Assembly (NCBI RefSeq): GCF_000484535.1
Contig: NC_022600.1
Coordinates: 2,170,001-2,234,000, forward strand
Length of the DNA: 64,000 nt
Reading direction: 5' to 3'
Source of the DNA: Gloeobacter kilaueensis JS1
GTDB lineage: Bacteria; Cyanobacteriota; Cyanobacteriia; Gloeobacterales; Gloeobacteraceae
Numbering within the stretch: the stretch's first letter is position 1; every line of letters starts with the position of its first letter. The notes beneath the pieces were generated by a model that had not been told where the DNA came from, did not search any database, and saw nothing but the letters and a program-made list of their open reading frames with translations. Positions 1 through 64,000 of this stretch are shown one piece after another. Position numbers and translations under genes: made by a program.

Positions 1-1
1 C

Positions 2-715
2 AGCGTGCTGGCGGCGGCGCGGCGGGCGCAAGTGGAGCGGGTAGTCTATACTTCTTCGGTGGCGGCCATCGGCGTGGGTGGTCCGCTCACCGACGAGACC
101 TACCAGAGTCCGCCCGAAAAGCTCATCGGCGCTTACAAGCAGTCGAAGTACTGGGCAGAGCAGGAGGCAAAGCGCGCTGTCCAGAGCGGACAGGACGTGG
201 TGATCGTCAATCCGGCGGCTCCTATCGGCCCCTGGGACAGCAAGCCGACGCCCACGGGGGAGATTATCCTGCGCTTCTTGCGCCGCCAGATGCCCTTTTA
301 TCTGGAGACGGGCCTCAATTTCATTCACGTGGGCGATGTGGCCGCCGGGCACCTGGCGGCCTTCGAGCGGGGCCGCACCGGCGAGCGCTACATCCTCGGG
401 CATCGCAACCTCTCGCTCAAGCAGCTCTTTGACGAACTGGAACGGATCACAGGTATTGCCGCCCCCCAGTTCACCGTGCCTGAGTGGTTGCCCCTCGGAG
501 TGGCCTGGTTCGATGAGCAGCTGCTGGCACCGCTCACCGGTCGCCCGCCCGCTGTGGCCATCGACGCGGTGCGCATGGCCGCCCAGACGATGTACTACGA
601 CGCCACAAAAGCAGTGCGCGAACTGGACCTGCCCCAGACGCCGGTACGGTTGGCCCTCGAAGATGCCGTAGACTGGTTTTTGAAGAACGGATACGCCGGT
701 GCCGCCGGGGGGTAG
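2..715 (+). CDS. hpnA: Hopanoid-associated sugar epimerase HpnA (3' part)
   Basis: C-terminal part of an NAD(P)-dependent epimerase/dehydratase of the extended SDR family; the N-terminal Rossmann GxxGxxG lies left of the window. Visible are the [11 protein letters not shown] strand (catalytic Ser region), the [10 protein letters not shown] segment that supplies the catalytic YxxxK, and the [10 protein letters not shown] substrate-pocket motif typical of HpnA. The gene ends 8 bases before hpnH on the same strand, which is the usual hopanoid gene order and strongly supports HpnA over other SDR epimerases. It probably acts in side-chain modification of hopanoids; its exact reaction is not settled in the family. 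Confidence 0.85.
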
Positions 716-723
716 GTCTACGC

Positions 724-1743
724 ATGGCAGTCAGTCTCAAGCAGGTCGTCGAGATCGGCAAATATCTGATCGAGCAGCGCCTCTCAGGCCGCAAGCGCTT
801 TGCTTTGGCCCTGATGCTCGAACCGCTGTTTCGCTGCAATCTCGCCTGTCCTGGCTGCGGCAAGATCCAGCACCCGAGCGAGATTTTGCGCAGGCACCTC
901 ACCCCCGAAGAATGCTTCCGGGCCGTCGAAGAGTGCGGCGCGCCAGTGGTGACGATTCCCGGCGGTGAACCGCTCCTCCATCCCCAGATCGACCAGATCG
1001 TCGAGGGCATGGTGGACCGGGGCAAGTTCGTCTACCTGTGTACCAACGCCATCTTGCTAGAAAAAAGCCTCGACAAGTTTCGCCCTTCGGATTATCTCAG
1101 CTTCAGCGTCCACCTCGACGGGCTTGCCCACGAGCACGACCGGGCCGTCGATCGAGAAGGTGTCTTCGAGATCGCCGTGCGGGCGATCAAGGCCGCCAAG
1201 GCGCGGGGCTTTCGAGTGACGACCAACACGACTATCTTCAACGACACCGATCCGGCCCAGGTGCAAAAGTTCTTCGACTTTCTGACGAGCCTGGGCGTAG
1301 ATGGGATGATGGTCTCGCCCGCCTACGGCTACGAGTGGGCACCGGATCAGGAGCACTTTTTGCAGCGCGAGCAGACCCGTGCCCTGTTTCGCGCCATTCT
1401 TGCTCCTTACCGGGCCGGTGAGAACCAGTGGAACTTTAATCACAACCCCCTGTTTCTCGATTTTCTCGAAGGACTCGAAGACTACGACTGCACGCCCTGG
1501 GGGATGCCCAGCTACAGTGTGCTCGGCTGGCAAAAGCCCTGCTACCTGCTCAACGAGGGCCACTACGCAAGCTGGCAGGAGCTGCTCGATAACACCCGCT
1601 GGGAAGATTATGGGCCCAAAAGCGGGCATCCCCAGTGCCGCGACTGCATGATGCACTGCGGCTACGAACCGACCGCCGCCCTCGACGCCCTCGAACTGCA
1701 CCGGTTGCCGCGCATGGCGGCCAACCTGCTCACGGGCCGTTGA
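724..1743 (+). CDS. hpnH: Adenosyl-hopene transferase HpnH (radical SAM)
   Basis: Radical SAM enzyme that joins a 5'-deoxyadenosyl group to diploptene, giving adenosylhopane, the first step of C35 bacteriohopanepolyol synthesis. The cluster CxxxCxxC is seen as CNLACPGC near residues 38-45. A GGEP motif follows near residues 80-83. The C-terminal half carries the Cys-rich segment [12 protein letters not shown], as in HpnH. At 339 aa it has the normal family length. It starts 9 bases after the hpnA stop and is surely co-transcribed with it. Cytosolic or membrane-associated enzyme of hopanoid synthesis. Confidence 0.93.
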
Positions 1744-1780
1744 TTTCGACTACCCGGTACTGTTCCCGCAAGAACCAGCC

Positions 1781-2782
1781 GTGACAACGCCCGGTACTCT
1801 GCCTGTCGATTACGGCGACATCGAGGCTGCCGCCCACCGGCTCGCTGGTGTCGCCCACCGGACACCGGTCCTCACTTCCCGCACCGTCGATGCGCTCAGC
1901 GGTGCCCAGGTCTACTTCAAGTGCGAGAACTTTCAGCGCACCGGCTCCTTCAAGTTTCGCGGTGCCTACAACGCCCTCTCCCAACTCACCGATGAGCAGA
2001 GACAGCGGGGCGTGATTGCCTACTCCTCCGGCAATCACGCCCAGGCCGTCGCCCTCGCCGGTCAACTGCTCGCCATTCCGACGCTCATCGTCATGCCCGA
2101 GGATGCTCCCCGGATCAAGCGCTGGGCCACCGAGGGCTACGGGGCCGAGGTGATCCTCTACGACCGCCGCCGCACTACCCGCGAGGCGGTTGCCGAAAAG
2201 CTCATCGCCGAACGGGGCACGACCTTGATCCCGCCCTTCGATCACCCGCAGGTCGTTGCCGGTCAGGGCACGGCGGCGCGGGAACTGTTTTCTCAGGCTG
2301 CTCCCCTCGATGTGCTCGTCGTCTGCTGCGGCGGCGGCGGTCTGCTCTCCGGCTCAGCCATCGCCGCCCACGCCCTCGCCCCTACCTGCCGGGTGATCGG
2401 GGCCGAACCTGCCCAGGCAGACGATGCAGCCCGCTCGTTTCGCACCGGCGTTCTGCACACCGTCCACAACCCCGACACGATCGCCGACGGGGCGCGCACC
2501 CCGTCGCTAGGCCAGATCACTTTTGCTCTGGTCCGCCACTACGTCCACGACATCGTTACCGTCGAAGAAGCAGCGATTGTCCGGGCCATGTTTTTTCTGT
2601 GGGAGCGACTCAAGATCGTCGTCGAACCCACCGGAGCCCTCGCCACTGCCGCTCTGCTCGAAGGAAAAGTTGCCCGCAAGGGCGAGCGCGTCGGAGTGAT
2701 CGTCAGTGGCGGCAACGTCGATGTGGGGGCGATGGCAGGTTACGCTGATAAGAGCTTTTTAGAAGGCGAGCCCAGAGGATGA
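1781..2782 (+). CDS. PLP-dependent threonine/serine ammonia-lyase family protein
   Basis: Fold-type II PLP enzyme of the threonine dehydratase / serine racemase / hydroxyaspartate ammonia-lyase group. The PLP lysine is in GSFKFRGA (about residues 49-56), the substrate loop is SSGNHAQ (about 86-92) and the phosphate-binding Gly run is CCGGGGLLSG (about 184-193). At 333 aa it lacks the C-terminal ACT regulatory domain of biosynthetic IlvA, so it is more like the short catabolic or racemase-type enzymes; the substrate cannot be fixed from sequence alone. The start is GTG. Its stop overlaps the rnhA start by 4 bases (ATGA), implying translational coupling. Confidence 0.85.
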   Translation: MTTPGTLPVDYGDIEAAAHRLAGVAHRTPVLTSRTVDALSGAQVYFKCENFQRTGSFKFRGAYNALSQLTDEQRQRGVIAYSSGNHAQAVALAGQLLAIPTLIVMPEDAPRIKRWATEGYGAEVILYDRRRTTREAVAEKLIAERGTTLIPPFDHPQVVAGQGTAARELFSQAAPLDVLVVCCGGGGLLSGSAIAAHALAPTCRVIGAEPAQADDAARSFRTGVLHTVHNPDTIADGARTPSLGQITFALVRHYVHDIVTVEEAAIVRAMFFLWERLKIVVEPTGALATAALLEGKVARKGERVGVIVSGGNVDVGAMAGYADKSFLEGEPRG

Positions 2783-3441
2783 TCCGGATCGTTACCGATG
2801 GCGCGTGCCTGGGCAATCCCGGCCCCGGCGGTTGGGCGGCGTTGATCTTGCAGGACGATCAAATCGAAGAATACAGCGGCTTCGAGGCCCAGACCACCAA
2901 CAACCGCATGGAGATGCAGGCCGTGATCGAGGGGCTGCGCCGCGTGGGCGCTACTGTCCCGGTGACGGTAATCTCCGATAGCCAGTACGTCATCAAAGGC
3001 ATGAGCGAATGGCTGCCCGGCTGGAAACGCCGCCAGTGGCGCACCGCCGCCGGTAAGCCCGTCGAGAACCGCGACCTCTGGGAAGCACTCGAAAAAGTGG
3101 CGGCGGGCCGGGTGCAGTGGCAACACGTCTACGGCCATCGCGGCCATGCTGAGAACGAGCGGGCAAACGATCTGGCCCAGGCTGCCGCTGCCCGCAGACC
3201 GGTGCCGCCCGCTGTCGAACCTGCTGCTTTTGCAACCAGCGCTCCCCGCTCAGACGGTATTACCTATCTCAGCTTGATCGATGGCCAGATCGAGCGCTTC
3301 AGCAGTTGGCCCGCCTGCCAGGCCAGGGTGCAGGGCGTCGCAAAGGCGCGCTATAAAAAGTGCCGCAGCCCGGAGGAAGAGCGCACCGTCCTCGCCGAGT
3401 GGGGGATGGCCAGTTACCCACCCGAAGCGCTAAAGTCGTAG
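2779..3441 (+). CDS. rnhA: Ribonuclease HI with C-terminal viroplasmin-like domain
   Basis: Degrades the RNA strand of RNA-DNA hybrids. The N-terminal 135 residues are a complete RNase HI domain with metal-binding D7 (VTDGAC), E45 (RMEMQA), D67 (ISDSQY) and D131 (RANDLAQ), plus the substrate loop HVYGHRGH. After a Pro/Ala linker (about 138-158), residues 161-210 form a small domain (YLSLIDGQ, SWPACQARVQG, ARYKKCRS) that resembles the Cauli_VI/viroplasmin hybrid-binding domain. In eukaryotic RNase H1 that domain is N-terminal, so the order is reversed; to my knowledge this C-terminal placement is common in cyanobacterial RNase HI. Translationally coupled to the upstream PLP enzyme. Confidence 0.93.
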   Translation: MIRIVTDGACLGNPGPGGWAALILQDDQIEEYSGFEAQTTNNRMEMQAVIEGLRRVGATVPVTVISDSQYVIKGMSEWLPGWKRRQWRTAAGKPVENRDLWEALEKVAAGRVQWQHVYGHRGHAENERANDLAQAAAARRPVPPAVEPAAFATSAPRSDGITYLSLIDGQIERFSSWPACQARVQGVAKARYKKCRSPEEERTVLAEWGMASYPPEALKS

Positions 3442-3467
3442 TATATCTGTAGTATGCAAGCGTCTGA

Positions 3468-4436
3468 ATGTCCGACAACCTGACCATTCACCTGCCCGAC
3501 ATTTCCAGCACCCTCAACCTGGCTGGACCCGCCGAAGAGAACTTGCGGGAGCTGGAGGCGCGGACGGGAGCGCAACTGGTGTTGCGCGGTCAGGATCTAC
3601 TGATTGCCGGGACCGACGAGCAGGTGCAGATGTCGCAGCAGATTATTCAAAATCTCGAGAATCTCTGGCAGCGGGGGCGACGGATCGCCAACGTCGATCT
3701 TTCGAGCGCCTACCAGGCGGTGAGCACCGGCCAGACCGAGGAGTTGCGGCGGCTGCAGCGCACGGTGATTGCCGTCAACCGGCGGGGCGAATCGCTCTAC
3801 ACCCGCACCCTGGGCCAGTGGCGCTACATCCAGGCGATTCAAAAGCACGACCTCACCTTCGGCATCGGCCCAGCCGGTACGGGCAAGACCTACCTGGCGG
3901 CGGTCCAGGCGGTCCTTGCCCTGCAAGAAAAGCGGGTCGAGCGGATCATCCTGACGCGCCCGGCGGTAGAAGCGGGCGAGCGGCTCGGCTACTTGCCGGG
4001 CGATCTGCAGGCAAAGGTAAGCCCGTACCTGCGGCCCCTCTACGACGCCCTTTACGAGTTTGTCGAGTCGGAGCGGCTGATGCAGCTGATGGACCGGGGC
4101 ACGGTCGAAGTTGCACCCCTCGCCTACATGCGGGGCCGCACCCTCGCCAACGCCTTTGTCATCCTCGACGAGGCCCAAAACACGACCGGCGAGCAGATGA
4201 AGATGATGCTCACCCGCCTGGGCAACGCCTCGAAGATGGTCGTCACCGGCGACATTACCCAGACCGACCTGCCTGCTGGAACGCGCTCGGGCCTGCAACT
4301 CGCTCGCCGCATTCTCTCCGGTGTGCGCGGCATTGCCTTTTGCGAATTTAATCGCGAGGACGTGGTGCGCCACCCCCTCGTCCAGCGCATCATCGAAGCT
4401 TACGAGCACTACGAGGCGGTCCAGAAGCCGGATTAG
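3468..4436 (+). CDS. PhoH-like ATPase (YbeZ/PhoL type)
   Basis: Cytosolic P-loop ATPase of the PhoH family, linked in other bacteria to RNA metabolism with YbeY. An N-terminal KH-like region (about 1-75; TGAQLVLRGQDLLIAG) is followed by the ATPase core. Walker A is GPAGTGKT at 134-141. The RLGYLPGDL motif is diagnostic of PhoH. Walker B is FVILDEAQN near 231-239, and VTGDITQTDLP is the sensor. The length of 322 aa is normal. The gene lies 26 bases after rnhA on the same strand and is followed directly by the left half of dispersed-repeat copy 1. Confidence 0.92.
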   Translation: MSDNLTIHLPDISSTLNLAGPAEENLRELEARTGAQLVLRGQDLLIAGTDEQVQMSQQIIQNLENLWQRGRRIANVDLSSAYQAVSTGQTEELRRLQRTVIAVNRRGESLYTRTLGQWRYIQAIQKHDLTFGIGPAGTGKTYLAAVQAVLALQEKRVERIILTRPAVEAGERLGYLPGDLQAKVSPYLRPLYDALYEFVESERLMQLMDRGTVEVAPLAYMRGRTLANAFVILDEAQNTTGEQMKMMLTRLGNASKMVVTGDITQTDLPAGTRSGLQLARRILSGVRGIAFCEFNREDVVRHPLVQRIIEAYEHYEAVQKPD

Positions 4437-4480
4437 ACCTGACCTCCCACCCCCCCCGGTAAGACAAGTCTGAAACTGAC

Positions 4481-4523
4481 TTCACCCTGCCCATCGGCAG
4501 CCCAGTTACAGTGAACCCCCCCT
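4481..4523 (+). repeat. Dispersed repeat copy 1, left part (interrupted by the IS)
   Basis: This stretch reads TTCACCC ... GCCCAGTTACAGTGAA followed by seven C and T. The segment GCAGCCCAGTTACAGTGAA plus a C-run recurs at about 36157-36183 and 57214-57240, each time inside a longer unit. Here the unit stops at 4523 and resumes at 5807, with the IS110-type element between. The other two copies are uninterrupted. Confidence 0.85.
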
Positions 4524-4525
4524 CG

Positions 4526-4531
4526 TATATT
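4526..4531 (+). promoter_or_regulatory. -10 half of a split junction promoter
   Basis: TATATT sits 2 bases inside the left CT core. On a circularised element (right end, one CT, left end) it would lie exactly 17 bases downstream of TTGACT at 5788-5793, giving a good sigma-70 promoter facing the left-end RNA and the transposase. Junction promoters of this kind are known for IS110 circles. Confidence 0.65.
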
Positions 4532-4537
4532 GCTATT

Positions 4538-4700
4538 GGTTCCAAGGTAGCGGTGAGGACTGTGCCCCCCCTTGCGGCTTTGACCGCGTGGAAGAGATTG
4601 TCCCCCGCTATCAAGGACCGGCAAAGCTGAACCGTATCGAGTGGCACTGACCACGTATCACGAGGCTAGACTTTTGCCGTCCTGCGGAACTTGCCTACCT
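4538..4700 (+). ncRNA. Predicted IS110 bridge RNA
   Basis: Two guide loops can be drawn by eye. Loop 1 (target): CCCCCCCT at 4565-4572 equals the left target at 4516-4523. It is followed by hairpin GCGG-CTTTGA-CCGC (4574-4587) and then GAAGAG (4591-4596), the reverse complement of the right target CTCTTC (5807-5812). Loop 2 (donor): ACCGTATC at 4631-4638 equals the element's right end (5800-5807). It is followed by hairpin GTGG-CACTGA-CCAC (4641-4654) and then ACGAG (4660-4664), the reverse complement of the left end CTCGT (4522-4526). The order left guide, hairpin, right guide in both loops is that of IS621-type bridge RNAs. The RNA ends given are approximate. Confidence 0.72.
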
Positions 4701-4727
4701 CCTCTGAAGCTTCAACTGGAGACACTC

Positions 4728-5756
4728 ATGCAGCGAGACGGTTCACAAAACGACTATCAGCTATTTGTCGGTATTGATGTGGCGGCACTCACTGTCACTG
4801 CCGCCTGGCTGCTCACCCACGCAAAGCCTACCGCTGCCATCACACTGCCCCAAACCCCCGAAGGACACTGCCAATTGGCCGAACGCTTACTCGCCGTCTG
4901 TCCCACCGCCGCTGAGGTGTTAGTGGTCATCGAAGCCACAGGCTCCTACTGGATGCGACTGGCCACATTTCTGGCGCTCAAAGGTTTTGCCGTCAGTGTG
5001 GTCAACCCCGCTCAGTCTCATTACTTTGCCAGGGCACTGCTCAAGCGTTCCAAAAGCGATGCGCTTGATGCCCAGACGCTTGCCCAACTCGCTGCCGCCC
5101 TGCAACCTGGTCTTTGGCAGCCGCCGCCTGAGATTTATTACCAACTCCAACAGCGCCTGCAGCATCGCGATGCCTTGCTGCAGCAACGCCAACAACTGCA
5201 CAACCAGTTGCACGCTCTGCGGCAATTTCCGTTGGTGGTGGCGGCGGTACAAGCGAGTCTGGAGCAGTTGAGCCACACCTTCGATGAGCAGATTGCGCAG
5301 ATGGAAGCTCAGCTAGAAGCGCTGCTCGCCCAAGACTCGCTTTGGCATCAAGCTGCAACCAAGCTGCGCACTATCAAAGGCATTGGGTCTGTCACCGCTG
5401 GGTGGGTGTTGGTGAGTACCCTCAACTTCGGCTGCTGTGCAACGGTGGAAGCGGCGGTGGCCTACGCGGGTCTCGCTCCCCGCTCCCATCGTAGCGGCAC
5501 CAGCCTTCATAGACCAGAGCGCATCGGCCATGCAGGCAATGCCCGCTTACGCACGGCGCTGTATATGGCGAGCTTGAGTGCGATCCGCTGCAATCAGCAG
5601 ATTAAAAGCTTTTACCAGCGGCTACGAGCAGCCGGTAAACCGGCAAAGGTAGCGCTTTGCGCTGCGGCTCGCAAACTCTTACACATTGCCTGGGCGGTTG
5701 TGAAAACAGACACGCCTTTCGATGCAGAGCACGGCAGGTTGGTTTGCTTGCAGTAG
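4728..5756 (+). CDS. IS110-family transposase/recombinase
   Basis: DEDD-type recombinase of 342 aa, full length. The RuvC-like N-terminal domain carries D17 (FVGIDVA), E69 (VVIEATGSYW) and D111/D114 (KSDALDAQTLA). A helical Gln-rich linker follows (about 130-205). The C-terminal Transposase_20 domain has the helix-hairpin-helix-like KGIGSVTAG (about 217-225) and the presumed catalytic serine in RSGTS (S256). I chose the ATG at 4728 because GGAG precedes it by 6 bases and the protein then begins, as usual, a few residues before the first catalytic Asp; the frame stays open upstream to 4641. The product would catalyse RNA-guided excision and insertion of the element. Confidence 0.93.
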   Translation: MQRDGSQNDYQLFVGIDVAALTVTAAWLLTHAKPTAAITLPQTPEGHCQLAERLLAVCPTAAEVLVVIEATGSYWMRLATFLALKGFAVSVVNPAQSHYFARALLKRSKSDALDAQTLAQLAAALQPGLWQPPPEIYYQLQQRLQHRDALLQQRQQLHNQLHALRQFPLVVAAVQASLEQLSHTFDEQIAQMEAQLEALLAQDSLWHQAATKLRTIKGIGSVTAGWVLVSTLNFGCCATVEAAVAYAGLAPRSHRSGTSLHRPERIGHAGNARLRTALYMASLSAIRCNQQIKSFYQRLRAAGKPAKVALCAAARKLLHIAWAVVKTDTPFDAEHGRLVCLQ

Positions 5757-5787
5757 GGCGGAGGAAGAGAAGAAAGGAGGAGGCTGC

Positions 5788-5793
5788 TTGACT
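5788..5793 (+). promoter_or_regulatory. -35 half of a split junction promoter
   Basis: TTGACT lies near the right end of the element, pointing outward. Joining the ends gives 13 bases + CT + CG = 17 bases to TATATT at 4526-4531. In the inserted state it faces the right-hand flank, where no good -10 is seen. Confidence 0.6.
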
Positions 5794-5806
5794 CTCAATA
5801 CCGTAT

Positions 5807-5896
5807 CTCTTCTCCTCTGCCCGGCGGGGCAGCCCCCCATTCGGGGGGCAGGAGGAGGAGAGTGGGGGGCAGGGGGGGTGTGGAGGGGTGGGGGAC
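5807..5896 (+). repeat. Dispersed repeat copy 1, right part
   Basis: Resumes the repeat after the IS: a C/T-rich arm, a hairpin (CCCCCC-ATTC-GGGGGG within GGGCAGCC...GGGGGGCAGG), then a G-rich tail GGGGGGCAGGGGGGGTGTGG / AGGGGTGGGGGACAG. The same tail ends copies 2 and 3. It stops 7 bases from the marC stop codon. Four or more G-runs of at least four with short loops make a G-quadruplex possible on the + strand. Confidence 0.8.
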
Positions 5897-5902
5897 AGAC
5901 CG

Positions 5903-6514
5903 CTACTTAAGCAGTTCGACGACGCCGTTGGCCATCAGCTGCAGGGCGATGGCAACGATCAAAAAGCCGAGGATCTGGTTGAAGGCGCGGGTACCGGTCC
6001 GGCCCAGCCACCGGAGAACTGGTTCACCCAAAAGCAAGCTGAGGTAGAGCACACCGCCCACCAGGCCAATACCGATAAGCGAACCAAGGTAGTCCGTCCA
6101 GCCGGTCGCTTTGCCCGACAGCCCGATCACTACCCCAATTGCTCCTGGGCCACTCACCAGCGGCATCGCCATCGGTGCGAAGGCAATGTCAGCGCCGGCA
6201 CTCTGCTGGGCAACGACTTCCTCATCCTCGTGAGCGCTCACCATCTGCCAGCCGGTGTGGGCAACCAGTAAACCGCCCGCGATCTGCAGCACGGCAAAGG
6301 AAATGCCGAAAAATTCCAACAGCAGCCTGCCCGCCACCAAAAAAAGCGCCAGCAGCCAGATCACGTGCAGCGTCGTCAGGCGCGCCTGACGCTGGCGGTG
6401 CGCCGCCGAAGCCGCGCTTGTCAAACCATAAAAAATCGGCACCGCACCGAGCGGGTCAGTGACCGGAAACAGCGCCAGGAAAGTCCCGGCGGCAGAGCCC
6501 AGCACGTCCCACAT
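5903..6514 (-). CDS. MarC family inner-membrane protein
   Basis: UPF0056/MarC integral membrane protein of 203 aa, about six transmembrane helices. The N-terminal motif LALFPVTDPLGAVPIFYGLT and the central GGLLVAHTGWQM and AFAPMAMPLVSGPGAIGVVI match the family's duplicated (N/D)P-G motifs. The function in cells is not established; the old link to multiple antibiotic resistance has been withdrawn. Its 3' end abuts the G-rich tail of repeat copy 1, so that repeat may serve as its terminator or 3' UTR. It is convergent with phoH and the IS. Confidence 0.9.
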   Translation of the reverse strand: MWDVLGSAAGTFLALFPVTDPLGAVPIFYGLTSAASAAHRQRQARLTTLHVIWLLALFLVAGRLLLEFFGISFAVLQIAGGLLVAHTGWQMVSAHEDEEVVAQQSAGADIAFAPMAMPLVSGPGAIGVVIGLSGKATGWTDYLGSLIGIGLVGGVLYLSLLLGEPVLRWLGRTGTRAFNQILGFLIVAIALQLMANGVVELLK

Positions 6515-6794
6515 TGCCGTTCACCCCGTAACAATTTGAAATATCCTCACTCAACTGTAGCTTTTGCTACAACCGAACGTCAACGCAGGGCCTGGGGCTC
6601 TCGCAGCGGGCAGCGGCAGCGATCGCGTGATCCCGGTCTCTGTCCCCCTGGGGCAGTTGCGTGGCCGGGCGGGAAGCGGTTAGAACCGGTGTATGATACC
6701 TTCCGACTTCTCAAGAGCAGTTAAGCTGATGGCAAGTTCAGCCTCCAAGGCTCCGTCGTAGTTGCCGTTCGCCTCGCCTTACACCCAAAAATCG

Positions 6795-9089
6795 ATGGCC
6801 AAATCGCTCGTTATTGTCGAATCTCCAGCCAAAGCCAAGACAATCAGCAAGATTCTCGGTAAAAACTTTATCGTCAAAGCTTCTGCCGGGCACATCCGCG
6901 ATCTGCCGCAAAAGGAGATGGGCGTGGATGTCAAAAAAGATTTTGCGCCAAAGTACGTAGTCATTCCTAAAAAAGAGGACGTCGTCGAGGAGTTGCGGGG
7001 GGCGGCGCGGGGGGCCGAGCGCGTCTACCTCGCCCCGGACCCGGATCGCGAAGGGGAAGCGATCGCCTGGCACCTTTCTCAGATTCTCGAAATCCCGGAC
7101 GACCGGCTGCAGCGCATCGAATTCCACGAGATTACCCAGCAGGCGATCCGCAACGCCGTCGCCCACCCGCGCCACATCGACATCAACCGGGTCGATGCCC
7201 AGCAGGCCCGCCGCATCCTCGATCGGCTGGTGGGCTACAAGCTCAGCCCGCTCTTGTGGAAGAAGGTGCAGCGCGGCCTCTCGGCGGGCCGGGTGCAGTC
7301 GGTGGCGGTGCGGCTATTGTGCGACCGTGAAAAGGACATCCAGGCGTTCGTGAGCGAAGAGTACTGGACGATCCACGGCCAGTTTCGCCAGGCATCCTCC
7401 GAGCAGGCGGCGGCCTTTACGGCGGATCTGGTGCGCTGGGCCGGTAAAAAACCTGATCTGTCCACAGAGCAGGCGGCTCAGGCAGTGGTCCAATCTCTGG
7501 CGGGAGCGGCAGCCCAGGTCGAATCGGTCAAGACCCGCGAGCGCGCCCGCGAGCCCCAGCCGCCCTTTATCACGAGCACCCTCCAGCGCGAGGCGGCCTC
7601 CGCCCTCAACCTCACCGTCAAACGGACGATGGCCATCGCCCAGCAACTGTACGAGGGCATCGAACTGGGAGAAGAGGGACCGTCGGGGCTCATCACCTAC
7701 ATGCGCACCGACAGCACCCGGATCGCCGAAGAAGCGCAAGATGCAACCCGCGAATTTATCCAGAGCGCCTACGGCAAACCCTACCTGCCCGCCCGCCGCC
7801 GCCAGTACGGTGCCAAAAAGGGAGCCCAGGACGCCCACGAGTGCATCCGGCCCACCGACATCAACAACACCCCCGATCGGATCAAAAAATCCCTTACTCC
7901 GGATCAGTTCAAGCTCTATCGCCTGATCTGGCAGCGCTTCATCGCCTCGCAGATGGCAGCGGCAACCCTTGAGACCCGCACGGTCGAAATTGCCGCCAGA
8001 GTGCCGGGTAGCCGCCACGAAGGGTTGTTTCGCGTCGCTGTGACCCGCACCCTCTTCGACGGTTACACCCGCGTCTACGAAGAAGCGCGCGAAGAAAACG
8101 CTCCCGAGGACGAATCGGCCTCTGCCGCTCCGGTGCTCGCCGAGGGCGAGGCGCTCGTATTGCTCGCGGTCGAACCCCGTCAGCACTTTACCCAGCCGCC
8201 GCCCCGCTACTCCGAAGCGACCCTGGTCAAGGCGCTCGAAGAGCAGGGCATCGGTCGCCCCAGCACCTACGCTCCGACGATCGCCACCATCCAGGAGCGC
8301 GGCTACGTCAACAAGGAGGGCCGCAGCCTGGTGCCCACCGACCTGGGGATGAAGGTCAACGAGGAACTGGTCCAGCATTTTCCAAATATCGTCGATACGC
8401 GCTTTACAGCGACGATGGAAGCGCAGCTCGACGAGGTCGAGAAGGGCTCCCAGCGCTGGACGCAGCTACTCGCCGATTTTTATGGGCCATTTATCGAGAC
8501 ACTCAAGGTCGCCGACGAAGAGATGAAGAAGGTGGTGATCGTCACCGACTATCTCTGCGAGCGCTGCGGACGGCCACTGCTCAACCGCTATGGCCGCTTC
8601 GGCAACTTTTTAGGCTGCTCGGGCTATCCGGAGTGCGAATTTACCCACCAGCTCACCCGCGACAATAAGCCCGTACCCAAGGACCGGCCCGCCGAGGGCG
8701 TGCGCTGCAACCACTGCAGCCACGAGCCGATGACGATCACCTACGGTCGCTACGGCGAATATCTCAAGTGTCCGGCCTGCGGCAAGAGCCAGCCCAAATC
8801 CACCGGCATCGAGTGCCCCAAGTGCCACAAAGGGCACATCGTCGAGCGCCGATCCAAGATGGGCAAGACCTTCTACGGCTGCGATCAATACCCCGACTGC
8901 GACTTTGTGCTCTGGAGCAAGCCCCTCGAAAAACCCCGTTGTCCGGAGTGCGATTCGATCTTGCTCTTCAAGCCCCGCAAGCGCGGCGAGGACATGGTCG
9001 CCTGCAGCCACTGCAAGTTCGTCGCCCCGGCCTCCGAGATTCTGCCGGAGAGCGAGCAGGCCGAGGCAGAAGAGTTGCTGACGGGCTAG
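6795..9089 (+). CDS. topA: DNA topoisomerase I
   Basis: Type IA topoisomerase that relaxes negative supercoils. With the ATG at 6795 the protein begins MAKSLVIVESPAKAKTI, the canonical TopA start; an in-frame upstream start at 6762 would add 11 unrelated residues and is rejected. The Toprim acidic motif is PDPDREGE (81-88) and the active tyrosine is Y302 in TYMRTDSTR. The C-terminus holds several four-cysteine zinc modules (CERCGRP...CSGYPEC, CNHCS...CPACGK, CPKCHKG...CDQYPDC, CPECDS...CSHC). A plausible -10 (TATGAT, about 6692-6697) lies upstream. It ends 6 bases from the convergent DUF4142 gene. Confidence 0.97.
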   Translation: MAKSLVIVESPAKAKTISKILGKNFIVKASAGHIRDLPQKEMGVDVKKDFAPKYVVIPKKEDVVEELRGAARGAERVYLAPDPDREGEAIAWHLSQILEIPDDRLQRIEFHEITQQAIRNAVAHPRHIDINRVDAQQARRILDRLVGYKLSPLLWKKVQRGLSAGRVQSVAVRLLCDREKDIQAFVSEEYWTIHGQFRQASSEQAAAFTADLVRWAGKKPDLSTEQAAQAVVQSLAGAAAQVESVKTRERAREPQPPFITSTLQREAASALNLTVKRTMAIAQQLYEGIELGEEGPSGLITYMRTDSTRIAEEAQDATREFIQSAYGKPYLPARRRQYGAKKGAQDAHECIRPTDINNTPDRIKKSLTPDQFKLYRLIWQRFIASQMAAATLETRTVEIAARVPGSRHEGLFRVAVTRTLFDGYTRVYEEAREENAPEDESASAAPVLAEGEALVLLAVEPRQHFTQPPPRYSEATLVKALEEQGIGRPSTYAPTIATIQERGYVNKEGRSLVPTDLGMKVNEELVQHFPNIVDTRFTATMEAQLDEVEKGSQRWTQLLADFYGPFIETLKVADEEMKKVVIVTDYLCERCGRPLLNRYGRFGNFLGCSGYPECEFTHQLTRDNKPVPKDRPAEGVRCNHCSHEPMTITYGRYGEYLKCPACGKSQPKSTGIECPKCHKGHIVERRSKMGKTFYGCDQYPDCDFVLWSKPLEKPRCPECDSILLFKPRKRGEDMVACSHCKFVAPASEILPESEQAEAEELLTG

Positions 9090-9095
9090 AAAGCT

Positions 9096-9737
9096 CTACT
9101 TCGGCGTCTTTGCTGCCGGTTTCTGGGCTGCCTGTTGGGCCTTGTTCTGGGCTGTCACTGCCGCCGCAATCACTTTAGCGACTGGGGCCACCTTCGCCTG
9201 CTGGGCTTTTACTTTTTCGAGATTCTGGCTTGCGAGAGTTTTGATCTCGGCGTCTTCTGTCTTCTCCAGCTGGGGTTGAAGTGTTTCGGCAAGAGCTTGA
9301 TCGTCGCTGTTGAGCGCATCGAGGTACGCCTGATCAAACAGGGGCGTGCGCAGATCCGACAGGCGGCTGTCGATGTCGAGCAGCGCCTCGCGCGCAGTGC
9401 TGGAGAGCGTCCGCGCCGAGCGGGGCAGTTTGAGCTGCCGCAGCTGGGCCAGTTCCGTTAATTTGCGATCGAGGGTGCTGTACTCGATGAGCCGCTGGCG
9501 GGCGTAGCCTACGAGTTGAGAATTGGTGCTCAGTTGCATCGCCAGTTGGGCCAGGGCAATCTGGCGGATGTTGTACTCAGCGAGGGTGCGCAAAATCGAA
9601 GCGTCCGCTTCAGAAGTGCTCTGACGCCGCTCCGGCGATGGTCTGTTGCCTTCGGAAGCGGGTAGCTGGGCAACCACAGGCGTCGCGCCCAAAAGTCCAA
9701 CCACCAGACCGAGGGGGAGCAAAAAAAATCTGGGCAT
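9096..9737 (-). CDS. Secreted DUF4142-like helical protein
   Basis: 213 aa. A signal peptide is clear at the N-terminus (FFLLPLGLVVGLLGATPVVA, cleavage after AQ about residue 24). The mature part is an all-helical DUF4142-type (ferritin-like) domain, about residues 45-185, with LAEYNIRQIALAQLAMQ and QAYLDALNSDDQALAE. The tail is Ala/Gln/Lys-rich and low in complexity (about 185-213). The protein is exported to the periplasm; function is unknown for the family. The call is by pattern of helices and conserved positions, so moderate. Confidence 0.65.
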   Translation of the reverse strand: MPRFFLLPLGLVVGLLGATPVVAQLPASEGNRPSPERRQSTSEADASILRTLAEYNIRQIALAQLAMQLSTNSQLVGYARQRLIEYSTLDRKLTELAQLRQLKLPRSARTLSSTAREALLDIDSRLSDLRTPLFDQAYLDALNSDDQALAETLQPQLEKTEDAEIKTLASQNLEKVKAQQAKVAPVAKVIAAAVTAQNKAQQAAQKPAAKTPK

Positions 9738-9809
9738 AAGCTATTCACCGTGAGGGAAAGCGCTCCAGCCGGGGCAGATCCTGCCCACCGCCGGTCGCTG
9801 AATCGGGTT

Positions 9810-10715
9810 TTAAGGTTGCTTCCTACCGTAGCGCAGCTTGCTGTCGATAAACATCCGGTGCGTCACCTTCAGCCCGAGCGCCATCCCCCGAATCGTCTCG
9901 GTCTCCTCGTCATCGATCGTGCCGTCGGTGGCAGCCAGACAAAACAGCAGCTCGACCAGGCCCAGAGCGAGGGGGCGGTCCGCATAATTTTCTACCCCCC
10001 GCACCAGCCGCGCCCGGTCCAGGCTCCGCACGTAGGGATCGCTGAGCATCTGCTCGACGAATTCGGCCTGCTCGTCTTCGAGGCGCAGGCACTCGCGGAT
10101 GCAGGAGGTGGCAGCAGGCAGGGGTCTTTTTAATTCACCCCAGGTACAACCGGCGAGGGCACCGACGAACAGCAGCGCCCGCTGCCTGTCGCTCGGTTGC
10201 CCGCCTGCCTTGAGATGGCGGGCAAAGTCACCACCGGGGTGATCGCGCTCCTTCCACAGCCAGAGCAGTTCCGCTTCCAGTTCCGCCAGGTGGGCGTCCG
10301 CCGAGCGCTGGATCTTGAAGGGCCGGACGGCAAAAAAGCCGCGCAATCGGTTGGCAAACAATCCCAGATCGCCGGCGCTGGCAAAAAGAGCGCTCACCTC
10401 CTCCAGAAAGCGTTTTTCGGCTTCGTCTAAGCGCTCATCGGCGCAGGCAAGCTGCCGCAGCCGCTCCAGGGCCACTTCCCGCTCCTCGGGCCTGTGGGCG
10501 GCCTCGACCAGCTCGCGGCTGAACGCTTCGGCCTGTTGCCTCGTCGTGGGCTGCTCAAGGTAGTAGCGCAGGTAGTTGCATTGCTGCTCGCTGAGCGAAA
10601 ATTCGGCCATCCACCGGCGCACCAGAGCCCGCTCGCTCTCGCTGAACTCGCCATCCGCCCAGCCAATCGCAATCAACACCTTGAGTAGAGCGAGCTGAAA
10701 GGGGCTGGCAGCCAT
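9810..10715 (-). CDS. TerB-like (tellurite resistance family) helical protein
   Basis: 301 aa with two regions that look like TerB domains. The first, about 5-95, has KVLIAIGWADGEFSESERAL and CADERLDEAEKRFLEEV. The second, about 200-290, has LVELLFCLAATDGTIDDEE. The repeated hydrophobic-helix then (A/T)DG-(E/T)-acidic pattern is the TerB/TerB-C signature and resembles an EF-like acidic turn. There is no signal peptide or membrane helix, so it is probably cytosolic. No tellurite operon surrounds it; TerB domains occur in many stress and envelope contexts. Function unknown. Confidence 0.65.
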   Translation of the reverse strand: MAASPFQLALLKVLIAIGWADGEFSESERALVRRWMAEFSLSEQQCNYLRYYLEQPTTRQQAEAFSRELVEAAHRPEEREVALERLRQLACADERLDEAEKRFLEEVSALFASAGDLGLFANRLRGFFAVRPFKIQRSADAHLAELEAELLWLWKERDHPGGDFARHLKAGGQPSDRQRALLFVGALAGCTWGELKRPLPAATSCIRECLRLEDEQAEFVEQMLSDPYVRSLDRARLVRGVENYADRPLALGLVELLFCLAATDGTIDDEETETIRGMALGLKVTHRMFIDSKLRYGRKQP

Positions 10716-10939
10716 CGATGGGTCTCCAGGGCAACCCTTCCAGTCTAAAGATGCGCCCAGGCTCCCGCAAAGAAACGCGATATTGTTGCAATTTTTGAGC
10801 GTCCCTTCATCGTTGCTTACTTTTCTGAAAGCAGATGGTCAGCGGACCAATAAGTTTGACATTTTGCTCTTTCGGCCAGACTGCGGCTACCCATAGGATC
10901 GGCAAGGATAGCAATGATTTTATCCAGGAGAAACTTTTG

Positions 10940-11182
10940 GTGAATACGTTGAATTCTGTGCGGACAGCGTTCGTCTTCCAGGCCATTGCCAGCCTGTACC
11001 TGCTCGCCAATCTCTGGATTTTGCAGAGCCAGGCGGCGACGGTGCTATTCGGTGCGCTGATTTCAGGCAGCCTGCTCTTTAGCGTCTACGCCCTCGTCCA
11101 GGTGCAGCGCCACCACGGGCGGCAGCGCAAGGCCGCCATCGAGCGCACGAGCCCCTCGCGCGATCTGCTGGCCACGCACTGA
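10940..11182 (+). CDS. Small two-helix membrane protein
   Basis: 80 aa from GTG at 10940, chosen because AGGAG (10926-10930) precedes it by 9 bases; the frame is open further upstream but without a good ribosome site. Two hydrophobic helices are visible (about 9-26, FVFQAIASLYLLANLWIL; about 33-51, VLFGALISGSLLFSVYALV), followed by a basic tail (HHGRQRKAAIER) that should be cytosolic. I do not recognise the family. Confidence 0.55.
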   Translation: MNTLNSVRTAFVFQAIASLYLLANLWILQSQAATVLFGALISGSLLFSVYALVQVQRHHGRQRKAAIERTSPSRDLLATH

Positions 11183-11266
11183 TCCTTCGATCGGCCAAAC
11201 CCCGACAACCGCCTTAGAATAGGGCGAGCCATTGCGGCCCATCAGGTTGCTCTTTTTGGGGGTTGG

Positions 11267-13543
11267 ATGTTTCGACGCATTTGTTTGACCGGCCTGTGCC
11301 TGCTCGGTTTTTGCTTACCACTCCACGCTGGCCCCGATGCCGCAGGTTCTGCCGCATCGGGGCTTATTGGTTTTGATCGGGCGGATACAGATAAAGAGCG
11401 CGCCCTTGAAGCCCAGTTCGACAATCAGCTTCAAAAGGCGAACCTGAGCAACTCGCTTAACAAACTGGCGGCCCGGCCCCACCACGTCGGCTCCGCCGCC
11501 CAAAAAGACAATGCCGAATACCTGGCTTCTCAATTTCGCAGCTGGGGCTATCAGGTCGAAATCGAGCGCTTCGAGGCGCTTTTTCCGGAGCCAAAGACCC
11601 GCCTGCTGGAGCTGGTAGGCCCGACAAAATTCAAAGCAAAGCTGCGCGAGCCGGTGCTCAAGGCCGACCGCACCTCGGGGGCAGCCGGAGAGCTGCCAGT
11701 CTACAACGCCTACTCGATCGACGGCGATGTCACGGGCGAACTGGTCTATGTCAATTACGGGGTGCCCAAAGATTACGAAGAACTCGAGCGGCGCGGCATC
11801 GATGTAAAGGGCAAAATCGTGATCGCCCGTTACGGCGGTTCCTGGCGCGGCATCAAGCCCAAGGTAGCGGCGGAGCATGGGGCCATTGGCTGCATCATCT
11901 ACTCCGATCCCAAAGACGACGGCTACTACCAGGGCGACGTCTACCCCAAAGGTGCCTGGCGCAACCCCTACGGTGCCCAGCGCGGCTCGGTGGCCGATAT
12001 GCCCGTCTACCCCGGCGATCCGTTGACGCCCGACGTAGGGGCGACGCCAGGGGCAAAGCGCCTCGATCGATCTCAAGCAGCGACGCTCACCAAAATTCCG
12101 GTGCTGCCCATCGCCTACGCCGACGCCCTGCCGCTTTTGGGGGCGCTCGGCGGTCCTCTGGCCCCGGCGGAGTGGCGGGGCGCTCTGCCCATTCCCTACC
12201 ACCTCGGAGCGGGACCGGCTAAGGTCCATCTCAAGCTCAGCTTCGACTGGAAGCTGGTGCCGGTCTACGACGTGATCGCCCGTTTGCCCGGCAGCGAGCG
12301 GCCCGACCAGTGGATTATCCGGGGCAACCACTACGACGGCTGGGTGTTCGGCGCAAACGATCCATTGAGCGGAGCGGTGACACTGCTTGAAGAGGCGCGC
12401 GCCCTCTCTGAACTGGTAAAGGGGGGCTGGCGACCAAAGCGGACGATCGTCTTTGCCCTCTGGGACGGCGAGGAGCCGGGGCTTATCGGTTCGACCGAGT
12501 GGGTGGAGACCCACGCAGCGGAGCTGGATAAAAAGGCGGCCCTCTACATCAACACTGACTCGAACGCCCGTGGTTTTCTGGAGATGGGCGGCTCCCATAG
12601 CCTCGAGCACTTTTTTAACGAGGTGGCCCGCGACGTGCCGGATCCCGAAAAAAAGCTGCCCGTAAAGGACCGGCTGCGCGCTCAGCGCATCTACACTTCT
12701 AGCGGCGAGGAGCGGCGCGAAGTGCGCAACCGCTCAGATCTGAGGCTGGCGGCCCTGGGCTCCGGTTCGGACTATTCGCCTTTCTTGCAGCACCTGGGGA
12801 TCGCAAGCCTGAATCTGGGCTACGGCGGCGAAGGCCGGGGCGGCTCCTACCATTCGATCTACGACTCGATCGATCACTTCGAGCGCTTCATCGATCCGGG
12901 CTACCAGTACGGTCTGACCCTCGCCCAGACCAATGGTCGCCTGCTGTTGCGCGCTGCCGATGCCCAGGTGCTGCCTTTTGAATTCACGGGCCTCGCCGAC
13001 ACCCTCGAAAAGTACGTCAAAGAAGTCACTGCCCTTGAGAAGGATCTGAGGGAGGCGAGTCTCGAAAAAAATCGCCAGATCGAGGAGCGCACTTTCTTCG
13101 CCGTCGCCGACCCGACCGAGACCACGGTGATTCCCAAACCGGACGACGCTGTGCCCGAACTGGACTTTGCCCCGCTCAAAGCGGCGGCAGCAAAACTCAA
13201 AGCAAGTGCGGAGCGCTACCGGCTCGCTCTGGAAGCTTCTCAGAATAAACCGCTGCCCCCCACCCTCGATGCGGCTTTAATCGCGGTCGAGCGCTCGATG
13301 CTCAACCCGGCAGGTTTACCCCGCCGTCCCTGGTATCGGCACCAGTTCTACGCCCCTGGCTTTTATACCGGCTACGGCGTCAAGACACTCCCCGGCCTGC
13401 GCGAGGCGATCGAGGAGCGCCAGTGGCAGGAGGCGCGTACCCAGTTGCCGCTTTTGAGTGCCACCGTCGAGGGCGTCGCCGCCGCCATCGACCGGGCGAG
13501 CGCCATCCTCCAGCCCTACCAGAGCACTTCGGCTCTGCGGTAG
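11267..13543 (+). CDS. Secreted M28 metallopeptidase (glutamate carboxypeptidase II-like)
   Basis: 758 aa with a signal peptide (LTGLCLLGFCLPLHA). Architecture is that of the PSMA/NAALADase group: a PA domain (about 150-290), an M28 zinc peptidase core, and a C-terminal transferrin-receptor-like dimerisation helix bundle (about 640-750). Zinc ligands and catalytic residues are visible: H355 (GNHYDGWVFGANDPLSG, with the bridging Asp), EE in LWDGEEPGLIGSTEW, D in NTDSNARGF, and H in SYHSIYDSIDHF. All are intact, so it should be an active periplasmic or outer-surface peptidase. It stands alone between small genes. Confidence 0.9.
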   Translation: MFRRICLTGLCLLGFCLPLHAGPDAAGSAASGLIGFDRADTDKERALEAQFDNQLQKANLSNSLNKLAARPHHVGSAAQKDNAEYLASQFRSWGYQVEIERFEALFPEPKTRLLELVGPTKFKAKLREPVLKADRTSGAAGELPVYNAYSIDGDVTGELVYVNYGVPKDYEELERRGIDVKGKIVIARYGGSWRGIKPKVAAEHGAIGCIIYSDPKDDGYYQGDVYPKGAWRNPYGAQRGSVADMPVYPGDPLTPDVGATPGAKRLDRSQAATLTKIPVLPIAYADALPLLGALGGPLAPAEWRGALPIPYHLGAGPAKVHLKLSFDWKLVPVYDVIARLPGSERPDQWIIRGNHYDGWVFGANDPLSGAVTLLEEARALSELVKGGWRPKRTIVFALWDGEEPGLIGSTEWVETHAAELDKKAALYINTDSNARGFLEMGGSHSLEHFFNEVARDVPDPEKKLPVKDRLRAQRIYTSSGEERREVRNRSDLRLAALGSGSDYSPFLQHLGIASLNLGYGGEGRGGSYHSIYDSIDHFERFIDPGYQYGLTLAQTNGRLLLRAADAQVLPFEFTGLADTLEKYVKEVTALEKDLREASLEKNRQIEERTFFAVADPTETTVIPKPDDAVPELDFAPLKAAAAKLKASAERYRLALEASQNKPLPPTLDAALIAVERSMLNPAGLPRRPWYRHQFYAPGFYTGYGVKTLPGLREAIEERQWQEARTQLPLLSATVEGVAAAIDRASAILQPYQSTSALR

Positions 13544-13598
13544 AGGCCCGAGCGGGCAAAGCGATCTAGCATGAGAGCCGACGCGATGCGGCTCAGCC

Positions 13599-14510
13599 AT
13601 GGACGAGACACAGGTACTTTTTCAGCCACCGGGCTTTAGCTCTAAAGACGTGATCACCTCGCGCGGGCGCATCCGGTACTACGAATCGGGCACAGGAGCG
13701 CGGACGCTAGTTTTTTTGCACGGCTTTGGGGGCGGATCGTCCTCTTATGAGTGGTCGAGGATCTATCCCGCCTTTGCTTGTGATTATCGGGTGCTCGCTC
13801 TGGACCTGCCTGGCTGGGGGCTTTCTGAGCACCGCAGCGGCAATTATGTCCCTGAGGACTACCGGACGGCCATCGCTGAATTTATCGAGCGCACCAGCGC
13901 GGAGAAGGTGACGGCAATCGCCTCCAGCGTCGTTGCCGGGCTCACTTTCTGGCTTTCTGTCGAAAGGCCGGAATTGTTCGAGTGCATCGTCGCCGTCAAT
14001 CCTTCCGGACTGCGGGACTTTGGCAAAAAATACGACGGCAGTTTCTTTTCGTTTATCGAAAATCTGCCCCTCATCAACGAACTGGTCTACTCGCAGCTCA
14101 TCACCACCCGCTCCTCGATCCGCGACTTTTTGCGCAAGCGGCTATTTGTCCGCGAAAACCGGATCACCGAGGAGATGGTCGAAGCCTACTACACCTCCGC
14201 TTCCCAACCCGAAGGGCTGTGGGCGGCCTACTCGTTTCTTAAAGGCAACCTCGCCTTCGATCTGGCCGACTGGCTGCCGAAACTGAGCATTCCTGCTGCC
14301 ATTCTCTGGGGTGAAAAATCCCAGTACGAGGGACCGGATGTCGGTAGACGCCTGGCTGAACTCAGCCCCCAGGTCCGCTTCTTTGAGACGATTCAAGATA
14401 CCGGGCTCACGCCCCAACTGGAACTGCCGGCGACGACGATCGCGACCATCCACAAGGCGCTGGCTCTACTGGGAACAGCGGAGCCTGCTCCAGCCCCCGG
14501 CACACTTTGA
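13599..14510 (+). CDS. Alpha/beta fold hydrolase lacking the usual catalytic His
   Basis: 303 aa alpha/beta hydrolase. The oxyanion motif is FLHGFGGGSSSYEW (about 44-57) and the Asp-Pro strand is LALDLPGWGLS. The nucleophile elbow is unusual: AIASSVVAG rather than GxSxG, though a Ser is at the expected place. At the C-terminus the usual G-H-x-P-x-x-E-x-P reads DTGLTPQLELP, with Leu (CTC) where the catalytic His is expected. I recall similar cyanobacterial proteins with the same Leu, so this is more likely a family trait than a local mutation. Enzyme activity is doubtful; substrate unknown. Confidence 0.8.
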   Translation: MDETQVLFQPPGFSSKDVITSRGRIRYYESGTGARTLVFLHGFGGGSSSYEWSRIYPAFACDYRVLALDLPGWGLSEHRSGNYVPEDYRTAIAEFIERTSAEKVTAIASSVVAGLTFWLSVERPELFECIVAVNPSGLRDFGKKYDGSFFSFIENLPLINELVYSQLITTRSSIRDFLRKRLFVRENRITEEMVEAYYTSASQPEGLWAAYSFLKGNLAFDLADWLPKLSIPAAILWGEKSQYEGPDVGRRLAELSPQVRFFETIQDTGLTPQLELPATTIATIHKALALLGTAEPAPAPGTL

Positions 14511-14716
14511 GCCCTGCTTCCGCAGGTTGAGTCGTAGTTTCTGGAGTTTCCGTCACCCATCTGGAAGGAGTCAGTAGCAGCCTGGGCAGCTTCGGTGTTG
14601 AAGGAGGAAGTGCTGGCGTTGAGCGGCAGGCTGGGAGCAGTTGCCAGACCCAGGTAAAGATAGACCTATTCGAGACGTATTTGTCCAGCGGTCTGCGATT
14701 GAACCAGGACAGCGAC

Positions 14717-15730
14717 TCACTTGCCAAGGGCAATCTGAGCAGCACGATGATAAATCGGCCACAAAGTGTAGAGTGGACCGCCACTGAACATCATCCCGCG
14801 CTTACCAAAATCAAAGCTCTGAATGTAAGGATATTCTTTGACTGCTTGCTTGAGCAGATCGACCATTTGCGAACCCGGCATCTGCGATAGTTCGCGCATC
14901 TGGTCTTCACTTATACTTTCCATGAAATCTTCGATCTCATGTGCTCTGCTGGACAAATACTTCCTCACACGCTTGTAGCGATCTTTGATGGACTCAGGCT
15001 TGCGCCCATGATTGTTTGTCAATCGTTCCTTTTGCTCAGCAGTTAGATTCCAAATATCCATGTCTTCTTCCAAGGCAGGATACAGATAAATACCCCAGTA
15101 GTAATCGGCATAAAGCCGGGCAAAATCCGCTGAAAATTGGTTGATATCTTTGTGATAGACTAGATTACCTTCTGTAATTACGGGCCAAGTTCCTTCTGGA
15201 AAGAATGCTGCATGTTTGAACAGTGGCTCTTCTTTTTCGGTTAAACCACTGGCACGTAAGAAGAACTCAAAAAAGGCTTCGTCTAACATGAAACTTGCTT
15301 CTTCATCTACATCTAACGGTACTTCCAGCTCTTGCAGAATGTAGGGCTCGATAGCATTCTTTCGGGCTTCTACTAAATCCGTGATTGAAATTGATGAAGC
15401 AAAAACCCTGCCCCTATCCAGAAACTCGAAACCAGATCTAAACCAGCGGCCACAATGTGTGGCATTCAAACCGTAATAAGTTTTTGCAATCGTCTCATAA
15501 TTAAGCCAAACAGCCACCTTCTTATCTGATCCTATTGTGTCTTGGAGAATTTCATCTGCAGATAGGAGAAAGGCTTCTTTATCTATTTCTTCCTCATCCT
15601 GTACACTATTCTTGTATTGTTTAATATAAACCATGTTCCCCTTCTCTAGTAACCTTCTGAGGAGTTGCAAGTACATTTGAATAGAATCTTTTGCCTCTAC
15701 ACAAAATGCAAGAGTGCTTAGCTGGACCAC
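14717..15730 (-). CDS. Unknown protein, putative immunity partner
   Basis: 337 aa from a GTG start that lies inside the end of the upstream toxin-like gene (13-base overlap), so the two are coupled. The protein is acidic, mainly helical, without a signal peptide or membrane helices. No family recognised. The DNA is clearly AT-richer than the neighbouring housekeeping genes and uses A/T-ending codons, suggesting acquisition. Position directly after a toxin-type C-terminal module is the only reason for the immunity suggestion. An internal ATG at about 15634 (MVYIKQYKN) is an alternative start. Confidence 0.5.
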   Translation of the reverse strand: MVQLSTLAFCVEAKDSIQMYLQLLRRLLEKGNMVYIKQYKNSVQDEEEIDKEAFLLSADEILQDTIGSDKKVAVWLNYETIAKTYYGLNATHCGRWFRSGFEFLDRGRVFASSISITDLVEARKNAIEPYILQELEVPLDVDEEASFMLDEAFFEFFLRASGLTEKEEPLFKHAAFFPEGTWPVITEGNLVYHKDINQFSADFARLYADYYWGIYLYPALEEDMDIWNLTAEQKERLTNNHGRKPESIKDRYKRVRKYLSSRAHEIEDFMESISEDQMRELSQMPGSQMVDLLKQAVKEYPYIQSFDFGKRGMMFSGGPLYTLWPIYHRAAQIALGK

Positions 15731-16755
15731 GGTACCCTCTTCACAGTTACAACTTGTCCACCAACCTTAACAGGCTTCTGAATCATTTTCCCGTTTTCAT
15801 AAGCTTCTTCCCACAGTTGATTGCCTTTTACTGTATATCCCACTTCAAGCCCTGTTCCTTCTGGTATGGCAACAGATGCTTCCCCCAGTTTCGCATCAGG
15901 GATTTTTTGCATTAGAGATGAGTAAGTGTTTCTAAGCTGGTTGATTGCCTCCCCTACTTCTGCCCCTTTCTTGCCTTCTGGATCACTTGCTTTCACTTCT
16001 GTCAGATTGAACTTGCCTCCTTCTGTTAATGAAACAAAATCGCAGGCTTGGGTTCTGTCAACTCCTCTTGGCATGTCCAGCAGTTTGCGGGTGTTCCCAT
16101 CACCGTAACTCATAATCTTGTCTCCCTTCTGCGTCAGCAACTCAGACACTCTTTCCTCAATCTCTGCGGACTTGCGCGCTTGTATCGCTTCAGGGCTGTT
16201 CTTGCCCTGCCTTTTGGCCGTATCTCTTGCGGCGGCATACAGGTCCGTTTTCTCTCCCACTGGCTCCAGCTTGCGACCAGGATACCCAAGCGGGCTGCTC
16301 GCTGGACCCTCGCCCCTGGAAAAGAGCACCCCCAAATCTTGCTGCAGGTTCTCGTTGGCCTGATTGGCCACAAATATCCCATGCCCCGCCTCTGCCACAC
16401 CCAGACCGGCTAAGGCTCCACCCGCCAGGATGCCTACTCCGCTTTCTGAGCCGAGGACCGCTAGAGCAAGACCCGCTTCGACTTTCAGCCCACCGTCCCA
16501 ACTCTCGAAGATGCCCTGGGCCATTGCTCCAAGGTCACCCAGCACCTGACCGGTCTGGAAAAAGGGATTGTCGTGTTGCTCTTCGTAGGCTTTGCTCTCA
16601 AGAAACGGCAGGTTGCTTGTATCGAAGCCGTAGCTGAGACCGCGACCGAGTTCGCCGACGTTGTAGAAAACCTGGCCAGCATGACAGTTTGAGGATTGGC
16701 AGGGATCAGATGCCGACTCTAAGCGGACTGCGGCCCTGGCGAATTTCGATGTCAC
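15718..16755 (-). CDS. Orphan polymorphic-toxin C-terminal module (probable 5'-truncated)
   Basis: 345 aa as read from the ATG at 16755, but the first about 16 codons run antiparallel-frame through the end of gpmI and look meaningless. The recognisable part starts near residue 24. Residues 28-150 resemble the pre-toxin linker found after RHS/YD repeats (GRGLSYGFDTSN, DNPFFQTGQVLGDLGAMAQG, then a Gly/Ala-rich hydrophobic stretch LALAVLGSESGVGILAGGAL). Residues 195-275 show a PD-(D/E)XK nuclease pattern: E199/E201, D239 (CDFVSLTEGG), E253-V-K255 and Q273 (INQL). The repeat and secretion parts of a full toxin are absent. It is either a silent orphan cassette or a remnant. Confidence 0.55.
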   Translation of the reverse strand: MTSKFARAAVRLESASDPCQSSNCHAGQVFYNVGELGRGLSYGFDTSNLPFLESKAYEEQHDNPFFQTGQVLGDLGAMAQGIFESWDGGLKVEAGLALAVLGSESGVGILAGGALAGLGVAEAGHGIFVANQANENLQQDLGVLFSRGEGPASSPLGYPGRKLEPVGEKTDLYAAARDTAKRQGKNSPEAIQARKSAEIEERVSELLTQKGDKIMSYGDGNTRKLLDMPRGVDRTQACDFVSLTEGGKFNLTEVKASDPEGKKGAEVGEAINQLRNTYSSLMQKIPDAKLGEASVAIPEGTGLEVGYTVKGNQLWEEAYENGKMIQKPVKVGGQVVTVKRVPWSS

Positions 16756-18307
16756 TTTTTTGAAGGAGCGAGCGGCCTGTCATCTCAGGCGGCTGGGCGA
16801 TCCCCAGCAGATCGAGGATCGTTGGCGCAATATCGCCCAGGTTGCCGCCCTCGCGCAGGGCAACGGCGGTGCCCCAGCCAGGAATTTTCAGTCCCTCGCT
16901 CTCGATCAAGATAAAGGGCACCGGGTTGGTGGTGTGGGCGGTCCAGGGCCGGCCCTGCTCGTCCCACATCAGCTCGGCGTTGCCGTGATCGGCGGTGACG
17001 AGCAGCGTTCCCCCGGCGGCGACGCAGGCGGTGAGCAACCGGCCCAGGCAGGTATCGACGGTTTGAACGGCCTGGATGGCGGCCTGGAAGTTGCCGGTGT
17101 GGCCCACCATGTCGGGGTTGGCGTAGTTGATCACCACCAGAGCGTACTGGCGCGAAGTTATCGCGCTCACCGCCTGGGTGGTCACCTCAAGCGCCGCCAT
17201 CTGGGGTTTGAGGTCGTAGGTAGGCACCAACGGGCTCTGGACCATCAGCCGGTCCTCGCCGGGCAGGGCCGCCTCGATGCCACCGTTAAAAAAGTAGGTG
17301 ACGTGGGCATACTTCTCGGTTTCGGCAATCCGAAACTGGCGCAATCCCTGCCTGGCAATCACCTGCCCCAGCAGGTTGTCGAGGGACTGGGGCGGAAAGG
17401 CGACGGCGGTGGGCAAAGTCGCGTCGTACTGGGTAAAACTCACAAAGCCCAGCGGGTCGAGGTAGGGACGGACGAAGCCTTCAAAATCGGGCTGCAAAAA
17501 GGCGCGAGTGAGCTGGCGGGCCCGGTCGGGGCGGAAGTTAAAGAAAATCAGGCCGTCGCCCGGCTCGATGGCACCGGCGGCAAGGCGCACCGGCACGATA
17601 AATTCGTCGGTGATCCCGGCTTCGTAGCTCTCGCTCAGGGTCTGGACCGCTGATTTACCTGTGCCTTCTCCCGTCTCGGTCATCACCCGATACGCCTGGG
17701 CAATCCGGTCCCAGCGCCGGTCGCGGTCCATGCCAAAGTAGCGGCCCCCGAGGGTGGCGATCGTGCCGATGCCCACCTGGGCGATGCGCTCTTGTAGTTG
17801 GCCGAAGTACGCGATTCCCGAAGTGGGTGGGGTGTCGCGCCCGTCGCTGAAGGCGTGGATGTAAAGGTTGTCGCATCCCTGTTGTTTTGCCAGGTCGAGC
17901 AGGCCGAACAGGTGCTCGATGTGGGAGTGGACACCACCGTCGGAGACCAGTCCGACGGCGTGCAGCTTGCCTTTGCGAGCGCGGATCGTCCGGCACAACT
18001 CGACGAGGGCCGGATTGGTGAGCAGCGACCCGTCCTCGACGGCATCGCTGATGCGCACGAGTTCTTGAGGAACGATCCGGCCCGCACCGATATTGAGGTG
18101 GCCGACTTCGGAGTTGCCCATCTGGCCGCGTGGCAGACCGACTGCCTTGCCGCTGGTCTGGATGCGCGTAAAAGGATAACTGGCTTTAAGGGCGTCGAAG
18201 ACTGGCGTCTGGGCAGCGGCAATGGCGTTGCCGTCGGCTTCGTCGCGCTCACCCCATCCGTCGAGAATAACCAGAACGACCGGATTGACCGGGCTAGAAG
18301 TGCTCAT
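16706..18307 (-). CDS. gpmI: 2,3-bisphosphoglycerate-independent phosphoglycerate mutase
   Basis: 533 aa, full length. Interconverts 3- and 2-phosphoglycerate in glycolysis/gluconeogenesis using two metal ions and a phosphoserine. The alkaline-phosphatase-fold motifs are seen: LVILDGWGERDE near the N-terminus, the phosphoserine in QMGNSEVGHLNIGAG, HAFSDGRDTPP, NFRPDRARQLT, NYANPDMVGHTG and VTADHGNAELMWD. Its 3' end directly meets, and overlaps by 50 bases, the truncated toxin-like reading frame, so the junction of native and foreign DNA lies at about 16705. Confidence 0.97.
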   Translation of the reverse strand: MSTSSPVNPVVLVILDGWGERDEADGNAIAAAQTPVFDALKASYPFTRIQTSGKAVGLPRGQMGNSEVGHLNIGAGRIVPQELVRISDAVEDGSLLTNPALVELCRTIRARKGKLHAVGLVSDGGVHSHIEHLFGLLDLAKQQGCDNLYIHAFSDGRDTPPTSGIAYFGQLQERIAQVGIGTIATLGGRYFGMDRDRRWDRIAQAYRVMTETGEGTGKSAVQTLSESYEAGITDEFIVPVRLAAGAIEPGDGLIFFNFRPDRARQLTRAFLQPDFEGFVRPYLDPLGFVSFTQYDATLPTAVAFPPQSLDNLLGQVIARQGLRQFRIAETEKYAHVTYFFNGGIEAALPGEDRLMVQSPLVPTYDLKPQMAALEVTTQAVSAITSRQYALVVINYANPDMVGHTGNFQAAIQAVQTVDTCLGRLLTACVAAGGTLLVTADHGNAELMWDEQGRPWTAHTTNPVPFILIESEGLKIPGWGTAVALREGGNLGDIAPTILDLLGIAQPPEMTGRSLLQKSDIEIRQGRSPLRVGI

Positions 18308-18585
18308 AGGATTGGCTCACTTTTTAGCAACGGGTGGATACGAAAGAGGGTATCCCCAGATACAGTAGTCTTTGTCTAACCAGTAAAACTGATCCCCGAC
18401 ATACTTTGTGGTATTCGCGGCAAAAATTTTGAATTCGCACAAGATTTGACACTTTTTCAGCCACAGATAGTATTTTGTCAGCCAGCTAGACACTCTGGCT
18501 CTTACAACTTCTAGAAGCAAGGGCTGCTGTAGCCGTGGCTGCAGAATCATTCCCTTACCATTAAAGCGGGAAAGGAGTGCAGAGA

Positions 18586-19758
18586 TTGCCCACAGATGTG
18601 CCGCCATTGGACGAGGACACGCTGCTCTATCTCAGGGCATCGGGCGATGGGCGGCTGGCTGCGCTGAAGGATCTCATCGCCGAGCGCTTCGAGCCCCTCC
18701 AGTCACTGCAACTGGTAGAGATCGTTCTGCCAGAGTCGTGCTGGCCGGTCTGGGCCCACTGGCTGGCCGTCGAGGTCATCGACCGCTGGCGCAACGAACT
18801 ATTGGCCGACGAGGCACTCGCCCTTCCGGCGATGCTCGCTGCTCTCGGACTCGCTGCTCAGCAGGAGGAAGCGCTGCCGCTATTGAGCAGGCTGAGCGAG
18901 ACCGCCGAAGGAAGTACCCTTAGCTTTGAGCTGACGCTGCGCCTGCAGGCCGCAGCCCGGCAACTGCCCCAGCCGCCCCAGGCCGCCCTCGCCCAGATCG
19001 AGCAGGTGGTAACTGCCCTCGCCGATTGGTTCGCCGCAGAGGACGAGAACGGTTGCCTGACCCAGTTGCGGGCCAACTTTGAACGGATCCGTACCGTCAC
19101 CGCTGCCAGTTGCCGCCAGCTTCTGATCCGACTGGGTTTTGCCGGAACCCAGGTTGCCCTCCAACAGTTAACAACACTGCAGGCGGCCCTCGAAGCACTG
19201 GACCGGCAGCACGCCGAAGAGCACGAGGATCGCCTGCAGCGCGAGCAGGCGTCCTGGCGGGCCTTTGCCACTTTGCGGAACCGGTTGGCCGGGCGTGGCT
19301 GGAACCTGCGGGTCGGGCGCGACGACTACGAGGCGACGCTGCGGGCGCTCGCCTCGGTCTACCAGTTCAAACTCGAAGCAGAAATCTTCTGGCTGAGCAG
19401 TCTGATCGTCCGCGAGGTGCTGGAACCGGTGCGCCTGCAGCTGGCGATGGTAGCCCGCTCCGACCGGCTACTCGCCGAGTGGCAGCAGCGCTGCCGCGAA
19501 CATTCAAAGATCGGTGCCGGTGCCAGTGCCGTTCTCTTCGCAAACTATCTGCGCTCGCAGCTGGATGCGGCTCAACTGTTGCAGAGCTTCGAGACCCAAC
19601 CGGGCTATTCGCTGATGCGCTGGGGCACTCTCGCCCCTTCGCGGGCCGCCGCTTTGCTCGATGCCTTGCTCGCCCACCTGCAGCAACTGTGCCGCAGCCT
19701 GCACCTGCGCTGCTGCCTCTCGTTATTGGCCCTCGATGATCCGGCAACCCACGAGTAG
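18586..19758 (+). CDS. Unknown helical protein
   Basis: About 390 aa, rich in Ala, Leu, Glu and Gln, predicted to be almost wholly helical. A coiled-coil-like segment lies near residues 195-230 (LEALDRQHAEEHEDRLQREQ). No signal peptide, membrane helix or catalytic motif is seen and I do not recognise a family. I prefer the TTG at 18586 because AAAGGAG (18571-18577) lies 8 bases upstream; a GTG at 18577 would overlap that ribosome site. A strong hairpin follows 21 bases after the stop. Confidence 0.6.
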   Translation: MPTDVPPLDEDTLLYLRASGDGRLAALKDLIAERFEPLQSLQLVEIVLPESCWPVWAHWLAVEVIDRWRNELLADEALALPAMLAALGLAAQQEEALPLLSRLSETAEGSTLSFELTLRLQAAARQLPQPPQAALAQIEQVVTALADWFAAEDENGCLTQLRANFERIRTVTAASCRQLLIRLGFAGTQVALQQLTTLQAALEALDRQHAEEHEDRLQREQASWRAFATLRNRLAGRGWNLRVGRDDYEATLRALASVYQFKLEAEIFWLSSLIVREVLEPVRLQLAMVARSDRLLAEWQQRCREHSKIGAGASAVLFANYLRSQLDAAQLLQSFETQPGYSLMRWGTLAPSRAAALLDALLAHLQQLCRSLHLRCCLSLLALDDPATHE

Positions 19759-19779
19759 CGCCCGGCTCAAAAACACAGC

Positions 19780-19808
19780 GCCCCTTCCCGAGCTGGCCGG
19801 GAAGGGGC
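19780..19808. terminator. Bidirectional hairpin terminator
   Basis: Perfect 11-bp stem GCCCCTTCCCG (19780-19790) with CGGGAAGGGGC (19798-19808) and a 7-base loop, between two convergent genes. On the - strand it is followed within a few bases by TTTTT (complement of 19769-19773), so it best terminates the 19830-20108 gene; on the + strand the T-run is weak. Confidence 0.7.
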
Positions 19809-19829
19809 TTGTGCGAATGGCATCAAAAT

Positions 19830-20108
19830 TCAGGCGACCGATGCTGTCAGCGTCCGCTCAGCAGTAGTATCGACGCACTCCATCGCGGGCAGATGGCACC
19901 AGACCTGATAGCCGGTGTCATCTGAGACGATCAAAGTCGATCCCGGACAACTGCGGTAAAAGTTGATCGCCTCGTGCATCTCCGTCGGCGCAAAACTGCC
20001 GCAGGGATAGAACAACTGGTTGCCAAAGCGCAAACCTGTCTCGATCCGGGCGTCTTTGGAACGACGAATGCGGCAAAGATCGACAGAAGCCTTGTTTAAA
20101 ATCAACAT
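19830..20108 (-). CDS. Small unknown protein
   Basis: 92 aa, no signal peptide or membrane helix. It contains FGNQLFYPCGSFAPTEMHEAI and STLIVSDDTGYQVWCHLPAM, suggesting a small alpha/beta domain with three scattered Cys. No family recognised. It sits alone between the terminator hairpin and the carbonic-anhydrase-like gene; GC and codon use match the surroundings, which supports it being real. Confidence 0.5.
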   Translation of the reverse strand: MLILNKASVDLCRIRRSKDARIETGLRFGNQLFYPCGSFAPTEMHEAINFYRSCPGSTLIVSDDTGYQVWCHLPAMECVDTTAERTLTASVA

Positions 20109-20204
20109 TTGGTCTATCCCTGCTCTGTGAAAGCGAGCCCTTACTGCTTCTATTCTAACGACCTGTATCGAAGTGGAAAGGTTCCAGAGTAAAAGGAAGC
20201 ATTA

Positions 20205-20720
20205 CTAAATGTGATGATTCCGATAGAGCAGTGCAAGTTGTCGATAACTGAGGGCGTGGCGGGCGCGCTCGGCCACCTCCTCCTCCCTGAGGGGCCGGAT
20301 CACCCGTGCGGGTACACCGGCCACGAGGGTAGCGGCGGGTACGGAGGCGGTGACTACCGCCCCGGCGGCGACGATCGCCTGGCTGCCGACAATAAGGCCA
20401 CCCAAGACGATCGCCCCGATCCCGATGAGGCACTCGTCCTGGACCGTAGCCCCATGGATCACAGCTCTATGGCCGACCGTGACGCGCTCGCCCACGATCA
20501 CCGGTTCACCGGGATCGCCGTGGAGAATCGCCCCGTCTTGAATGTTGCTGTCTACGCCGACCTCGATGCGCTCGACATCGCCGCGCAGCACCGCGCCGTA
20601 CCAGATACTCGTGCCCGCTGCTAGCCGCACCCTGCCAATGACAACCGCCCCCGGTGCTACGAAAGCGGCGGGGCTGAGGTCCGGCTGGCTCAGATCGATG
20701 TCCAGTGCCGAAATATCCAC
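20205..20720 (-). CDS. Gamma-carbonic-anhydrase-like hexapeptide protein
   Basis: About 171 aa left-handed beta-helix trimer of the YrdA/PaaY/gamma-CA group. Hexapeptide repeats run through most of the protein; the RGD (AVLRGDVERI), DGAILHGD and VGHRAVIHG motifs give the three metal-binding histidines seen in gamma-carbonic anhydrases. I chose GTG at 20720, 4 bases after the SPFH stop, because it gives the normal length; an upstream in-frame start at 20792 would lie inside the SPFH gene. It may hydrate CO2 but many family members lack activity. Last gene of the nfeD-SPFH cluster. Confidence 0.82.
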   Translation of the reverse strand: MDISALDIDLSQPDLSPAAFVAPGAVVIGRVRLAAGTSIWYGAVLRGDVERIEVGVDSNIQDGAILHGDPGEPVIVGERVTVGHRAVIHGATVQDECLIGIGAIVLGGLIVGSQAIVAAGAVVTASVPAATLVAGVPARVIRPLREEEVAERARHALSYRQLALLYRNHHI

Positions 20721-20724
20721 CCGC

Positions 20725-21657
20725 TCAACCTTCGTTGCGAACGCGGTTGAGGGGCGGCAGCACGGTGGAGCCGTTGGCGGCGTCACCGGCATTGTTCATT
20801 GCCAGAAGGGCGCTGATCGACGCTGGGATCGATTGGGGATCCATAAAGAGCACCTTGCTGCTCGGGGACGCGCCGACGGCGTTGGCGACATCGAGGTAGT
20901 TGCGCGCCAGATAAAATTGCAGCGCCTCGCGGGCTCTTGGATCCTGCAGGGTCTCAGCCAGGGTGCGCAGCGCTTCGGCGGTGCCCTGAGCCTGGAGGAC
21001 CTGCTCCTGCCGCTCCGCTTCGGCGCGGGTAATACGGGCCTGGGCCTCGCCCTGGGAGCTGTTGATGGCGGACTGGCGCTCGCCTTCGGAGTTGAGGATG
21101 ACAGCGCGCTTGCGGCGCTCGGCAGCCATCTGCTGTTCCATCGAATCGAGCACCGTGCGCGAGGGAGCGATGTTGCGCACCTCGACGCGGGTGACCTTGA
21201 TGCCCCAGGGATCGGTGCTCGCGTCGAGATCGCGGAGCAGAGCCTGGTTGATCTCGCTGCGCGAGGCGAAGGTCTCGTCGAGTTCGAGCTTGCCAATCTC
21301 GGCGCGCAGGGCCGTGAGCACCAGGTTGGTCATCGCCTGGCGGATATTGGCCACCGAGTAGTAGGCCCGCCGGGTGTCGATGATCCGCCAGTAGATAACC
21401 GCATCCGCTTCGAGGGCAACGTTGTCTTTTGTGATGCACTGCTGCGGCTGGATATCGAGCACCTGCTCGCGGATTGTTTCTTTGAAGACGATATTGTCGA
21501 TAAACGGGATGATGATGTGCAGCCCCGGTGTCAGCTTCGTATGAAAGCGGCCCAGCCGCTCGACGAGAGCCTCATCGCCCTGGTTGATGATTTTGACCCC
21601 GGCGATGATTGTTGCCAACAGACCGGCACCGAACACAAGCAGGAAAAATTCAATCAC
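20725..21657 (-). CDS. SPFH-domain membrane protein (stomatin/paraslipin type)
   Basis: 310 aa. A single N-terminal hydrophobic helix (FFLLVFGAGLLATIIAGV) anchors a band-7/SPFH domain (about 25-190; VERLGRFHTKLTPGLHIIIPF, LDIQPQQCITKDNVALEADA). A long charged coiled coil follows (about 180-250; EQQMAAERRKRAVILNSEGERQ in part). Such proteins form large membrane-bound oligomers and organise microdomains or regulate proteases. The NfeD gene lies 31 bases upstream on the same strand, the classical partner arrangement. Confidence 0.93.
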   Translation of the reverse strand: MIEFFLLVFGAGLLATIIAGVKIINQGDEALVERLGRFHTKLTPGLHIIIPFIDNIVFKETIREQVLDIQPQQCITKDNVALEADAVIYWRIIDTRRAYYSVANIRQAMTNLVLTALRAEIGKLELDETFASRSEINQALLRDLDASTDPWGIKVTRVEVRNIAPSRTVLDSMEQQMAAERRKRAVILNSEGERQSAINSSQGEAQARITRAEAERQEQVLQAQGTAEALRTLAETLQDPRAREALQFYLARNYLDVANAVGASPSSKVLFMDPQSIPASISALLAMNNAGDAANGSTVLPPLNRVRNEG

Positions 21658-21688
21658 CTTAAACTCCTTCTTGAACGTGCAAGAAAGC

Positions 21689-22117
21689 TCACTCCAACGG
21701 TTCGAGGGGGACGACGCTCAAGGTATTGCCCTTCTGGCCCACGATCAGCACCTTCGTCCCGGTGGGCACGCGGCTGAGACTGCGGCAGTGCGCATTCCAG
21801 GTCGTTCCGCCGAAGGCGACTCGGCCCGTCGCCCCTGGTTCGATCGCCGCCGTCACAGTTCCTTCCTCCTGGAAAAAGGGATTTTCCAGTTCCGGATCCG
21901 TGCGCGGCACCAGTTTGCGGGAGAGCACAATCAGGATGGATGCGACCAGGGCAAAGACAAAAAGCTGTACGAAGGGATGGGGAATCCACTGGCCAATCAG
22001 CAGCATCAAAAGCGCTGCCGTTCCGGCTGAGCCCGCCACCAGCGCTGGAGTAAAAAACTCCAGCACCCACAGGCCAATGCCCAGCGCGACCCAGAAGACC
22101 AGCAACGATACGCTCAT
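21689..22117 (-). CDS. NfeD family membrane protein
   Basis: 142 aa: two or three membrane helices in the N-terminal half (SLLVFWVALGIGLWVLEFF, AALLMLLIGQWI, QLFVFALVASILIVL), then a soluble OB-fold (about 85-140; EEGTVTAAIEPGATGRVAFGG) characteristic of NfeD. Short-form NfeD without the ClpP-like protease domain. Works with the SPFH protein immediately downstream in membrane organisation. Confidence 0.9.
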   Translation of the reverse strand: MSVSLLVFWVALGIGLWVLEFFTPALVAGSAGTAALLMLLIGQWIPHPFVQLFVFALVASILIVLSRKLVPRTDPELENPFFQEEGTVTAAIEPGATGRVAFGGTTWNAHCRSLSRVPTGTKVLIVGQKGNTLSVVPLEPLE

Positions 22118-22195
22118 AAACCCACGCTAGCGCAAGCTTTCAGCCTCTATCGGCGAAAGTCACTAACATTTAAGTAATCGTGCCCACCCGGTAGT

Positions 22196-22726
22196 TTAAG
22201 TATCCGTTCTCGCTTGCTGCACGAGGGCGCTCACCGCCTGGCCATCTTCACCATCCCAGTAACCCACTCCGTCTTTGGCACTGTCGCGGATAAAAAACCG
22301 GGTCGATTCCTGACCCGTCGTTGCGATGCGCACGCTCGTCTTGTCCGAATCCGGGTAGCCCACCACCTCCGGTAGCAGCAGGGAGGACATCGCCAGATAC
22401 ACAAGATCGCCGTCGCCTGTGTTCACAAACTGGTGCGCCAGTTCCGGGCCGCCCGCCGGGGTGAGGACGTAGTCGTTGGGTCCCACCGGGTAGGTCTTGT
22501 CGCCAAAGCGCAGTACGCCGGTGCCGCTCAGGATAAAAAAGTGCTCTTCGTTGACGTGGTGATGGTGCAGTGGAAAGGCTGCTTTGCCCGGCGGCACACG
22601 GGTAATGTTGACGCCCACCGACTTTGAGCCGAGGGGTTCGGCCAGTTCCGTCATCCAGCATTCGAAATACTCACCGTGGATGAAGCGATTGACGGGCGCG
22701 GCTGAAACGTTCAAGACCGGCTGCAT
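22196..22726 (-). CDS. Cupin-domain protein
   Basis: 176 aa with one cupin barrel (about 45-125). Motif 1 is PLHHHHVNEEHFFILSGTG with the metal-binding His/His/Glu, and motif 2 is PAGGPELAHQFVN with the last His, so the metal site is complete. A C-terminal extension (about 130-176) is not conserved in simple cupins. The substrate is unknown. A cupin sensor or isomerase/dioxygenase role cannot be separated from sequence. Confidence 0.8.
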   Translation of the reverse strand: MQPVLNVSAAPVNRFIHGEYFECWMTELAEPLGSKSVGVNITRVPPGKAAFPLHHHHVNEEHFFILSGTGVLRFGDKTYPVGPNDYVLTPAGGPELAHQFVNTGDGDLVYLAMSSLLLPEVVGYPDSDKTSVRIATTGQESTRFFIRDSAKDGVGYWDGEDGQAVSALVQQARTDT

Positions 22727-22819
22727 CGTGGCCTCCCTGACAAAGAAACAGCGGCTAACTTTGTGAACAGAATATCACAATATCAGCCGCTCTTCTTTAA
22801 TAGTTGAGAGTTACGAGGA

Positions 22820-23179
22820 TCAGCCCTCTTCGAGCACCTCGCGGATCCGCCGCTCAAGCCGATCGATATCGAGGCTGCTCTCGTCGCGGGCGATGCGCCG
22901 CACGGTCGGGTTGACGTTGCCCAGATCCGAGAGCAGATCGCTGAGAATTTGCTGTTGCTGACGGGCCTGGGTCACTTCGCGCGGTTCCTGCACCAGATCG
23001 CGGACGATCGATTCTTCGGCCCGCGAGGCGACGATGGGCTCCGGCTGACCCAAAAGACAGACAAAGCTGCGGCGGCCAGGCCCGCGTTCTTGCTCGATCG
23101 GAATCACCGCCGTCACCTGATCGGAGCGCACATATTTACCGAAACCGAGGGGAACGAGTATCGAGGATTGGATGCGCAT
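22820..23179 (-). CDS. RemA/DUF370-like small protein
   Basis: 119 aa from the ATG at 23179, which has AAGGAG 9 bases upstream; a start 18 bases earlier overlaps that site. The N-terminal part (ILVPLGFGKYVRSDQVTAVI) resembles the GFGN-x4-DR-AI signature of RemA, a beta-rich DNA-binding regulator of extracellular matrix genes. A longer helical C-terminal tail (about 70-119, QARQQQQILSDLLSDLG, DIDRLERRIREVL) is extra. The family call is by a short motif only. A TATAAT lies about 45 bases upstream. Confidence 0.5.
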   Translation of the reverse strand: MRIQSSILVPLGFGKYVRSDQVTAVIPIEQERGPGRRSFVCLLGQPEPIVASRAEESIVRDLVQEPREVTQARQQQQILSDLLSDLGNVNPTVRRIARDESSLDIDRLERRIREVLEEG

Positions 23180-23482
23180 AGGATGCGGCTCCTTCATAAA
23201 GATTGAGTCTTTCTATATCAATTATAATCTTTTTGAATCTAAAACCGCAGGTACATTTGCAGGCTAACTTGGAACAGTTGGTTCCGAGCATTTTTCTGAT
23301 TTCTAGGAGCTGGATCCAACCCGCCCCCCCGACTTTGACGCCTTCGTGGGCACAGAAAGCCCGTCCTGCAGCGCGCTGGGACGATAGAGAGGCGAAAGAA
23401 TACTTATTACTCTCCCTCTTCTTCAAAAGGAGGGGTTCTAGATCCAGAGCCTAGGATTGAACGGGATTGCGCGGGGTGAACG

Positions 23483-25918
23483 ATGCTCAAAGGACGGACC
23501 TGGGCAAAAAGGCTGCTGCAGGTGCTGGGCGCGCTGGGTGTGCTCGTGGTGCTGACTGGTGCCGGTGCGTACCTGTGGCTGCGCAGGAACCTGCCGGTGG
23601 TTGACGGAACTGTGCAGGTAAAAGGGATTACTGCAACGGTTACGATCAGCCGGGACCGCGATGCAGTACCCCACATCAAGGCAGCGACGGCTGCGGACGC
23701 CCTTTTTGGCCTGGGCTACGTCCACGCCCAGGACCGGCTCTGGCAGATGGAGTTCCAGCGCCGCATCGGCTGTGGCCGACTTTCAGAAATTTTGGGCGAG
23801 GCCACGCTTAAGACCGATCGCTTTTTGCGCACGGTTGGGCTTTGCCGGGCGGCGCAAACCGCCTGGCAGCGGCAACGACCGCAGATGAAACGGTTCATCG
23901 AAGCTTACGTGGCCGGGATCAACGCTTTTGTCGGCGCACACCACGGCGGGGAGCTGCCGGTCGAATTTACGCTGTTGGGCTTTGAACCCGAACCCTGGCA
24001 ACCAGTCGATGTTATGGTCTGGCAAAAAGTGCTTGCCCTCAACTTAAACGGTGCCGGCAGCGACGAACTGCTGCGCAGCCGCCTCATCGCCCGCGTCGGT
24101 ACCGAGCGCGCCGCGCAGCTATTTCCGGCCTACACCAGCGATGGACCGATTATCGTTTCTGCCGGCCCCGCGCAACCGGAGAAAAAACTCCCGACCCGTT
24201 TATCTGGACGGGTGAACCTGCCCGCCTACCGGCAACTCGTTGCCCAGATCCAGGACGTGCAGAAGCTGCTCGGCTCCGATCCGCTCGCCACCGGCAGCAA
24301 CAGCTGGGTCGTCTCCGGTCGCCATACCACTACCGGCAAACCGCTACTTGCCAACGACCCCCACCTGGGCACTCAGATCCCCTCGGTCTGGTACCTGGCC
24401 CACGTCGAAGGCGGCAACTTCGATGCCATCGGCGCTTCCTTTCCTGGCCTGCCCGGCTTTGCCATCGGCCACAATGCCCGGATCGCCTGGGGGGTGACCA
24501 ACCTCGAAGCGGACGTGCAGGATCTGTTTATCGAACAGCTCGATGCGAGCGGCAACCGCTACCGGCTGGGCAACCGCTGGCTGCCGCTGACTCGCATCGC
24601 TGAGCGGATCAAAGTCAAAGGGGCGGACGACACTGTGCTCACGGTCCGCCTGACAAGGCACGGTCCTTTGATCAGCGACGCCACCGGTACTGCCGGCAGT
24701 CAGGAACGGCCCCTCGCCCTGCGCTGGAGCGCCCTCGACGACGAGGACCGGACGATCGAAGCATTTTTGGAGCTTGCCACCGCCCAGAACTGGCAGGCGT
24801 TCACCCGCGCTCTCAGCCTCTACAACGCCCCGGCCCAGAATTTTATCTACGCCGACCGCGACGGGCATATCGGCTACCACGCCGCCGGGGCGATTCCGGT
24901 GCGGGCAGAGGGCGACGGGAGTGTACCCGTGCCCGGCTGGCAGGGGCGCTACGACTGGCAGCGCTACGTTCCCTTTGCCGGGCTGCCCCACACTTTTGAT
25001 CCGCCCGAGGGCTGGATCGTCACCGCCAACAACAAGCCGGTTCCCGACAGTTACCCGTACTTTCTGGGCAGCAACTGGGCACCGCCCTACCGGGCCGAAC
25101 GGATCGTAGAGCAGCTCCGCTCCCGCGCTCGCCTGTCCGCTGACGACATGGCTGCCCTGCAGATGGATACGACTTCTACCTTCACCCGCCGGATGCGTCC
25201 GCTGCTGGCCCGCGTTCTGCCCTTCGACGCACGCTCCAGGCAGGCCATCGCTGAGCTGGGGCGCTGGGATGGCCGTGCGGACGCCGAGAGCGCCGGAGCG
25301 AGCATCTTCTGGGCCTGGTACCTGCACATTCCCGCCGCGCTTTTTGCAGACGAGTTGGGAGCGGACCTGGCAAAGGAATACCTGCAGCGGGCGGGCACCC
25401 TGGGCAAGGCGATTCCGGCGATTCTCACAAGTTTTCCTGCCTGGTGCGACGACGTGCGCACTCCCGCCCGCGAAGATTGTCCAACGACACTGCAGCGCGC
25501 CCTGGCAGCAGGTCTGGCGGATATGGCCCACCGTCAAAGTAGCGACGATCCGGCCCGCTGGCGCTGGCAGCAGGTGCATCAAGCCATCTTTCCCCACAAC
25601 CCGTTCGACAAGGTGGCGGCCCTCAAACCGTTCTTCAGCCGGGCAATCGGCAACGGCGGCGACAGCTTTACGGTCAACGTCGCCACCGTGAGCGCCCTCG
25701 ATCCGTACAACCAGTACCACAGCCCTTCGTACCGCCAGATCGTCGATCTGTCCCGGCTGGACGCCTCGCGCTTTATGCACACCACCGGCCAGTCGGGCAA
25801 TGTCTTGAGCGAGCACTACGCCGATCTGATCGGGCCGTGGCAGCGCGGTACCTACCTGCCGATGCGGTTCACCGACGTTCAGAGTAAGGCAAAATTGGTC
25901 CTGGAGCCGGACAAGTAG
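23483..25918 (+). CDS. Penicillin acylase family N-terminal-nucleophile hydrolase
   Basis: 811 aa precursor of the S45 family, which cleaves amide bonds such as acyl-homoserine lactones or beta-lactam side chains. An N-terminal signal/anchor helix (LLQVLGALGVLVVLTGAGAY) leads into the alpha-chain with DRDAVPHIKAATAADALFGLGYVHAQDRLWQM. Self-cleavage is expected before S272 in TGSNSWVVSG, which becomes the catalytic N-terminal Ser of the beta-chain. The downstream NDPHLGTQIPSVWY and GFAIGHNARIAWGVTN are family hallmarks. Periplasmic or membrane-bound. The substrate is not predictable. Confidence 0.93.
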   Translation: MLKGRTWAKRLLQVLGALGVLVVLTGAGAYLWLRRNLPVVDGTVQVKGITATVTISRDRDAVPHIKAATAADALFGLGYVHAQDRLWQMEFQRRIGCGRLSEILGEATLKTDRFLRTVGLCRAAQTAWQRQRPQMKRFIEAYVAGINAFVGAHHGGELPVEFTLLGFEPEPWQPVDVMVWQKVLALNLNGAGSDELLRSRLIARVGTERAAQLFPAYTSDGPIIVSAGPAQPEKKLPTRLSGRVNLPAYRQLVAQIQDVQKLLGSDPLATGSNSWVVSGRHTTTGKPLLANDPHLGTQIPSVWYLAHVEGGNFDAIGASFPGLPGFAIGHNARIAWGVTNLEADVQDLFIEQLDASGNRYRLGNRWLPLTRIAERIKVKGADDTVLTVRLTRHGPLISDATGTAGSQERPLALRWSALDDEDRTIEAFLELATAQNWQAFTRALSLYNAPAQNFIYADRDGHIGYHAAGAIPVRAEGDGSVPVPGWQGRYDWQRYVPFAGLPHTFDPPEGWIVTANNKPVPDSYPYFLGSNWAPPYRAERIVEQLRSRARLSADDMAALQMDTTSTFTRRMRPLLARVLPFDARSRQAIAELGRWDGRADAESAGASIFWAWYLHIPAALFADELGADLAKEYLQRAGTLGKAIPAILTSFPAWCDDVRTPAREDCPTTLQRALAAGLADMAHRQSSDDPARWRWQQVHQAIFPHNPFDKVAALKPFFSRAIGNGGDSFTVNVATVSALDPYNQYHSPSYRQIVDLSRLDASRFMHTTGQSGNVLSEHYADLIGPWQRGTYLPMRFTDVQSKAKLVLEPDK

Positions 25919-25932
25919 AGAGGAAGGCCGCC

Positions 25933-26475
25933 ATGTCGCGCTACGCCCAGATCTGCAACGCTCTTAAAAAAACGCGCCAGGACTATATCCAGTACCGCCG
26001 GGAATGCGCCCAGTTTCTGGTGAAGTTGATCGAAGGGTTGATTGGCTACCTGGAGTGTCCGCCCCAGGAAGTCACCTTCTTCAAGGTCCACGCCGAGAAG
26101 TACGTGCCGACGACGCTGGCGGACGCACTGCAGTTGCACGCCGACACCTACCTCTATCTGGGCTTGGGGATCAACCTCTACGAAGATCTCGCAGCGGTGC
26201 GCAGCGACGACCCGGAGGTGCAGAAGGCAAAGCCGCCCCGCCCCTTTCTGTGCGCCTGCATGGTCAAAAAAATAGACGGAGGCTTTTATTTCAAGATCAA
26301 GCACATCGACGAAGAATTTACCGTCGATCCGACCAGGCCGGAAGACTTTGAGGCGGTCTACGCTTCGGTCTTCAGCAACCTGCTCGCTGAACTCGACTCG
26401 CACCTGCAGAGCTTCCTCAACCGCACCAGCGAGCGCAACCGCATCGGCTTCGACGTGGGCCGCGACGAAGAATAA
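25933..26475 (+). CDS. Unknown protein between acylase and peptidase genes
   Basis: 180 aa, no signal peptide or membrane helix; a helical N-terminus (RYAQICNALKKTRQDYIQYR) and a mixed alpha/beta core with KVHAEKYVPTTLADALQLH, ADTYLYLGLGINLYEDL and GGFYFKIKHIDEEFTVDP. It begins 14 bases after the acylase stop on the same strand with GAGAGGAAGG as ribosome site, so probably co-transcribed. I do not recognise the family. The high sequence regularity and codon use make it a real gene. Confidence 0.65.
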   Translation: MSRYAQICNALKKTRQDYIQYRRECAQFLVKLIEGLIGYLECPPQEVTFFKVHAEKYVPTTLADALQLHADTYLYLGLGINLYEDLAAVRSDDPEVQKAKPPRPFLCACMVKKIDGGFYFKIKHIDEEFTVDPTRPEDFEAVYASVFSNLLAELDSHLQSFLNRTSERNRIGFDVGRDEE

Positions 26476-26555
26476 AAAGCGGTTCGCCCTGAGCAGGTCC
26501 GGCCCGCCCGCCCCTGGTATCGTGTACAGGTTTGCAAACAACAGGAGTGCTGAGC

Positions 26556-28670
26556 GTGCGCAACTGGGGGTCGTGGGGTGTGCTTTTTGGAGTGTGCATT
26601 TCGATCGCGGCGGTGCAGGCGGCTCCGCTGCGCCCGCTGCAGCTCGGCGATCTGCAGCAGTTGCGCGAGGTGAGCGAGCCGGAGTTTTCGCCGGAAGGCA
26701 ACTGGGTCGCCTACGCGGTAAAGCGGCCCGACTTTGCTGCCGACGAAAACGACAGCGACATCTGGATGAGCCGCTGGGATGGTTCTGAGAAGTTGCGCCT
26801 CACGACTTCGAGCGCCAGCGAGCACACGCCGCGCTGGAGTCCGGATGGCCGGTACCTGGGCTTTCTGGCGGATCGGCCCGACAAGACAGACGACAAGGAC
26901 GACAAGGACCAGGGCGATCAGCTCTGGCTGCTCAACCGCACCGGCGGCGAGGCTGAGAAGATCACAAGCTTCAAAGGCGGAGTGGTCGATTACGTCTGGT
27001 CGCCCGACAGCCGCAAACTGGCGCTCATCGTCGAAGATCCGGACCCGCAGGTAGAAGAAGAGACCGTCGAGATCCAGACCAACCCGACGGCAGGGGACAG
27101 CAAAAAAAACGTCCAGCTAAAAAAGACAAAGACGCCAAAGCCCATCGTCATCGACCGCTTTCAGTTCAAGCAGGACGAGGACGGCTATCTGGTCCACCGC
27201 CGCAAGCACCTTTATCTATTTGATCTGGCGACGCGCCAGGCGATGCTGCTTACGCCCGGCGACTACGACGAGCGCCTGCCCGCCTGGTCCCCCGACAGCA
27301 AGCAGATCGTCTTTGTGAGCAAGCGCCGGGCAGAGGCAGATCGTGACAACAACTGGGATCTCTATCTCATCGAGGCCAAAGCGGGAGCAAAACCCCGGCA
27401 GCTCACCGATTTTGCCGGTCCCGACAACGACCCGGACTACGAGAGCCGTCCCGCCTGGAGTCCGGATGGCCGCCAGATCGCCTACCTGCAGGGCGGGCCT
27501 TTGAAGTTGATTGGCTACGCTGTCCACGCCCTGGCAGTGATCCCGGCGGCGGGCGGCACGCCGCGCCTGCTCAGTGCAAATCTCGATCGCAACGTCCAGC
27601 ATCCCAGCTGGAGTGCGGATGGGCGCTCGATCCGCTTCATCGTCGAGGACGACCGGACCGGTTATCTAGCCAGTGTGCCGGTGGCCGGAGGAGCGATCAG
27701 CCCTCTTACGAGCGGACGCCAGATGGTCGAAGAGTTTAGCGCCGCAACCAGTGGCCGGATCGCGATTGTTGCCAGTACGGCTTCGACCCTGCCGGAGGTC
27801 TTTGCCCTCGAAGGCGGCAAACAGTTGCCCCTCAGCCGCCAGAACGACGACTGGCTCGCCACGGTTCAGCTTGCGCCGGTGAGCGAAATCGATTTTCCGA
27901 GCAAGGACGGCACCGTTATCCACGGCTTTCTGGTCAAACCCCCCGGCTATCAATCTGGCCGCAAGTACCCGGCCCTCCTGCGCATTCACGGTGGGCCGGT
28001 GGGCCAGTTCGGCAACAGCTTTTCTTTTGAGTGGCAGTGGCTCGCCGCCAACGGTTACGCCGTCGTCGCCGCCAACCCGCGCGGTTCATCGGGGCGGGGT
28101 GAAGTGTTCTCGAAGGCGATTTACGCCGACTGGGGCCACCTGGACGCCCAGGATGTCCTTGCTGCGGTCGATTATGCCGTCGCTGGAGGTATCGCCGATC
28201 CCGAGCGTTTGGGCATCGGCGGCTGGAGCTACGGCGGGATGCTCACCAACTACACGATCGCTCAGGATAGGCGCTTCAAAGCGGCGATTAGCGGTGCCAG
28301 TATCGCCAATATCCTCTCCGGCTACGGCACCGATCAGTACATCCGCGACTACGAAACGGAACTGAGCACCCCCTGGCGTAACCTCGAAGGCTGGATGAAA
28401 ATTTCTTTCCCCTTCTTCCACGCCGATCGGATTGCAACACCGACGTTGTTTTTGTGCGGCGAGAAGGACTTCAACGTGCCGCTCCTCAATTCTGAGCAGA
28501 TGTACCAGGCCCTACGCAGTCTGGGCCTCGATACCCAGCTTGTGATCTATCCGGGTCAGCACCACGGCATCAGCAAGCCCAGCTACCGCCGCGACCGGCT
28601 CGAACGCTACGTCGCCTGGTACGACCGCTTCTTAAAATCAAAAACGACCGGAACGACCGCGAGCCGCTAA
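26556..28670 (+). CDS. Secreted S9 family prolyl-oligopeptidase-like peptidase
   Basis: About 704 aa. An N-terminal signal peptide is present (VLFGVCISIAAVQA). A WD40-like/TolB-type beta-propeller covers about 30-440, with repeats such as PRWSPDGRYLGF, PAWSPDSKQIVF, PAWSPDGRQIAY and PSWSADGRSIRF. The C-terminal alpha/beta hydrolase domain has catalytic Ser in GGWSYGGM, Asp in GEKDFNVP and His in GQHHGI; all three are intact. I prefer GTG at 26556 because AGGAG (26543-26547) is 8 bases upstream. Its TAA overlaps the stop codon of the convergent 70-aa gene. Confidence 0.92.
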   Translation: MRNWGSWGVLFGVCISIAAVQAAPLRPLQLGDLQQLREVSEPEFSPEGNWVAYAVKRPDFAADENDSDIWMSRWDGSEKLRLTTSSASEHTPRWSPDGRYLGFLADRPDKTDDKDDKDQGDQLWLLNRTGGEAEKITSFKGGVVDYVWSPDSRKLALIVEDPDPQVEEETVEIQTNPTAGDSKKNVQLKKTKTPKPIVIDRFQFKQDEDGYLVHRRKHLYLFDLATRQAMLLTPGDYDERLPAWSPDSKQIVFVSKRRAEADRDNNWDLYLIEAKAGAKPRQLTDFAGPDNDPDYESRPAWSPDGRQIAYLQGGPLKLIGYAVHALAVIPAAGGTPRLLSANLDRNVQHPSWSADGRSIRFIVEDDRTGYLASVPVAGGAISPLTSGRQMVEEFSAATSGRIAIVASTASTLPEVFALEGGKQLPLSRQNDDWLATVQLAPVSEIDFPSKDGTVIHGFLVKPPGYQSGRKYPALLRIHGGPVGQFGNSFSFEWQWLAANGYAVVAANPRGSSGRGEVFSKAIYADWGHLDAQDVLAAVDYAVAGGIADPERLGIGGWSYGGMLTNYTIAQDRRFKAAISGASIANILSGYGTDQYIRDYETELSTPWRNLEGWMKISFPFFHADRIATPTLFLCGEKDFNVPLLNSEQMYQALRSLGLDTQLVIYPGQHHGISKPSYRRDRLERYVAWYDRFLKSKTTGTTASR

Positions 28671-28879
28671 CTCCCGTTGCGGTAATGGGCATCGACCCAG
28701 CAGCGCGGCAGAGGTTCATCGGAAGGAAAGACCAGTTCGGCTTTGGCGTAGGCGCGGGCTTCCTGTTCCTCTTGCCCGGCCTGGAGCTGGCCCTGGATGT
28801 GGGACGCACTCGGAGCAATCAGTTCGTCGATCGCGAGCACTTCGATCAGATCGTCGGTCCCTCGATGCTTCAGCAACAT
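28667..28879 (-). CDS. Small conserved cyanobacterial protein
   Basis: 70 aa, MLLKHRGTDDLIEVLAIDEL at the start and FPSDEPLPRCWVDAHYR at the end. I recall very similar short proteins in many cyanobacteria, with the invariant FPS-x-EPLPRCW tail; function unknown. It lies 25 bases downstream of nothing on its own strand but next to ndhH (same strand, upstream is non-coding). Its stop overlaps that of the S9 peptidase gene. Confidence 0.75.
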   Translation of the reverse strand: MLLKHRGTDDLIEVLAIDELIAPSASHIQGQLQAGQEEQEARAYAKAELVFPSDEPLPRCWVDAHYRNGS

Positions 28880-28904
28880 ACAATTTTTCTCCTGATAGTG
28901 ACGC

Positions 28905-30089
28905 TCAGCGGTCCACCGAGCCCATGATGATGTCGATCGAACCCAGGATGACGATCAAGTCGGCCACCTTCGCCCCCTGCAGCAGGTAGGGCAACACGGC
29001 CAGATTGACAAAATCCGGTGGCCGAATCTTCCAGCGCCAGGGGTTGGTCTGGTCGTTGCCGATGAGGTAGACGCCCATCTCACCCTTGGCCTCCTCGATG
29101 CGGGCATAGGCTTCGCCGGTGGGCAGTTTGAAGGTGGGCGACGATTTTCTGCCGATGAACTGGTAATCGAAGCTGTTCCACTCGGATTTGGGACCTTCCG
29201 CCAGCCGGCGGGCCTCCAGTTGCTCAAAGGGACCGCCCGGTAGCCTGTCGAGGGCCTGCAGGACGATCTTGACCGACTCGCGCATCTCCTTCATCCGCAC
29301 CAGATAGCGGGCCAGACAGTCCCCTGCCGTCTCCCAGGCCACCTCGAAGTCAAATTCGTCGTAGACCTCGTAGGGGTCCACCTTGCGCAGGTCCCACTGG
29401 ACGCCGGAGGCGCGCAGCATCGGACCGGACAGCCCCCAGTTGATCGCCTCCTCGCGGCCAATCACCCCGATATTTTCGACCCGCCGCCGGAAGATCGGGT
29501 TGTTGGTGATGAGCCGCTCGTACTCGTCTACTTTGGCCGGAAAGTACTCGCAAAAATCGCGGCACTTGTCTACCCAGCCGTAGGGCAGATCGACTGTCAC
29601 CCCCCCGACGCGAAAGTAGTTGTTGCCGATCATCCGCAGTCCCGTGGCCGCCTCGAACAGGTCGTAGATCATCTCCCGTTCGCGGAAAATATAGAAGAAG
29701 GGCGACTGGGCACCGAGGTCGGCCATAAACGGACCCAGCCACATCAGGTGGTTGGCGATCCGCGACAGCTCGATCATGATCACACGAATGTAGCGCGCCC
29801 GCTTCGGTACATCGATCCCGGCCAGCACCTCGGGAGCGGCAATTGTCACCGCCTCGTTCATCATCGCCGCCGTATAGTCCCAGCGCGAGACGTAGGGCAA
29901 GAACATAATCACCGTGCGGTTCTCGGCGATCTTTTCCATGCCCCGGTGCAGATAGCCAATCACCGGTCGGCAATCGACGATATTCTCGCCGTCGAGGGTG
30001 ACGATCAGCCGCAGCACGCCGTGGGTCGAAGGATGGTGCGGACCCATGTTGATCACCATCTGGTCGGTGCGCGTCTCGATCGAAGTCAT
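28905..30089 (-). CDS. ndhH: NAD(P)H-quinone oxidoreductase subunit H
   Basis: 394 aa, homologue of the 49-kDa subunit of complex I (NuoD). Part of the peripheral arm of cyanobacterial NDH-1, used in respiration and cyclic electron flow. Hallmarks: [21 protein letters not shown] at the N-terminus (20-residue part of the quinone-site loop), [26 protein letters not shown] and the C-terminal [12 protein letters not shown]. Unlike many cyanobacteria it is not next to other ndh subunits on its own strand, but ndhK-ndhJ lie 1.4 kb away across a methyltransferase gene. Confidence 0.97.
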
Positions 30090-30170
30090 GGCGAGCCTTC
30101 TGGCAGCGGCACACTCATGCTAGTCGCGGGCTATGGCAGCGCAATGTACCTGCGGGGGGATTGCGGCGAA

Positions 30171-31334
30171 TTACAGCTGCGCAGTCAGACCGCGCAACCC
30201 TGCCTCCTTCTCATCCACGTTCTTGCTGAGGACAAGTACGCCAAATTCACCGAGGCCATCGGGTTTGACCAGTTGCTGGAGCGCCTCCCGGCGGCGCAGC
30301 CGCTCCTGCAGTTGCTCGTAGCTGGTAGGGGTGCCCAGGGCTGCGAGCCGCTCTCCCAGCCCCAGAGCCCAGAGAAAAAAATTCTGCCGGGTAAAGCCTA
30401 CGGTCCGCAATCCAAGCGCTTCCGCCTGCTGGGTGAGGGCAGTGAAATCGACGTGGCTCGTCAGATCCTGGCTGCCGATGTGCCTGTAGGGATCGGCCTG
30501 GAGGGTGTGGCGGTAGTAGCACTGGAGGGTGCCCTCCGAGCGCACCGGCCTGTAGTACTGATTGGCGGTGTAGCCGTAATCGATAATCAGGACAAAGCCC
30601 CGTCTCAGGACGCGCTCCACTTCGGTGAGCCAGTCGAGGGCTGCCAGGTTGATCTCACTTGTAAAGCCATCGGGTAAATCTTCGACTCGCAGACCCAGGG
30701 CGTTTAGATGGGCTTCCAGACGGGGCGTCGATGGCGGCGCGAGCACCGGGCGAAAGCCGTGCCCGTCCTCGCTCACCTCCACAAAGACCTCCTGCAACTG
30801 TCCGTTTTCTACACAAAAGCGATGCACCGGCAGGGCGTCGAGCAGTTCGTTGCAAAAGAGCACGCCGGTGATCGCTTGCTCTTCGATCGCCTCCAGCGAC
30901 TGCCAGCGGACATCGAACGCACGGAGCCGCTTTTTTTGTTGAGCAGCGAGCGTCCCTGAGCGCTCGATGAGCGTGTAGCGCAGCCCAGCCCCCATCGCCG
31001 GTGCCTGGGCGTGGATGTACTCTAAGATGTCGGCGGCAAGCAGTCCCTGGCCCGCTCCTATCTCCACCAGATCGAACGGTTCCGGCTCTGCGAGCCGCTG
31101 CCAGATCTCGACAAATTGCACCGCCAGCAGTTCGCCAAAATCCGGCCCCAGGTGCGGTGCCGTGTAGTAGTCGCCCCCGGCCCCAATCGCCTCGGCTGGA
31201 CGGCTGTAGTAGCCGTAGCGGGGGTGGTAGAGGGCGAGGTCCATAAATACCGCAAAGCTGATCCGCTTTTGCGGACTGGCAGCTATCCGTTTGCCCATCA
31301 CCTGCTCAAGGGGAGATGCACTGTTTTCGCCCAT
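30171..31334 (-). CDS. MidA/NDUFAF7-like SAM-dependent methyltransferase
   Basis: 387 aa of the COG1565 family. Motifs: [56 protein letters not shown] (SAM-binding loop) and [10 protein letters not shown]. In mitochondria the homologue NDUFAF7 dimethylates an arginine of the complex I subunit NDUFS2, the counterpart of NdhH. Its position directly upstream of and on the same strand as ndhH, and divergent from ndhK-ndhJ, makes a role in NDH-1 assembly an attractive inference. Start ATG at 31334; an internal ATG at 31298 is possible. Confidence 0.88.
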
Positions 31335-31509
31335 GAGATGTATTGAAGTGGACCGCCGTGCTGCGGTACTTCCGCCCAGAGAAAGATTGCGCTCCGGTGA
31401 CGCCCCTGGCCGGCAAATACCCCGATGGTTAGAGGCTGATCATTTACTAGAAAACTTAGAGTGTGGGCACTCTCCGGCGGTGCCTCCGCCGGGAAATTTA
31501 CGGGAAACG

Positions 31510-32238
31510 ATGGACGAAAAGCTTCAGCAGATGATGTATCCACCTGAGTTACCGGAAATTACTTCCGAGCTCAGCAACAATGTTGTCCTCACGACGCTCA
31601 ACGACCTGTACAACTGGGCGCGGCTCTCCAGCGTCTGGCCCCTGATGTACGGCACCGCCTGCTGCTTTATCGAGTTCGCCGCCCTCATCGGGGCGCGCTT
31701 CGACTTTGATCGCTTCGGTCTGGTGCCCCGTAGCTCGCCCCGGCAGGCGGACCTCATCATCACTGCCGGAACGATCACGACCAAATTTTCCGATGTGCTG
31801 GTGCAGCTCTACCAGCAGATGCCCGAACCCAAGTACGTGATCGCCATGGGTGCCTGCACGATCACCGGCGGCATGTTCTCCGCCGACTCCTACACCGCCG
31901 TGCGGGGGGTGGACAAACTGATCCCGGTCGATGTCTACCTGCCCGGTTGCCCGCCCCGTCCCGAAGCGATCTTCGATGCGATCATCAAACTGCGCAAAAA
32001 AATGGGGGCAGAAGATTTTCGCGAGCGGGGCAACCACCAGAACCAGACCCACCGCTACTACACCCTCAGCCACAATCTCAAGGCGATCCCGGACGTGCTC
32101 GACAAAGAGTACCTGCGCATGGAAAGCCGCCAGCAGATGCCGCCCGCCATCGCCGCCGCCCTCGAAATGCAGCAGGCTCTGGATGTCAGCCGCCCACCTC
32201 TAGAACTGGAGAACCGCGATGGAAACACCGCCCGCTGA
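31510..32238 (+). CDS. ndhK: NAD(P)H-quinone oxidoreductase subunit K
   Basis: 242 aa, homologue of the PSST/NuoB subunit that carries the terminal [4Fe-4S] cluster N2. Cluster cysteines: [10 protein letters not shown] (two Cys), [12 protein letters not shown] and [10 protein letters not shown]. The frame is open 73 codons upstream, but the ATG at 31510 (GGGAAACG upstream) gives the expected N-terminus before [20 protein letters not shown]. It overlaps ndhJ by 20 bases. The usual upstream partner ndhC is not present here; a divergent methyltransferase gene takes its place. Confidence 0.96.
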
Positions 32239-32737
32239 AAATACAGCGATCGAACCGGTCCAGCCCGGCCCGTACACGCTCCTGCTTCAGCAGCAAAACC
32301 TGAGCGCTGAATTTTTGGGCTACGGCCAGGACAAAGTCGAAATGATCAGCGTCGCCCCCCAGGATCTGCTGCAGGTTGCAAAGGCCCTGCGCGAAGCCGG
32401 GTTCAACTACCTGCGGCTGCAGTGCGGCTACGACGAGGGGGCAGGCGAAAGGCTCGTGAGCGTCTACCAGCTCACCCAGGTGGGCGACAATCTGCGCACG
32501 CCCCCCGAGGTGCGGCTGAAGGTCTTCTTGCCCCGCGACAACCCGAGGGTGCCCTCGGTCTATTGGCTCTGGAAGGCGGCGGACTGGCAGGAGCGCGAGT
32601 CGTTCGACATGTTCGGCATCGTCTACGAGGGCCATCCCAACTTGATCCGTATCCTGAGCCAGGAAGATGTCATGGGCTGGCCCCTGCGCAAGGACTACGT
32701 CACCCCGGATCTCTACGAGTTGCAGGACGCCTACTGA
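32219..32737 (+). CDS. ndhJ: NAD(P)H-quinone oxidoreductase subunit J
   Basis: 172 aa, homologue of the 30-kDa/NuoC subunit of the NDH-1 peripheral arm. The family signature is in the C-terminal half: [36 protein letters not shown] and [16 protein letters not shown]. Overlaps ndhK by 20 bases, so translationally coupled, and overlaps the convergent DUF3618-like gene by 7 bases at the 3' end. Confidence 0.96.
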
Positions 32738-33186
32738 GCGTCCGGCTGGCGCGGGTCATCGAAGAAGCGCTTTGCCAGGTACTGTGCTCCTTCGCGGAGC
32801 ACCGTCGTGGCGACATTGGTGAGCACGGTGGCCACCAGGGTGTTCTGCCCCGTCTGCTTGATCAGCTCTGCTTCGCGGCGCGTGGGCGTTGCCCCCGGTT
32901 TCGCCGGGCGGTTGCTGCGGCTGGGGCGACCACCTGGCAGGGCAAAACCCGCGACGATCCCTGCTGCCGCTGCCAGAGCAACGGCCTGATAAGGGTAGCG
33001 GTAGAGCCACAGCTGCCAGCTCATATTGGCGCGTAGCTGCTGCTGCAACAGGGCGGTCGTCTGGGAGATCTGGGCGCGGGTGCGCCGGATTTCCCGCTCG
33101 GCGGGCAACTGCTCGGCCTCACTCACGCTACTGGCCGCTTTGATGTCGTCGCGGTCCTGTCGGGTTATTGCTTGCGTGTCAGCCAT
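32731..33186 (-). CDS. DUF3618-like membrane protein
   Basis: 151 aa. An N-terminal charged helical segment with [20 protein letters not shown] matches the DUF3618 pattern. One membrane helix ([18 protein letters not shown], about 66-83) and a basic linker ([12 protein letters not shown]) follow, then an amphipathic tail. Third gene of a tight three-gene operon (overlaps the holin-like gene by 22 bases). The arrangement resembles the yqjD-yqjE-yqjK stress genes of enterobacteria. Confidence 0.7.
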
Positions 33187-33548
33187 GCGATCGTCTCCTG
33201 GGTTTCTTCGCGGGTGCGGATAGCCGGTTCGATATTCTGGATGCGGCGCAGCGACAACAGCGCCAGAAGGCCGCCACCGCCTAAAAAGACGACGGCGACG
33301 ATCAAACTGGCCAGCCAGGGAGCAAGCCAGATTTCAAGAGCGTGCATCAGCGTGACGCCGATAAAAGCAAGGCCAAGAATGGCAAGGATGCCCCCAGCCG
33401 CAATGCCGACCGACTGCACAGCGAACTGCTTGCCGTCTGAAACCATTTCCTGATAAGCGAGGCGCAGGTGGGCAGCGAGCAACTGTTCCATCTGAGCAAT
33501 GAGCTGAGAGAGCAGACTGCCGACATTTGTCTCGGTGTAGCGTTGCAT
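33165..33548 (-). CDS. Phage_holin_3_6 / YqjE-like membrane protein
   Basis: 127 aa with an amphipathic N-terminal helix (LLSQLIAQMEQLLAAHLRLA), then two strong membrane helices (about 46-68, GIAAGGILAILGLAFIGVTL; about 75-100, SLIVAVVFLGGGGLLALLSL) and a charged C-tail. This is the layout of the holin-superfamily YqjE group, which are cellular, not phage, proteins. Middle gene of the operon; 12 bases after the DUF883-like gene. Confidence 0.75.
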   Translation of the reverse strand: MQRYTETNVGSLLSQLIAQMEQLLAAHLRLAYQEMVSDGKQFAVQSVGIAAGGILAILGLAFIGVTLMHALEIWLAPWLASLIVAVVFLGGGGLLALLSLRRIQNIEPAIRTREETQETIAWLTRKQ

Positions 33549-33560
33549 TGCGCTCTCCTG

Positions 33561-33953
33561 CTAACTCTTGATGAGACGGGCGAGAAGAAAACCAACGACG
33601 AACGCGCCACCGACGCTCAGCAGAGGCTGCTTGCGGATCTGCTTTTTGAATTGTTCGCCCAGTTCGTCGGTGTCGGTCGATTCGAGGTACTCCGCACCCC
33701 TGCGGATCGTCCCTGCGACGCCGCTGCTGAGCCTGCCCACCTGGGTACCGGGCTCGCCGTAATTTTCGAGCTTGTCGGCGACAGTGTGCAGCTTGCTCGC
33801 GGTGCCGTCGATTACATCGTCGATCCGCCCCTTCACCTGCTGGAGGTTTTCTGACTGCCTGTCACTACCGGGAGTGTCTTCGCTCCGATGGACTTTTTGC
33901 TCTTCTTCGAGCGGATTTGCAGCGCCTGGAATGTGGTTCGTCTGGCTTTCCAT
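33561..33953 (-). CDS. DUF883/YqjD-like membrane-anchored protein
   Basis: 130 aa. A charged, hydrophilic N-terminal half with a helical segment (about 35-105; KGRIDDVIDGTASKLHTVAD) and a single C-terminal anchor ending KQPLLSVGGAFVVGFLLARL, which is the diagnostic tail of ElaB/YqjD/DUF883 proteins. In enterobacteria these bind ribosomes at the inner membrane under stress. First gene of the three-gene operon. Confidence 0.78.
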   Translation of the reverse strand: MESQTNHIPGAANPLEEEQKVHRSEDTPGSDRQSENLQQVKGRIDDVIDGTASKLHTVADKLENYGEPGTQVGRLSSGVAGTIRRGAEYLESTDTDELGEQFKKQIRKQPLLSVGGAFVVGFLLARLIKS

Positions 33954-34080
33954 AATCGTCTTTTACAACCGTCTTTTGCTTCTGGGTCACGTATCCCCCA
34001 GAATAGGTTGCAATCGAGTTGCAGACATTGTTCGCGAGAGAGAAATCGGCCCCGCCGAAGGGTAGAATCCGCTTTGGGTG

Positions 34081-34974
34081 CTAACGGCAGCGCAAAGAAG
34101 CGAGATCGACATCCGGCAGGCGGGTGCGCTCAGAACCAGCAACGCGCTCCATCGGACCGCCGCGCACGTAGTAGTCGCCCGCCGATAAGCTGCCCATCGG
34201 TCTGCCGCCGTTAAATAAAAAGCCGAACAGGCCGCCCAAAAGACCGCCGCCCCCCTGGCCGCTGCCGGCATCGAGCACTTCGACCCGAATCCGGATCTCA
34301 GCCTGGCCGGGTCCACGGTTGAGAATGTCTGCGGTCGAAGCATAGACCGCTCCGCCTTGATCGCGCAGTTGCTCGGTAAAGCTAAAGCGCGCATCGCTGT
34401 AGTCGTTTACCTGCCAGCACAGCCGGTCGAGGCGCTCGCCGGTCTGCACCTTGTAGGTGCTGTAGAGCTTCGAGAGGTCGCCGGGTAGACTGAGCTGCTC
34501 GCTCTGGTAATTGTTGCCGCCACCAAAGCCACCGCGCGCGTCGTAGATCTGCGATTGAAAGCGCCAGCTACCGCGCACCCACTCCGGCACCACATCCGCC
34601 ACCCCGAGCTGGAAGGCAGAGCTACTTGCACTCGCCCGGTAGCCGCCCCGGCGACTATTCGCCCGATCGCTGCTGGCACGGCCATTGAGGGTCGGTTCAT
34701 CGACGGTGGCGATACCCAGTTGCTGGCGCAGGCGGTTGGCGTCCTTGCTATTTACTACACCGTCGCCGTTGAGATCGGCGCGCGCACTTTGATCGCCGTC
34801 GAGCAGTCCCGAGCCGTCCAGGTACTGTTCTAAAAGGCCCAGGTCAGCGCGGTCCACCTTGCCATCGCCGTTGAGATCCCCCGCCGTCTGGGCGCTGAGC
34901 GGCCCGACCGCCAGCAACAGCACCAGGGCAGCGACCGGCCCAGAGAATCTGATTGGACTTTGAAAGATTGCCAC
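34081..34974 (-). CDS. Secreted dockerin type I repeat protein
   Basis: 297 aa with a signal peptide (VAALVLLLAVGPLSA, cleavage about AQTA). Residues 31-90 hold a complete dockerin type I domain: two EF-hand-like calcium loops, DLNGDGKVDRADL and DLNGDGVVNSKDA, about 34 residues apart. The rest (about 120-297) is an unrecognised beta-rich domain with GVADVVPEWVRGSWRFQSQ and a Gly-rich stretch (GGGGLLGGLFGFLFNGG). Cellulosomes are not known in cyanobacteria, so the dockerin probably serves another surface-assembly role. No cohesin gene is in the window. Confidence 0.8.
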   Translation of the reverse strand: MAIFQSPIRFSGPVAALVLLLAVGPLSAQTAGDLNGDGKVDRADLGLLEQYLDGSGLLDGDQSARADLNGDGVVNSKDANRLRQQLGIATVDEPTLNGRASSDRANSRRGGYRASASSSAFQLGVADVVPEWVRGSWRFQSQIYDARGGFGGGNNYQSEQLSLPGDLSKLYSTYKVQTGERLDRLCWQVNDYSDARFSFTEQLRDQGGAVYASTADILNRGPGQAEIRIRVEVLDAGSGQGGGGLLGGLFGFLFNGGRPMGSLSAGDYYVRGGPMERVAGSERTRLPDVDLASLRCR

Positions 34975-35075
34975 TGCTCTTTTGACAGCCTCCGGCTGGC
35001 CCAGGTTCCCCCTCCATTGTGGGCCGGACGCGAAATTAGAGACAATAGGAAAGTACCCCAGAGCGAAGCACAGCC

Positions 35076-36071
35076 GTGATTCTCAAACACGAACATCTCG
35101 AAGCCAAGCAGCAAGAACTGTACGACGTGATCGTGGTCGGCGGGGGAGCCGGTGGATTGTCGGCGGCGGTGTATCTCGCCCGCTACAACCTGAAGGTGCT
35201 CGTCATCGAAAAAGGACGGGGCCGCTCCTTCTGGATGCAAAAGCTCTGGAATTACCTTCCGGCTGTGATCAGCGGCAAAGAACTGATCGAGGGGGGCAGG
35301 ATGATGGCCCTCGACTACGGGGCCGACTGGCTGAATGGCTTTGTCGAGTCGGTACAGGATACTGGCGGCGAGTTTGCCGTGCGCGTCAAGTACCGCCTCA
35401 AAAATAGCGAGTACCCGGTCTTCCGCTCGAAGTACCTGATCGCGGCGAGCGGTCTCATCGACGTACTGCCGCATCTGGCCGATATGCAAAATGTCTACGA
35501 GTACGCGGGCTACAACCTGCACGTCTGCTTGATCTGCGACGGCCACGAGATGACCGACCAGCGTGCCGCCCTGATCGCAGGCAGCGAGTCTGCGATCAAC
35601 ACCGCCTTTTTTCTGAGCTGGTTCACCCCCTACATCAGCGTTCTCACCCAGGGCGCTTTTCCGGTCAGTGAGGCGATGCGCACCAAGCTGGCCGAGCACG
35701 GCTATCCGCTCATCGAAAAACCGATTGCCCGCTTCCTGGGCCGCGACCACGTGATGGACGGCATCGAATTTACCGACGGCACCGTGCTCAAAGTAGACAC
35801 GGGCCTTGTCTCGATGGGCTCGATCCGCCACAACGAATACCTCGAAGGTCTGGACCTCCAAAAAGACAGCGAAGACATCGTTACCGACGGCTACTGCCGC
35901 ACCTCCCACCCGCGCCTCTTCGCCGTAGGCGATCTTAAAAAGGGCCTCAACCAGGTTTCGATCGCCGTCGCCGACGGCACCTTGGCCGCCACCGCGATCT
36001 GGAAGGAGATCCGGCGCGAGCAACCGGCGCGCAAGTGGCTCGAAAACCTGCGCCAGCCCGAAGTGGTTTAA
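35076..36071 (+). CDS. Thioredoxin-reductase-like flavoprotein with altered NADPH site
   Basis: 331 aa, GTG start. FAD-binding Rossmann VIVVGGGAGGLSAAVYLAR (about 18-36), redox-active C151-LI-C154 in HVCLICDGHEM, and the FAD motif FAVGDLKKGLNQVSIAVADG near the C-terminus. The NADPH domain keeps a Gly/Ser motif (IAGSESAINTA) but where classical TrxR has HRRxxxR it reads TQGAFPVSEAMR, so NADPH binding is doubtful. Gloeobacter is known for such deep-branching, pyridine-nucleotide-independent TrxR-like enzymes, where ferredoxin or another flavin may be the donor. Function as a disulfide reductase is likely; the donor is uncertain. Confidence 0.85.
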   Translation: MILKHEHLEAKQQELYDVIVVGGGAGGLSAAVYLARYNLKVLVIEKGRGRSFWMQKLWNYLPAVISGKELIEGGRMMALDYGADWLNGFVESVQDTGGEFAVRVKYRLKNSEYPVFRSKYLIAASGLIDVLPHLADMQNVYEYAGYNLHVCLICDGHEMTDQRAALIAGSESAINTAFFLSWFTPYISVLTQGAFPVSEAMRTKLAEHGYPLIEKPIARFLGRDHVMDGIEFTDGTVLKVDTGLVSMGSIRHNEYLEGLDLQKDSEDIVTDGYCRTSHPRLFAVGDLKKGLNQVSIAVADGTLAATAIWKEIRREQPARKWLENLRQPEVV

Positions 36072-36092
36072 CAGCTCAAGGCCCCTGCCCGC

Positions 36093-36255
36093 CTTCACCC
36101 ATCCCCCCTGCAGCTGCTCCTGCCAGACTCCCTGATTGTCCTCACCCATCCCCCCTGCAGCCCAGTTACAGTGAACCCCCCCTCTCCTCCCCTGCCCAGC
36201 GGGGGCAGGGGAGGAGAGGGGGGGCAGGGGGGGTGTGGAGGGGTGGGGGACGGTC
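36093..36255 (+). repeat. Dispersed repeat copy 2 (uninterrupted)
   Basis: The clearest copy. Order: CTTCACCCATCCC and CTGCTCCTGCCAGACTCC arm; GCAGCCCAGTTACAGTGAA plus seven C; a perfect 16-bp hairpin (36182-36197 with 36203-36218, loop AGCGG); and a G-rich tail with runs of 7, 7, 4 and 5 G that could form a G-quadruplex. It lies just after the TrxR-like gene. The rest of the 328-base gene-free stretch (36072-36399) holds nothing further that I recognise, apart from a possible -10 TGATAC upstream of the DUF2237 gene. Confidence 0.85.
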
Positions 36256-36399
36256 TTAGTCACTACCCAAAAAAGCAAAAGAACGACCAGCTCCTATTGG
36301 ATCCCAAGCCCCCTGACCTGCGCGGTGTGAGCTTGAAGCTGGTCTGATTGAACGCACCAGTGTGATACGGTAGGCGCATCAATCTGTGCGGGCTTTTCG

Positions 36400-36765
36400 A
36401 TGTCACAGGCAAAGAACGTCCTCGGCGGCCCCCTGCAGACCTGCTGCCAATCCCCACTGACTGGCTTTTACCGCACTGGCCTCTGCGAGACCGGGCCCGA
36501 AGATAGCGGAGTACACGTAGTCTGTGCCCGCGTCAGCGAAGCTTTTTTGAGCTACACGCGGGCGATGGGCAACGACCTTTCGACTCCCGTACCGGCGGCG
36601 CGCTTTCCTGGCCTCAAGCCGGGCGATTGCTGGTGCCTTTGTGCGGCGCGCTGGCTTGAGGCGCTGCGCGATGGGGTGGCCCCGCCGGTGGTCCTGGCGG
36701 CGACCCACGAGGCTGCCCTGCGGACGGTTTCGCTCGCGGATCTCAAGGCGCACAGCATCGACTGA
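36400..36765 (+). CDS. DUF2237 family protein
   Basis: 121 aa, whole-length match to DUF2237 as I know it: NVLGGPLQTCCQSPLTGFYR, CETGPEDSGVHVVCA, RAMGNDLSTPVP, FPGLKPGDCWCLCAARW and PPVVLAATHEAALRTV. Several conserved Cys suggest metal or redox chemistry, but the function of the family is unknown. Soluble. Convergent with the amidotransferase gene 6 bases away. Confidence 0.92.
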   Translation: MSQAKNVLGGPLQTCCQSPLTGFYRTGLCETGPEDSGVHVVCARVSEAFLSYTRAMGNDLSTPVPAARFPGLKPGDCWCLCAARWLEALRDGVAPPVVLAATHEAALRTVSLADLKAHSID

Positions 36766-36771
36766 GGCTCC

Positions 36772-37563
36772 TCAGCCGATCGTAGTCAGTTGCACCGCAC
36801 CGCCGGGGGTAGCCGTAAGGATGCTGCCCGCCGGGACGCGCTTCCAGTGCTCAGAAGGAGTCAGGGGCTCGGAGGCAATAAGAAATGCATCGGGGTAACG
36901 CAGATCGCCATTGAGCCAGTACAGGCTCGGGGGATTGGGACGATTGGCGTAGCGGGAGGCCACCAGTTGCTCGCCGTCGCTGAGGATCAAGTTCAAAGAA
37001 ATAGCAACGTTCTGTTTGGCTGCCCAGTCCGCGAGAGTGCGGATCGAAGCGGCGAGGGCGTCGGTGAGACTGCCGCCCTGACGCTGCCACAGGTTGAGCA
37101 CAAAGGCAAAGAGGTGCTCGGAGTCGGTGCTGCCGTCGATCGCCTTGTAATAGATATCGTCGAGGCTGTCGCGGATCGGTCGGTAGAGCGTCTGGCGAAA
37201 GTTCTCGATAAAACCGTTGTGCTGGGCGAGGATCTGCTCGAAGCAAAAAGGCTGGCAGTTGCTGAGATCGACCGCCTGACCGGGGGTGGCGCTGCGGACG
37301 TTGGCAAGCAGGCAGTGCGAATGGATATAGCGCACCAGGGCCGGAAAGTTCGCATCGCCCCAGATGGGCTGGGTGCTGCGAAAGCGAAACGGTGAACCTT
37401 CCCGTCCGGGATCGTACCAGCCGAAACCGAAGCCGTCGGCGTTGAGCAGGCCGGAAGTCATCTCCTGTGGTCGATAACTCTGGAGGACGAGCGAAAATTC
37501 CGGTTTTTCGACCAGATCGACGAGGGCAAGGCTGGGGCCAAGGTAGGCGAGCAATCGGCACAT
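36772..37563 (-). CDS. Class II glutamine amidotransferase (EgtC/YafJ-like)
   Basis: 263 aa Ntn hydrolase. After removal of Met1, C2 of MCRLLAYLGP is the nucleophile. GFGFGWYDP, ANVRSATPG and QPFCFEQILAQHNGFIENF are the family's glutaminase motifs. EgtC removes glutamate from gamma-glutamyl-hercynylcysteine sulfoxide in ergothioneine synthesis, but no egtB/egtD lies nearby, so only the general class is safe. Confidence 0.88.
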   Translation of the reverse strand: MCRLLAYLGPSLALVDLVEKPEFSLVLQSYRPQEMTSGLLNADGFGFGWYDPGREGSPFRFRSTQPIWGDANFPALVRYIHSHCLLANVRSATPGQAVDLSNCQPFCFEQILAQHNGFIENFRQTLYRPIRDSLDDIYYKAIDGSTDSEHLFAFVLNLWQRQGGSLTDALAASIRTLADWAAKQNVAISLNLILSDGEQLVASRYANRPNPPSLYWLNGDLRYPDAFLIASEPLTPSEHWKRVPAGSILTATPGGAVQLTTIG

Positions 37564-37588
37564 AGGTACACAGTATCGGGTGGACTTC

Positions 37589-37963
37589 TTACTTATAGTT
37601 CCAGGCTGCCAGAGCCAGGCAGAGCCAGCCGAGCAGGTAGGCGGCCCCCCCCAGGGGCGTGATCGCTCCCAGCCACTTGATGCCGCTCAGGCTCAGGGCG
37701 TAGAGACTGCCCGAGAAGATCAAAGTCCCGGCGATAAAGGCGTACCCGCTCACCGTCAATAGCGGATTCGGACCGCTGCGCTCCAGCAACAGAGCCACCA
37801 GGATCAAAGCCAGAGCGTGATACATCTGATAGCGGGCGGCAGTCTCAAAAATTTCGAGCGCCCGCTCGTCGAGTTGGGAGCGCAGGGCGTGGGTTGCAAA
37901 GGCTCCGGCGGCGACGGCCAGCCCCGCCAGTACCGCCGCAGTGGCCAGAAAAAAACGAAACAT
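37589..37963 (-). CDS. DUF423 membrane protein
   Basis: 124 aa from the ATG at 37963, which overlaps the Nudix stop (TGATG), so the two genes are coupled; a longer frame upstream is unlikely. Four membrane helices are visible, with the DUF423 signatures AVAAGAFATHALRSQL, ARYQMYHALALI and AITPLGGAAYLLGW. Function of the family is unknown. Confidence 0.9.
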   Translation of the reverse strand: MFRFFLATAAVLAGLAVAAGAFATHALRSQLDERALEIFETAARYQMYHALALILVALLLERSGPNPLLTVSGYAFIAGTLIFSGSLYALSLSGIKWLGAITPLGGAAYLLGWLCLALAAWNYK

Positions 37964-38376
37964 CAATCTACCACCAGCGAATTCGATAAATAATGCTCCA
38001 GTTGTTCGCGACAATCGAGCGTCAGTTCTGCGGGCAGGGCGTCGAGGGCAAAAGCGCCCGCCCGCTCGACTTCGAGTTTGTCGCGCGGTCGCATCTCGGC
38101 GGCTTCGACAAAAACCTCCATGACAATGCTGACGCTATGAAAGCGCGGATCGCGCCTGGGATCGGAGTAGACACCGCTCAGCCGCCCGATGCGTAAGACC
38201 CGCAGCCCGCACTCTTCGAGCACCTCCCGGATAATCGCCGCTCGAATCTTCTCGTTGTTGTCCATCAGCCCGCCGGGCAGCACCCAGCCGCCGCGATGCA
38301 GTTTGACGAGCACTACCTCACCGCCCGGCAGCAACGGAATGGCGCGCACGCCGACCAGCGGCCTGCCCAACAGCAA
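37963..38376 (-). CDS. Nudix hydrolase
   Basis: 137 aa from TTG. The Nudix box is complete: GLMDNNEKIRAAIIREVLEE CGL (G-x5-E-x7-R-E-x2-E-E-x-G). The substrate is unknown. The frame stays open upstream and encodes WYIARTLLGLLLGRPLVG, which resembles the N-terminus of other cyanobacterial Nudix proteins, so the true start may be further up. No ATG, GTG or TTG is in frame there; an ATC at 38439 follows AAGGAG by 6 bases. Translationally coupled to the DUF423 gene. Confidence 0.87.
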   Translation of the reverse strand: MLLGRPLVGVRAIPLLPGGEVVLVKLHRGGWVLPGGLMDNNEKIRAAIIREVLEECGLRVLRIGRLSGVYSDPRRDPRFHSVSIVMEVFVEAAEMRPRDKLEVERAGAFALDALPAELTLDCREQLEHYLSNSLVVD

Positions 38377-38625
38377 ACCGAGCAGGGTACGGGCGATGTA
38401 CCAGAAGGTCGCGGGCCATCCAGGTTTAGCAGAAGTGATAGATGGCTCCTTTCTTAAAAAATCGCGTCGGCATCCAGTCTATCAATCTTGAAAGTCAGCC
38501 TTCAGAGGGAAGTGAGTGGACAGATCGCTCGATATTCTCGAAGGAAAGACAACAAAATGGTCACTTCCCAGGAGAAAAGTCACAGATGGGATAGTGTCGG
38601 ATTTGTATGCGAAGAGGACTCTGCA

Positions 38626-39417
38626 ATGCTATTTATCAGAGCTGACGACAAGAAGTACGGCGACCCGGCGATCGCTGAGCGCTTCGGCAGGCAGGCGCTG
38701 ATCAACGCCGAGGACGAAAAGCTTGGCAACATCGACCACGTATTTGTGAACGTCAACGACGCCAACGACCTCTACCTTGAGGCGAACCTCGGGGGCGGCC
38801 TGTTTGGTTTCGGGGGCAAGGAGTTTTTGATTCCGGCGGGCAAGCTGGCTGCGCGCGGCGAGAATCTCTTTTTGGATCTGCCCAAGGACGAGACGGCGAT
38901 GCAGGGACGGCTCGTACCGGGCAGCGGCCAGGATTATTTAGCCGGCATTCTCGCTCCGCCCTACGGTTACGCCGAGGGCCAGGGCGAAGGCATCAAAGAA
39001 GCGATCGGCGGTGGCACTGGCCTGCCGGGCGGCAACTTCGCGGGCAACGTCGGCGACTACGGTGGCCGCCGGGTGACGAGCAACGTCGTGGACGCCCACC
39101 GGGGCAAGATCACCGCCCTCAAGGGCAACCGCCTCTACGAATCGACGACCAGCGAGCAGTTCGGCACGATCGAAGAAGTCTACTGCGATCTGTCCACGGG
39201 TGAGCCGACCCTGCTCAAGATTCGCTACGGCGGCGACCAGCAGCCCGGCGGTTTCTTCAGCCTCTTTGGCAGCGGGCACGATGTCCTGGTCTCCCTCGAC
39301 GCGCTGGTCAAAAATGGCGACTTCTATTACCTGCGCGACCCCCAGACCCTCCAGATCCTGCACAGCGGCGACGAGAGGGGCTCTGTCGGTACACCGGCTG
39401 TCGCGCCCGAATTCTAG
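38626..39417 (+). CDS. PRC-barrel domain protein
   Basis: 263 aa from the ATG at 38626 (GAGG upstream). Two PRC-barrel-like units: about 20-85 (RQALINAEDEKLGNIDHVFV, EFLIPAGKL) and about 175-250 (LYESTTSEQFGTIEEVYCDL, DVLVSLDALV), separated by a Gly-rich linker (AEGQGEGIKEAIGGGTGLPG). Such proteins in bacteria are linked to photosynthetic reaction centres, RNA processing or stress; the role here is unknown. Cytosolic. Its TAG overlaps the bioB TAG in a CTAG. Confidence 0.75.
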   Translation: MLFIRADDKKYGDPAIAERFGRQALINAEDEKLGNIDHVFVNVNDANDLYLEANLGGGLFGFGGKEFLIPAGKLAARGENLFLDLPKDETAMQGRLVPGSGQDYLAGILAPPYGYAEGQGEGIKEAIGGGTGLPGGNFAGNVGDYGGRRVTSNVVDAHRGKITALKGNRLYESTTSEQFGTIEEVYCDLSTGEPTLLKIRYGGDQQPGGFFSLFGSGHDVLVSLDALVKNGDFYYLRDPQTLQILHSGDERGSVGTPAVAPEF

Positions 39418-40358
39418 CTACCGCCACCACGGGCCTGCATCCCCAGCTTCGCAAGCAGGTGCTGGTCCTGGGAGGCGGCGGGGTTCGGCGTCGTGAGCAG
39501 TCTTGCTCCTGCAAAAATCGAGTTGGCTCCTGCCAGAAAACACAGCGCCTGCAACTCGTCGCTCATCGCCAGCCGTCCGGCAGAGAGGCGAACGATGGCG
39601 CGAGGAAAGACGATGCGGGTCGTCGCCACCAGCCGCACCACCTCCAGAGGCTCTACTGGCTCCGCGTTGGCCAGGGGTGTACCTGTAACAGGCACGAGGT
39701 TGTTGATCGGAATTGACTCGGGCTGCGGGTCGAGGCTGCTGAGCACTGCCAGTAGCTCAAAGCGGTCCTGGAGAGATTCGCCCATCCCTACGATTCCGCC
39801 GCAGCAGACCGAGATGCCGGCGGCGCTGACCGCCTCGATGGTTGCAAGCCGGTCCTGGTAGGTGCGGGTGGTAACCACCTGGGGATAGTAGCTGGGGCCA
39901 GTGTCGAGGTTGTGGTTGTAGGCGGTCAGTCCAGCCGCCTTCAGACGCAGCGCCTGGTGGGGTTTGAGCATCCCGAGGGTGCAGCAGACTTCGAGGTCCA
40001 GTGCCGCCACAGCCCTCACCATCTCAAGCACGCGCTCGAACTGGGGGCCGTCTTTGACTTCGCGCCAGGCCGCTCCCATACAAAAGCGGGTGGAACCTGC
40101 CGCCCGCGCCGCCTGCGCCTCAGCTACGACCGCTTCCAGATCGCTCAGGGGCTGGGGAACAAGACCAGTCGTGTGGTGGGCACTCTGGGAGCAGTAGCCG
40201 CAATTTTCGGGGCAGAGGCCGCTTTTGATGTTGCTCAGGGTGCAAAACTGCACCTGGCGCGGGTCGTGGTGTTCGCGGTGAGCGCGTTGCGCCTCGTAGA
40301 GCAGGTCCGGCAGGGACTGGTGGTAGATGCGGGCAATCTCAGCGACGGTAGTGGCCAT
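39414..40358 (-). CDS. bioB: Biotin synthase
   Basis: 314 aa radical SAM enzyme that inserts sulfur into dethiobiotin. The [4Fe-4S] cysteines are in CPENCGYCSQS, the [2Fe-2S] region includes FCMGAAWREVKDG and CCTLGML, and YNHNLDTGPSYY and CCGGIVGMGE are typical. I use the ATG at 40358 since it gives the normal N-terminus; the frame is open upstream to 40472 but passes through the hairpin at 40408-40437. No other biotin gene is nearby. Confidence 0.96.
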   Translation of the reverse strand: MATTVAEIARIYHQSLPDLLYEAQRAHREHHDPRQVQFCTLSNIKSGLCPENCGYCSQSAHHTTGLVPQPLSDLEAVVAEAQAARAAGSTRFCMGAAWREVKDGPQFERVLEMVRAVAALDLEVCCTLGMLKPHQALRLKAAGLTAYNHNLDTGPSYYPQVVTTRTYQDRLATIEAVSAAGISVCCGGIVGMGESLQDRFELLAVLSSLDPQPESIPINNLVPVTGTPLANAEPVEPLEVVRLVATTRIVFPRAIVRLSAGRLAMSDELQALCFLAGANSIFAGARLLTTPNPAASQDQHLLAKLGMQARGGGS

Positions 40359-40407
40359 GGGCGACGCAGTTGGAGCACGAACAATGTAGCACCTGGCTTT
40401 GGCGCTC

Positions 40408-40437
40408 AAGCCGGATCTGGATTTGCAGATCCGGCTT
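40408..40437. terminator. Hairpin terminator
   Basis: Perfect 12-bp stem AAGCCGGATCTG (40408-40419) with CAGATCCGGCTT (40426-40437), loop GATTTG. It lies between the end of the 40447-40911 gene and the start of bioB, both on the - strand, so it probably ends the former's transcript. No strong T-run follows. Confidence 0.55.
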
Positions 40438-40446
40438 TGGAGTACT

Positions 40447-40911
40447 CTAGACCGCCTGCTTGAAGAGGCCAATGCCGTAATAGCAGGGATCTTTGGTCTT
40501 GCAGCCGCGCATCACGACCTGAACCTGGAACTTGCCTGCAATCTCAGGGCCAATCTTGATAGTGGGATAATCGCTGACGCTCACATCCTGGGCGACGACC
40601 TTGCCGTTGTAGATGAGCCGGAGATCGACGTCGGAGCAGTACTGATCGCAGACAGCCAGCAGTGCCCGCCTGCCGGTGCTCTGGTTGAGAGCGACATTAA
40701 AGAAAGTCGTCCGGTTGTTGGTCAGACCACCGGTGAAATATTTTTTTCCTTCGAGCTGGTAGCCCGGTAGGGCTGCCCGAGCGGCTTTGGCCAGGTAGCT
40801 CCCGACCTGCTGCCGCCACTGGTTGCTCTGAGCGATGGCATCTGTCGGAACCAGAAGCATCAGTGCCCCTACCGCTGCGAGGCTAAATCCAATCGGGAAG
40901 AGTTTTTTCAT
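40447..40911 (-). CDS. Secreted unknown protein
   Basis: 154 aa with a clear signal peptide (MKKLFPIGFSLAAVGALMLL, cleavage after AIA about residue 27). The mature part has four Cys in two pairs (AVCDQYCSD, RGCKTKDPC) that could form disulfides, and beta-rich text with SDVDLRLIYNGKVVAQD and KFQVQVVMRGC that is reminiscent of PPC-type beta-sandwiches. No family assigned. Confidence 0.65.
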   Translation of the reverse strand: MKKLFPIGFSLAAVGALMLLVPTDAIAQSNQWRQQVGSYLAKAARAALPGYQLEGKKYFTGGLTNNRTTFFNVALNQSTGRRALLAVCDQYCSDVDLRLIYNGKVVAQDVSVSDYPTIKIGPEIAGKFQVQVVMRGCKTKDPCYYGIGLFKQAV

Positions 40912-41012
40912 CGAAGTTCAGCTCCAGGAAGCTTGTGAGAGTATACGCACTATCGATAGGGATACCACGCACCTGTCATAATTTCCCAAAATCGCGTCTG
41001 CCGGACGGTCCA

Positions 41013-41753
41013 TCACACAATCGGGCTGCACTGAAAGGGGATCTCCGGCAAGTTGTGAAAGGCATTCTGCAGCGACTGGCTCCAGGCCCGGCGCATCTCG
41101 ACCCAGAAAGGATCGCCCTCCTGCAGGCGGCAACTCTGGGCGATGCGGAAGCTGTCGCGCTCGTAGACCAACAAATCTATCGGAGCCCCGACTGAGAGGT
41201 TCGAGATCATCGTCGAATCCATCGACAACAGCGCGCACATCGAGGCGGTCCTCAGGCTGCTGCGGTAGTTGAAGACGCGATCGAGGATGGGCTTTCCGTA
41301 CTTGGTCTCGCCGATCTGGACGAAGGCCGTTTCCTCGGTTGCCTGGATAAAGTTGCCCTGGGTGTAGACGAGGTAGAGCGCCGGAATGTCGCCCTTGATC
41401 TGGCCTGCGACGATCAAGTTGACGCTGAAGTCGATGTTGTCCTTTTCGAGGGCGGCCCGGTCCTGCTGCTCGATAAGGCGGATCTTCTGGCCGATGTAGC
41501 GGCTGATGGCAAACATATTCGGCAGCGAGTGCAGGTTCTCCTCCTCCTTGAGCACGTCCTGGCGCAGGAGGTTGATCACCGACTGGGTGATCGAGAGATT
41601 GCCGGAGGTGAGAATAAAGATCATCCGTTCACCGGGAATCGAGAAATCAAACACCTTGCGGTAGCTCGATACGTAATCGACGCCGGCGTTCGTGCGTGAG
41701 TCGGCTGCCAATACCAATCCCGCTTCCATCAAAAGTCCAAGGCAGTAGGTCAC
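41013..41753 (-). CDS. Anbu-type proteasome-like peptidase
   Basis: 246 aa Ntn hydrolase of COG3484, the ancestral beta-subunit (Anbu/BPH) family. Thr2 of MTYCLGLLMEAGLVLAADSR is the expected nucleophile, with the D/S of AADSRTNAG and a Lys in YRKVFDF as in proteasome beta subunits. The length fits. Other genomes place Anbu with ATP-grasp, alpha-E and transglutaminase genes; none is next to it here. Cytosolic, self-assembling protease; substrates unknown. Confidence 0.9.
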   Translation of the reverse strand: MTYCLGLLMEAGLVLAADSRTNAGVDYVSSYRKVFDFSIPGERMIFILTSGNLSITQSVINLLRQDVLKEEENLHSLPNMFAISRYIGQKIRLIEQQDRAALEKDNIDFSVNLIVAGQIKGDIPALYLVYTQGNFIQATEETAFVQIGETKYGKPILDRVFNYRSSLRTASMCALLSMDSTMISNLSVGAPIDLLVYERDSFRIAQSCRLQEGDPFWVEMRRAWSQSLQNAFHNLPEIPFQCSPIV

Positions 41754-41895
41754 CGTCGGCCTTCCCCAACGCTGGACACGCTCATCTTGCCATCTTGAGC
41801 AGCCAGATCGCAGGATGCCTATTTACAGGCGGCCTGTCGTTTGCGGGCGTCCTCTGCTAGGATCCCCTCAAGCATCGTTCAGCAAGGGACGCGAG

Positions 41896-42270
41896 ATGAA
41901 AGATTTACTGCTGTGCGAGCGGACAATCGGTGAGGTGAAGCTCCGTGGTTACCGGTTGCAGGATCACTTTCTGATTGCCGTTTGGGGAGTACCGGGTTCG
42001 TCCGAACAGCCGAAACGTCTGGTTTGCCATGACTTTGAGCACCTGAACGATCTGTGGAGAACCTGGCAGCAAATCGAACCACAAGCGCTCATCGACCAGC
42101 TCGCTGCTTTTAAAGAAGGGATGTTACCCAAGCCCAAGCCCAAGATCTTCAAAAAGCCCGAAGCGCGGGGACCGTCCGGCGGCGGCCTGATCAAAAAACA
42201 GACCAGACCCAGCGCCGACGATGGGGAGAGCCTGCCAGAAAACAGTCCTCCCAAGCGGCGGCTGTTTTGA
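41896..42270 (+). CDS. Small unknown protein with basic tail
   Basis: 124 aa from the ATG at 41896; the frame is open to 41815 without a good ribosome site. An ordered N-terminal half (LCERTIGEVKLRGYRLQDHF, WRTWQQIEPQALIDQLAAF) is followed by a disordered Pro/Lys-rich tail (MLPKPKPKIFKKPEARGPSG). No family recognised. The tail suggests nucleic-acid or membrane surface contact, which is speculation. Confidence 0.55.
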   Translation: MKDLLLCERTIGEVKLRGYRLQDHFLIAVWGVPGSSEQPKRLVCHDFEHLNDLWRTWQQIEPQALIDQLAAFKEGMLPKPKPKIFKKPEARGPSGGGLIKKQTRPSADDGESLPENSPPKRRLF

Positions 42271-42308
42271 AGATCCCCTGGCAATGGACCACAAGCCCTG
42301 CCTGGGGC

Positions 42309-42659
42309 TTATTTGTCCAGCACAGGCAGCAGTCTGGCTCCGGCTTTTACAGAATAGACCTGATCGCCCCGCACCAGGCGGGCGGTGTCGCCCCGCGTGT
42401 CCGGTGTCTCGTAGTAGCGTTGCAGGTAATATTCGAGGATGACCGCCAGTTGCCGCCGGTCCGCCGCCGTCCTCGGGCTATCGAATGTCAGGCATTCGAC
42501 TTGATCGAGGTGACTGTCAAAGTGCGGATTGCTGCGCAGGACCACCTGCGCCTGGATAGCCAGCTGAGCGATGTGAACGGCGCATTCGCGGTAGGTGGCA
42601 AGGGGCCAGCCTGGCAGGTAGAGCGCCCAGGGATCAGGCGTGGGAGGAGCCGTTGCCAT
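42309..42659 (-). CDS. Small unknown protein coupled to the LuxR-type regulator
   Basis: 116 aa; starts 26 bases inside the end of the upstream regulator gene, hence coupled. Helical protein with WPLATYRECAVHIAQLAIQA and RRQLAVILEYYLQRYYETPD, no membrane helix. Not recognised. The tight overlap with the PedR-like gene suggests a shared function or regulation. Confidence 0.6.
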   Translation of the reverse strand: MATAPPTPDPWALYLPGWPLATYRECAVHIAQLAIQAQVVLRSNPHFDSHLDQVECLTFDSPRTAADRRQLAVILEYYLQRYYETPDTRGDTARLVRGDQVYSVKAGARLLPVLDK

Positions 42660-42906
42660 TCGGGAGGATGCAGCAGTTCACTTCGTCGATGCAGACTTTG
42701 CCCCACTGCAGCGCCCAGCGCACCAGCTCCACCCGATTCTTGGTCCGGGTCTTCTGCAAGATGTTGCTTACGTGATTATCGACGGTACGCTTGCTGATTT
42801 CGAGCGCAGCAGCGATGTCCTCGTTGGTGAGACCCTGGGCCACCAGTTCCAGAATCTGCAGCTCCCGGTCGGACAGGGTTTCACCAGCCGCGCGCGTTTC
42901 AGACAT
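42634..42906 (-). CDS. pedR: PedR-like stand-alone LuxR-type regulator
   Basis: 90 aa consisting almost only of a LuxR/GerE helix-turn-helix (about 10-70; LSDRELQILELVAQGLTNED, ISKRTVDNHVSNIL). The C-terminal RWALQWGKVCIDEVNCC matches what I recall of the cyanobacterial PedR family (Synechocystis Ssl0564), whose activity is controlled by thioredoxin through a Cys; here C72, C78 and C79 are candidates. It would couple photosynthetic electron transport to transcription. No receiver domain is attached. The symbol is by resemblance. Confidence 0.75.
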   Translation of the reverse strand: MSETRAAGETLSDRELQILELVAQGLTNEDIAAALEISKRTVDNHVSNILQKTRTKNRVELVRWALQWGKVCIDEVNCCILPNGNGSSHA

Positions 42907-43138
42907 GGGGATGAGGTAGGTATAAATTCTTGTTCCCCTTCATTCTACGGGATCTAGAGGCGAGTGGGGATCAAAGCAGTGACATATCCCGGTATCTCGC
43001 CTACCCGACTCTCAGCGCTCAATGATAGAGCGCGGGGCTTCCCGGCTAAGCACTAATAATTTTCCCCAAAAGTGGACTTGACGCTCTTGATTTGCCGCTG
43101 TACCTTCTGAGAAAGCAGCCCTTTGTCGCAGGTTTATC

Positions 43139-45112
43139 ATGGACGAACAAGATTGCTCCTTCGACGACGAGCAGGACGACGCCAGCGGCGGCTTCGGCGA
43201 TGAGCAAGATGAAGCAGAGATGAACGTGCAGGACGCGGCTGGGGAGCAAACCGACGAGAGCGAGAGCGGCGAATCGGATGAGCAAGCCCCAGATCCTTAT
43301 GGCTATCTTGCCGAGCAATATGGTTACGGCGAGGAGACGATTGCCGACCAGCAGGGCTTCAGCAGCGATGACGACGGCTACGACCCTACACATGCTACCA
43401 ACTTTCAGAATTTCAATGACGACTATGACCGGAGCGAAGGTGGCAATGTTTACGGAACTCAAGATGACAGCTTCGAGAACTCCGTTAATGGCTACACTCA
43501 GACTGGGAACAGCGACGGTTTTGCAACACTAGACGCGGGCTTTTTGAACTTTGGCGGTGACTATGTTCAAGCCAAAGGCAGAAACACTTTTGAGATGCAG
43601 GACACCGATATCCAGAATTTCAGTAGTAGTTATGATTGGAGCGAAAATGATAATACCTTCGGAATACAAGATAGCGACTTTCAGGACTCCAATGATGGCT
43701 ACGCCAGGAGCGATGACAACAATGGTCTTGCATACCGACCTTCTCAAGAAGACGGGCAGGTAGACTTTAGCGATGATCCCAGTGTGGCTGGATTTGTCCG
43801 TGACTGGAGTTCTGAGACTACAGAACAGGAGCAGAACCTGATTCTCGCCATGCAGAATCAAAATGCATCGGATTTTGGCGAATGGGAATCAAGCCAAAAG
43901 CAAACCGATGAAACTAATCAGCCAATTGCCAGCAACATCAATGGCGATCGGGAACGAGCAGTACCAGGTGATTCTGGATATGACGAAGAAGCGTTCAGCC
44001 AAACATTCTTTGAGCAGAACAATGACCAGCGTGCATCTGGCACTATAGCTGACATTAACTCCCAACTCGGCTCTACTGGTTTTCTGGATGTAAGTAATAA
44101 TGCAGAAAGTAACTTTGTAAATAGCGATAGTGAATCAGCCGAAGCTAGTGCATATGGTATGTTGCCTCCAGGTGCTCTAGCAATGAACACACCTGGATCA
44201 CTTGCCACTAATTACAACGGCATAGTCACTGCAGCTGCAGACCCAATTGATAACGAGGGTGGCAATCCGGTTCAAATAGCAAGTGCCGGTATTCCCAAGG
44301 GCAAGAACACTGCAGTGGCTCCAGAAAATGGTCGAAGCGATGCATCCACGTCTGGCTCTACTAACGATTTGACCAATGGCCGAGGAGAAGTAACGCCCGA
44401 TGCATCTGACACTGATGGCGGTGGAGAGAGCAATACAGGTAGAACTGGAAGCGGCGATGCTGGCAGCACTCCCAAAGGTGGTACTAGCACCGCACCTCCA
44501 ATGACGCAGGGACTTCCTACGCGGGACGGTAGCAAGAAGACGCCTCTTCAGACAGGTCCAAACACAAGTGGTGAGTGCAAAGCTCAATATGACGAATACC
44601 AACGTTTATCAAAAGAGGAGCAGGCAGAAAAAGATCATAAAGAAGACCAGGAGCGCAACAAAATTCGCAACGTCGTAGTTAACACCTCAATTGCGTTCGG
44701 TAGTATAGCAGGGGTAAGCTTGGGTGGAGCAATTGGCGCTGCTGCTGGGGGATTTTTCGGTGCTGGAGAGGGCTCGCCCACAGGCCCGCCAGGAATGCTT
44801 GCTGGAGCAACTTGGCAGGCTGCCTCTGGGGCTAGCCTAGGTGGCGTGCTTGGCCTTGGTGCCGGAACCGTTGCAGGCAGTTGGGCGGGTGATACGGTAA
44901 TGGACTTCTATGCTGATCAATGGGCAAAGGAGCGCTCGTGCGAGAAAACTGGTGACTATCCAGATTGGTACGAGCCTACCAGTCAAGAAATGGGGCAAGA
45001 GCCGCGACTCACACCAAGCGAAATAGAGCAGCGGGTGAAGGAGCGAGAGCAGCGAGCAAAAAGTGGCAAAGATCCTTACGATCCCAATGATCCGCAATCC
45101 TTCAATCAGTAG
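43139..45112 (+). CDS. Acidic repeat protein with C-terminal glycine-zipper segment
   Basis: 657 aa, not recognised as a whole. Residues 1-88 are very acidic (Asp/Glu/Gln). Residues 89-203 are five degenerate tandem repeats of exactly 23 residues. Residues about 205-490 are low-complexity Ser/Thr/Gly/Asn text. Residues about 495-513 are a charged helix (EEQAEKDHKEDQERNK). Residues about 514-590 are hydrophobic and Gly-rich (GVSLGGAIGAAAGGFFGAG, ASLGGVLGLGAGTVAGSWAG), like pore-forming or pre-toxin glycine zippers. A charged tail follows. The DNA is AT-richer than its neighbours. No signal peptide. A membrane protein gene follows 8 bases later. A secreted toxin/bacteriocin-like effector is possible but unproven. 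Confidence 0.6.
   Translation: MDEQDCSFDDEQDDASGGFGDEQDEAEMNVQDAAGEQTDESESGESDEQAPDPYGYLAEQYGYGEETIADQQGFSSDDDGYDPTHATNFQNFNDDYDRSEGGNVYGTQDDSFENSVNGYTQTGNSDGFATLDAGFLNFGGDYVQAKGRNTFEMQDTDIQNFSSSYDWSENDNTFGIQDSDFQDSNDGYARSDDNNGLAYRPSQEDGQVDFSDDPSVAGFVRDWSSETTEQEQNLILAMQNQNASDFGEWESSQKQTDETNQPIASNINGDRERAVPGDSGYDEEAFSQTFFEQNNDQRASGTIADINSQLGSTGFLDVSNNAESNFVNSDSESAEASAYGMLPPGALAMNTPGSLATNYNGIVTAAADPIDNEGGNPVQIASAGIPKGKNTAVAPENGRSDASTSGSTNDLTNGRGEVTPDASDTDGGGESNTGRTGSGDAGSTPKGGTSTAPPMTQGLPTRDGSKKTPLQTGPNTSGECKAQYDEYQRLSKEEQAEKDHKEDQERNKIRNVVVNTSIAFGSIAGVSLGGAIGAAAGGFFGAGEGSPTGPPGMLAGATWQAASGASLGGVLGLGAGTVAGSWAGDTVMDFYADQWAKERSCEKTGDYPDWYEPTSQEMGQEPRLTPSEIEQRVKEREQRAKSGKDPYDPNDPQSFNQ
43403..43747 (+). 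repeat. Five tandem 69-base (23-codon) repeats
   Basis: Units begin at 43403, 43472, 43541, 43610 and 43679. Each encodes roughly F-x-N-[FS]-x3-Y-x8-[TF]-x3-D-[ST/D]-[SGD], e.g. FQNFNDDYDRSEGGNVYGTQ, FLNFGGDYVQAKGRNTFEMQ and IQNFSSSYDWSENDNTFGIQ at the start of the units. They have diverged at DNA level but the period is exact, so this is protein-level repetition, not a recent expansion. Confidence 0.75.
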
Positions 45113-45120
45113 ATTCGAGC

Positions 45121-45513
45121 ATGGCTGACTTTTTTTCTTGGCTTCCTCCAGAACGGCTACCAAATACTATTGGTGCTGCGGCATTGGTTATATGTGCTGT
45201 CCAACTGGCCTACTTCCAAACTGGTAAAGCTTGGAGCAAGAAAGTCACTGTAGCCGCTGGTCTGATTGCAACTGTGGCATTGGGTTGGGGGTTATGGCTG
45301 AATCCGCTCGGATCAGCGTTTTTCTTTGGCATATTTGTTCTGGGATTGGCCGCCCTCTGGCCTCTCCATCGCCGAATATTTACTGGAGAGCTAAATCTGT
45401 TGACACTCCTCGGCTTTCCTAATAGATCCAAGATGAAGAGTGAACAAAACAGCACCTTGCACTCCACTTCCTCCAAATCTCCGGACAAGCTTTTACCACC
45501 CAGAGAGGGCTGA
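45121..45513 (+). CDS. Small membrane protein, putative partner/immunity
   Basis: 130 aa; about three membrane helices (IGAAALVICAVQLAYFQTG; VTVAAGLIATVALGWGLWL; AFFFGIFVLGLAALWPL) and a polar C-terminal tail. It starts 8 bases after the glycine-zipper protein and shares its lower GC. That spacing and topology resemble an immunity protein for a pore-forming effector, but no family is recognised, so this is inference from context. Confidence 0.55.
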   Translation: MADFFSWLPPERLPNTIGAAALVICAVQLAYFQTGKAWSKKVTVAAGLIATVALGWGLWLNPLGSAFFFGIFVLGLAALWPLHRRIFTGELNLLTLLGFPNRSKMKSEQNSTLHSTSSKSPDKLLPPREG

Positions 45514-45609
45514 AGTGTAGAGGAATAGGCTGGTGCTTCACAGCTATGGCTTCTCGGTCTCCTGTGTCGTCCGGGCAGCAACTGAGGCTATCCAGAGCAG
45601 GATACAACA

Positions 45610-46782
45610 CTAAAACTGGATCGCCGGTTCTGGCCGTTCTTTCATCGGCAGGTCGTTGTTGAGATCGTCGATGCCTTCGAGGGTGGCGCGGTTGGCCTGC
45701 TTGAGGTGGTCTTCGAGAATCTGGCGAAAGCGCGGATGGTAGATGCGGTGCAGGCTGTAGTTGGGAGTGGCGGCAAAACCCCGGCGCATCTTAAAGGACC
45801 CGCCCGCTCCCGGATCGAAGACGCGCACGCCCAGGCGAATCGCGCTCACCACCGGCTCGTAGTAGCAGGCGCTGAAGTGCAAGAACTTGATGTCCTCGGT
45901 GCAGCCCCAGTAGCGGCCATACATGTGCTCGCCCTTGCGCACGTTGAAGGACATGCCGACTATCTGGCCCTCGCGCTCGGCGGCGATAAAGACCGTGCGG
46001 TGGGCGAAGCATTCGCCGATGAGCTGAAAGAAGCGGCGGTTGAGGTACTTGCTGCTCCACATGAACTTGCTGCAGGTGTCGTCGTAGAGCCTGTACATCA
46101 GATCGAACATGCCGCTCGGAATCGCTTCGCCGGTGTAGGTATTGAAGGCAACGCCCTCGGCAGCGAGAGCGGCGCGCTCGCGGCGGATGTTGCGGCGCTG
46201 GTTGGCGTTAAAGCGCTCAAGGTACTCGTCGAAGTCGCGGTAGCCGCCGTTTACCCACTGGTAGTTGTGGGTGATCCGCTCCAGGCAGTCCTGCCGTTGA
46301 AAGCGCCCGCGCTCCGTTGGGGCGACGTACAGGAAGCTCGCACAGAGAATGCGGTTTTTGTGGGCAAATTCGTCGATCGCCCCTGTGATCCGGGCGGTCA
46401 GCTCGTCGGGATCTTCCTGGGGATGAACCAAAAAGCGGTAGCCGGTGGCCGGGGTAAAGGGCGTTGCTCCGAGCAGTTTTGGATAGTACCGCAGGCCCAG
46501 CCGAGAAGCGGCGTCGGCCCAGGCATGGTCGAAGACGAATTCGCCGTAGCTGTGGCCCTTTATATACAAGGGGGCCGCCCCCACCAGTTGTTTGCCGCGC
46601 CAGACCAATAGATGCACCGGCTGGATGCCCTCGCGGGGTGCCGCGCAACCGGCAAGTTCAAGACTTCTGAGCCACTCCCATTCAAGAAAAGGCAGGCCAT
46701 CGGCCACCAGGGCATTCCAGCGCGCCCTATCGATGGCTTTGAGGGAATCGACCCACTGACAGGTGAGGTTGGTGGAGGACAT
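45610..46782 (-). CDS. FemAB/GNAT-like transferase (COG3146)
   Basis: About 390 aa of the GNAT-superfamily family formerly DUF482, annotated as peptidoglycan-biosynthesis-like N-acyltransferase. Motifs: LPFLEWEWLRSLELAGCA, GYRFLVHPQEDPDELTARI, NANQRRNIRRERAAL, GMSFNVRKGEHMYGRYWGC and ACYYEPVVSAIRLGVRVFDP, with GAGGSFKMRRGF near the end. I use the ATG at 46782; an in-frame TTG at 46800 is less likely. The reaction is unknown. Cytosolic. No operon partner. Confidence 0.85.
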   Translation of the reverse strand: MSSTNLTCQWVDSLKAIDRARWNALVADGLPFLEWEWLRSLELAGCAAPREGIQPVHLLVWRGKQLVGAAPLYIKGHSYGEFVFDHAWADAASRLGLRYYPKLLGATPFTPATGYRFLVHPQEDPDELTARITGAIDEFAHKNRILCASFLYVAPTERGRFQRQDCLERITHNYQWVNGGYRDFDEYLERFNANQRRNIRRERAALAAEGVAFNTYTGEAIPSGMFDLMYRLYDDTCSKFMWSSKYLNRRFFQLIGECFAHRTVFIAAEREGQIVGMSFNVRKGEHMYGRYWGCTEDIKFLHFSACYYEPVVSAIRLGVRVFDPGAGGSFKMRRGFAATPNYSLHRIYHPRFRQILEDHLKQANRATLEGIDDLNNDLPMKERPEPAIQF

Positions 46783-46987
46783 CGGCAAGGTGCTGCGCAA
46801 CGTTCTCCTTCATGTTAAGGGACATAACAGTGTTCCTCTGGGGCCAGGGGTGACTTTTCTGACGCTCAAGTTCTGACTTTTTTCTACCGACAGGCGACGC
46901 CGGGCTTTCTACCGTTTAGAAACCACCGGTGGCAGGCGCAAGAGAGCCCGCCTCCCGGTTCTTCCCGCTTTAGTTGGAGCAAGTGCT

Positions 46988-48145
46988 ATGAAAAGTGTAC
47001 AGATTCACTGGGGCATTGCCGCTCTCGGGTTCTGCCTGGCCACCGGCGGCGCGAGCGCCGCCCAGGCCCAGACCTGCAACGCCACCTGGCAGGTTGTCCC
47101 GAGCCCCGCTCTGCAGTCGGGCGGGACGCTTGCCGGGGTGACGGCGATCGCCGCCGACAACGTCTGGGCGGTCGGTTCGCGCAATACCACAAACGGCCTG
47201 CTAAGGACGCTCATCGAGCGCTGGAACGGCAGCCAGTGGGCAATCGTTCCCAGTCCCAACCCCCTCAACTTTTCGAGCGATCAAGATTTGCTGGCCGGTG
47301 TGGCAGCCGTCTCGGCCACCGATATCTGGGCTGTCGGCAGCCACATCATCAACGGCACCCAGTCCCAGGGACTTGCCCTGCACTGGAACGGCAGGCGCTG
47401 GAGCGTCGTGCCCACCCCGAGCACTACCCTCGGCAACGCCCTGGTAGGGATCACGGCCATCGCCACAAACAATGTCTGGGCGGTGGGAACGAACGGCAAC
47501 GCCACCCTTGTCGAGCACTGGGACGGCAGCCAGTGGAGCATCGTCCCCAGCCGGAACGTACCGGGGGCGGAGGAGCAGATTCTCAAGGGGGTGACGGCGG
47601 TAGCAGCCAACGACATCTGGGCCGTCGGCTCTGTCGAGCCCCAGAGCGGTCCCACCCGTACCCTCACCGAGCACTGGGACGGCAGTCAGTGGAGCATCGT
47701 CCCCAGCCCGAACCCCGGAGCGCTCAACAACGTCCTCAACGGCACTGCTGCCATCGCCACAAACAACGTCTGGGCGGTGGGCTACGGCGACGGAGCGCCC
47801 GCCTTCGGCACCCTCACCGAACAGTGGAACGGCAGCCAGTGGCAGGTGATCCCCAGCGCCGACGCCAGTGGCCAGTTCAACATCCTGACGGCGGTGAACG
47901 CCCCCGCTGCCGACAATATCTGGACGGTGGGCTACACCCAGAACGTTGGCCTCAACCAGACCCTGAGCGAGCACTGGGACGGCAGCCAGTGGCAGGTGGT
48001 GCCGACGCCGAACGTCGGCACAGGCAACAATCAGTTGCTGGCCGTCACCAGCACCGGCACCAACATCTGGGCGGTGGGCTTCACCGGCAGCGGCACCTCT
48101 GCCCAGCCGCTCATCGCTTTGTTTTGCAACGGACAGTCTGGATGA
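46988..48145 (+). CDS. Secreted seven-repeat beta-propeller protein
   Basis: 385 aa with a signal peptide (IAALGFCLATGGASA, cleavage after AQA). The mature protein is seven repeats of about 48 residues with the pattern L-x-G-V-T-A-I-A-x2-N-x-W-A-V-G, then [LT]-x-E-H-W-[DN]-G-S-Q-W-x-[IV]-[VI]-P-[ST]-P-N. The first strand (ATWQVVPSPA) probably closes the last blade, as in a seven-bladed propeller with Velcro closure. GAAGAAGA-type enzymes are not indicated; no catalytic motif is seen. Probably an extracellular binding protein. The start has GGAGC 6 bases upstream. Confidence 0.8.
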   Translation: MKSVQIHWGIAALGFCLATGGASAAQAQTCNATWQVVPSPALQSGGTLAGVTAIAADNVWAVGSRNTTNGLLRTLIERWNGSQWAIVPSPNPLNFSSDQDLLAGVAAVSATDIWAVGSHIINGTQSQGLALHWNGRRWSVVPTPSTTLGNALVGITAIATNNVWAVGTNGNATLVEHWDGSQWSIVPSRNVPGAEEQILKGVTAVAANDIWAVGSVEPQSGPTRTLTEHWDGSQWSIVPSPNPGALNNVLNGTAAIATNNVWAVGYGDGAPAFGTLTEQWNGSQWQVIPSADASGQFNILTAVNAPAADNIWTVGYTQNVGLNQTLSEHWDGSQWQVVPTPNVGTGNNQLLAVTSTGTNIWAVGFTGSGTSAQPLIALFCNGQSG

Positions 48146-48279
48146 TGTCGGCAAGCCACCCCCACTTTGCGGCCATTTCTGCTGGTTTCCGCCCGAATGC
48201 AGGCTGGAGGCTTGCATTTAATAAATGAAGGAGGTAGGTTACTGATAACAACTGTCCACAAGCCCACATCTTGAGGCCC

Positions 48280-49455
48280 ATGCTCGACTTCCTGAAAATC
48301 TCACGCCAGATGCAGGGCGTCGGTCGCCAGCTCGCTCAAGAAGCGGAGCGTTCCAGCCGCCGCATCGAAGAGGCACTGCGGCTGCTCGATTGGGTTCGTC
48401 AGAACCAGCAGGCGGTTGTCGAACGCACCGCCGAGGTGCGCAGCCGGATCACCTTCTTGATCGGTGCGCCGGTCGAACCCCTCGAAAGCATCCATCCGGT
48501 AGCGCCGATTGCCCCGGTCCATACCGTCGTTGCCACCGATGGCTCCCAGATTGCCCCGAGCCACCACGAGATCGCCTACTGCTCGCTCATCAACGTCGGA
48601 AAAGTCTGCCTGCACTACGGCACGGGAGCCCGGCCATTGCTCGACTCGCAGCCGGAGGTCTTTTATCGCGAAGAAGACCTCTACGGCAACTGGGGGCTGA
48701 GCGCCGAGGAGGCGCTCGCCATCCGCCGCTCGCGGGCTGAGACGGAGGTTCTGGCAGACCTGGCCCTCGACTGTACCGACGAGGGCGTACCGAGCGTCGC
48801 CTTAGTCGATGGTTCGCTCATCCACTGGCAGCTCGAACAGGTCAACAACAAACACCAGCGGGCAATTCTTGAGCCGGTACTCGCCGCCTGGGAGCGCTTG
48901 CGCCAGAAGCGCATTCCGCTGGCCGGCTACATCAGCTCCTCCCGCTCGGGCGATGCGCTAAATTTTTTGCGGCTCCAACTGTGTCCCCACCCCGATCCGG
49001 ACTGTGACCGCCACTGCGCGGGCAACACGGGCCGGGGAGCGCCCTGCGGCCTGCTGCATGGCCTGAGCGACCGCCGGTTGCACGAGCGGCTTTTAGCACC
49101 GGGCGAGCGCTCGGCCCTGTGGGCGAGTACCTCCCGCATCCTCGAACACTATGGTCCGCACCGCGTCCACTTCTGCTATCTGCACACCGGCGCTGAGGTG
49201 GCCCGCGTCGAGATGCCCGAGTGGGTGGCCCTCGACAGCGAACTGCGCGAGCGGGTGCTGGGGGTGTGTCTCTCCCAGGTCGAAAAGGGCTACGGCTATC
49301 CGGTGGCCCTCGCCGAGGCCCATAACCGGGCGGTGGTGCAGGGGGGCGACCGGGCGCGCTTTTTTGCAATGCTCGAAACCGCCCTCTTCAAAGCTGGTCT
49401 GCAGGATGTGCGCGTCTCCCGCAAGGAAGCGCGCAAGCGCGGCAGCATCGCTTGA
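48280..49455 (+). CDS. nurA: NurA-domain nuclease
   Basis: About 391 aa. NurA family of 5'-3' nucleases that act with HerA in DNA end resection. Metal-binding acidic motifs are TVVATDGSQIAPSHHE and SVALVDGSLIHWQLE; RVEMPEWVALDSELRE and KGYGYPVALAEAHNRAVV are in the C-terminal half. An insertion holds the Cys/His-rich CPHPDPDCDRHC and a further Cys (GAPC), a possible metal site. I use the ATG at 48280. HerA is not adjacent. Confidence 0.88.
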   Translation: MLDFLKISRQMQGVGRQLAQEAERSSRRIEEALRLLDWVRQNQQAVVERTAEVRSRITFLIGAPVEPLESIHPVAPIAPVHTVVATDGSQIAPSHHEIAYCSLINVGKVCLHYGTGARPLLDSQPEVFYREEDLYGNWGLSAEEALAIRRSRAETEVLADLALDCTDEGVPSVALVDGSLIHWQLEQVNNKHQRAILEPVLAAWERLRQKRIPLAGYISSSRSGDALNFLRLQLCPHPDPDCDRHCAGNTGRGAPCGLLHGLSDRRLHERLLAPGERSALWASTSRILEHYGPHRVHFCYLHTGAEVARVEMPEWVALDSELRERVLGVCLSQVEKGYGYPVALAEAHNRAVVQGGDRARFFAMLETALFKAGLQDVRVSRKEARKRGSIA

Positions 49456-49577
49456 TCGCAAGTTGCAAGCCAGTACGACAGCAACAGTGCCGCAATTAAA
49501 AAGAAAAGACCAGCCCGAGGCAGTTCCTCCGGCTGGTCCTTGGGTCCTATGCACGGTGCTGCGGAGCACCGGGCAAT

Positions 49578-50303
49578 TTAGTAGTTGCGGTCGCGCAGAT
49601 CGGCGTCAGACTGCTTGGCACGACCGGCGGCGATGTCGCCGGGGTCGTTGGTGACTTTGCCCCAGTTTTCCTGGGTGCTGCCCTGAACGCGCTCACCCAG
49701 GTTGCGGGCGCGCTCGCCGAGGCTGGGCCGGTTGCGGAAGCGAGCCGCATCGTAGCTGCCCACCGGAGCGTCGTAGACGCCGTAATCGCTGATGCCGTAG
49801 CCATTCAGGATGCTCTCGGCCTCGTTGATCTCGGTTTGATCGCCTTCGACGACCACCAGATAATCACCGCGCGCAACCGCCGCGTTGTACGCTTCGGCCC
49901 GCTCCTTGGGAATGCCCAGACCAACCAGGGCACCGACCAGGCCGCCAGCCGCCGCACCGATTGCACCGCCACTCAGAGTGGTCGCAATCGCTGTGCCGAG
50001 CGCACCGGCGGTCATCACCGGACCGATGCCGGGGATGGCCAGAGCGCCGATACCGACTAGAAGACCAGTCAGACCGCCAACGGCTGCACCGGCGGTGGCA
50101 CCGGTTGCAGCGCCTTCACCGGCTCGGTTGCCGACGGTGTCCCTGACATCCGCACCAGCAATGTCTCCGCCATCCTCGTGTCTGGAGATCACAGAGACAT
50201 CGTTCATATCAAAACCGGAGTCGCGCAGCCTGGTGAGTGCCTGTTCCGCCTGAGCGCGGTTCGGAAAAGTACCGATGGCGCGACGAATTGTTGTGTCAGC
50301 CAT
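49578..50303 (-). CDS. General-stress-type protein (YflT-like) with glycine zipper
   Basis: 241 aa. N-terminal YflT/PF11181-like domain (about 5-45; IGTFPNRAQAEQALTRLRDS, VSVISRHED). Central hydrophobic Gly-rich segment (about 60-130; GAAVGGLTGLLVGIGALAIP, TLSGGAIGAAAGGLVGALVG). A second short alpha/beta piece has ARGDYLVVVEGDQTEINEAE. The tail (QENWGKVTNDPGDIAAGRAK) resembles CsbD-type motifs. Probably membrane-associated under stress. Function unknown. Confidence 0.7.
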   Translation of the reverse strand: MADTTIRRAIGTFPNRAQAEQALTRLRDSGFDMNDVSVISRHEDGGDIAGADVRDTVGNRAGEGAATGATAGAAVGGLTGLLVGIGALAIPGIGPVMTAGALGTAIATTLSGGAIGAAAGGLVGALVGLGIPKERAEAYNAAVARGDYLVVVEGDQTEINEAESILNGYGISDYGVYDAPVGSYDAARFRNRPSLGERARNLGERVQGSTQENWGKVTNDPGDIAAGRAKQSDADLRDRNY

Positions 50304-50395
50304 ATGTGTTTGCCTGTCTCGTTATGAGGGTCATTTGCACTGTAAGAAATGCAGGGGTAAAGTCCCTCCCCCCCAGGGCAGGCATCTACGCCGTC

Positions 50396-52207
<1,812 letters not shown>

Positions 52208-52220
52208 TCCTCTATTGTCG

Positions 52221-53120
52221 TCAACCGGTAATCAGGCGGCCAGCTACCCATTCTTCCAGTCCGACCAGTGCCTCGCGGGCGGCCAGCCACTCTGCCGGAA
52301 TCGGTGCCGCCAGAGCAACGATACCGCCGACGATCGCACAGGTTGTATCGCCGTCCTCCAGTCCAGCGATCGTCGTCCAGAGCGCTTCTTCGAAATTATC
52401 CAGATGGTGCGCTGCACACCAGAGACAATAAGGCACCGTGTCCTGGGCCGAAATCTGACGACCGGTACCTAGAACGGCAACCGCCTGCGCGTGTTCTTCA
52501 GGTGCAATGTGTAAAGCTTTTTCGATGCCATCGAGGACTGCCCCTGCTGGTACATACGGACACACCGCTTCCAAAAATTCCCGGCCTACAGGCGGAGCAG
52601 GTTGAGCGGCGAGAGCCGCCGCCACCGCCACCGCTGCCGCCCCAGCCTGGCCCTCCGGATGGGCGTGGGTGACTGTGGCAGAAAGTATCGCTTCAGCGGC
52701 AGCACAGGAGAGATCGTCGCTGAAGTACGCCCCAATCGGAGTCGCCCGCATCGCCGCGCCGTTGCCCCAGGAGCCGTTTGCAAAAACAGCAGTCGTCAAT
52801 TCCTGCCAGGGGCGGCTGCCTACCTGCTCCAGCAGCTTGCGCACCCCCAGACCGTAGGCGCGATGGGGATCTTCGGCGTAGCGGCGGGCAAAGGCGGCAA
52901 TCAAACTGTCCTGATCGATCCGGCCATGCATCGCCAGATTTTCGACCACCGAAAGGGTCATATGGGTATCGTCGGACCAGCGCCAGGTCGCCGCCGGAAG
53001 TGTGCGACTGACCAGCAACTCGGGCCTGAGCAGGATACGCATTCCAAAGGCGTCGCCCACGGATGTGCCGTCCAGACTGCGCCGCATCTTTTGAAATTTA
53101 TCTATCTTCGATCCCATCAT
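52221..53120 (-). CDS. ADP-ribosylglycohydrolase family protein
   Basis: About 299 aa of the DraG/ARH family, which removes ADP-ribose from proteins or nucleic acids. Metal-binding motifs are present: SDDTHMTLSVVENLA (S/T-D-D-T), GSWGNGAAMRATPIGAY and EDGDTTCAIVGGIVA (D-x-D-T-T). The gene starts inside the 3' end of a Phd-like antitoxin gene (23-base overlap), so they are translated together; an internal ATG at 53087 would avoid the overlap. The site looks catalytically complete. Confidence 0.87.
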   Translation of the reverse strand: MMGSKIDKFQKMRRSLDGTSVGDAFGMRILLRPELLVSRTLPAATWRWSDDTHMTLSVVENLAMHGRIDQDSLIAAFARRYAEDPHRAYGLGVRKLLEQVGSRPWQELTTAVFANGSWGNGAAMRATPIGAYFSDDLSCAAAEAILSATVTHAHPEGQAGAAAVAVAAALAAQPAPPVGREFLEAVCPYVPAGAVLDGIEKALHIAPEEHAQAVAVLGTGRQISAQDTVPYCLWCAAHHLDNFEEALWTTIAGLEDGDTTCAIVGGIVALAAPIPAEWLAAREALVGLEEWVAGRLITG

Positions 53121-53382
53121 TTCGGCACCAGTCCGTAGTTGATTGAAGCGTCGGCTCGAACAGCTCGACAAGTTCTGCTTCGCTCAGGCCCGTCTCCGTA
53201 CTTACCTGTTCCACCTGGGCGGCAAGACGACGAGCCAGCTCTGCAACTTTCTGAGGATCCGGAGATTTGACAGGCACATACACCCCAATCAACCGACCGT
53301 GGCTCTGGATACCCAGAACTTCGCCAGCCGCCAGGTGCTGACTGGCCCGATCTCGAAACTCCCGCACGCCAAGGAATTTCAT
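53098..53382 (-). CDS. Phd/YefM-type antitoxin-like protein
   Basis: 94 aa from the ATG at 53382. The N-terminus KFLGVREFRDRASQHLAAGE followed by GRLIGVYVPVK is the Phd/YefM DNA-binding fold. The C-terminal half (KVAELARRLAAQVEQVSTET, EAELVELFE) would be the toxin-binding helix region. No PIN, RelE or Doc toxin follows; instead the overlapping next gene is an ADP-ribosylglycohydrolase. It may repress its own promoter. Confidence 0.75.
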   Translation of the reverse strand: MKFLGVREFRDRASQHLAAGEVLGIQSHGRLIGVYVPVKSPDPQKVAELARRLAAQVEQVSTETGLSEAELVELFEPTLQSTTDWCRNDGIEDR

Positions 53383-53587
53383 TGTTCTCTCTTTATGACC
53401 ACTTGTGACCACATTTTAGCCTGCTACCAGAGTTTGGCACCATCCGCTCGCAGACTGTGGTCATCACGGATGCACGAACCGGAAGTGTTTGGCCGCAGCC
53501 GGAGCGATCGAATCGTGATTTGTTAGAGCACTGTGCTTTGACGCTAGCCGTGGCGCACCAGAAAATTCCCGGCACTACAATAAGGCT

Positions 53588-56032
53588 GTGCCGGAAGTAC
53601 AGGAGCTGAGCGAGCTGTTGCAGCGCCTCCACCGCGCCCTGGCGGCGGAGGCGGATCGTGGTTTCGGCAACATCCGGGGCAACCGGCAGTATTTTTCAGA
53701 ATTTTTGAGCGCGGCCCTGAGCGAACCGCCCACCGGCATCGCTGGGGCGGACGAGCAGCGGCGCTGGCAGGATCTGGGTAAAAAGTTCGAGCGCTACGGA
53801 GAACTGGAAGCAGGAGCGAGGGCGCATCTGGTGGCCGAGACCCGCCGCTTTTTGCACCGGCTGCGCCGCTCGCTGGAGCCACCGCCAGTCCCAAAAAGCA
53901 ACGGTCGCAACTCCAGAAGCCAGCCGCCGCCAAAGCCGGAGGTGCTGGAGCAGCCGGTTTCGACTCTCAAGGGCATCGGTCCCAAACTGGCGGCCCAACT
54001 GGAGAAATTGGGCCTCACGACGATCGGCGCGGTGCTGCGCTACTTTCCCCGCGACTACCTCGATTACACCAACCGCACGACGATCAAGACCTGCGAGGTG
54101 GGCCAGACGGTGACGATCGTCGCCCAGGTGCGCCGGGCCAGTTGCTTTACCAGTCCCCGCAACCACAAGCTTGCAGTCTTCAGCCTGACGCTGGGCGACG
54201 GCACGGGCCAGATGCAGCTTTCGCAGTTTTTTGCCGGATCGCGCTTTACCAACCGGGGCTGGCAGGAGGGCCAGCTGAAGCGCTTTCCGCGCGGGGCTAC
54301 GGTCGCCGCCAGCGGCCTCGTGCGCCGGGGCAAGGCGGGCCTGACGCTGCACGAACCCCAGCTGGAGGTGCTGGACGAAGAAGAAAGTACCGATCACCTG
54401 CGGCGGATCGTGCCGGTCTATCCGCTGGTCGAAGGGGTAGGAGCCGGAGTGGTGCGTCGGGCGGTAACGGCTGCCCTTCCTTTTGCCGACGCCCTCGTAG
54501 ATCCGCTGCCCGCCTCCATCCGCACGAGTGCCGGCTTGATGGAGACAGCGGAGGCGATCCGGGCGGTTCACTACCCCGAAAGTCTTGAGCAAAAGACAGC
54601 AGCCCGGCGGCGGCTCGTCTTCGACGAATTTTTCTTTTTGCAACTGGGATTGTTGCAGCGGCGGTGGCGGCAAAAAAAGCGCAGCGAGGGCATCGCCTTT
54701 CGCACCCAGGGAGAACTGATCGAGCAGTTTTATGGGTTGCTACCCTTTGCCCTCACCGGCGCGCAGAAGCGAGTCGTCCAGGAGGTGCTCACAGATCTGG
54801 CAAGCCCCGAGCCGATGAACCGACTGGTGCAGGGCGATGTCGGCTCAGGCAAGACGGTGATCGCCGTAATTGCGATGCTCGCCGCCATTCAATCGGGCTA
54901 TCAGACGGCTTTGATGGCTCCGACCGAGGTGCTTGCCGAGCAGCACTACCAGAAACTGGTCCAGTGGTTCGCCCAGCTGCACCTGCCGGTGGAACTGATC
55001 ACCGGTTCGGTGCGGGCCACCCGCAGGCGCGAGGTGCTCCGGCAGTTGGCCACCGGCGAGTTGCGCGTCGTGGTTGGCACCCACGCCCTGATTCAAGACG
55101 GGGTGCAGTTTGCCAACCTCGGCCTGGCAGTGATCGACGAGCAGCACCGCTTTGGCGTCAACCAGCGCGCCCGCCTGCAAAACAAGGGCCGCAACCCGGA
55201 TGTGCTCACGATGACGGCCACACCGATCCCCCGCACGCTTGCACTCACGCTGCACGGCGACCTCGACGTGTCGCAGGTGGACGAGTTGCCGCCGGGCCGC
55301 AAGCCCATCCGCACGACGGTGGTCACCCCCGCCGAGCGCAGCGCTGTCATCGAACTCATCCGCCGTCAGGTGCTCGAAGGCCGCCAGGTCTACGTCGTGC
55401 TGCCGCTCATCGAGGAGTCCGAAAAAAGTGACCTGCGCTCCGCCTTTGAAGAACACGAGCGCCTCAAAGAAAAAGTCTTTCCAGAATTTCGGGTGGGCCT
55501 CCTGCACGGACGGCTCAAATCCGAACAGAAGGAGGAGGTGATCACTGCCTTTCGCGCCCACACCCTCGATATTCTCGTCTCGACGACGGTAGTCGAGGTG
55601 GGCGTCGATGTACCGAACGCCTCGCTCATGCTCATCGAACACGCCGAGCGCTTTGGCCTGGCGCAGTTGCACCAGTTGCGCGGGCGGGTAGGCCGGGGAG
55701 CGAGCCAGAGCTTTTGCCTGTTGATGAGCGCTTCTAAAAGTGAGGCGGCCCTGCAGCGGTTGAAGGTGCTCGAACAATCCACCGACGGCTTCTTTATCGC
55801 CGAGATGGATCTGCGGCTGCGGGGGCCGGGCGAGGTGATTGGCACCCGCCAGTCCGGACTGCCGGACATGGTGCTCAGCTCACTGATCGAAGATCAAGAG
55901 ACGCTCGAACGATCCCGCCATGAAGCCCAGGCGCTTATCGAACGCGATCCGGAGTTGACGAGCTTCCCCCTCCTGCGCACCGAGTTGGGTAGCAGGCTGG
56001 ATCGGCTGATGGACGGGGCAATTTTGACTTAA
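53588..56032 (+). CDS. recG: ATP-dependent DNA helicase RecG
   Basis: 814 aa, GTG start. Branch-migrating helicase that remodels stalled replication forks. A cyanobacterial N-terminal extension (about 1-120) precedes the wedge/OB domain (about 120-290; LKGIGPKLAAQLEKLGLTTI, FPRDYLDYTNR). Helicase motifs: Walker A VQGDVGSGKTVIA, DEQHRFG, TMTATPIPRTLALTLHGDLD, and motif VI HQLRGRVGRGASQSFCLL. All are intact. The 3' end is 3 bases from a convergent small gene. Confidence 0.96.
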   Translation: MPEVQELSELLQRLHRALAAEADRGFGNIRGNRQYFSEFLSAALSEPPTGIAGADEQRRWQDLGKKFERYGELEAGARAHLVAETRRFLHRLRRSLEPPPVPKSNGRNSRSQPPPKPEVLEQPVSTLKGIGPKLAAQLEKLGLTTIGAVLRYFPRDYLDYTNRTTIKTCEVGQTVTIVAQVRRASCFTSPRNHKLAVFSLTLGDGTGQMQLSQFFAGSRFTNRGWQEGQLKRFPRGATVAASGLVRRGKAGLTLHEPQLEVLDEEESTDHLRRIVPVYPLVEGVGAGVVRRAVTAALPFADALVDPLPASIRTSAGLMETAEAIRAVHYPESLEQKTAARRRLVFDEFFFLQLGLLQRRWRQKKRSEGIAFRTQGELIEQFYGLLPFALTGAQKRVVQEVLTDLASPEPMNRLVQGDVGSGKTVIAVIAMLAAIQSGYQTALMAPTEVLAEQHYQKLVQWFAQLHLPVELITGSVRATRRREVLRQLATGELRVVVGTHALIQDGVQFANLGLAVIDEQHRFGVNQRARLQNKGRNPDVLTMTATPIPRTLALTLHGDLDVSQVDELPPGRKPIRTTVVTPAERSAVIELIRRQVLEGRQVYVVLPLIEESEKSDLRSAFEEHERLKEKVFPEFRVGLLHGRLKSEQKEEVITAFRAHTLDILVSTTVVEVGVDVPNASLMLIEHAERFGLAQLHQLRGRVGRGASQSFCLLMSASKSEAALQRLKVLEQSTDGFFIAEMDLRLRGPGEVIGTRQSGLPDMVLSSLIEDQETLERSRHEAQALIERDPELTSFPLLRTELGSRLDRLMDGAILT

Positions 56033-56035
56033 AGC

Positions 56036-56251
56036 TCAGCGCGCCTCGGCCAACGGGCGCTGGTCGAGCTGAATCTGGCGGTGAGAGGCACTCTCCAGCT
56101 GCTGCCAGAGCCCGACATCACAGATTTTGAGCTGTTGCTCGGCGAGCACCTCAGCCATCACCTCGGGCAATTCGACGCCTGCATTCGTCTGGCAGTGCAG
56201 TTCGTAGCGATTGGCAATGCGGCTCGCCAGCGGCTCCATCCAGCTGTTCAT
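56036..56251 (-). CDS. Small unknown protein
   Basis: 71 aa: MNSWMEPLASRIANRYELHC then ELPEVMAEVLAEQQLKICD. Helical, cytosolic, no family recognised. GAGGA is 7 bases upstream of the start and codon use fits, so it is probably real. Convergent with recG. Confidence 0.55.
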   Translation of the reverse strand: MNSWMEPLASRIANRYELHCQTNAGVELPEVMAEVLAEQQLKICDVGLWQQLESASHRQIQLDQRPLAEAR

Positions 56252-56431
56252 CGACCGTCCTCAGGGTATATGGGGCGTTTGTTCTTCCATTGTGATGAGC
56301 GGGGATCAAGTTGTCCAGTATAAATACTTACCGTTTTTGAATTTCCCGTTTGTCCGTCGATTTTGGGTGTTGCCGAGCAAAAAGGGCCGAGGAAGCTCCC
56401 CAGCCCAGGACGATCGAACAGGTCCGGCCAC

Positions 56432-56962
56432 TCAGCTCTGGCCTTCGCTCTCGCTGTAGGGGCAAAAGCTCGGACAACTGTCTTCGTAGCGCGGATTGTA
56501 CTTGCCGCAGATATAGCAGCGCTGCACCTCGCTGCCGCGCTCTTTGGCACTGCGGTAGATGCGGCCCGCCAGATCTCTCAGGGGCAGATTTTTGGTGTCC
56601 ACAGCGTCCGAGCGCTCGATCGCCTCGACGGCGGTATAGATTTCATCGAGGCTTTTGCCCTCCATGTATCCGGCGAGAACAACCTGACGAAACTGGGTGC
56701 GGAAGATACGCTCGTCCTCGCTTTCTTGATCGTGCAAAAAGTCAAAATCTTCCAGCTCGACGTTGGGAGCTTGCTCCCTTGCAAATTCAACTGCAGCCTT
56801 CTCTTCCTCAGCTTTTTCTTTTGCCATCACATCCGGGGAGACGTTCGGCTGCGCTGGCCCGGTGCCACTGAGATCGAGGTCAATCTTATCGATATCAGGG
56901 GCGTACTTTTCGAGGATTTTTTGTTTGTCTTTTTCTTGTTCAGAAGGCGGTTCGACACTCAT
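56432..56962 (-). CDS. Unknown acidic protein with C-terminal Cys cluster
   Basis: 176 aa, acidic, no membrane segment. Residues about 70-145 are helical (FRTQFRQVVLAGYMEGKSLD, IYTAVEAIERSDAVDTKNLP). The C-terminus holds four or five Cys in CYICGKYNPRYEDSCPSFC, likely to bind zinc or an iron-sulfur cluster. Not recognised beyond that. Single gene followed by no clear terminator. Confidence 0.6.
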   Translation of the reverse strand: MSVEPPSEQEKDKQKILEKYAPDIDKIDLDLSGTGPAQPNVSPDVMAKEKAEEEKAAVEFAREQAPNVELEDFDFLHDQESEDERIFRTQFRQVVLAGYMEGKSLDEIYTAVEAIERSDAVDTKNLPLRDLAGRIYRSAKERGSEVQRCYICGKYNPRYEDSCPSFCPYSESEGQS

Positions 56963-57102
56963 TGCGGCAATTTCCTGTCTCGCTTTCTAAACAGTACCCT
57001 GGGCCATGGATCCCTTCCTCTACCCAGGGGAAGACATGCCCATACCGAGTCTATTTAGTAACCAGAAGACCTGATCCCCGGCCCCTCACCCCTCACCCCC
57101 AG

Positions 57103-57127
57103 CCCCTCTCCCACGAGGGGAGAGGGG
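57103..57127. repeat. CCCCTCTCCC hairpin element
   Basis: Perfect 10-bp palindrome CCCCTCTCCC (57103-57112) with GGGAGAGGGG (57118-57127), loop ACGAG, preceded by CCCCTCACCCCTCACCCCCA. This short element is frequent between genes in many bacterial genomes. It lies in the 349-base gene-free stretch 56963-57311, whose other half is dispersed-repeat copy 3. Confidence 0.65.
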
Positions 57128-57150
57128 AGAATGACAACTCTGGCACTAAC

Positions 57151-57313
57151 TTCACCCATCCCGCCTGCCGCTGCTCCTGCCAGACTCCGTGATTGTCCTC
57201 GCTTATCCCCTCCGCAGCCCAGTTACAGTGAACCCCCCTTGCCTCTCCTGTCCCGGCGGGGGCAGGAGGGGGAAAGGGGGGCAGGGGGGTATGGGGAGGT
57301 GGGGGACGGTCCT
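57151..57313 (+). repeat. Dispersed repeat copy 3 (uninterrupted)
   Basis: Same unit as copy 2: TTCACCCATCCC and CTGCTCCTGCCAGACTCC arm, GCAGCCCAGTTACAGTGAA plus a C-run, a hairpin (CCTGTCCC / GGGGCAGG, weaker than in copy 2), then a G-rich tail GGGGGGCAGGGGGGTATGGG / GAGGTGGGGGAC. The tail runs into the rhomboid stop codon (57312-57314), just as copy 1 runs up to the marC stop. Confidence 0.82.
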
Positions 57314-58025
57314 AGTAGCGGTTATAAGGGTCCCCATCGCGGGCAAAAACATTGACCAGTACTGCCCCGACGATAAATCCGGCGGCGTGGGCCAGGTAGG
57401 CGACGCCCCCTTTGTCCATGTGAGGAACGTTGCGCACACTTAGAGCCGCGACACTGCTAAGGGCCTGCTGTACGAACCAGAAGCCGATAAACCAGATGGC
57501 CGGAATGCGAAAGGGAATCGGAATGAAGCCCAGGGGAAAGATCGCCTGCACCGGGGCGCGGGGAAACTTGACGATATAGGCTCCGAGCACACCGGCAATC
57601 GCTCCACTTGCGCCGAGGGAGGCAATAGACGAAGTGGGTTCGAGGTAGGTCTGGGCAAGAATCGATACCACCCCACAGAGGAGGTAAAAGATCAAGTAAC
57701 CCACAGGCCCCATACGGTCCTCGACGTTGTCGCCAAAGATCCACAGGTAGAGCATGTTGCCCGCGATGTGCAAAAATCCGCCGTGCAAAAACATCGCCGT
57801 GATCAGCGGCAGCAACAAACCCACGTCATTGAGCTGGCCGTGGAGGACCGCCCCGATTATCGGCGTCAATTTTGCCGGTACGGCGGCGTAGTGGTTGATA
57901 AAGCTTTCGAGCTGCTTGTCGTCGAGGGTGATCTCGTAAATAAAGACAAGGATATTGGCCAGGATCAGGCCGTAGTTCACCCAGGGAACGCGATAGCCGC
58001 GATTCTCATCCCAGATGGGGACCAT
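57312..58025 (-). CDS. Rhomboid family intramembrane serine protease
   Basis: 237 aa with about six membrane helices. The catalytic Ser is in LGASGAIAGVLGAY (GxSG) and the His in YLAHAAGFIVGAVL; the L1-loop-type GFLHIAGNMLYLWIFGDNVE carries the conserved H-x2-x-N. The site is complete. It cleaves membrane proteins within the bilayer; substrates unknown. Its stop codon lies in repeat copy 3. Confidence 0.92.
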   Translation of the reverse strand: MVPIWDENRGYRVPWVNYGLILANILVFIYEITLDDKQLESFINHYAAVPAKLTPIIGAVLHGQLNDVGLLLPLITAMFLHGGFLHIAGNMLYLWIFGDNVEDRMGPVGYLIFYLLCGVVSILAQTYLEPTSSIASLGASGAIAGVLGAYIVKFPRAPVQAIFPLGFIPIPFRIPAIWFIGFWFVQQALSSVAALSVRNVPHMDKGGVAYLAHAAGFIVGAVLVNVFARDGDPYNRY

Positions 58026-58215
58026 CTTTATTCAACCGCTTGAAACTCCAGAACGATTCTAGAGCCTGACTTGCATGGCAGTAGCCCGCCCTGGGGCAGG
58101 TGCAGAGGTACGGGAATTACGCCATCGAGCCTGCGGACGACCGCACCCGGTCCGTCCAGCAAGCCGGATACGGTAGGGAGAGATCCAGGGAAGACATGCC
58201 CCTTAAGGAGAGGTC

Positions 58216-60114
<1,899 letters not shown>

Positions 60115-60139
60115 TCAACAGCTGTTTCTTCCTGTAGGT

Positions 60140-60172
60140 ACCCGTGCGGCCAGCCCCGCACGGGTATTTTTT
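60140..60172 (+). terminator. Rho-independent terminator of dnaK
   Basis: Stem ACCCGTGCGG (60140-60149) with CCGCACGGGT (60156-60165), loop CCAGCC, then A and six T (60167-60172). Textbook intrinsic terminator 25 bases after the dnaK stop. Confidence 0.92.
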
Positions 60173-60208
60173 GTGTGCTACGATGCGCGCGAACCGCAAG
60201 GAAGTGAG

Positions 60209-60745
60209 ATGGCGCTGATCGATCCGGAGGGCAGACTGTTCGGCAAAGTGAACATCATCGATGCAGTGGTGGTGACAGCAATTGTCATCGCGATCTTTGC
60301 CTACGTCCTCTCGCGCGGCAGTGGCAAAGCGGAGGTGGCCCAGGCGGGCAATCAGCCGGTCGAAGTGGACATGCTCATCCGCAACCTGAGCATCGGCGAT
60401 CCCAAAGTCTTTGCGATCGGCAAGGAGACCCAGGTGGTGATCCGCAACCAGCCTGCCGGGTCACTCACGATCGGCAAAGTCAAGGTGATCCCCCATCTCA
60501 TCCCGGTGGTCGTCAATTCCAGGATCGAGAACATTCCCGACCCGGCGGATCCCTACGGACGGGACTACCTCGTGACGCTACTGGGCACCGCCAGCACCAC
60601 CGACGATGGGCTGATCATCGGTCGGGTCAAAGCCAAGATCGGCACCCCAATCGAGATCGAAGGCTTCAAGTACGTTCTTAAAGGCGGCATCGTCGATGTG
60701 CGTCTTGCCCCGCCCAAATCGGCAGGGGCCGGCAGTACGCCCTGA
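60209..60745 (+). CDS. DUF4330 membrane-anchored protein
   Basis: 178 aa from the ATG at 60209 (AAGGAAG upstream); an earlier in-frame start lies in the terminator T-run. One N-terminal membrane helix (IIDAVVVTAIVIAIFAYVL) after the conserved LIDPEGRLFGKVN, then a soluble beta-rich domain (DMLIRNLSIGDPKVFAIGKE, VIPHLIPVVVNSRI). This matches the cyanobacterial DUF4330 family; function unknown. Confidence 0.85.
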   Translation: MALIDPEGRLFGKVNIIDAVVVTAIVIAIFAYVLSRGSGKAEVAQAGNQPVEVDMLIRNLSIGDPKVFAIGKETQVVIRNQPAGSLTIGKVKVIPHLIPVVVNSRIENIPDPADPYGRDYLVTLLGTASTTDDGLIIGRVKAKIGTPIEIEGFKYVLKGGIVDVRLAPPKSAGAGSTP

Positions 60746-60752
60746 GTTTTTG

Positions 60753-61010
60753 CTACACGTAGCTATTGTCGATATAGCACCAGCGCCAGTCCTCGCCGGG
60801 CTCGAAGGACTGGACGATCGGGTGGGTGGTGCTGCGAAAGTGTTTTGTGGCGTGCTTGTTCGGACTGGAATCGCAGCAGCCCACGTGTCCGCAGCTCAGG
60901 CACAGCCGCAGGTGGACCCAGCGGCTGCCCATCTGCAGGCACTCCTCGCAGCCTTTCGCACTCGGGGTGACCTGGTGGATCTGTTCGGTGTGTTGGCACT
61001 TTTTGCTCAT
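60753..61010 (-). CDS. UBP-type zinc-finger protein
   Basis: 85 aa. A complete ZnF-UBP domain: CQHTEQI, CEECLQMGSRWVHLRLCLSC, GHVGCCDSSPNKHATKHF and THPIVQSFEPGEDWRWCYID. In eukaryotes this domain binds the ubiquitin C-terminus; the role of bacterial versions is unknown. I use the ATG at 61010, with GGAGC upstream; a longer frame overlaps the helicase gene. It is 11 bases after the helicase and probably shares its transcript. Confidence 0.88.
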   Translation of the reverse strand: MSKKCQHTEQIHQVTPSAKGCEECLQMGSRWVHLRLCLSCGHVGCCDSSPNKHATKHFRSTTHPIVQSFEPGEDWRWCYIDNSYV

Positions 61011-61021
61011 CGAGCGCTCCT

Positions 61022-62980
61022 TTAGATTCCAAGACCGAAGTCCTGCACGCACAGCTCGTCCCCCTCGATTGTCACTCCACTTCCGGCGGGTGGAATAAAC
61101 CTGCGAAAGATTTCGGTGTCGAACTGGCGAAGAACGCGCATCGGCGGCAGTGCCTTCAAGATCGTGTGGCCATATCCTTTGCGGCCCATGCGCGGATCGA
61201 GGATGGCGACGACGCCCTGGTCGGTGCGGGTGCGGATGAGGCGACCGGCCCCCTGCTTGAGCCGCAACTGGGCGTGGGGCAAAGCGAGCTTTTCAAACCA
61301 GGCCCACCGCTCGCCGGTGGCACGGACGATCTGCTCGCAGCGGGCGTCGTAGACAATATCGCCGGGCGATTGAAACGGAATGCGATCGATAATCACCAGA
61401 CTCAGCTGCGGCCCCTCGACACTCACGCCCTCCCAGAAGCTGGCGGTGGCAAAGAGCACCGGATTTTTGGCGGTGCGGAACCATTCGATGAGGCGGCGCT
61501 TGGGCATCTGCTCCTGGTGGCAGGCGGGCCACAGGAGCTTTGCCTCCAGCAGGTTGTATACCTGCTTCATCTGCTGGACGCTGGTGAAGAGTACGAAGGC
61601 GCGGCCCTCGGAAAAATTGACCAGCTTCTCGATTTCACCGGCGATGGCAGCGGTGTAAGCGGCGTCGTTCGGATCCGGCAGATGGGTGGGTAGATATAGT
61701 AGCGCCTGCTCCGAAAAATCGAAGGGGCTGGCAAAGATCAGTTCCTGGGCCGTGTTCGGGGGCAGGCCCACCTGGCGGCGAAAATAATCGAAGGGGTCGT
61801 TGCCGCCGGTGCTGAGGGTGGCAGACATCCAGACTGTCGTCGGTCCTTCTTCTAAGTTGCTGAACCACTGGCTGAGGGGCGGGGCGACATCGAGGGGCGT
61901 GCAGTTGAGCGTCACGTTCACCGCCCCGCTGCGCGTCGTCTGGTACTCGATCCAGTTGACCCAGCTTTCACCCGGATCCGCCAGCACCCGCAGGTTGCCC
62001 TCGTAGCCGGTAAGCGTCTCCACCAGCCGGTCGCGGCGCATCCGGCTGACATTCGCTTCCAGGCTGTCGTCGCTTCCCAAATCCAGCGCTTTGAGCGCCT
62101 GCAACAGCCGCACCAGGGCGGAGGCCAGATCGTCCGCCAGGACCGGATCGATGTTGTAGCGCCGCGTCTGCTGGGAACCGGAAAGCAGCGTCTCAAAGAA
62201 GAAATTGCTCGTCGCCTCCGCCTGCGAGAGCGCCACGCCGATGAGCGGAAACTGCTTTTTGATCCGGCCCAGCGTCCGCCCGACGCCAAAATTGCTCAAA
62301 GCGAGCGTCAGCGCCCGGCTGGCGTACTCGGCAAATTGGTGGGCTTCATCGATGACGAGCAGATCAAAATCCGGCAGGATCTGGCCGTGGCTTGCCCGGT
62401 CGATAAGCAGCAGGGCGTGATTGGTAATCAACAGCTGCGCCTGGGCGAGGGAGCGGCGCGACTCAAAATAAAAGCAACTGTCGAAGTGGGGGCACTTCTC
62501 CCGCAGGCAGTCGTCCTTGTCGGAGCGAATATCTTCCCAGATGTCCGCCGGGGGGCTGGTGGGCAGATCCGCCAGATCGCCTGTGGTGGTGTCCTCGTAC
62601 CACTCCCGCAGCCAGGTAATACCGGGAGCGAGAAGCGACTCTCCCCAGCGCCGCTTCGAGACGTAGTGGCTGCGCCCCTTGACCAGCCGCGCCTGAAAGC
62701 GGACGGGCAGTGCCCGCTGCAACAGCGGAATGTCCTTATATAAATACTGCTCCTGCAGGGCGATCGTCGCCGTCGAGATCACCACCCGCTTGCCGCTCAA
62801 GATAGCCGGAATGAGAGCACTGAAGCTCTTGCCGGTACCCGTTCCCGCCTCCGCCACCACCGGCATCCGCTCGGCAAAACCGCGCTCGATCGCCCGCGCC
62901 ATGTCCAGCTGCGCCTGCCGCACCTCGTAGTTGGGCAGAATGCGCGCTACGGCATCGAAGGCATCGCTGAGGGTGAGCAT
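61022..62980 (-). CDS. DinG/Rad3-type ATP-dependent DNA helicase
   Basis: 652 aa superfamily 2 helicase of the XPD/DinG group. Walker A is EAGTGTGKSFSALIPAIL, motif II is LLVIDEAHQFAEYASRAL and motif VI is RLKQGAGRLIRTRTDQGVVA; VKGRSHYVSKRR starts the iron-sulfur region, with DCLREKCPHFDSCFYFESRR holding Cys ligands (only three or four Cys visible). 5'-3' helicase in repair or R-loop removal. Confidence 0.88.
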   Translation of the reverse strand: MLTLSDAFDAVARILPNYEVRQAQLDMARAIERGFAERMPVVAEAGTGTGKSFSALIPAILSGKRVVISTATIALQEQYLYKDIPLLQRALPVRFQARLVKGRSHYVSKRRWGESLLAPGITWLREWYEDTTTGDLADLPTSPPADIWEDIRSDKDDCLREKCPHFDSCFYFESRRSLAQAQLLITNHALLLIDRASHGQILPDFDLLVIDEAHQFAEYASRALTLALSNFGVGRTLGRIKKQFPLIGVALSQAEATSNFFFETLLSGSQQTRRYNIDPVLADDLASALVRLLQALKALDLGSDDSLEANVSRMRRDRLVETLTGYEGNLRVLADPGESWVNWIEYQTTRSGAVNVTLNCTPLDVAPPLSQWFSNLEEGPTTVWMSATLSTGGNDPFDYFRRQVGLPPNTAQELIFASPFDFSEQALLYLPTHLPDPNDAAYTAAIAGEIEKLVNFSEGRAFVLFTSVQQMKQVYNLLEAKLLWPACHQEQMPKRRLIEWFRTAKNPVLFATASFWEGVSVEGPQLSLVIIDRIPFQSPGDIVYDARCEQIVRATGERWAWFEKLALPHAQLRLKQGAGRLIRTRTDQGVVAILDPRMGRKGYGHTILKALPPMRVLRQFDTEIFRRFIPPAGSGVTIEGDELCVQDFGLGI

Positions 62981-63048
62981 TGTCTCAGTTTGACACTCCT
63001 CACCCTTAATGTGGTGCTCTTCGTCTGAGGACAGGTGCCCGTTATTTT

Positions 63049-63759
63049 CTAAACGTCGATACCAAGACCGGCAGCGATTCGCCGCGCCGTCCGCTCCCGC
63101 CGGGCAGTGATGTCCTGCACAGCCTGCCGCGCCTGCTCCAGTATTGGAGCGGGAGCGGTTTCGGGGGAGCCGCTGTTAAAGGGCGGCTCAGGCGCATAGG
63201 CAATACCGAGTTGAATGAGCTGGGCCGCCTCGCTGCCGCGCAGCTCAGCCGCCAGCCGCAGGGCACCGTCGATTCCGGCGGTGACACCGGCGGCGAACAC
63301 CCAATTGCCGTCTACTACCACCCTCTCGTTTACCGGGATGGCACCAAAAAATGGCAACAGGTGAAACGAAGCCCAGTGCGTCGTCGCCCGGCGGCCCATC
63401 AATAGACCCGCCGCACCGCAGAGCAGGGCACCGGTGCAGACGGAGAAGACGCTGAGCGCGCCCGCCGCCTGCTGCCGTATCCAGCCCAGCACCTCGTCGT
63501 TGTCCATCAAAGCTTCCTGACCAAAGCCGCCGGGAATGTGTAGAACGTCGAGTTGGGGCGCATCGGCCAGAGTCGCATCTGGGACGAGGCGCAGTCCTTT
63601 AAGATCGCGAACCGGCTCAGCCGTTCTGGCATAAATCTTGTAAGTCGAATTTGGCAGGCGCGACAGCACCTCGAACGGTCCTGTAAGGTCAATCTGGTCC
63701 AGCCCCTCAAAAAGCAGGGAGCCGATCTGCAGGTGGGTGTCGTCGGGAATCACAGACAT
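63049..63759 (-). CDS. DJ-1/PfpI family protein (InhA-like)
   Basis: 236 aa of the class I glutamine amidotransferase-like superfamily. The reactive Cys is in VFSVCTGALLCGAAGLLMGR with RRATTHWASFHLL after it, and the acidic partner in LLFEGLDQIDLTGPFEVL. That arrangement fits isonitrile hydratase InhA or the ligand domain of GATase1-AraC regulators; here no AraC domain is attached. Function uncertain between hydratase and glyoxalase. Confidence 0.85.
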   Translation of the reverse strand: MSVIPDDTHLQIGSLLFEGLDQIDLTGPFEVLSRLPNSTYKIYARTAEPVRDLKGLRLVPDATLADAPQLDVLHIPGGFGQEALMDNDEVLGWIRQQAAGALSVFSVCTGALLCGAAGLLMGRRATTHWASFHLLPFFGAIPVNERVVVDGNWVFAAGVTAGIDGALRLAAELRGSEAAQLIQLGIAYAPEPPFNSGSPETAPAPILEQARQAVQDITARRERTARRIAAGLGIDV

Positions 63760-64000
63760 CTTGGAGGCAAATATTAGAAGAACCAGACAACTTCACATTA
63801 CAGCGATCTGCATCGATAGTTGATAAGCTTCGCCCCTGTGGGGAGATTTCGATCGAACCGGCGGTGCTACCTAGATATCAGCCTTTAGAGATGGTTCGAT
63901 GAAAGATCCATTTGTTACTTTGAGGGCGGGTGAACAGCAACTGCCGCGGCTTATGAACTAGTTTCACCTGTTATCAACCCAATTATCTTCAGTTCGTTCT
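63760..64000. other. No feature recognised
   Basis: 241 bases at the right edge, AT-richer than the coding regions. A 20-codon frame begins at 63899 (MKDPFVTLRAGEQQ...) but ends at 63961. It may be the left flank of a gene outside the window. Confidence 0.4.

What the first reader, a model, noticed from the sequence alone, without database searches (positions are those of the whole stretch)
36093..36255. Dispersed repeat that combines a perfect 16-bp hairpin with a G-quadruplex-like tail
Three copies in 64 kb (4481-4523 + 5807-5896; 36093-36255; 57151-57313), all in the same orientation and each directly next to a gene's 3' end. In copies 1 and 3 the G-rich tail ends within 0-7 bases of a - strand stop codon (marC, rhomboid), so it forms the start of those 3' UTRs. 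The position suggests a role in termination or mRNA 3' ends, or a MITE-like element with 3'-end preference.
Basis: partly seen in the sequence, partly recalled or inferred. Interest (0 to 1): 0.6.

Follow-up and report, generated by a model that had tools for sequence, protein, structure and literature searches.

The report
Cyanobacterial hairpin repeat hosting RNA-guided transposon
About 51 copies of a hairpin-forming repeat sit mostly behind genes in the cyanobacterium Gloeobacter kilaueensis, and a mobile element of the RNA-guided IS110 family has inserted at exactly the same base of 17 of them; each part belongs to a known kind, and the 'G-quadruplex tail' and terminator reading is not what best explains it.

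Summary
The repeat is real, but the finding describes only part of it. The genome is Gloeobacter kilaueensis JS1. The core GCCCAGTTACAGTGAA marks 51 copies plus one relic (both orientations); neither it nor the flanking arms has a family in 19 relatives. The unit is the centre of a modular, mobile-looking composite. About 14 copies keep terminal inverted repeats (AGTAGACGAAG), often next to TA, like an IS630/Tc1-type MITE. Others, including all three window copies, lack them, and some carry a second hairpin module. The inner hairpin shows paired changes.

The G-rich tail carries a G4 motif in 49/51 copies, but it can pair with C-rich sequence on its 5' side, and three copies have it as one arm of a palindrome.

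The 3'-end preference holds: 23 convergent, 22 tandem, 4 divergent against 15/43/41% expected. It is the same on both sides, so a strand-specific RNA-G4 role is unsupported; no U-tract terminator was found in the copy scanned.

Copy 1 is split by a 1,283-bp IS110 element. All 17 genomic copies lie at the identical base of this repeat. Its leader folds like a bridge RNA whose guides match the target; Ktedonobacter relatives carry different guides that largely match their own targets. New member of known kinds.

The parts
36093..36294 (+). Copy 2 (the finding), extended: tandem C-rich 5' segment, core, inner hairpin, G-rich arm and remnant of the right-hand module
   Evidence: genome 2206252-2206294 = window 36252-36294
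36140..36158 (+). C-rich 5' segment that can pair with the G-rich 'tail' (outer stem)
36160..36175 (+). Core GCCCAGTTACAGTGAA, a mostly unpaired bulge between outer and inner stem in the predicted fold
36176..36224 (+). Inner hairpin, 21-22-bp perfect stem in this copy, with paired changes across the family
36225..36253 (+). G-rich arm/tail; canonical G4 motif, also one arm of a palindrome in three other copies
4459..4523 (+). Copy 1, left part, ending in the target CCCCCCCT
4524..5806 (+). IS110-family element, 1,283 bp, 17 copies in the genome, all at this site of the repeat; dinucleotide CT on both sides (4522-4523, 5807-5808)
4536..4680 (+). Predicted bridge RNA in the IS leader: two stem-loops with internal loops
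4565..4572 (+). Predicted left target guide CCCCCCCT (same as target top strand, core CT included)
4591..4596 (+). Predicted right target guide GAAGAG (complement of target CTCTTC)
4631..4664 (+). Predicted donor loop: ACCGTATC (4631-4638) matches the right end of the IS; TATcACGAG (4656-4664) complements its left end
4728..5756 (+). IS110-family DEDD transposase, 342 aa, intact frame
   Evidence: PF01548 4.1e-28, PF02371 1.3e-19
5807..5902 (+). Copy 1, right part: rest of hairpin with nested CCCCCCATTCGGGGGG mini-hairpin, G-rich arm, up to the marC stop
57077..57311 (+). Copy 3, extended: second hairpin module (CCCCTCTCCCACGAGGGGAGAGGGG at 57103-57127), linker, core 57217-57232, imperfect inner hairpin, G-rich arm up to the rhomboid stop at 57312

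Best explanation
A species-specific, modular, non-coding repeat family of mobile origin (MITE/REP-like, about 51 copies). Its centre is a strong hairpin with a possible outer C-rich/G-rich stem. Shown: copies have a common layout with alternative modules; a subset ends in inverted repeats, often next to TA; the inner stem shows paired changes; copies avoid gene starts and collect behind gene ends in both orientations. Inferred: it spread by transposition of a TA-targeting parent now absent or unrecognised, and persists where insertion does little harm. On top of it, an IS110-family transposon uses the repeat as its landing site: its leader encodes a predicted bridge RNA with left guide CCCCCCCU and right guide GAAGAG that pairs with CCCCCC-CT-CTTC at the foot of the hairpin, so the recombinase inserts at that base in one orientation. 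Insertion there leaves flanking genes intact and offers dozens of sites.
For: 17 of 17 IS copies (found both by left end and by transposase) lie at the identical base, 16 of 17 identical in sequence. All 17 are in repeat copies with a perfect CCCCCCCTCTTC match, against 17 of 34 unoccupied copies (Fisher p 2.8e-4). Guide pair in the leader: 8 of 20,000 dinucleotide shuffles do as well. The leader folds into two stem-loops with guides in the internal loops and aligns with the leaders of Ktedonobacter relatives. The position-equivalent Ktedonobacter right guide ACGTAAG matches right targets CTTACGT in 5 of 6 loci, and the left guide GGTGACAGC matches GGTGACAGCT in L133, L137 and L138. Mobile origin: inverted repeats and TA at 24 of 43 outer edges, same module order in many loci. 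Placement bias. Paired changes in the inner stem: 27 cells with both sides changed against 11.7 in shuffles, 0/500; score highest at zero slide.
Against: No autonomous element with the same inverted repeats showed up as a suitably spaced pair among inverted-repeat hits with up to one mismatch. All three window copies lack the inverted repeats, so the MITE reading does not cover them directly. The TA duplication was read from edges, not proved by empty sites. Left guide matches are poor in L134, L135 and L136, and the left donor guide mismatches the second core base. Shared ancestry inflates the paired-change counts. Gene calls were my own, not curated.
Confidence: 0.82

Rival explanations
1. 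The repeat is a working bidirectional mRNA 3'-end element (terminator or stabiliser) in a lineage lacking Rho; the hairpin stops RNA polymerase or blocks exonucleases for genes on either side.
For: Strong 3'-end and convergent bias; very stable fold on both strands, z about -5.3 and -5.6; cyanobacteria lack Rho and most transcription units in Synechococcus elongatus are not ended by known pathways (PMC13289151).
Against: No U-tract terminator in copy 2; similar bias is reported for REP repeats generally (PMC3733652) and is expected from selection against insertion near promoters; PMC13289151 reports that non-canonical 3' ends broadly lack strong structure; only about 50 copies for 4,508 genes, and relatives lack it; 17 copies tolerate a 1.3-kb insertion.
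Confidence: 0.2
2. G-quadruplex element: the G-rich tail folds as a G4 in DNA or RNA and this is the selected function.
For: Canonical G4 motif in 49 of 51 copies.
Against: The same G-run can pair with C-rich sequence in cis, and three copies have it as an arm of a palindrome; no preference for having the G-rich strand in the transcript (20 versus 19); in copies 1 and 3 the adjacent - strand mRNA carries the C-rich strand. G runs alone produce the motif.
Confidence: 0.05
3. The centre is an independently mobile REP-type palindrome moved as single-stranded DNA by a tyrosine (Y1/RAYT) transposase, nested in a separate MITE.
For: Many copies share little beyond the centre, about -40 to +115; wobble pairs are kept almost only on one strand (61 versus 4 in 35 distinct hairpins), as if that strand is the one that folds.
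Against: Module order and junctions are constant across copies, pointing to common descent; no GTAG/CGTC tag was recognised at the palindrome foot; a RAYT gene was not searched for (budget spent); wobble positions are largely shared by descent.
Confidence: 0.2

Closest known systems
IS621/IS110 bridge-RNA elements inserting into REP sequences (PMC11208160; PMC1525189: ISPpu9, ISPpu10, ISPa11, ISPsy8; seekRNA, PMC11187229)
   Same: DEDD transposase, non-coding leader with target and donor loops, CT core, insertion at one base of a dispersed palindromic repeat
   Different: Host repeat and guides are different; the repeat is a composite in a deep-branching cyanobacterium; nearest transposases found are in Ktedonobacter at 53-58% identity
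REP / BIME palindromic repeats (PMC3733652)
   Same: Intergenic stem-loops between convergent or same-direction genes, G-T pairing, species-specific families
   Different: Longer unit (115-350 bp), no recognised GTAG/CGTC tag at the hairpin foot, RAYT link not tested
Bacterial MITEs of TA-targeting (IS630/Tc1-mariner) type
   Same: Short, non-coding, terminal inverted repeats at both ends in about 14 copies, often with TA at the edges
   Different: No autonomous partner found; many copies lack the inverted repeats; contains nested hairpins and an IS110
Small dispersed repeats of cyanobacteria, nested in one another (Elhai 2008, from memory; paper not read)
   Same: Tiny palindromes (CCCCCCATTCGGGGGG; GCCCCTTTTGGGGCCAGG) inserted inside other repeats
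   Different: Sequences not compared; membership not tested

Membership tests
IS110 family (bridge-RNA group) | DEDD plus C-terminal Transposase_20 domains | tested here: met
   PF01548 4.1e-28, PF02371 1.3e-19
IS110 family (bridge-RNA group) | Non-coding leader with target loop whose guides match the insertion site | tested here: met
   by sequence and predicted fold; the RNA itself has not been observed
IS110 family (bridge-RNA group) | Donor loop matches the joined IS ends | tested here: inconclusive
   8-base left match with a mismatch at the second core base; right guide discontiguous
IS110 family (bridge-RNA group) | Site-specific insertion with a CT core | tested here: met
   17 of 17 copies
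MITE (TA-targeting) | Terminal inverted repeats | tested here: met
   AGTAGACGAAG-like ends on both sides in about 14 copies; not in the three window copies
MITE (TA-targeting) | TA target duplication | tested here: inconclusive
   TA at 24 of 43 edges; no empty-site comparison
MITE (TA-targeting) | Autonomous partner with the same ends | tested here: not met
   no suitably spaced inverted pair other than repeat copies, at up to one mismatch; transposase genes were not searched
REP | Dispersed intergenic palindrome with paired changes | tested here: met
REP | Linked RAYT (Y1) transposase | not tested
Intrinsic terminator | GC hairpin followed directly by a U-tract | tested here: not met
   on copy 2: 0 found, 0.8 expected in shuffles
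G-quadruplex element | G-rich strand preferentially in the transcript | tested here: not met
   nearest 3' end on the tail side in 20, on the core side in 19

The most novel reading that the evidence does not exclude
The G-rich strand of the hairpin is selected to fold as a single strand: stems change almost only in ways that keep wobble pairs on that strand (61 versus 4), pointing to an RNA or single-stranded-DNA stage in how the repeat moves, or to a 3'-end function in a lineage without Rho.
Probability: 0.15. Interest if true: 0.6.

Novelty: new member of a known kind. Interest (0 to 1): 0.42.

Why it matters
It gives a clean natural case of an IS110 element, of the RNA-guided family, whose predicted guides match a genome's own repeat family. 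Seventeen occupied and seventeen unoccupied matching sites lie in one chromosome, and Ktedonobacter relatives carry different guides that largely match different targets. It would be a useful test bed for bridge-RNA rules outside proteobacteria, and a caution that a hairpin plus G-run beside stop codons need not be a terminator or a G4.

Tried and rejected
Rfam scan of the window: no match. Core in 19 relatives: only scattered one- or two-mismatch hits at the level of the reversed control, no family. Flanking arms in 19 relatives: none. A partial match to the IS left end at 4453667 was inspected and is not another copy. The exact inverted-repeat hit at 199820 is not an element. Outer stem as a conserved pairing: paired changes do not exceed shuffles, so it is reported as possible, not shown.

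Full report
Identity. The window is positions 2170001-2234000 of a single 4,724,791-bp contig, the size published for Gloeobacter kilaueensis JS1 (PMC3806779), an early-branching cyanobacterium. Searching that paper for repeat and transposon terms found no description of this repeat; its genomic 'repeat' hits are all CRISPRs.

Observation. All three reported copies are there. The core has 3 exact hits in the window, where 0.21 are expected with 3 mismatches allowed, and 54 hits with up to 2 mismatches in the genome against 0 for the reversed control. Reading them shows 51 repeats, one relic that has lost the hairpin (L051), and two chance hits. Neither the core nor the flanking arms has a family in 19 relatives.

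Anatomy. The shared centre runs from about -40 to +115 around the core. It holds a C-rich segment, the core, an inner hairpin and the G-rich tail. The predicted fold pairs the tail with the C-rich segment, leaving the core as a bulge. Paired changes support the inner stem but not clearly the outer one. Three other copies carry the tail sequence as one arm of a palindrome, CCCCACCCCTCCACACCCCC...GGGGGTGTGGAGGGGTGGGG. So the tail is better described as half of a stem than as a separate G4 element, although the G4 motif is present in 49 of 51 copies.

Larger element. About 15 copies continue upstream, and about 20 or more downstream, into arms ending in AGTAGACGAAG / CTTCGTCTACT. Fourteen have a match at both ends, 226-406 bp apart, and TA stands at 24 of 43 edges, as in IS630/Tc1-mariner-type MITEs (established knowledge). 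A second hairpin module, CCCCTCTCCCACAAGGGGAGAGGGG, has 17 genomic copies with up to 3 mismatches, most of them just upstream of this repeat. Tiny palindromes are nested in several copies. The window copies lack the inverted repeats, so they are either decayed or belong to a shorter lineage.

Placement. With a codon-usage gene caller on the fetched loci, 49 copies could be classed: 23 convergent, 22 tandem, 4 divergent. In 113 other gaps, intergenic bases are 15.5% convergent, 43.3% tandem and 41.2% divergent. The excess and the deficit are each significant. The nearest gene end is a 3' end in 39 of 49, on the tail side in 20 and on the core side in 19. The same bias is described for REP repeats (PMC3733652), and avoidance of promoters is the simplest cause. 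Two copies had no complete gene call on one side (L033, L053) and were left out; in L064 and L033 a predicted frame runs into the repeat.

The IS110 element. Copy 1 is interrupted at 4524-5806 by a 1,283-bp element with an intact 342-aa DEDD/Transposase_20 protein. The genome has 17 copies by transposase and by left end, 16 of 17 identical, every one at the same base of this repeat and in the same orientation to it. All occupied repeats read CCCCCCCTCTTC at the site; among unoccupied ones half do (Fisher p 2.8e-4). The leader contains CCCCCCCT (4565-4572) and GAAGAG (4591-4596) on either side of a small hairpin, arranged like the left and right target guides of published bridge RNAs (PMC11208160); 8 of 20,000 shuffles do as well. 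Ktedonobacter relatives (53-58% identity) share the leader layout but carry other guides (GGTGACAGC and ACGTAAG in L133, L137 and L138). Their insertion sites read GGTGACAGCT on the left in five of six loci and CTTACGT on the right in five of six; in L134, L135 and L136 the left guide matches its site poorly. In L135 and L136 the site lies inside an inverted repeat (CCCGCTAC...GTAGCGGG), so these relatives may also use palindromes. The RNA-guided step is inferred from sequence; no RNA was observed.

Function of the repeat. Copy 2 has no terminator-like site. Structure on both strands is strong, so a bidirectional 3'-end role in a Rho-less lineage (PMC13289151) remains possible, but nothing here demands it. 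Stem changes keep wobble pairs almost only on the G-rich strand (61 versus 4 in 35 distinct hairpins). This may be selection for folding of that strand, strand-biased cytosine deamination, or a few shared ancestral changes; it is unexplained.

Verdict. Real and non-random, but made of known kinds: a REP/MITE-like composite repeat and an IS110 element that homes to it.

Noticed in passing
L058, L013, L065, L015, L124 (19-bp palindrome ACCTGGCCCCAAAAGGGGC, 7 exact copies): A tiny palindrome is inserted inside several different repeats, once inside another tiny palindrome (L065); looks like nested small mobile repeats.
   Followed up: partly
51 repeat copies, inner stem: Wobble pairs occur on the G-rich strand (61) and almost never on the other (4); cause unknown.
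   Followed up: partly
L133-L138 (Ktedonobacter): Relatives of the IS110 element are inserted at GGTGACAGCT/CTTACGT sites; in L135 and L136 these lie within an inverted repeat, so they too may target a dispersed palindrome.
   Followed up: partly
window 57300-57314 and 5890-5905: The end of the repeat abuts the stop codons of the rhomboid and marC genes; in copy 3 the stop codon lies in the element's own conserved end (GGTCCTAG), so insertion may have supplied the stop.
   Followed up: no
window 46988-48145: A predicted gene with at least five related units, mostly about 150 bp apart.
   Followed up: no
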